A stretch of DNA of 28,502 bases from a virus: IMG/VR virus record IMGVR_UViG_3300043673_000012, positions 1-28,502 of that record. One strand, given 5' to 3'. Below, one piece after another: positions 1-28,502 of the stretch. The notes under the pieces were generated by a model, which was not told the DNA's origin, did not search any database, and saw nothing but the letters and a program-made list of their open reading frames with translations. The position numbers and the translations under genes were made by a program. The stretch's first letter is position 1. The number at the start of each line of letters is the position of its first letter.

Positions 1-5497: not shown

Positions 5498-5623
5498 ATG
5501 AATCCCACCGATCAGCAGCAGATTCCCGCGTATTCCCCCGAAGAAACTCAGGCCATTGAGAGCCTCGCGCGCCGCGCAGCTCTGGCCAACGGCCTCGCCT
5601 TCCTCATGCCCCAGGCGGAGTAA
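5498..5623 (+). CDS. first early microprotein
   Basis: 41 residues starting MNPTDQQQIPAYSPEETQAI, with a clear ATGGAGG site and about 35 bases of leader from the early promoter. The middle is a predicted amphipathic helix (ESLARRAALANGLAFL). It is the first product made after induction from this promoter; such proteins often act against host factors, but no family is recognised. Confidence 0.65.
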   Translation: MNPTDQQQIPAYSPEETQAIESLARRAALANGLAFLMPQAE

Positions 5624-5629
5624 GGGCCC

Positions 5630-5764
5630 ATGTACCAAGTCACCATCACCTGGTTCAACGGCACCACGCCGCTTCGCGCGATCGTCAGCAAAGAGACGCT
5701 GCGCGGCTTTCGTCTCGCATCGGTCAAAGACGCGGCCGTCAAGATCGTCAAGGTGCGCTCATGA
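5630..5764 (+). CDS. early microprotein, hypothetical
   Basis: 44 residues starting MYQVTITWFNGTTPLRAIVS, six bases after the previous stop. The pattern of alternating hydrophobic residues suggests a small beta-rich fold. Its stop overlaps the next ATG (ATGA). No family is recognised. Confidence 0.6.
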   Translation: MYQVTITWFNGTTPLRAIVSKETLRGFRLASVKDAAVKIVKVRS

Positions 5765-6063
5765 GCGTCGCGGTTTTCAACATGCACGCGAATTGGCGCG
5801 CTGAGCGTCCGTGGATAGTTCGCGACTTGATCAAGAAAGTCCGCGAGAGGGGCACCGCCGTGACCATAACGCCATACGCGCGCGATCGCGGCTTTCGCTC
5901 GTTCATTGTCAGTTGGTCCGCCGAAGGCTGCGAGGGCCATCTATACGTCGTGCGCATCCGCGCGCTGGCCAAAACTCGCGCCAAGCCGCGGCCGACATGC
6001 ACGTGCGATCCTGACTACGAAGGTCATGCAAAGCATTGTCCTTACGCGCCGGTGTCGGCATGA
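5761..6063 (+). CDS. hypothetical protein with Cys/His C-terminus
   Basis: 100 residues. It has a mixed alpha/beta N-terminal part, a basic region (RIRALAKTRAKPRP, about 66-79) and a C-terminal CTCDPDYEGHAKHCPY segment whose three Cys and two His could bind zinc. Coupled by ATGA overlaps on both sides. A nucleic-acid-binding role is possible from the basic and zinc-like segments; the family is unknown. Confidence 0.65.
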   Translation: MSVAVFNMHANWRAERPWIVRDLIKKVRERGTAVTITPYARDRGFRSFIVSWSAEGCEGHLYVVRIRALAKTRAKPRPTCTCDPDYEGHAKHCPYAPVSA

Positions 6064-6296
6064 AAGGCCGCACCGTCGGGGTAACGCTGTCGCTCGAGCA
6101 AGCGCAGGCCTTGCACTGGCTCGCGCGTCACCTGTGTTTCGAGGATGCGCTGCAGAGCACGCCGCCGCATCTCGGTAAGGACGTGCGCACCGAGCGCGCC
6201 TATGGAATCGTGCGCGCCGCGGCGGCGCTCGAGGAGCAGATCTCGGAAGCCGGCCAGCACGGCGATCGCTGGATGTACAGCGGTGTGCGCCCATGA
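6060..6296 (+). CDS. hypothetical early protein
   Basis: 78 residues from the ATG at 6060, which overlaps the preceding stop. An in-frame start 24 bases earlier would lie inside the previous gene and is less likely. It is largely helical (LSLEQAQALHWLARHLCFED) and resembles many uncharacterised small phage proteins. No function can be assigned. Confidence 0.6.
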   Translation: MKGRTVGVTLSLEQAQALHWLARHLCFEDALQSTPPHLGKDVRTERAYGIVRAAAALEEQISEAGQHGDRWMYSGVRP

Positions 6297-6385
6297 AGCG
6301 CGCGCTCGGAATCGCGATCGTCCTCTCCCTCATCCTCGCGCTCGGCTATTGCGTCGCGCGTGGCACGTACTTCCCCGGCCAATGA
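6293..6385 (+). CDS. tiny membrane or exported peptide
   Basis: 30 residues: MKRALGIAIVLSLILALGYC then VARGTYFPGQ. A basic start plus a hydrophobic run of about 16 residues gives either a single membrane anchor or a signal-like peptide; the Cys at 20 is preceded by LGY, not a good lipobox. ATGA overlaps on both sides support it as real despite its size. Confidence 0.55.
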   Translation: MKRALGIAIVLSLILALGYCVARGTYFPGQ

Positions 6386-6603
6386 GTACCTACAAACTTC
6401 CGTGCGGCTGCATCGTGCAGCGCCAGTCCGACAACGTCGAGCGCGTGATCCAGCAATGCGATTGCTGTCAAGCCGAATTCGAATCATCCGCAACGGCGCC
6501 GGCGCACCCGGCGGTGCAACGTTGCGGGAGTGCAGCGACTCATGATGGGCTGACATCGCCCGCGTCTGGCCCGGACGAAACTTCGCTGCAGGGCATTTCG
6601 TGA
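6382..6603 (+). CDS. small Cys-rich zinc-ribbon-like protein
   Basis: 73 residues starting MSTYKLPCGCIVQRQSDNVE. CGC at 8-10 and CDCC at 26-29 form a likely zinc-binding pair, like short phage zinc-ribbon proteins; the rest is Ser/Pro-rich and probably disordered. Coupled by ATGA to the preceding gene. Function unknown. Confidence 0.6.
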   Translation: MSTYKLPCGCIVQRQSDNVERVIQQCDCCQAEFESSATAPAHPAVQRCGSAATHDGLTSPASGPDETSLQGIS

Positions 6604-6800
6604 TGGCCTCGACCACGCCCAAGCTTGACGCGCCGGTCGCCGAGCTCACCACTGAGCTGCGCCATATCGATGCGCGCCTGACGCTCTCGGCGGATCTGGA
6701 TCCGGACAGCACATCGCTCGAATCAAAACTTCGCGCCACGCAGTTTCGCGCGCGCGTTCGACAAACCCTCAAGGAACTGGAGATTGCCAAATGCAAATGA
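6603..6800 (+). CDS. small helical hypothetical protein
   Basis: 65 residues from the ATG at 6603; a GTG one codon earlier overlaps the previous stop by GTGA and is equally possible. Mostly helical and charged (about residues 14-60), perhaps a coiled coil. It overlaps the next gene by 10 bases. No family recognised. Confidence 0.55.
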   Translation: MASTTPKLDAPVAELTTELRHIDARLTLSADLDPDSTSLESKLRATQFRARVRQTLKELEIAKCK

Positions 6801-7000
6801 TCTGTATCTCAGCCGCGCTCCTGGTCGCGGCCGTGCTCGCCTATTTCGCAGCCACCGCGTTCGCCAAGTGGGCGCTGCGCAGGTGGGATGCTCACGAGGT
6901 TTTCAGCCACGCGCGAAAGGTCGAGCGCGAGGCGAAACGGCGCGAGAGCGCGATGCGCCGATATTCGATGACAGATCTGCGCCCTGCGCGAAAGTCCTGA
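6791..7000 (+). CDS. small membrane-anchored protein
   Basis: 69 residues with an N-terminal membrane helix (about 3-27: ICISAALLVAAVLAYFAATA) and a long, very basic cytoplasmic tail (KVEREAKRRESAMRRYSM). A short untranslated gap of 42 bases follows before the annealase gene. The role is unknown; the basic tail could bind nucleic acid at the membrane. Confidence 0.6.
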   Translation: MQMICISAALLVAAVLAYFAATAFAKWALRRWDAHEVFSHARKVEREAKRRESAMRRYSMTDLRPARKS

Positions 7001-7042
7001 TAGAGCAGATTTCAGCTTTAAAAACCAGCTAGGGGAAAATTG

Positions 7043-7921
7043 ATGGCATCACAGCAGAAGAAATCAACGGAGCTCGCGCCGCGAGATCCTACGGGCACTC
7101 AAGTCGCGACCGTCGACGTCGGCCGATCGACCGGCCTGGTCGCACAGTTCGCCGCGAAGTACAGCATCGATGCGGACAAGATGCTGGAGACCTTGAAGCA
7201 GACCGCCTTCAAGCAGCGCCCGCCGAAGGGCGGCGGCGAGGCGAAAGTTGTCACCAATGAGCAGATGATGGCCCTGCTCGTGATTGCCAAGGAATACGGG
7301 CTAAACCCGTTCACGCGCGAGATCTACGCATTCCCGTCCGAGAATGGGATCGTGCCGATCATCGGTTTCGATGGGTGGGTGCGCCTCATCAATCTGCGCC
7401 CCGAGTTCGATTACATGGAGATTCGCACCGCTCCGGACGGCACCGATCAGGACGAGTATTTCGTCGAGGTCGAGATCAAGCGAAAGGATCGAAGCCGCCC
7501 CACGGTGGTTCGCGAGTACCTGAAGGAGTGCTATCGAGACACGAATCCGTGGAATGAAATGCCCAAGCGCATGACGCGCCACAAGGCGATCATCCAGTGC
7601 GGGCGCATCGCTTTCGGCTACGCCGGCGTGTTTGACCCGGACGATGCGGAGCGCGTGTATGCGAATGCTATCGATGTCACGCCGCGCGCCGGCAAGCCGG
7701 AAACCCGCGCGCCGCAGGCGAAGCAGATTCCCGTCTCCCAGGATCCGCCAGTCGAGCGGATAACGCTGGACCAGGCGACGATGCTCGCGGATAAGCTGAA
7801 AGAGGAAGGCGTTGGCTTAAGTCTGCTGCTCGCGAGGTTTGAGGTAAACAGCCTCGAGGAGCTGCCGCTCGCAAGTTACGAGGCCGCGATGGTGGTCATC
7901 GACCAGGCGAGCGCGGGGTAA
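7043..7921 (+). CDS. bet: Bet/RecT-family single-strand annealing protein
   Basis: 292 residues from an ATG with an AGGGGA site. The family signature is clear: a conserved core (KVVTNEQMMALLVIAKEYGL), NPFTREIYAFP, then GIVPIIGFDGWVRLI, RPEFDYMEI and a C-terminal RMTRHKAIIQCGRIAFG. Bet coats ssDNA ends made by a partner exonuclease and anneals them to complementary strands, driving phage recombination. The exonuclease gene starts directly after the stop. The C-terminal 80 residues look like a linker plus a small helical domain. Length is near the usual 260-300. Confidence 0.95.
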   Translation: MASQQKKSTELAPRDPTGTQVATVDVGRSTGLVAQFAAKYSIDADKMLETLKQTAFKQRPPKGGGEAKVVTNEQMMALLVIAKEYGLNPFTREIYAFPSENGIVPIIGFDGWVRLINLRPEFDYMEIRTAPDGTDQDEYFVEVEIKRKDRSRPTVVREYLKECYRDTNPWNEMPKRMTRHKAIIQCGRIAFGYAGVFDPDDAERVYANAIDVTPRAGKPETRAPQAKQIPVSQDPPVERITLDQATMLADKLKEEGVGLSLLLARFEVNSLEELPLASYEAAMVVIDQASAG

Positions 7922-8530
7922 ATGGTCAAAGCCTCGCTGTCCTTCGACGTCGAGACTCACACGTACCGTTATGGCGGGCGCGTGGTTCCGAGCGTCACTC
8001 AGGTCCTTCGCGCGATCGATAACTTCGATCGCGTGGATCCTGAGCTGCTCGAACGTTCGCGTAGGTTCGGCCAGCACGTCCACGCGGCGACGGATCTGTT
8101 CGATCGCGGGATTCTCGATGAGGAGAATCTCGACATCATGCTGGTGCCGCATCTGAACGCCTACAAGCTGTTTTTAAGCGAGACAGGTTTCGTCGTGACG
8201 CATTCGGAGCAGCAGATCTACAACGCTCGGCAGCGCTATGCCGGCACGCTCGATAAGCGCGGGACCTGGAAGGGATCGACCTGGCTGCTGGACCTCAAAA
8301 GCGGCGCTGTGCCGCGCGCGGTCGGCCTGCAGACGGCCGCATATCGCGAGGCGTGCGATGAGAAACCGAAGCGCCGCCTTTGCCTGCAGCTGAAGCGCAA
8401 CGCTTACAAATTAATCAAATGCGAGGAGGCGTCGGACTGGTCGTATTTCGTCAGTTATTTGAACGTCCACCGCTTCAATCATAGGGAAATCTTCAATGTC
8501 AGCGAAAACGAAACCAGCGCAGTCGCCTGA
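7922..8530 (+). CDS. PD-(D/E)XK exonuclease, partner of Bet
   Basis: 202 residues. A RecB-like nuclease core is visible: E96 (HSEQQIY), D111 in AGTLDKRG, D124-L-K126 in LLDLKSG, and a following Q137-x-x-x-Y141 helix typical of exonucleases. It fits the 5'-3' resection enzyme that feeds Bet, as lambda Exo feeds Beta. The N-terminal PSVTQVLR motif is shared with other phage RecB-like nucleases. It starts at the base after the bet stop and overlaps the next gene by 35 bases. Confidence 0.88.
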   Translation: MVKASLSFDVETHTYRYGGRVVPSVTQVLRAIDNFDRVDPELLERSRRFGQHVHAATDLFDRGILDEENLDIMLVPHLNAYKLFLSETGFVVTHSEQQIYNARQRYAGTLDKRGTWKGSTWLLDLKSGAVPRAVGLQTAAYREACDEKPKRRLCLQLKRNAYKLIKCEEASDWSYFVSYLNVHRFNHREIFNVSENETSAVA

Positions 8531-9335
8531 GCCCGCCGCGGCCGCGGTGGCAACTAACTTAGTGCACCTGTCGATCCCGACGCCGGCGGGCGATGAGGCC
8601 TCGGAATCCAATAAGGCGCTGATCTACGCCGAGGGGCTCGCAGTCGTTTCATCGTCGGATTCCGCCAAGGCCCAGGAAGTGCGCGCTCAGCTCAACACGC
8701 GGATCAAGACGCTGGACGATGCGCGTAAGACGCTCACTCGCCCGATCGATGCGGCCAAGAAGACCATCATGGATTTCTTCGCCGGTCCGATCGCGACGTT
8801 GACCAAGGCGAAGGGAATAGTTGATGCGAAGGTCATCGCGTGGGATGCAGAGCAGGAGAGGCTGCGAAGGATCGAGCAGGCCAGGCTCGACAAGATCGCC
8901 GAGGATGAGCGCAAGCGCCTGCAGGCGATCGCCGATGACGCCAAGCGAAAGGCAGACGCCGAGGCCGAGCAGCTGCGCAAAGACGCAGAGGCGGCCGCCG
9001 CGGCCGGTCGCGCCGAGGAGGCCCTCAAGCTGCAGGCTAAAGCGACGCGCGTCGAGGAGAAGGCGGATGCGAAAGTCGAGACTTTCGAGACGCGCGCCTC
9101 TTCCGTCGTCGCACCGATCGCGCAGGCGAATACGGCGCGCGTCGCCGGTACGCAGTTTCGCGATCACTACGAATTCGAGATCCTTGACGCCACCAAAATC
9201 AATGCCTCATTCATGACGCCGGATCTCGTGAAGATCGGCACGGTCGTCAAATCCTTAAAAGGCGAGGCGGTGGGCGTGGTCGGCGCCGGGCTCAAGGTGA
9301 CGAGCCGCAAGATCATGGCGAGCGGGCGCACGTGA
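8496..9335 (+). CDS. coiled-coil protein of the recombination cluster
   Basis: 279 residues. The N-terminal Ala/Pro-rich tail is followed by a very long charged Ala/Lys/Glu helix (about residues 50-205), clearly a coiled coil, then a compact C-terminal domain (about 215-275) beginning with TRASSVVAPIAQ. It overlaps the exonuclease gene by 35 bases. Similar coiled-coil proteins occur beside Bet/exonuclease pairs in other phages; the function is not established. It could scaffold the annealase or modulate host RecBCD, but that is guesswork. Confidence 0.75.
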   Translation: MSAKTKPAQSPEPAAAAVATNLVHLSIPTPAGDEASESNKALIYAEGLAVVSSSDSAKAQEVRAQLNTRIKTLDDARKTLTRPIDAAKKTIMDFFAGPIATLTKAKGIVDAKVIAWDAEQERLRRIEQARLDKIAEDERKRLQAIADDAKRKADAEAEQLRKDAEAAAAAGRAEEALKLQAKATRVEEKADAKVETFETRASSVVAPIAQANTARVAGTQFRDHYEFEILDATKINASFMTPDLVKIGTVVKSLKGEAVGVVGAGLKVTSRKIMASGRT

Positions 9336-10018
9336 GCGCCGTCATTCTCGACACCGAAACGACCGGCACGGGTGACGAAGACAAGATCATCGAGTTGGCG
9401 CATACGCAGATGCTGGCCACGCCGCGACCGCTCGATGATTTCAGCGAAGTGAATCACTTCGCCTATCGCTATTCGTGCGATCGCCCGATCAGCTTGGGCG
9501 CCATGGCGACGCATCACATCATTGAGGAGGACCTGCAGGGCTTCCCGCCGTTCATCGGATGGGATCCGGTCGCCGAGGGCATCGAGTACATCGTCGGCCA
9601 TAACGTCGATTTCGATTGGCGAATGCTCGGGAAACCGAACGTAAAGCGCATCTGCACGCTCGCTCTCGCGCGATCGCTTTGGCCGGCCGCTGACTCGCAT
9701 TCCTTGGGCGCTATGGTCTATCACCTGATGATCGACAAGCGCGACGCGCGCGACATGGTCAAGGGCGCGCATTCGGCCGTGGCCGATATCCGGATGATCT
9801 TCGACGTCCTGTTGCCCGAGATCCAGATCAAGCTGCTGCCGCGGGGTGCCACCTGGGCTGAGCTTTGGGAGATCTCCGAGAGCGCTCGGATCCCGAAGGT
9901 CATGCCATTCGGCAAGCACAAGGGCGTGCCGCTCGGCGACGTGCCGCCAGATTACAAGCGCTGGCTGCTCAATCAGCCGGACGTCGATCCCTATCTCGCA
10001 AAGGCATTGCGGGCTTAA
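9332..10018 (+). CDS. DnaQ-like 3'-5' exonuclease with C-terminal DUF3820-like domain
   Basis: 228 residues from a GTG that overlaps the previous stop (GTGA). The DEDDh exonuclease motifs are present: D7-x-E9 in DTETTG, H90-N-x-D93 in GHNVDFDW, and H147-x4-D152 in HSAVADIR. A separate C-terminal segment (191-215, FGKHKGVPLGDVP) matches the small domain often fused to phage and bacterial ExoX-like enzymes. It likely trims single-stranded DNA in recombination or repair alongside Bet. The csrA gene follows 18 bases after the stop. Confidence 0.9.
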   Translation: MSAVILDTETTGTGDEDKIIELAHTQMLATPRPLDDFSEVNHFAYRYSCDRPISLGAMATHHIIEEDLQGFPPFIGWDPVAEGIEYIVGHNVDFDWRMLGKPNVKRICTLALARSLWPAADSHSLGAMVYHLMIDKRDARDMVKGAHSAVADIRMIFDVLLPEIQIKLLPRGATWAELWEISESARIPKVMPFGKHKGVPLGDVPPDYKRWLLNQPDVDPYLAKALRA

Positions 10019-10033
10019 AAACCAAGGAGGTTT
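10019..10033 (+). promoter_or_regulatory. hairpin over the csrA ribosome-binding site, candidate CsrA target
   Basis: AAACC-AAGGA-GGTTT: a perfect five-base stem with a GGA-containing loop. CsrA binds GGA in hairpin loops, and the AAGGAGG ribosome-binding site spans the loop and the 3' stem. The hairpin lies directly between the exonuclease stop (TAA at 10016-10018) and the csrA ATG. Bound CsrA would block ribosomes, giving self-limiting translation. Confidence 0.7.
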
Positions 10034-10036
10034 CCT

Positions 10037-10213
10037 ATGTTGATTCTCACCAGGCGCGCCGGCGAGACGATCCGGATTGGCAAGGACGTCGAGATCACCG
10101 TCATGGCGATCAATGCGAGCCAGGTCCGCATCGGCGTCAAAGCGCCGCGGGACGTCGTCGTCGATCGCGAGGAAGTTGCGATCCGCAAAGAGAATGAGGT
10201 CAAGCAGGCGTGA
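10037..10213 (+). CDS. csrA: phage CsrA/RsmA RNA-binding regulator
   Basis: 58 residues, matching full-length CsrA over its core: [15 protein letters not shown], then [13 protein letters not shown] and VDREEVAIR. The RNA-contact residues L4, R6, V42 and R44 are kept; position 43 is Asp instead of the usual His. CsrA is a homodimer that binds GGA hairpins and controls translation and stability of host mRNAs for carbon metabolism, motility and biofilm. Unlike most genes of this operon it does not overlap its neighbour upstream and has a full AAGGAGG site. The following gene overlaps its stop. A phage copy may reset host expression during infection or lysogeny. Confidence 0.93.
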
Positions 10214-10419
10214 GCGCCGAATCAATCAACTGGATCGCTGTTGCCGAGGAGCTGCCGGACGCTGATACGACGGTCCTCGTCTTCGCGCCAGGCATGGGTG
10301 AACCTGTCTGGCTCGGATTCTATGACGGCGTTTACTGGTTCGGCGTCGACGCCGTCGAGTATGGCGATGAGCTGCCGGAAGTCACTCACTGGGCAGACAT
10401 GCCAGCTGGTCCGCGATGA
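10210..10419 (+). CDS. DUF551-family protein
   Basis: 69 residues from a GTG overlapping the csrA stop. The pattern [20 protein letters not shown], then WLGFYDG and [12 protein letters not shown], matches the DUF551 family of small phage and bacterial proteins, whose role is unknown. It is translationally coupled to csrA, so its output should follow csrA's. Confidence 0.78.
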
Positions 10420-10964
10420 ATCCCGCTGCCCGAGGTTTGCGTCCGATTTCGGAGCTCGGCTCATCGCGACCGCACGGCAATCGCCTGCGCTACATGGCAG
10501 GCTGCAAATGCTTTAAGTGCCGCCGATCGAACAGCGACTATGAACGAATTCGCCAGGCTGCGCGCCTCGCCGGCGATTGGAATGGCATCGTGGATGCCGG
10601 GCCGGCGCGGGCCCACCTTTTAAAGCTCTCGCGCGCCGGCGTCGGCCAATGGTCGGTGGTCGCGGCGACCGATATCGCGCGATCCATGATCCACGAAATC
10701 AAGAACGGCGACCGCCTGCGGATCCGCGCGAGGACCGAGCGCAAGATCTTAAGTGTAGGTCTCGATCAGCGCGCGGACCGCTCCTTCGTGCCGGCGAGAA
10801 AGGCTCTGCGGCTGATACGCCAACTGGTCGATGAAGGCTTCACGAAATCAGCGCTGGCCGCAAAGCTTGGCTACAAGACGCGCGCGATACAGCTTAAGCG
10901 TGGACGGATCACGGCGCGAAACGAGCAACGCATCATTGCGCTGCATAGGAAATTAACAACATGA
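10416..10964 (+). CDS. putative DNA-binding protein with Cys pair and helix-turn-helix regions
   Basis: 182 residues. The N-terminal segment HGNRLRYMAGCKCFKCRRSN (20-39) is a GCxCxxCR motif known from small phage and actinobacterial DNA-binding proteins. It is followed by two likely helix-turn-helix regions (about 85-115 and 128-165, the second with TKSALAAKLGYKTRAIQLKR). Very basic throughout. It may regulate transcription within the phage programme; the exact role is unknown. Confidence 0.7.
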   Translation: MNPAARGLRPISELGSSRPHGNRLRYMAGCKCFKCRRSNSDYERIRQAARLAGDWNGIVDAGPARAHLLKLSRAGVGQWSVVAATDIARSMIHEIKNGDRLRIRARTERKILSVGLDQRADRSFVPARKALRLIRQLVDEGFTKSALAAKLGYKTRAIQLKRGRITARNEQRIIALHRKLTT

Positions 10965-11047
10965 AAAGGCTGTTCTGCTGGCTGTTCGGCCACCGGCCCG
11001 GGAAATACGTAGTCACGCGCTGTCGGCGCTGCGGAGATTATCTGTGA
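10961..11047 (+). CDS. DUF1660-like tiny protein
   Basis: 28 residues: MKRLFCWLFGHRPGKYVVTR then CRRCGDYL. The LFGH, GKYVV and CxxC pattern resembles the short DUF1660 prophage family. ATGA overlap upstream and GTGA overlap downstream support it. Its one CxxC, with His11 and Cys6, could bind zinc. No function is known. Confidence 0.6.
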   Translation: MKRLFCWLFGHRPGKYVVTRCRRCGDYL

Positions 11048-12756
11048 GCTTTAAGTTTCCGCAGGGTGTGCTACTACAGCACACGGCCGTACTAGGCAAG
11101 ACCGGATCCGGCAAGACCTCAACCGCGAAACTCATGGTCGAGCAGGTCGTCGCTGGAGAGGCGCGCGTGTGCGTGCTCGATCCCATCAAATCCGACTGGT
11201 GGGGCTTAACCTCGAGCGCGGACGGCAAGCGCGCAGGCCTTCCCTTTCAGATCTTGGGCGGTCCCCGCGGGCACGTGCCGCTGCACAGCTCATCCGGCAA
11301 AGCTATTGGCGAGATCGTCGCGAGCGGCGCCCTGCCGCTCTCGATCATCGACATGGCGGATTTTGAGCCGGGCGGCCAGGCGAAATTCTTCGTCGACTTC
11401 GCGCCGACGCTGATCCGCAAGATGCGCGGGGTCGTTTACCTCGTTATCGAGGAGGCGCACCTATTCGCACCGAAAGAGCGATCGGGCATCGGCTCGGAAA
11501 ACATGTCAATCCATTGGGCGAAGACAATCGCCACGGCCGGCCGCTCGAAAGGGATCAGGCTTATCCTGGTCACGCAGCGCACGCAGGCCTTGCACAACGC
11601 ATTGCTCGGATCCTGCGAAACGATGATCGCGCATCGCATGTCGGCGCCGGCGGACCAAGAGCCGGTCGTCAAGTGGCTGAAAGCGAACACGGATAAGGCG
11701 ACGACCGAGAAGGTCGCGAGCTCGCTCTCCTCGATCCCGACCGGATCCGGCTGGCTCTGCAGCGGCGAGGAGAAGATCTTCGAGTTGGTCAAGTTCCCGC
11801 GGATCCACACTTACGATAATTCGGCGACGCCCACGGGCGACGCGGCGATCGGCGAGGTCAAGACCGCCTCGGTGGATCCGGAGAAGCTGCGCGCGATTAT
11901 CGGCGATGCGGTCAAAACGGCAGAGGCCAATGATCCAGCGGCTCTTAAGAAACAGATCGCGGAGCTGCAGCGGCAGAACAAGAATGCAAACGACCAGCTC
12001 GCCAAGTTGGGCGATTTGAAATTCTCGCCAGACGTCGATGCAATTCGCAAAGAGGAATGGCACAAGGGTTTGACGGCAGGACGCGCCGAGATCGTCGACC
12101 AACTGGAGGTCTATTACGGCTCGCTCGAATCCTGGTCAAAGGGGATGCCGCATCCTCCGGTGTTCAAGATCTCGGCAGCGCCGCCGATCAAGGCCCCACA
12201 CAGCGCGGCGCCCAAAGCGGGTTTAAACGGCTTAAAACAGGTTAAAACGGCTCCGGCAAAAGTCCCACACAACGGCGACGCGCGCATCAGCCGGCCGCAG
12301 CAAGTCATCCTCGACCAGCTCGCCGTCTTGAAGGATCGGGATATCTACCCGGCCTCGAGGGCGACGCTCGCCGCCTTTTGCAAGGTCAGCCCGTCGAGCA
12401 GCGGCTATGAGAAAAACTTAAGCACGCTGAAAACGATGGGCATGCTCGAATATCCCCGCCAGGGCGAGGTCGCATTCACTCATGAGGGCGAGGCCTCGGC
12501 CGCGGCGCCGTTCGACGATGGCACGCCGCCGGCGGACTTCTGGCTGGCGATAGTCAATGAGCCGAAGGCGAAGATCTTGCGCGCCCTCATCGATGAGCAC
12601 CCCACCGCCATGGCGCGCGTGGCGATCGCGCAGGGCGCCGAGGTCTCAGAGAACAGCTCGGGCTTTGAGAAGAACCTCTCGCAGCTGAAGACGCTCGGCG
12701 CGATCGAATATCCGATGTCAGGCGTCGTCGCGCTGACCAGGTACGTGATGCCATGA
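11044..12756 (+). CDS. HerA-like P-loop ATPase with duplicated winged-helix tail
   Basis: 570 residues. Walker A is GKTGSGKT (18-25), and Walker B lies in VVYLVIEEAHLF (130-141) with a double Glu. The later LILVTQRT is a sensor-like motif of the HerA/VirD4 group (DUF87). These hexameric motors translocate on duplex DNA. A coiled-coil linker follows at about residues 290-325. The C-terminus holds two copies of one winged-helix unit (about 418-480 and 505-567): SSGYEKNLSTLKTMGMLEYP in the first and SSGFEKNLSQLKTLGAIEYP in the second. There is no partner NurA-like nuclease next to it. It may move DNA in recombination, segregation or defence evasion. Confidence 0.85.
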   Translation: MSFKFPQGVLLQHTAVLGKTGSGKTSTAKLMVEQVVAGEARVCVLDPIKSDWWGLTSSADGKRAGLPFQILGGPRGHVPLHSSSGKAIGEIVASGALPLSIIDMADFEPGGQAKFFVDFAPTLIRKMRGVVYLVIEEAHLFAPKERSGIGSENMSIHWAKTIATAGRSKGIRLILVTQRTQALHNALLGSCETMIAHRMSAPADQEPVVKWLKANTDKATTEKVASSLSSIPTGSGWLCSGEEKIFELVKFPRIHTYDNSATPTGDAAIGEVKTASVDPEKLRAIIGDAVKTAEANDPAALKKQIAELQRQNKNANDQLAKLGDLKFSPDVDAIRKEEWHKGLTAGRAEIVDQLEVYYGSLESWSKGMPHPPVFKISAAPPIKAPHSAAPKAGLNGLKQVKTAPAKVPHNGDARISRPQQVILDQLAVLKDRDIYPASRATLAAFCKVSPSSSGYEKNLSTLKTMGMLEYPRQGEVAFTHEGEASAAAPFDDGTPPADFWLAIVNEPKAKILRALIDEHPTAMARVAIAQGAEVSENSSGFEKNLSQLKTLGAIEYPMSGVVALTRYVMP

Positions 12757-12965
12757 ACCTGATCGAAGGCATCCAAGCCGAATGCAACCGCATCCGCGAC
12801 GAATCTATCCCTGCCTATTCGGATCCGATGCTGAGAGGCGCTGGCGCCTTTGCAATCGCGATGATGAAAGCAGATATCACGATGGGCGAACAGGCGATAG
12901 CGAGCGGCGACGTCGTGCTCATGGTCAAGGTGCTGGAGCGGCTCAAATCTACGGGAAAGCTATGA
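12753..12965 (+). CDS. small hypothetical protein
   Basis: 70 residues starting MNLIEGIQAECNRIRDESIP, helical, coupled by ATGA to the ATPase gene and to the next gene. It has no recognised family. Its position suggests it could be a small partner of the ATPase. Confidence 0.6.
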   Translation: MNLIEGIQAECNRIRDESIPAYSDPMLRGAGAFAIAMMKADITMGEQAIASGDVVLMVKVLERLKSTGKL

Positions 12966-13135
12966 TGCCCGAGCATAGAACGTGCGTGATGTGTAGCGCT
13001 CACGTTCCACGCGGCGAGCCTGCGCCGATCTGCAGCGATGAATGTTGGGATCAATACATGACGCTGCGGGCGCAAATCGAATCGATGCAGGGTCTTTTCA
13101 AACCAAAACAAGGGGAAATGCATGGCGACCGATGA
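12962..13135 (+). CDS. small zinc-finger-like protein
   Basis: 57 residues. C8-x2-C11 and C24-x3-C28 (CVMC, CSDEC) form a probable zinc site, as in short phage treble-clef or FYVE-like fingers. A helical tail follows. The start overlaps the previous stop (ATGA) and the gene overlaps the next by 14 bases. Function unknown. Confidence 0.65.
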   Translation: MMPEHRTCVMCSAHVPRGEPAPICSDECWDQYMTLRAQIESMQGLFKPKQGEMHGDR

Positions 13136-13514
13136 TCAGATTGAGCAGGAGATTCAAGACAAGGGATTGACCGCGCCGCGAGTGACGCCGGCCGCTATCG
13201 ATGCGGCGATCGCGCATGAGTTTTACTTCGTCGCCGGCGACGGGGTTTACGGCAGTGCGCGCAAGAACGGAGACGAGAGCGTTCAGTGGTTTCCGCACTC
13301 GCTCGATCTGCTAACCATTTGCGTGCTGGTATTGGAGAACGGGTTCACGGTGACAGGCGAATCGGCCTGCGCCTCGCCTGAGAACTTCAACGCCGAGCTC
13401 GGGCGCAAGATCGCGCGGGAGAATGCCAAACAGAAGATCTGGCCGCTCGAGGGGTATTTGCTCAAGCAGCGGCTTGCCGATGCACGTGTGGCCGCCGGCT
13501 CTCGAGCAGGGTAA
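13122..13514 (+). CDS. phage gp49/66-family protein
   Basis: 130 residues with an AAGGGG site. Strong family marks: VTPAAIDAAI, LENGFTVTGESACA, PENFNAELGRKIARE, NAKQKIWPLEGYLL. This matches the 'N4 gp49 / Sf6 gene 66' family, found in many phages. The role is not known with certainty. Family length (about 100-130) fits. Confidence 0.85.
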   Translation: MATDDQIEQEIQDKGLTAPRVTPAAIDAAIAHEFYFVAGDGVYGSARKNGDESVQWFPHSLDLLTICVLVLENGFTVTGESACASPENFNAELGRKIARENAKQKIWPLEGYLLKQRLADARVAAGSRAG

Positions 13515-13519
13515 AGGCA

Positions 13520-13774
13520 ATGGCCGTACGCCAGGCCGACCGCGCGCTCTCGCAGCAGATGCGAAAGATCATCGATCGCGCCGAGCGAGACGCCTCGAAG
13601 ATCTATGGCTCGCGCGTCGGCCTGGTGATGGTGTTTGTTCCGTTCAACGTGCCAGATTCGGAGATGCAATACATCGCCAATGTGAAGCGCGAAGACGGCG
13701 TCGACATGCTGCGCAAGCTTTTCTTGCGCTGGAGTATTCCTATCGAGGACGTGCCCGCGCACGAAAAACAATGA
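13520..13774 (+). CDS. small hypothetical phage protein
   Basis: 84 residues starting MAVRQADRALSQQMRKIIDR. A basic N-terminal helix is followed by a strand-rich core (RVGLVMVFVPFN). It resembles uncharacterised proteins found beside gp49/66-family genes. Coupled by ATGA to the next gene. Confidence 0.65.
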   Translation: MAVRQADRALSQQMRKIIDRAERDASKIYGSRVGLVMVFVPFNVPDSEMQYIANVKREDGVDMLRKLFLRWSIPIEDVPAHEKQ

Positions 13775-13989
13775 CCCTCATTTATCTGTACGTCATCCTG
13801 ATCACAAACGGCGGCCGCGACATGATCCGCACGCCTCACCCGACCTATTCTTCCTGCTTCGCAGCGCTCGATCATGCGAAGCACTCGCCTGCGCCGGCGG
13901 ACAGCCGAACTGTTGTCATGTTCTGCGGAGACGAGCGCATGGAATGGGCATACAGCGGCGAATGGCATCGCTATAGCGACGCGAAGTGA
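13771..13989 (+). CDS. small hypothetical phage protein
   Basis: 72 residues from the ATG at 13771, overlapping the previous stop. It starts MTLIYLYVILITNGGRD, a strand-rich N-terminus rather than a clear signal. A longer reading frame through the same region begins in another gene and is not the real start. No family recognised. Confidence 0.6.
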   Translation: MTLIYLYVILITNGGRDMIRTPHPTYSSCFAALDHAKHSPAPADSRTVVMFCGDERMEWAYSGEWHRYSDAK

Positions 13990-13992
13990 CTC

Positions 13993-14415
13993 GTGCCGAT
14001 CAAGCCTGAAAACAAAGACCGCTACCCGCCGGACTGGCAGCAGATCCGCGAGCGGATACGCAAGCGCGCCGACAATAAATGCGAGGACTGCGGCGTCCCG
14101 AATTATCAGCTCGGCGGCCGGTTGCGAGACGGGACTTGGTATAAGGCTGTCACGCTCGGCGATAACGGTCTGGCGCTGCAATGGCCATCGCCAGGTCAAT
14201 GGGCCTGGTGCATGCTCGACGAGCATCACGCAATGCTGCGAATCATACGTATCGTTTGCACAGTCGCGCACCTGGATCACACGCCAGAAAACTGTGCGGA
14301 CGATAACCTGCGTTTCTGGTGCCAGCGTTGCCACTTACGCTATGACCATGCGATGCATCGGCGTGAGGCTTACAAGTCGCGCCGCGCTGGCCGCGCAATC
14401 GAGATGTTTCCATGA
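13993..14415 (+). CDS. HNH endonuclease
   Basis: 140 residues from a GTG. An HNH zinc fold is visible: C-x2-C at 30-33 (CEDC), then AHLDHTPENCADDNLRFWC with the central His-Asp-His and Asn, and CQRC. HNH enzymes nick or cut DNA. Here the gene lies in the early operon, not beside terminase genes as many phage HNH nucleases do, so it may be a homing enzyme or an anti-host nuclease. Confidence 0.88.
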   Translation: MPIKPENKDRYPPDWQQIRERIRKRADNKCEDCGVPNYQLGGRLRDGTWYKAVTLGDNGLALQWPSPGQWAWCMLDEHHAMLRIIRIVCTVAHLDHTPENCADDNLRFWCQRCHLRYDHAMHRREAYKSRRAGRAIEMFP

Positions 14416-14672
14416 GGAAGTCGAGGACGGATGCAGAATTGAAGGCGATCCTAGCCGACGTGCGCGCCCCCAAAATCAAACGCCTTGTCGCGGCCGCGCA
14501 GGCCTTCCTCGAGGAGGAGACCGAAGTCGCGCGCGTCTCGTATCAGGACCATCACCCAGGGGTCGCTGGGCCGCCGCGGTGGTCCGATCAGATTTGGCGC
14601 GCTGCGGATCCGACCGGCGCGCGCCTAGCGATCGAACTGCGGCGCGCGTTGAAGGGGGTGCCGAAGCAATGA
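14412..14672 (+). CDS. small hypothetical protein
   Basis: 86 residues, mainly helical with an N-terminal charged region (MRKSRTDAELKAILADVRAP). ATGA overlap to the HNH gene and to the next gene. No family recognised. Confidence 0.6.
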   Translation: MRKSRTDAELKAILADVRAPKIKRLVAAAQAFLEEETEVARVSYQDHHPGVAGPPRWSDQIWRAADPTGARLAIELRRALKGVPKQ

Positions 14673-14794
14673 GCACGCCTAGTCCCGCCGTCCAGCGCCT
14701 GATCCGCCTGCTCGCCAAGGCCGCGGTACGCCAGAAGTTGCGCCAGCAGCCCATTGCGCCGCAGAATCCGCCCAAGGTGAGGGATCAAAACTAA
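14669..14794 (+). CDS. tiny basic protein preceding the recombinase
   Basis: 41 residues: MSTPSPAVQRLIRLLAKAAV, then a basic tail RQKLRQQPIAPQNPPKVRDQ. It is positioned as a small gene two bases before the integrase start. It is the right size and charge for a recombination directionality factor, but there is no direct evidence for that. Confidence 0.55.
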   Translation: MSTPSPAVQRLIRLLAKAAVRQKLRQQPIAPQNPPKVRDQN

Positions 14795-14796
14795 AA

Positions 14797-16278
14797 ATGC
14801 GCGCCCTGCTCTACGGAAGATTCAGCACGGACAAGCAATCCGAGTCGTCGATCACCGATCAATGGGCAATATGCGAAGCCTATGCTAAGACTCACGGCCT
14901 CAATGTCGGCCAGCGGTTCTCGGATAAGGGAATCAGCGGCGCCGCCGTCGGCAACCGTCCGGGAGTCCTCGCGGCCCTCGAGGCGCTGCAGCCCGGCGAC
15001 GTCCTCCTGATCTCCGATCTGTCGCGGCTGTCGCGCAGCCAGGATCTCGCGCCCATGCTGTCCAGGCTTCGCTACAGGAACGTGCGAGTCGTCGGCGTAC
15101 AGGACGGCTTCGATTCCTACAGCCGCACGGCGCGCATGCAGGCCGGCATGTCCGGGATCATGAGCGAGGAGATGCGATCGATGATCGCGGACCGCACGCA
15201 CTCGTCTCATGAATTCCTGGCGCGCGACGGCAAGTCGACGGGCGGTAAGGCGTACGACAACGTCGAGCACGTCGTAGAGATCTTCGCGAGGTTCGCCGCC
15301 GGCGACTCGCTCAAAGAGATCGCCGCCGATTTCAATGAACGCGGCATACCCTCGCCGGGCGCCGGCTGGAAGGCCAGGTCTAACCCGCGCGGTAAATGGC
15401 TCGTCTCGACGCTGCACGCGCTGCTGCGCAATGAGCGCTACATTGGCCGCCAAGTATGGAATCGGTCGAAATGGTCAAGGGATCCAGACACCGGTATTCG
15501 CGCCCGGCGCGAGCGGCCCGAGTCGGAATGGATCGTCCGGGAATGTCCGGCGATCATAGATCGGTCCACGTGGAACCGGGTGCAAGCGCGATTCAGGACG
15601 CACACTACGCACACCCGCGGTCAGCGATACCTGCTCTCAGGGCTGCTGGAATGCGGCGTGTGCGGCTCGAAGCTCGTCATCTACGGCGGCGGCCAGCGCC
15701 GGTACCGCTGCGGCGCCCACCACCAGGGCGGTGCCCACGCCTGCGCCAATGCCCACACCTTCCCCATGCTGATCGCCGAGGACATGATCCTCGCGCCAGT
15801 CTTGAAGGAAATGCTGTCGGACGCGGCGATAGCGCTCGGCGTCAAGGCCATGAAGGAGGAGCAGCCGGTCGTCGCGCCGCCGCCGGCCAACCGGGAGCTA
15901 AAGGAGCTGCAGCGACTCGTGGACGCCGGTATTTTGACCCCTGAGGTCGCGGCGCCGTCGATCGAAGCCGCCAAGCGCAAGGCGGAGACCAATGTGACGT
16001 ACCTCGACTTCGCCTTAGCCAGGCCTTCTCCGGCCGAATGGCGGGCGACGGTGCTCAACATGCGGGAAGTCCTGGAGGGCGACGACGTGCCGGCGGCCAG
16101 GGACATCCTCAGGGAGCTAGTCGGCCCGATTTCATGCGTTCCCGCCGGCATCCATCACGTACGCGCGACCCTGGCAGCCCGGGAAATCATGCTGATGACG
16201 GGCACAGGTAGATTCTGTGGTAGCGGGGGCGCGCTACGACAAGATCTACTGATCCCTATAAGCTCCAGAAATCAATGA
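14797..16278 (+). CDS. int: large serine recombinase (phage integrase)
   Basis: 493 residues. The catalytic domain is clear: Arg8 and Ser10 in YGRFSTDKQSESS, and SDLSRLSR (73-80). A recombinase domain (about 150-265) is followed by a zinc ribbon: CGVC at 286-289, C305 and C316 (GGAHACANAH). A coiled-coil region follows. Large serine recombinases join phage attP to a host attB without host factors. It ends the plus-strand early operon and converges with the late genes, 22 bases away. The C-terminal 20 residues (GGALRQDLLIPISSRNQ) look unlike the rest and may lie over attP. Confidence 0.95.
   Translation: MRALLYGRFSTDKQSESSITDQWAICEAYAKTHGLNVGQRFSDKGISGAAVGNRPGVLAALEALQPGDVLLISDLSRLSRSQDLAPMLSRLRYRNVRVVGVQDGFDSYSRTARMQAGMSGIMSEEMRSMIADRTHSSHEFLARDGKSTGGKAYDNVEHVVEIFARFAAGDSLKEIAADFNERGIPSPGAGWKARSNPRGKWLVSTLHALLRNERYIGRQVWNRSKWSRDPDTGIRARRERPESEWIVRECPAIIDRSTWNRVQARFRTHTTHTRGQRYLLSGLLECGVCGSKLVIYGGGQRRYRCGAHHQGGAHACANAHTFPMLIAEDMILAPVLKEMLSDAAIALGVKAMKEEQPVVAPPPANRELKELQRLVDAGILTPEVAAPSIEAAKRKAETNVTYLDFALARPSPAEWRATVLNMREVLEGDDVPAARDILRELVGPISCVPAGIHHVRATLAAREIMLMTGTGRFCGSGGALRQDLLIPISSRNQ
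16220..16237. repeat. inverted repeat in the 3' end of the integrase gene
   Basis: GTAGCG and CGCTAC form six-base arms around a six-base spacer. It lies near the integrase stop, where serine-integrase attP sites are often found. Short arms make chance possible; it is listed as a place to look for attP. Confidence 0.25.
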
Positions 16279-16300
16279 TTTGCGCTTGACGGCCATGGGA

Positions 16301-16489
16301 TTACTTGGGCTCGTCCTTCTTTTTGAGCCATGGGAATATCCGAAACATGCCGGTTTGGCTCATCTCGGTCTCGGTGACCACGTAATCGGGGTCCTTCGGC
16401 TGCAGCGGCTTAATATCGACCGTCGGCACCCGATACGGCGAAGGCGGGATATCAGGGAGCTTTGGCTTGCGGCGAAACCACAGCCTCAT
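16301..16489 (-). CDS. small hypothetical late protein
   Basis: 62 residues starting MRLWFRRKPKLPDIPPSPYR; basic and Pro-rich with a Lys-rich end. It overlaps the Rz1-like gene by 38 bases and is the last gene of the late operon. No family recognised; it could be a lysis accessory. Confidence 0.55.
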   Translation of the reverse strand: MRLWFRRKPKLPDIPPSPYRVPTVDIKPLQPKDPDYVVTETEMSQTGMFRIFPWLKKKDEPK

Positions 16490-16757
16490 TGCCGGAGCTG
16501 CTCGTCACGGTAGAGCGTCGCCACTCGTCCAGCTGCTTGCACGAGGGCGTCAAGCCCGGGCCCGATGTCTGGTCCTGGCTGAGCAGCTCCGTCTTGCACT
16601 TCTCGAACAGCAGCGGATCCGGGCCTGGGACCCGCAGCGCCGCCGTTGGCGGTTTGGTTTGCGGGACTTCGCTGGACGCTATTACCCGTTGATCTGCACA
16701 GCCGCACAGGCTGCTCAGGGTGAGCAGCGCGGTAAGCATCGATAACTTGCTGATCAT
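16452..16757 (-). CDS. Rz1-like outer-membrane lipoprotein (o-spanin)
   Basis: 101 residues, embedded in a different frame inside the i-spanin gene. It has a lipoprotein signal (MISKLSMLTALLTLSSLCGC) with Cys20 in an LCGC lipobox, followed by a Pro-rich mature region. An o-spanin pairs with the inner-membrane i-spanin to fuse the two membranes at the end of lysis. The out-of-frame overlap is the classic Rz/Rz1 arrangement. Confidence 0.8.
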   Translation of the reverse strand: MISKLSMLTALLTLSSLCGCADQRVIASSEVPQTKPPTAALRVPGPDPLLFEKCKTELLSQDQTSGPGLTPSCKQLDEWRRSTVTSSSGNEAVVSPQAKAP

Positions 16758-16965
16758 GATCGGCTCCTAAATCGGCCGCGTCGGCCTTGGCAATGTTGGC
16801 GGCCGTTTGGGCGACGACCTCGGTATGTCGAACCGCGAGAGCGGCGTCGTCTTTCTTGATGATCTTCTGCTCCCCGACCTGCTCGCGATGCACGCTCCAC
16901 CAGGTAAAGGCGGCCAGCACAATCGCGGCGCCGGCGAGACCAAAGTAAAGCTTCAGTTCGCTCAT
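16486..16965 (-). CDS. Rz-like inner-membrane spanin (i-spanin)
   Basis: 159 residues. An N-terminal membrane anchor (about 6-24) is followed by a charged helical periplasmic region (REQVGEQKIIKKDDAALAVR), the Rz layout. The C-terminal part (after about residue 85) is Pro/Gly/Ala-rich and overlaps the Rz1-like frame. Together they form the last step of Gram-negative lysis. Confidence 0.78.
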   Translation of the reverse strand: MSELKLYFGLAGAAIVLAAFTWWSVHREQVGEQKIIKKDDAALAVRHTEVVAQTAANIAKADAADLGADHDQQVIDAYRAAHPEQPVRLCRSTGNSVQRSPANQTANGGAAGPRPGSAAVREVQDGAAQPGPDIGPGLDALVQAAGRVATLYRDEQLRQ

Positions 16966-17333
16966 GCCGGCGGATCCTTTTTTACTGACACCAGGGTCGG
17001 AATCGGCCTCTGCCGTTTCTCGGGCCGCGGCGGCTTATCGCTTTCGAACTTTAAAAACCGATCGAACATGGTGGCGAGCCAGTTGGTATCCGCGACCAGC
17101 GGCCGCAGCTCCCCATCGATCTCATCGTGATTGCTGACCATGTGCGTACGCATGGCGGCGATATCGTTTCTGATCAGGCTGGCATCGGCCGCGGGGACGC
17201 CCTCGACCGCATTGCTGTGCAGATCCGAGACCTTTCGGTGGATCCGCACAGCAACGTAAAGGATCAGTATCCCGAGGAACAGCGCGCCGAAGCTGAAAAC
17301 TAAAATCAATGCTTGTCGTGCGTCCAATTGCAT
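16962..17333 (-). CDS. membrane protein of the lysis region
   Basis: 123 residues with one N-terminal membrane segment (about 8-30) and a cytoplasmic/periplasmic helical tail containing NDIAAMRTHMVSNHDEIDGE. It overlaps the i-spanin gene start by four bases (ATGA). It could be a holin partner or regulator; no family is recognised. Confidence 0.65.
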   Translation of the reverse strand: MQLDARQALILVFSFGALFLGILILYVAVRIHRKVSDLHSNAVEGVPAADASLIRNDIAAMRTHMVSNHDEIDGELRPLVADTNWLATMFDRFLKFESDKPPRPEKRQRPIPTLVSVKKDPPA

Positions 17334-17337
17334 CCCC

Positions 17338-17733
17338 TTATTTCCTTAACAGCGCCATTGCGAAACCGCCGGCCGCAATCAGCGCGGCCGCCCAGTTGCG
17401 AATACTATCGAGTCTCTTGTCAGTTCCCTCTTTCATAGATTTAGAAAAATCCTCGAATGCCTTCTTCGAGGCCTTGCGGTTCACGCTCTGCACGACCTTG
17501 GCGAGCTCGTGCCGCTGTTCTTTCATCTCAGCGATCAATCCGTCGACGAGCTTGTTTTGCAGCGTGAGGTATTCTGCCGTCGGATTGCTCCCCGGGCTCA
17601 AGGCCTTCATGCCGCGGCGGGTCGATTCGATATCGGCCGCGATCGTCTCGTCGAAGTCGTCCAGCAGTAAATCGGTCTCCGGTTCGACGAGCTGGTCCTG
17701 ATAGACGCGCGGCCAGCGGGAGAGCTTGCTCAC
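17338..17733 (-). CDS. helical protein with C-terminal membrane segment
   Basis: 131 residues. A long helical body is followed by a hydrophobic C-terminal segment (NWAAALIAAGGFAMALLRK, about 113-131), giving a tail-anchored protein. The phage context suggests a lysis or superinfection role. ATGA overlap with the upstream gene. Confidence 0.62.
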   Translation of the reverse strand: MSKLSRWPRVYQDQLVEPETDLLLDDFDETIAADIESTRRGMKALSPGSNPTAEYLTLQNKLVDGLIAEMKEQRHELAKVVQSVNRKASKKAFEDFSKSMKEGTDKRLDSIRNWAAALIAAGGFAMALLRK

Positions 17734-18041
17734 GGCGCCGGATCGTCCTTCCAGCCGAAGATCTCTGCGAGCGTGTTATAGCCGCCGATCGCCGTTACGA
17801 GACCGCCGAAAACGATGAGCATCGTCCCGCTGCCTGGCAGGCTCTTGGCCAGCGCCGGGTGCGAGGTGATGAATCCCTCGAGGGATCCTGCCGCCATTGC
17901 CAGGCCGCCGGCGGTCTTCGTGCGATGTCGCCAGGCCCATCGAGCTTTCGCTTTCGCAAAGTCGGCCGCGACCCTTGCTTTCAGTTTCGTGAAGCCTGCG
18001 GCCCGCTTGCAATGCTCCAGCACCAAGGGGACGGCTATCAT
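17730..18041 (-). CDS. holin candidate
   Basis: 103 residues from the ATG at 18041, which overlaps the peptidase stop (ATGA). Two hydrophobic stretches (about 44-62 and 72-90, the second GTMLIVFGGLVTAIGG) are separated by a short loop. The position directly after the endolysin and the size suit a holin, which forms membrane holes to release the endolysin. Membrane prediction is by eye, so other membrane proteins here remain alternatives. Confidence 0.6.
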   Translation of the reverse strand: MIAVPLVLEHCKRAAGFTKLKARVAADFAKAKARWAWRHRTKTAGGLAMAAGSLEGFITSHPALAKSLPGSGTMLIVFGGLVTAIGGYNTLAEIFGWKDDPAP

Positions 18042-18451
18042 GAGATTCCCGCCAGCGATCGCCACGTCGGATGTTGAAAGTGCGGCTCCTCGGGGAACGG
18101 GAACCCAGGCTCGCCCGCCCATTCGAGCCCCGCGGCGACGCCCAGTTTGCCGACCTGCTGCCAGACAGGATCGGCGCCCTGCCAGTCAGGTTTGCCGCCG
18201 ACCATTGGCACGATATCGATAGCGAGCCCGAAGTTATGCGCTGACTTCCCGGCGGGCGCATCGGTGACGACATATCTGCGACCGATTGGCGCTGTCGTGC
18301 GGCCCTTCGCATACAGCGCCGCCTGCTCCTCATTTGATCGCAGCGTGCAGGTCACCAATACATCGACGCCGGCGGCCTTGCAGGCGGCCAGGAACGCATC
18401 GACTTGCGGGCGGATCTCGGGCCGAAGATCATCGAGGTTGCGCGAACTCAT
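18038..18451 (-). CDS. L-alanyl-D-glutamate peptidase endolysin (M15 family)
   Basis: 137 residues from the ATG at 18451. Zinc-peptidase motifs: H72-x6-D79 in SAHNFGLAID, and H124 in EPHFQ; TCTLRSNEEQAALYAKGR at 35-52 is the family's conserved region. These enzymes cut the L-Ala-D-Glu bond of peptidoglycan stem peptides, like the T5 endolysin. No signal peptide is present, so it needs a holin. Followed by an ATGA overlap to the holin candidate. Confidence 0.93.
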   Translation of the reverse strand: MSSRNLDDLRPEIRPQVDAFLAACKAAGVDVLVTCTLRSNEEQAALYAKGRTTAPIGRRYVVTDAPAGKSAHNFGLAIDIVPMVGGKPDWQGADPVWQQVGKLGVAAGLEWAGEPGFPFPEEPHFQHPTWRSLAGIS

Positions 18452-18456
18452 TAGCG

Positions 18457-18642
18457 TTAACCGTGAAAATAGCTGCCGACCTTGATCCCGATCGACAGGC
18501 CTAGAAATAGTCCGCCGACCGTGAACGCGATCGCGTAGTGCCAATTCTTCGAGAGCCATGACTTCGCAGCCGCGACGTCCTGCTCGACGATCTTCGCGTC
18601 GGCCGCGGCCTTCGACAAATCGGATTTTATTTCCTGTTCCAT
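18457..18642 (-). CDS. small single-pass membrane protein, holin-like alternative
   Basis: 61 residues from the ATG at 18642 with a GAGG site. The N-terminal half is an acidic helix, then WHYAIAFTVGGLFLGLSIGI (about 34-53), a Gly-rich membrane helix. Located just before the endolysin gene. It could be a holin or pinholin-type protein instead of the two-pass candidate downstream. The 100 bases upstream (18643-18742) hold no other gene I can support. Confidence 0.6.
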   Translation of the reverse strand: MEQEIKSDLSKAAADAKIVEQDVAAAKSWLSKNWHYAIAFTVGGLFLGLSIGIKVGSYFHG

Positions 18643-18742
18643 ATTGCAGCGCCTCATTGCGTTGGGTGGTTGGGAAGGATCGGCGGCAATGCTGCTCGGA
18701 TCTTCACGCCGACGCTTTGCCGCGCTTCTCACTATCTCCAGA

Positions 18743-19111
18743 TCAGCCCGAGACCCCGATCTCGGCCTCGATCTCCAGCGTGAGCACTGTGTTGGCGTCC
18801 GCTTTGCCGGTGAGAAAATCCGCCGCGTCGAATCGCTGGCGCCCATAGAAAACGACGATCGACGAATTCGCCGGGATGCTCAAGGCATTGGCCCATATCT
18901 CGGTGCCCGCGGCGCTCGCGCCGGTCGCGCCTTTATAGAACGTGCAGTTATGCGCGGCCGAGTCTTTGTTGACGACGCGCGCCATCGTGACGATGAGGAA
19001 AGGCTGCGACATGGTGAACCCGACCGGGCCCGAGAGCGAGGTGACGTTCGGGTTTAGTAAATTCGCGATCGCGTTTGTGAGCGCGACGGGTTGAATATTG
19101 AGCTCTTTCAT
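18743..19111 (-). CDS. hypothetical virion or fibre-associated protein
   Basis: 122 residues, beta-rich, starting MKELNIQPVALTNAIANLLN. Ends as a small jelly-roll-like string of strands (VVFYGRQRF, VLTLEIEAEIG). It follows the fibre-like gene directly (TAAATG). Similar short proteins in siphophages are uncharacterised, possibly decoration proteins. Confidence 0.6.
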   Translation of the reverse strand: MKELNIQPVALTNAIANLLNPNVTSLSGPVGFTMSQPFLIVTMARVVNKDSAAHNCTFYKGATGASAAGTEIWANALSIPANSSIVVFYGRQRFDAADFLTGKADANTVLTLEIEAEIGVSG

Positions 19112-20086
19112 TTAGGCGATTCTCCGGAAAAAATCCACTGAGGCGATAGCGTGCGCGCTTGATTGATTCTCGGCGCCGAAGCCGATGAGCGCCGGCGTGC
19201 CGAGGAACGTCGAGGCGAGCTCTGACTGCAAAAGGAAAAATGAGCCGTTGTCGCCGCTGAAACTCACCGTCACGAGGAAAGCACTCGTCGAGGCATTCCA
19301 GTCGAAACGGTAGTAAAGCATCGGCATGATGCCCGGCGATCCAAGGCCCGGCGAGCCTGTGAGGCTCCCGGTGTTGCTCGAGAATGTCGTGCTATTGGTC
19401 GCGCGCTGCGAGATGCAAGTATTCGACGCCGTGCCGAAAAGGTAGAGATTCCCGGAGGGTCCGGACGAGGTCGCGACCAGGAGCCCTACGAGTTGGTTTG
19501 TCGTGAGGCCCGCGCAGGCGATTTTCAGAAGATACGAATAATTGCCGCTCGCCGGGACTGGCTGCGTGTATCCCGAATAATTGACGCCGGCGACGACCGG
19601 CGCCGTAAATGCCAGGCATCCGGCGCCGCTCTCGACCGCGGTGCCCGTGCCGATATTGAACGCGGTCCAGGCCGTGGCGCCCGAATATCGGCCGCCGGTC
19701 GTGTCAATCGCCGTGCCGGCTCCGCGCTCGAATTCGTCATTCGGTCCGAGGCCGACGCCGCTCGGCGTCGACGGATGCGAGTCGATCGTGAGGTTAGCGC
19801 TGCCGCCGCCTCCGCCGCCGCTACCGTTCGAGGCTGCGGTGAGCCGTCCATCGGCGCCGACGGTGATATTCGAGTTTGTATAGCTGCCAGGTGTGACGCC
19901 GGTCGGCTGATTGACGGGCGGCGCTGGGATATATCGGCGCGCCTCGGCCATCGAGCGCGCGATGATGATCGGTGAGTTCCCACCGCCGCCGGTTGCCGGG
20001 AGCACGGATCCGGAGTCAGCCAGGCGAAACGGCTCGTCGCCGGCAATCGGCGCCTGCAGACCTCGGAGCCGCGTCAGGAAGTTCAT
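19112..20086 (-). CDS. tail-fibre-like protein
   Basis: 324 residues. A central segment PGSYTNSNITVGADGRLTAA followed by a poly-Gly/Ser hinge (SNGSGGGGGGS) is a recurring motif of phage tail fibres. The C-terminal part is Gly/Ser/Thr-rich and beta-rich with a jelly-roll appearance. Probably receptor-binding. Neighbours are another fibre-like gene and the large tail protein. Confidence 0.75.
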   Translation of the reverse strand: MNFLTRLRGLQAPIAGDEPFRLADSGSVLPATGGGGNSPIIIARSMAEARRYIPAPPVNQPTGVTPGSYTNSNITVGADGRLTAASNGSGGGGGGSANLTIDSHPSTPSGVGLGPNDEFERGAGTAIDTTGGRYSGATAWTAFNIGTGTAVESGAGCLAFTAPVVAGVNYSGYTQPVPASGNYSYLLKIACAGLTTNQLVGLLVATSSGPSGNLYLFGTASNTCISQRATNSTTFSSNTGSLTGSPGLGSPGIMPMLYYRFDWNASTSAFLVTVSFSGDNGSFFLLQSELASTFLGTPALIGFGAENQSSAHAIASVDFFRRIA

Positions 20087-20090
20087 CGCT

Positions 20091-20432
20091 TTATGCCCAC
20101 ACCAAAACGCGGAATTGGTTGCTGGTCGGCGCGGTCGAGAAGCTCACGGTCACATTGTTAGCATCAGTGTGCGCGATATCGACGATTACCTCATCCCATG
20201 GCGTCCCGTTGCGATAGACCTTCACCATGACGTCCCGCGTATTGAGCGCGTGATTCACCACATAGGCGACATTCGTACCGTCGCCGATGTTCGCGGCGAA
20301 CTTCTTGACGCCCAGGAACGTCGCGAGCTGCGCAGCGGTGAGCTTAACCGTCGCTCCGCCCTGCACCGCTGGAAACACCTCCGTCCCGGTGAGCGCGGAT
20401 CCGGCGGTGAGAGCAGAGATCTTGATCGTCAT
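20091..20432 (-). CDS. small tail-fibre domain protein
   Basis: 113 residues. The pattern GDGTNVAYVVNHALNTRD (51-68), then VKVYRNGTPWDEVIVDI and NNVTVSFSTAPTSNQFRVLV, is a well-known small domain of phage tail fibres. The N-terminal half may be an attachment segment. It is coded between the large tail protein and the fibre-like gene. Confidence 0.78.
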   Translation of the reverse strand: MTIKISALTAGSALTGTEVFPAVQGGATVKLTAAQLATFLGVKKFAANIGDGTNVAYVVNHALNTRDVMVKVYRNGTPWDEVIVDIAHTDANNVTVSFSTAPTSNQFRVLVWA

Positions 20433-20438
20433 ATTCGC

Positions 20439-22718
20439 TTACTCCGTGAAGATATCGACCGACGACTCGGTATCGATTTGCACGCCGGTCTCATCGGTGA
20501 GGCCGAGCGAGTTGTTTGTGAAAGCGACGGGGATGACCCAGTGCTCGAGGCTCGTGAGGCCATTGCATTGCGCCTCGAGTTGCAGGGTGAGCGTATCGCT
20601 CGCGCCGGAATTGATGAGCACCGAAGTCCCCGAGATCGGCGAGAAGGTCGAGAGCAACACGGCGCTCGAGGAATAGACCCGCACGGTGTAAGTCGTGCCA
20701 GCCTCCGGCGTGACCGTCGCGTGCGTCTGGTCGATCATCGTGTCGGCCTGCGTGATCCGATTGCGCTCGATCCATGAGAGGGTGAAAGGCCCCGTCGCTC
20801 CGGCTGAAAGATCGTAGCGTGTGCCGTTGATTTTCGGAAAGGCCGGCGGAAAGGGGAGCAGCGCGCGGCCGGCGATCGTCACAGGGATATCGGTTGCGAG
20901 CGATATGTCGAGCTGCCCGAGCGGCGCGTTCGGAAGCGGCTTGTTGTGCACGACCTCACTCGCCGTATATTGCTCGCCGTCGGATCCCACATAGCCGTCG
21001 ATGAAAAACACTTGAACGCCGCCGGCATGTGGGTTCGCGACCGTATCGACGCACCCTCGGGCGATCGTGCAAGCCCCGGTCAGCGGGTTAAATGCCGTGA
21101 TATTGACGATCTCGTTCGCACCGCCTCCATCGACGATGAGCGCGGCGCATGGAAGGGGTGCATGTGAAATATCGATAAGCGTGTTGAGCGTCATCGTCGT
21201 ATCGAAAGCGCCAATCGAGACGGCGATCTTTCCTGCCGGCGAGAATTGCTCAGTCTGCTGAGCCGCAAAGAATGCAGCGCCGCCGACCTCGGTCGCGAGC
21301 GCATAGCTTTGACAGAGCGAATCTGGACGCGCGACGAGCACCCCGTCATATCCGACCAGCGGCGGCAGTGTATTCGCGGTCGATGCGCCGAGCACTTTGT
21401 ACACGGTGCGAAAATCCGCCTCATAGGCCTGGAATAGGACCGGCGCGACGGGGTGATTGTTCGGCGGGATCCAGCCGGAGGTCTGCGGCGCGATGTAAGT
21501 ATCGCTTGGCAGCGAATAAATATCTTGCATGATCGACAGGGTGATCGACCCATCGAGCAGCGTGCCGGTGTCGACCTCGCCCACGCGCATGACCATCTGA
21601 TCGATGCCAGCGGCGGGAAACGAAAAGACGAACACATCGCCAGGCGTGAGCAGGTACGCGCTGCGCTTGAATTTTCCGGTCAGGCGCTTGAGCGGAACCG
21701 TGGTCGCCTGCAGATCCCTTTGACAAACTCGCGCGGCGAGATCCTGCGTCGCAATCCCGGTATAGGTGCGCGTGTCGGTGACGACGACGCCTTGGGACTG
21801 GATCGAGCCCAAGGCCTGCAGCGCAATCGACTGCTCCTGTTTGGCGAGCGGATCGTAGTACTTGACCCAAAGCTCATTCACCGCGCCGGTGAGTGTCGAA
21901 TCGTCCTTTTCGGTGAGCTCGACGACATCCGACTGCGTAAAGACGGGAAGCGTCGAAACATCGTAGCCGCCGCGAATGAGCTTGAACTGAAAGAGCCCGG
22001 TGACCGGCGAGGTGACGAGCACGCCGGCGGTGTAATTCATGATCGTCTGCAGGAATGAGTCGATCGTGTCCTGCCGATTCCAAAGCAGGCACAGGCCCAT
22101 GCCTTCGTTAAAGAGCTGCGTCGCGCTCGCCGTAAAGACGGTCAGATCCAAGGCCGAGGGCGGATATCCCATACCCCAATCTGGATTGGTGAGTACCTCG
22201 TAAACGATGTGAGCCGGATTCATGCCGACGACGCCGCTCGAGAGGGTGACCGCGCAGGTCGATGGATTCCAGGGCGCCCCGCCGCTCCAGCCTTTAAGAG
22301 CTCGGCGGAATCTGAAGCTCCACGGCTTCGGGTACGGGTTATTGGCGCCTATCTGGCCGCTTTGGGAAAATCCGGTGAGCAACGTGCCGATCGAGCCGCT
22401 GCCGTTGAATACCCCGGTTAGGATCCCGCGATAGCCAGGCTGAGGCTGTCCCTGTACCGCCGTGAGGTAAGCATTTGCCCCCTGCGTCGCATCCCCCATC
22501 ATGATGTCGAAATTTCCGTAGATCCCGCCCTCCTTTTGCGGGCCGCCGAATAGGTTCGGTGCATTGATGAGAATCGTCCCGCTCGAGGTCACGGAGCCCA
22601 AGAAGGCTGTGCGATCGCCGGCGCGGATCTCGAGGAACTCATCGACTGGTCCGTGCGAGAGGCCGAAATGCAGCCCCAGGTAATAGGTGTAGCCTGCGAT
22701 CTGAGCGCTTTTACCCAT
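20439..22718 (-). CDS. large tail-tip protein (host-specificity type)
   Basis: 759 residues from the ATG at 22718; a GTG two codons earlier is also possible. The start (MGKSAQIAGYTYYLGLHFGL) and position after a BR0599-type gene match the large tail protein of many siphophages and of gene-transfer agents, which builds the tail tip and contacts the receptor. The N-terminal ~350 residues resemble the tip core; later regions with alternating short domains (about 450-640) look like immunoglobulin-like repeats. It overlaps the upstream small gene by eight bases. The final 40 residues may contact the fibres. Confidence 0.82.
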   Translation of the reverse strand: MGKSAQIAGYTYYLGLHFGLSHGPVDEFLEIRAGDRTAFLGSVTSSGTILINAPNLFGGPQKEGGIYGNFDIMMGDATQGANAYLTAVQGQPQPGYRGILTGVFNGSGSIGTLLTGFSQSGQIGANNPYPKPWSFRFRRALKGWSGGAPWNPSTCAVTLSSGVVGMNPAHIVYEVLTNPDWGMGYPPSALDLTVFTASATQLFNEGMGLCLLWNRQDTIDSFLQTIMNYTAGVLVTSPVTGLFQFKLIRGGYDVSTLPVFTQSDVVELTEKDDSTLTGAVNELWVKYYDPLAKQEQSIALQALGSIQSQGVVVTDTRTYTGIATQDLAARVCQRDLQATTVPLKRLTGKFKRSAYLLTPGDVFVFSFPAAGIDQMVMRVGEVDTGTLLDGSITLSIMQDIYSLPSDTYIAPQTSGWIPPNNHPVAPVLFQAYEADFRTVYKVLGASTANTLPPLVGYDGVLVARPDSLCQSYALATEVGGAAFFAAQQTEQFSPAGKIAVSIGAFDTTMTLNTLIDISHAPLPCAALIVDGGGANEIVNITAFNPLTGACTIARGCVDTVANPHAGGVQVFFIDGYVGSDGEQYTASEVVHNKPLPNAPLGQLDISLATDIPVTIAGRALLPFPPAFPKINGTRYDLSAGATGPFTLSWIERNRITQADTMIDQTHATVTPEAGTTYTVRVYSSSAVLLSTFSPISGTSVLINSGASDTLTLQLEAQCNGLTSLEHWVIPVAFTNNSLGLTDETGVQIDTESSVDIFTE

Positions 22719-22908
22719 TGGCACGCTCGCGCGCGATCGCCGCGACTTTCAAGGCCATCGCATCGCCCGTCTCTTCAAACCTCTCGACCGGAACGCCATT
22801 GCGGATGAAATCGAGCACATCGATTCCGTGAGCTTTAAGCCACACGCGTGCGCCAGAGCTGCAGTAGCGAGCAGCATGTATGTCCTGCATTTTGACCGTG
22901 ATCGTCAC
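22711..22908 (-). CDS. small tail-module protein
   Basis: 65 residues from a GTG overlapping the previous stop (GTGA); the later ATG gives 59. Contains AARYCSSGARVWLKAHGIDV and a C-terminal ALKVAAIARERANG. Similar small proteins are found next to J-like genes. Function unknown, perhaps an assembly factor. Confidence 0.6.
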   Translation of the reverse strand: MTITVKMQDIHAARYCSSGARVWLKAHGIDVLDFIRNGVPVERFEETGDAMALKVAAIARERANG

Positions 22909-23135
22909 TTGCCGCCCGACGCGAAGATCGGCTGCGAGGACAGATCCCCGAACCATAAGATGTTGCTGTCATCGACCCACACTTCGCCAAAAGCGACGCC
23001 GACCGGCTTGCCGATCTCAATGGTCGGGACCGAGACATCGGAAAGCGTGTCGGGCGGCGGCGTCTGCTGTTTCGGGCGCAGCGCGTAGCTCAGGATGAGG
23101 CTGACAATAAGAACCGCGATTTCGAAATAGATCAT
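22905..23135 (-). CDS. small membrane-associated tail-module protein
   Basis: 76 residues: an N-terminal hydrophobic segment (MIYFEIAVLIVSLILSYALR), then a polar region (PKQQTPPPDTLSDVSVPTIE). This pattern recurs in siphophage tail modules directly before the tip gene. It may help localise or assemble the tip; function unknown. Confidence 0.62.
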   Translation of the reverse strand: MIYFEIAVLIVSLILSYALRPKQQTPPPDTLSDVSVPTIEIGKPVGVAFGEVWVDDSNILWFGDLSSQPIFASGGK

Positions 23136-23148
23136 GCGTGCACCTACC

Positions 23149-23997
23149 CTAGTAGATCGGATTGCCGGTGAGAGGATTGACGGCCGGGATGTATGGCTGG
23201 CCGCCGTAGTTCAAAATATTTCCGTTGACTGGATCCTGAGGCGACAGGTTGAAACTAATGCAGTTGCCCGTTGTGTGATCGCAGCCCGGATAGACGTTGA
23301 CGTTCAGGCCCGGCACCAGGTCCGGCGCCGCATAGGCGAGATTCAATGTCTCTCCGCCGCCGCCCATGGAATTGATCGAGCGGCGTTCTAGGTACCCGCG
23401 CCCCGAATCCCATTCGATGTAGCCGCCGGCGAAGGAGAGCCCGCTCGGCGGGACCAGGCCCGGGATACTGATCGTGGGGCCCGTGACTGAGGAGATGGTC
23501 GCCGCGGTGACGTAGGTCGACGGCAGGACCGTGCAGCCGACTCCATACAAAACATGCGCGCAATTTAATTGGAAACGGCGCCGCAGACCCATCGTCTTTA
23601 CACCGGTATAAGCCGGCTCGCAGCTCATGACGATTGTCGCCCCATCCTGCTTTTGCGACATCACGCGCCCGACAAAGACGTTGAAACCTTGCTGATCCGG
23701 ATCATCGAAGTGCAGCGCGGTGATCGTCACGAGGAAATCTCCCGAGGGAGGGAAGTCCTGCAGCACCGAGACCACAGCTGTATCGAGCGGCAGCGTTATC
23801 GGGAGGGATTTTTTCTTGATCTCCTGGCCCTGGTTGACCGCGCCGCTCGAGATCGCGATTGGCGCGTAAGGGTTAGTCAGATACGTGATCGTCCGATCGG
23901 CGCTCGTGTAGCGCCAGTGCGCGGTACCGATCATGAAATCGTAGAGCAGGATCGGCTCGCCCTGCTCGATCGACAGCTCGTAAGCGCTAAATGTCAT
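23149..23997 (-). CDS. BR0599/DUF2163-family tail protein
   Basis: 282 residues. The family C-terminal pattern is clear: C146 and C155 in NCAHVLYGVGC, then C239 (YPGCDH) and C246 (TGNC), followed by ILNYGGQPYIPAVNP. This is the layout of a family linked to tail tips of siphophages and gene-transfer agents; lambda gpL and gene-transfer-agent hubs bind an iron-sulphur cluster with such cysteines, so the same is likely here. The start overlaps the upstream tail gene by 11 bases. Confidence 0.9.
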   Translation of the reverse strand: MTFSAYELSIEQGEPILLYDFMIGTAHWRYTSADRTITYLTNPYAPIAISSGAVNQGQEIKKKSLPITLPLDTAVVSVLQDFPPSGDFLVTITALHFDDPDQQGFNVFVGRVMSQKQDGATIVMSCEPAYTGVKTMGLRRRFQLNCAHVLYGVGCTVLPSTYVTAATISSVTGPTISIPGLVPPSGLSFAGGYIEWDSGRGYLERRSINSMGGGGETLNLAYAAPDLVPGLNVNVYPGCDHTTGNCISFNLSPQDPVNGNILNYGGQPYIPAVNPLTGNPIY

Positions 23998-25690
23998 GGT
24001 TTACCGCCCGGAAAGGCGTGGAGCACTCGGAGATCCCGCGGATCGCGGTGTCGTGCTCGATGGTGATCTCATCCGATGCCAGCACCGACAGGACCATAAA
24101 AGAGATCCGGCGCACGGTAGAGGCCGGGATAGTGACGCCGAAACCGGTGTTCAACGTGACGAGCTCGGTCGTCGGATTGATCAGGCTCGCGCCGGAGATG
24201 CGTCGATAGTAGATCGTGCCGTTGGCAAGCTCGATACGAATGTCCTGGCGATTCAGTTTCACCGCATAGAGCGCTAGCCCCGAGTTGGCGCATTGAATGC
24301 TCACATCGGGCGGCGCGATGTCCGCCACCAGCGAGAGATCCTCCTCATAGCTTGGCACCCAAATCTCGCCCTGCGCGCCCTTGAGCAGATACATCAGGGA
24401 GCGGAAATTGCTGTGCGCGGTCTTCCCCTTCAAAAACCAATTGTGCGAATTGTTGGGAAAGCCAATCCCGGCCGAATCATAGACATCTATCGCGCCGGTC
24501 TGATTGTCGATCGTGAACGTATCGCGATCATAGGAACCCTCGGACGTGTCGGTGACGCTTGGGCTGTCCTCTAGCACCGGCGCGCCTCGATATGTCGGCA
24601 GCCCAGTCGCGGCCGGCCAGTCGCATGCCTCGACGATGAGGAACTCCGGCTCGACGTCGGCGTTGCTCCCATTGTTGCGCGTAATCCGCTGCGTATTCAT
24701 CAGGCGCGCTGAGCGCACCGGATATAGCTTTGATCCCGTCGGCCATGTGCCAACGATCGAGCGCACCAGGTTCAACTGCGTCGCCGTGATGGTGCCGAGC
24801 TGGATGACCTCGTAGGTCCTCGCATCGGTGAGGATGATCGCAAGGCCATCCGTGACGAAGTCGCGCCCCACCGTATCGGCGAGCACCAGCATGTCGCCTG
24901 GATTGCTCTGCACGCTCAAGTACTGGCCGTCCCACCAGATCGGGAGCGCCCAGATCAGCGCGCCCCACGCAAAGAACTGATTCTCGACGAATTGCTTATC
25001 CTGCTGGCTCATCCAGGTGGAGAACTTCACATTCCGCCGCGGCGCGATGCGCAGCGCTCGGCGCTGCTCGGTGGCATCCCAGGCTCGCAACCGATCGGTC
25101 TTCCATCCAAGCCGCTCCTCGACAGGGGTCTGCCAGTCCGGGGTCAACGCCCAGGCCGTGATGCGCTGGCCGAACATCGAGAGCTCGACGACCTCGCCGT
25201 CGGCGAACGTGAACGTATAGGTCGCATCGATCGTCGGCGGTCCAAGTGGATCGATCGAGAGCGTGTAGTTGAGCTGCTGATTCGGCTCGAACACGAGCGG
25301 CGGCGCCGGCTGGCCGGTGAGGGAGGTTCCGCCGGCGTCGAATGCGACGATCGAGTCGAGCGTTTGCGCGGTCGCGAGCCACGCATTCCACACGCCGATC
25401 GTGAAAACCTCATTCGAGACCACATTCCCGAGGCTCAAATTGTTCGGCAGGATATGGATCCGGAAATACCAATCGGTGATCTCGAAAGAGACGCCAGGCC
25501 GCGAGCCGGTGAGCGAGAGCGCCGGCGGCGTCGGATAGCTGATTGCAAACGAGGCGCCGCTCCCTGGCGTCTCCGGATCCGCGAACGCCGCGAAGGGCTG
25601 CGACATGACGATGCGCGAATCGAGCGCGCCGGTGTTAAACCCGCTCGAGGCCGGATAGATGTCCCGCGGCATGAGGACGCCGGCGGTCAA
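23987..25690 (-). CDS. large tail structural protein
   Basis: 567 residues from a TTG that overlaps the previous stop by TTGA and has an AGGA site; the first ATG is at 25672. Rich in beta strands and Trp. I recognise the position (between tape-measure-side proteins and the BR0599 protein) as distal tail, but not the family. It could be the counterpart of a gene-transfer-agent tail-hub or distal tail protein. Confidence 0.65.
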   Translation of the reverse strand: MTAGVLMPRDIYPASSGFNTGALDSRIVMSQPFAAFADPETPGSGASFAISYPTPPALSLTGSRPGVSFEITDWYFRIHILPNNLSLGNVVSNEVFTIGVWNAWLATAQTLDSIVAFDAGGTSLTGQPAPPLVFEPNQQLNYTLSIDPLGPPTIDATYTFTFADGEVVELSMFGQRITAWALTPDWQTPVEERLGWKTDRLRAWDATEQRRALRIAPRRNVKFSTWMSQQDKQFVENQFFAWGALIWALPIWWDGQYLSVQSNPGDMLVLADTVGRDFVTDGLAIILTDARTYEVIQLGTITATQLNLVRSIVGTWPTGSKLYPVRSARLMNTQRITRNNGSNADVEPEFLIVEACDWPAATGLPTYRGAPVLEDSPSVTDTSEGSYDRDTFTIDNQTGAIDVYDSAGIGFPNNSHNWFLKGKTAHSNFRSLMYLLKGAQGEIWVPSYEEDLSLVADIAPPDVSIQCANSGLALYAVKLNRQDIRIELANGTIYYRRISGASLINPTTELVTLNTGFGVTIPASTVRRISFMVLSVLASDEITIEHDTAIRGISECSTPFRAVNHDI

Positions 25691-26610
25691 GCATTTTTCC
25701 TAAACGCGAAACCATAGTTGCCGGTCGCCGCGGTCGGGCTCCCAAAGGGCTGCCTTGAGATCACAGGGAACAGCTTCCACGTGTCGGCGCCGATCGTCAC
25801 CTCGTCTTTTGCGAGATTGTTCGCGAGGTTTACCCATCGCATATCGATGACATCGCCGACGTAGCTAAAAATATTGCCGGCGGCGCGCTCGACAAAGAGT
25901 GAGAGCGGAATATAAGGCGCCAGCAAATTAAAGGTGTTCGGCGATCGCGCGAAAGCGTGCACGTTTTTCGAGTTGGCTTTGACCGCGCCGATGAGCCGCG
26001 CGCCGACCGTCGTGTTGCCATTCCAAAACCAGCGCGCGACCGAGTCGACGGTGAGGCGCAGCTGCACGGCGCGCCAGCCGTCATTGTTCGGTGACTCGGC
26101 CGAGAACGGCGTCCAGTTTCCGCCGCCGGGCCCGGAGTCATTCGCCGAGTTGCCGCCGGCGAGCGCTTGCCAGCAAGTGCCCGCGGCGTAGGTCGCCGGG
26201 CTCGCGCCGCCCACGGGGTTTAAGCAGCCGCCGTGGATGTGCAGGAGATTCCCGGAGGAGTACTCGAGCATGCAGTGCAGGTAGTCGATGCCCGAGGTCG
26301 CGGTCGAGAAAAAATGGTAAGCGGTGAAAGGTCCCGCCGGCGCCGGAAACATGAGCGAGGGATTCGGCGCCGCGTTGGCCTGCGCCGGCGGCAGCGTGCT
26401 CCCGGCGTAGCCCGTGGCCGGCCAGAGCTCGACGCGATCATTCGTCGCCGGGATGTTGTAGCCGAGATAGCACGAGTCCTTGTGCACGGCCATGTAATAG
26501 CCGCCGGAGGTTGAGCCGTTGTGATCGACGGTCCAGCCGGCCGAGGTCGCGAAGGTCGCGAGCGAGTTGAGAAAATCGGAAAGGCTGGTCGGGGTGCCGG
26601 TCGCGTACAT
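25687..26610 (-). CDS. virion protein, paralogue of the upstream gene
   Basis: 307 residues with a GAGGAT site. Rich in Gly, Asn and aromatic residues, beta-rich. The N-terminus (SLSDFLNSLATFATSAGWTV) and the C-terminus (VTIGADTWKLFPV ... GNYGFAFRKNA) match in position and pattern the ends of the next gene upstream (DYLDLLNKLRTFLT ... VGSDTYYTFQDTFR ... FVAFKFA), indicating an old duplication. Likely a distal-tail or baseplate-type component; exact role unknown. Confidence 0.62.
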   Translation of the reverse strand: MYATGTPTSLSDFLNSLATFATSAGWTVDHNGSTSGGYYMAVHKDSCYLGYNIPATNDRVELWPATGYAGSTLPPAQANAAPNPSLMFPAPAGPFTAYHFFSTATSGIDYLHCMLEYSSGNLLHIHGGCLNPVGGASPATYAAGTCWQALAGGNSANDSGPGGGNWTPFSAESPNNDGWRAVQLRLTVDSVARWFWNGNTTVGARLIGAVKANSKNVHAFARSPNTFNLLAPYIPLSLFVERAAGNIFSYVGDVIDMRWVNLANNLAKDEVTIGADTWKLFPVISRQPFGSPTAATGNYGFAFRKNA

Positions 26611-26619
26611 GCTGGATCC

Positions 26620-27621
26620 TCAAGCAAATTTAAAGGCGACGAAGTTCTGCCGCGCCGAGCGGAAAGTGTCCTGAAACGTGTAGTAGGTATCCGAGCCCAC
26701 GGTGAACGTCGAGCCCGAGGAACTGCCCTCGCCCGTGGTCGCAAAGACGCCGTCGAGCGTGCCGACGAGGTTGATGTTTGGGAGCAGCTGCTCGAGGCGC
26801 ACGGGCATGAGCGGATAGGAGCCGTCGATATTCTGCACAACGCATTTAAGCTGACCGGGAACATTGGTGTTGCCCGAGCCGAAAGAGCCGTCATCCGCGT
26901 AAGGGTTGATCTGATTCGTCGTCGTCGATGAGTGCGCATCATTGCCACCATTCCAGTGATTCCAGACCTGCCAGCCGGCGGCGACATCGCAATGGAACGC
27001 CGCGGCGGGATCGAAAAAGGCCGCATGTGCGTTAGAGACATCGGAGTGGATCCGCACCGAGGCGAAATTATCATTGCCCTGCGTGCCGCCGAGCGGTGAG
27101 GCATCGCCTCCCGTCCCGCCGATGAATACCGGATAGGGATACTGGCCCGGCGTCGCATCGGGGAGGAACTTGCCGAGATAGCACATCTCGAAATTGCTCG
27201 ATACCTGCGCGACCACGATCACGCGCTGGCCATTCGCGATGAACCAATAGGGGATCGAGGAATTCCACAGATACATAAAGGTCTGCGGCGAGATGCCCGG
27301 CTGCAAAAACCAGGTGTTGCCGGTGAGGAACCCGAACGCGCCCGTCATGCGCCAATTGAAAAGCCCGAGCGTTACATTGGTATAGGCCTGCAGATTGATA
27401 AAGATCTGCTCGGTCGTCGAGAGGCCCGGTGCCTGCAGGTAGCTCTCGAACTCGATCGTATTGGTCTGTCCGCCCTCGACGCGCGTGTATGGCGTCGCGT
27501 TGGTCTTGAGCTCGGTCCAGTTTTGCCCGAGCGAGACGAGCGTCGCGTCCGTGGTCAAGAAGGTCCGCAGCTTATTGAGCAGATCGAGGTAATCGGTAGC
27601 CGTGCCGCTGGTTGCGCTCAT
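26620..27621 (-). CDS. virion protein, paralogue of the downstream gene
   Basis: 333 residues; its ATG overlaps the tape-measure stop (ATGA). It has the same arrangement as the downstream protein: an N-terminal helix (ATDYLDLLNKLRTFLTTDAT), a Gly/Asn/Trp-rich body, and a C-terminal VGSDTYYTFQDTF strand. Directly after the tape measure is where distal-tail proteins usually lie. The family is not recognised. Confidence 0.62.
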   Translation of the reverse strand: MSATSGTATDYLDLLNKLRTFLTTDATLVSLGQNWTELKTNATPYTRVEGGQTNTIEFESYLQAPGLSTTEQIFINLQAYTNVTLGLFNWRMTGAFGFLTGNTWFLQPGISPQTFMYLWNSSIPYWFIANGQRVIVVAQVSSNFEMCYLGKFLPDATPGQYPYPVFIGGTGGDASPLGGTQGNDNFASVRIHSDVSNAHAAFFDPAAAFHCDVAAGWQVWNHWNGGNDAHSSTTTNQINPYADDGSFGSGNTNVPGQLKCVVQNIDGSYPLMPVRLEQLLPNINLVGTLDGVFATTGEGSSSGSTFTVGSDTYYTFQDTFRSARQNFVAFKFA

Positions 27622-28502
27622 CCGAGTGAACTCCGCACCTTGTTAGGGTTTCGAGAAATGACATTGAGGACGGCCATCTCGCCGGGAGCAGTGGCCAGGT
27701 GATCGCCCAAGAGCGTCGGGTCGAGCACATTGACGATCTTGTGCGTCTGATTCGCGGATCCGCTGACGGCGCCGCCGGCGGCGAACTTCGGAACTTGAGT
27801 CGGTCCGTTGATGCCTCGCAGCGCGCCCTGATTGAGCGCGGTGAGTAGCGGCAGCACGCCGGGCTGCGAGACCGATTTCGCATTGACGACGAACTCACCA
27901 TCGGAGAGGCGTGCGGGGATCGAATCACTCGTCGAGGTGCCGGGCCCCTTGATGTGGCCGCCCGAAGCATGGCCAGCCGCAGCGGGAGCGGCCACGGGGC
28001 CGCCGCCCGAAAAGGCCGAGAAAGCCGCCTGCACAGCTTTCAATTCGATTTGCTTGATGATCACTTGCTCGAGGGTCTGCAACATCGATAGGCCCATATC
28101 GATGAATGACTGCTTGAGCGTTTTGGTGCCAGATACGGCGTCGGTTAGAAACCTATTGATACCGTTTCCGAGCGCATTTTCCGCGCCTTGCCGAAGCGCT
28201 GCGACCGACTGCCCGACTTGATCTGTCCCGACTTTAAGCTGTCTAATTTTGTCGACGTAGGCCTGTGCCTTTTGGACATCATCGGCGTTGCCCGTGGCCT
28301 GCGCGAGGGCGAGCATCGCCTGCGCATCCTGCTCGAGCACGGGCAGCATTTCCTTTTGCGCTGCGACAGTCTTTTGCGCCGCGTCGATCGAGAACAGCTG
28401 CCCGCTTTGGACTTGGGCTTGAAACTCCTTTTCCTTGCTGGTGAGCGAGGCGAGATCTTGCTGCGCTTTCGCGCTCGCCGCGCTGAAATCGATTTGCGCA
28501 TT
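27618..28502 (-). CDS. tape-measure protein, C-terminal part (cut by right edge)
   Basis: The frame is open from the right edge to a stop at 27618, giving 294 residues. A long charged helical region, with runs of Ala, Gln and Lys, is followed by a Gly-rich membrane-like segment (FSAFSGGGPVAAPAAAGHAS), then SDSIPARLSDGEFVVNAKSV, a typical C-terminal motif of phage tape measures. The protein sets tail length and is ejected with DNA. The N-terminal part lies outside the window. Confidence 0.88.
   Translation of the reverse strand, partial: NAQIDFSAASAKAQQDLASLTSKEKEFQAQVQSGQLFSIDAAQKTVAAQKEMLPVLEQDAQAMLALAQATGNADDVQKAQAYVDKIRQLKVGTDQVGQSVAALRQGAENALGNGINRFLTDAVSGTKTLKQSFIDMGLSMLQTLEQVIIKQIELKAVQAAFSAFSGGGPVAAPAAAGHASGGHIKGPGTSTSDSIPARLSDGEFVVNAKSVSQPGVLPLLTALNQGALRGINGPTQVPKFAAGGAVSGSANQTHKIVNVLDPTLLGDHLATAPGEMAVLNVISRNPNKVRSSLG

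Follow-up and report, generated by a model that had tools for sequence, protein, structure and literature searches.

The window, by which we mean the whole 28.5-kb virus record analysed here, carries on its plus strand an operon in which RecT, two exonuclease-family genes, a DnaQ-like exonuclease, csrA, a DUF551 gene, a gene without assigned function and a HerA-like ATPase follow one another. RecT, at 7040, starts the listed forward operon, and the two genes matching phage exonuclease families lie at 7922 and 8496. Directly 5' of csrA, a gene at 9332–10018 encodes a DnaQ/exodeoxyribonuclease-like (ExoX-like) 3'-5' exonuclease, which matches PF00929 and phrog_192 and whose NCBIfam matches fall under their cut-offs. 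Downstream of csrA come DUF551 (10210–10419; PF04448, 35.8 bits), the unassigned gene at 10416 and the HerA-like ATPase (11044–12756), all on the plus strand; a serine recombinase (14797) follows the operon, and the minus strand carries a tail protein gene (20439–22724). Several operon junctions overlap (8496/8530, 9332/9335, 10210/10213, 10416/10419 and 12753/12756), whereas csrA starts 18 nt after the exonuclease stop codon (10016–10018), in agreement with an earlier, sequence-only reading of this DNA that had set overlapping genes against a separate csrA leader. The same reading had called DUF551 coupled to csrA: the DUF551 start does overlap the csrA stop by 4 nt, but that DUF551 follows csrA output is a further step, drawn from this one overlap.

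A second phage (L002) shares 90% DNA identity with the window over 7033–12965; its CsrA protein is identical, and positions 9980–10147 are without mismatch. Among the fetched loci, L002 is the only one with DUF551 directly 3' of csrA, and a viral scan with the DUF551 protein returned one relative, L171, on the contig of L002. Besides L002, the only csrA–DUF551 pairing among the fetched loci was seen in L455, which has another csrA with Asp at residue 43 and, ~0.8 kb downstream of it, a DUF551 relative (51% identity). Relatives of the HerA-like ATPase were found near csrA in the viral contigs L112, L362, L364 and L374 (27–46% identity); within ~2 kb of csrA, L266 has a homologue of the 10416 gene, and L111 and L112 have homologues of the 13122 gene. 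Judged by gene neighbourhood, the ATPase and these homologues hint at a shared early-gene module. The phages matched by RecT and the tail proteins have mixed hosts. For the exonuclease, the genomes in the class of G001 yield weak matches only, in 58 of 274 (best 28.8 bits); in the order of G001, RecT is matched in 2/296 (best 48% identity) and CsrA in 146/196.

csrA itself (10037–10213, plus strand) is an intact frame of 58 aa. Its product matches PF02599 at 71.3 bits against a cut-off of 27, over profile positions 1–49 of 53, and such a full-length match above the curated cut-off places it in the CsrA/RsmA family. It also matches phrog_9500 ("CsrA-like regulator") and passes NCBIfam NF002469 (75.4 vs 73), while missing TIGR00202 by 3.3 bits (66.8 vs 70.1), and it aligns with solved CsrA/RsmA chains, at best over residues 1–55. 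L4, R6, V42 and R44 are all kept, and residue 43 is Asp; across the 22 rows of alignment A1, L4, R6 and R44 are invariant and V42 nearly so. We take R6 and V42 to be RNA-contact residues of CsrA as well. The complete CsrA with these four residues, as previously described from the sequence, thus stands. According to passages of PMC7652899, E. coli CsrA and RsmE depend critically on L4 and R44. We conclude that csrA is a real, ordinary phage-borne member of the CsrA family, and we infer from its similarity to the family that the protein would form the usual interlocked dimer and bind GGA RNA. The gene is preceded by the Shine-Dalgarno sequence AAGGAGG (10024–10030, plus strand), the only full copy among the 45 listed gene starts of the window.

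Phage csrA is already known, and the present gene is another phage-borne CsrA. Passages of the literature report csrA in 30 of 2517 phages (Sobrero and Valverde 2020, PMC7366521), describe an IMG/VR survey of phage csrA that proposed an anti-CRISPR role through host CRISPR-Cas expression and found the presence of phage csrA to correlate with csrA in the host genus (PMC8450108), and treat the csrA of Burkholderia phage JC1 as a moron gene (PMC9144972). As far as these passages go, our protein resembles the published phage CsrA/RsmA in being small, complete and close to bacterial CsrA, but it comes from a different phage and a RecT/exonuclease operon neighbourhood. The passages on phage CsrA in the three papers do not discuss the structure of the csrA leader, and searches of the open-licence PMC literature listed no paper whose title or opening abstract lines concern a phage csrA leader or its control. 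One fetched record, L444 (CAKLQH020000034.1, named Acinetobacter phage MD-2021a), has the gene order thrA-csrA-rnhB and in this resembles part of a bacterial chromosome.

It had been suggested that Asp43, in place of the usual His, may tune RNA choice, and our comparison does not support this. Among the csrA genes of the leader clusters, 27 of the 148 viral ones have Asp at residue 43 and 117 have His; for genome contigs the numbers are 5 of 46 and 41. Because some search seeds were themselves Asp43 relatives, these counts are not population frequencies. The closest cellular relatives that we found (L031–L035, 70–76% identity) lie on MAG contigs of soil and bog Gammaproteobacteria; all five have Asp43 in a chromosomal csrA, share the segment VDREE[IV]A with the phage protein, and come from genomes with 3–7 csrA matches each. 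Hence, Asp43 is natural variation, a lineage trait and no phage peculiarity. Unlike the window, the leaders of L031, L033, L034 and L035 have no GGA in the scanned position, and that of L032 has it in a weak 3-pair hairpin. As regards copy number, G443, in the order of G001, has ten csrA-like places in a 4-Mb genome, and the other matching genomes of that order have one to four among the matches listed.

In the csrA leader, a hairpin AAACC-AAGGA-GGTTT can be drawn (10019–10033, plus strand) that begins at the first base past the exonuclease stop, ends three bases before the csrA start and places GGA 10026–10028 in a five-base loop. This much of the sequence-only reading is correct; that the leader folds as this hairpin is not borne out, as a competing fold wins in short contexts. 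In a 28-nt stretch (ViennaRNA) the hairpin reaches -3.3 kcal/mol, compared with -4.3 kcal/mol for the minimum-energy fold (10020–10041), in which AGGA 10025–10028 pairs with UCCU 10033–10036 and AAC 10020–10022 with GUU 10039–10041, the latter pairing reaching past the csrA start codon. The two folds are mutually exclusive. The model probability of the five hairpin pairs is 0.09–0.63 over six stretches of 25 to 200 nt, and that of AGGA/UCCU 0.28–0.86 over seven stretches; the inner hairpin pairs have 0.60–0.63 with 30 or 40 nt of flank on each side, 0.28 with 60 and 0.21 with 100. Passages of PMC7652899 state that most SELEX ligands and the RsmE structures show an ANGGAN hexaloop, and that burying GGA in pairing lowers RsmE binding. 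The competing fold does bury the GGA, which counts against autorepression. The leader loop is a pentaloop, so the earlier wording that CsrA proteins bind "exactly such sites" was too strong. Elsewhere in the window, the start of the gene at 17338–17733 is covered by another drawable hairpin, GCTGGA-AGGACGA-TCCGGC (17338–17763, minus strand; -6.9 kcal/mol, AGGA in the loop, one G-U pair).

GGA 10026–10028 overlaps the Shine-Dalgarno sequence, as in a CsrA-autoregulated leader, but this does not discriminate, and the motif alone proves nothing, because a strong Shine-Dalgarno sequence contains GGA anyway. The precedent is E. coli, where, according to passages of PMC7652899, CsrA represses its own translation via four sites, one of them over the Shine-Dalgarno sequence, which agrees with the earlier statement that host csrA regulates itself. 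The csrA of the window resembles E. coli csrA in this overlap; by the same passages the E. coli gene has five promoters besides its four sites, whereas the phage gene lies in an operon behind a gap of 18 nt that contains one GGA, with one further candidate inside the gene. That candidate, TTGGC-AAGGAC-GTCGA (10077–10092, plus strand; codons 14–19; -2.3 kcal/mol with G-U pairs in the stem), has an ANGGAN hexaloop, and its AAGGAC (10082–10087) is the only other ANGGA between -80 and +150 of the csrA start. Its spacing from the leader site, about 55 nt, lies inside the range of 10–63 nt over which a CsrA dimer can bridge two sites (passages of PMC7652899). Nine ANGGA hairpins of -2 kcal/mol or below were counted on the whole plus strand, and two of them lie here, 58 nt apart; the second candidate depends on the Lys16-Asp17 codons, and a downstream ANGGA is rarer in viral csrA than in controls (9/97 vs 97/461). 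By analogy with E. coli, the GGA inside the Shine-Dalgarno sequence is a reasonable candidate CsrA site, and autorepression through it is plausible. A comparison with Rfam for a CsrB-like decoy RNA gave no match at gathering level and, out to E 5, three weak matches, all of them unrelated. The minus strand at 61–151 has a weak match to the PA5194 RNA thermometer (26 bits vs 60, E 0.26), probably by chance.

Altogether, we consider it probable that the locus encodes an ordinary phage CsrA in an early recombination/replication operon, with the usual RNA binding and, more tentatively, an autorepression that the hairpin could help. The dimer would bind GGA sites near ribosome-binding sites and, in line with what has been proposed for phage CsrA in the literature, would alter the translation of host mRNAs, phage mRNAs or both to the benefit of the phage. 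Accumulating CsrA might then bind the GGA of its own Shine-Dalgarno sequence in competition with the ribosome, perhaps bridged to the second site 55 nt downstream, and the leader hairpin could help this binding.

It is also quite possible, if somewhat short of an even chance, that the hairpin is a by-product of a strong Shine-Dalgarno sequence whose GG happens to pair with a preceding CC, without any special control. A GGA hairpin of three pairs is present at 117 of 463 control phage genes with a strong Shine-Dalgarno sequence, and folded stretches of 28, 41 and 71 nt are not clearly better than shuffles (z = -0.43, 0.61 and 1.18). Against chance speaks the length of the stem: a GGA loop closed by five Watson-Crick pairs is present in 11/463 of the controls (2.4%) and in 1.5% of 20,000 leader shuffles keeping AAGGAGG, and of all genes it is csrA that has them. 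Seven of the 45 listed starts of the window have a strong Shine-Dalgarno sequence, and among these csrA alone exceeds three pairs. The five-pair hairpin is thus unusual, before any correction for its having been picked from the window by eye.

Comparison of leaders beside csrA in related phages, which the sequence-only reading had set as a test, gave a mixed outcome that is on balance against the hairpin. We counted a hairpin where a strong Shine-Dalgarno sequence had its GGA in a loop of 4–8 nt closed by at least three Watson-Crick pairs. The controls were mechanically picked open frames of at least 100 aa, taken at the first start with a strong Shine-Dalgarno sequence. In the first set, 168 viral csrA loci gave 89 leader clusters, 66 of them eligible; named phage records (L444 to L447) were left out of the leader counts, as were the gap lengths before viral csrA from the analysis, many values of -7 looking like chance frames. 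With an energy threshold of -2 kcal/mol the difference was not significant (9/51 viral csrA vs 30/302 controls, p = 0.14). With at least three pairs, a measure chosen after the data were seen, hairpins were present in 29/66 viral csrA against 86/352 genes other than csrA in these loci (p = 0.0013), and in 12/19 of the Asp43 subset (p = 0.0006), a proportion that also argues against chance.

Since the measure had been picked after viewing the data, further loci were fetched with other queries. The first hold-out started from 97 new loci (5 too short, 35 training-like and 11 mutually alike removed; 46 kept, 31 eligible) and the second from 61 (7 without start, 1 short, 39 earlier-like and 1 duplicate-like removed; 13 kept, 10 eligible); for L485 the start rule was apparently one codon late. 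Hairpins were found in 9/31 and 0/10, together 9/41 against the 117/463 controls, and even this includes shifted relatives counted twice (for example L398 and L402, both hits), because leaders were de-duplicated without gaps over 30 nt. The enrichment was thus not repeated, which favours chance, and a general enrichment of GGA hairpins at viral csrA was dropped. Asp43 leaders of the hold-outs had the hairpin in 0/5 (pooled 12/24), a re-test resting on five leaders because the eligible leaders of the first hold-out include no Asp43 gene. Pooling all sets gives 38/107 (one-sided p = 0.023), a difference owed to the first set. Nor was there enrichment in csrA leaders taken from genome contigs (5/28), which would serve as a positive control if these hairpins were important.

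Close to the window, the relatives L004, L005 and L014 have two pairs only, the L112 leader has a three-pair hairpin, and in L266 the gene upstream of csrA, homologous to the 10416 gene, runs 7 nt into it, which leaves csrA no separate leader. The hairpin thus seems neither conserved nor required. Some viral leaders keep a similar loop with different stems (GACC-AAGGA-GGTC in L016 and L140, CGACC/GGTCG in L139, AAATCC/GGATTT in L119), which speaks against chance, and so the hairpin may be used in a minority of viral csrA leaders or in part of the Asp43 lineage.

A simpler rival to autorepression, possible but on the unlikely side in our judgement, is translational coupling without CsrA, in which ribosomes ending the exonuclease open the leader folds, so that csrA translation keeps pace with that of the exonuclease. 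No base separates the stop codon from the hairpin, and given the size of a ribosome footprint a terminating ribosome would cover the hairpin. Both leader folds occlude part of the Shine-Dalgarno sequence, the minimum-energy fold of the 28-nt stretch hiding it; neighbouring operon genes overlap by 4 nt, and no promoter-like site was found in 6500–13200 with the sigma-70 consensus, the only one searched. Coupling is weakened by the leader folds, which at -3 to -4 kcal/mol are weak, and by AAGGAGG, which is probably sufficient for initiation by itself.

The proposal that a dedicated CsrA-binding hairpin confines phage CsrA to a burst and in this way determines how much DUF551 is made appears improbable. 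Motif and position, the E. coli precedent and the first-set enrichment are in its favour, but that enrichment failed to reappear in the hold-outs, DUF551 stands directly behind csrA in one near relative only among the fetched loci, and a "limited burst" fits poorly with a Shine-Dalgarno sequence that is the longest among the 45 starts listed. Least likely, and in our view very doubtful, is a two-state leader, either UCCU-paired or in the CsrA-type loop, that exonuclease ribosomes would open and that phage or host CsrA would capture at the loop and AAGGAC, shutting translation; if true, the phage would sense its own exonuclease output and the cell's total free CsrA.

For studies of phage csrA, caution is advised with GGA hairpins of three pairs, as about a quarter of control phage genes with a strong Shine-Dalgarno sequence have one, and L444, if mislabelled, inflates the csrA counts in phage collections. 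Returning to the ordinary phage CsrA that we favour, the present case adds an Asp43 lineage with its nearest cellular relatives in bacterial genomes. Such a phage CsrA could reprogramme host mRNAs, including CRISPR-Cas expression, as passages of PMC8450108 propose.
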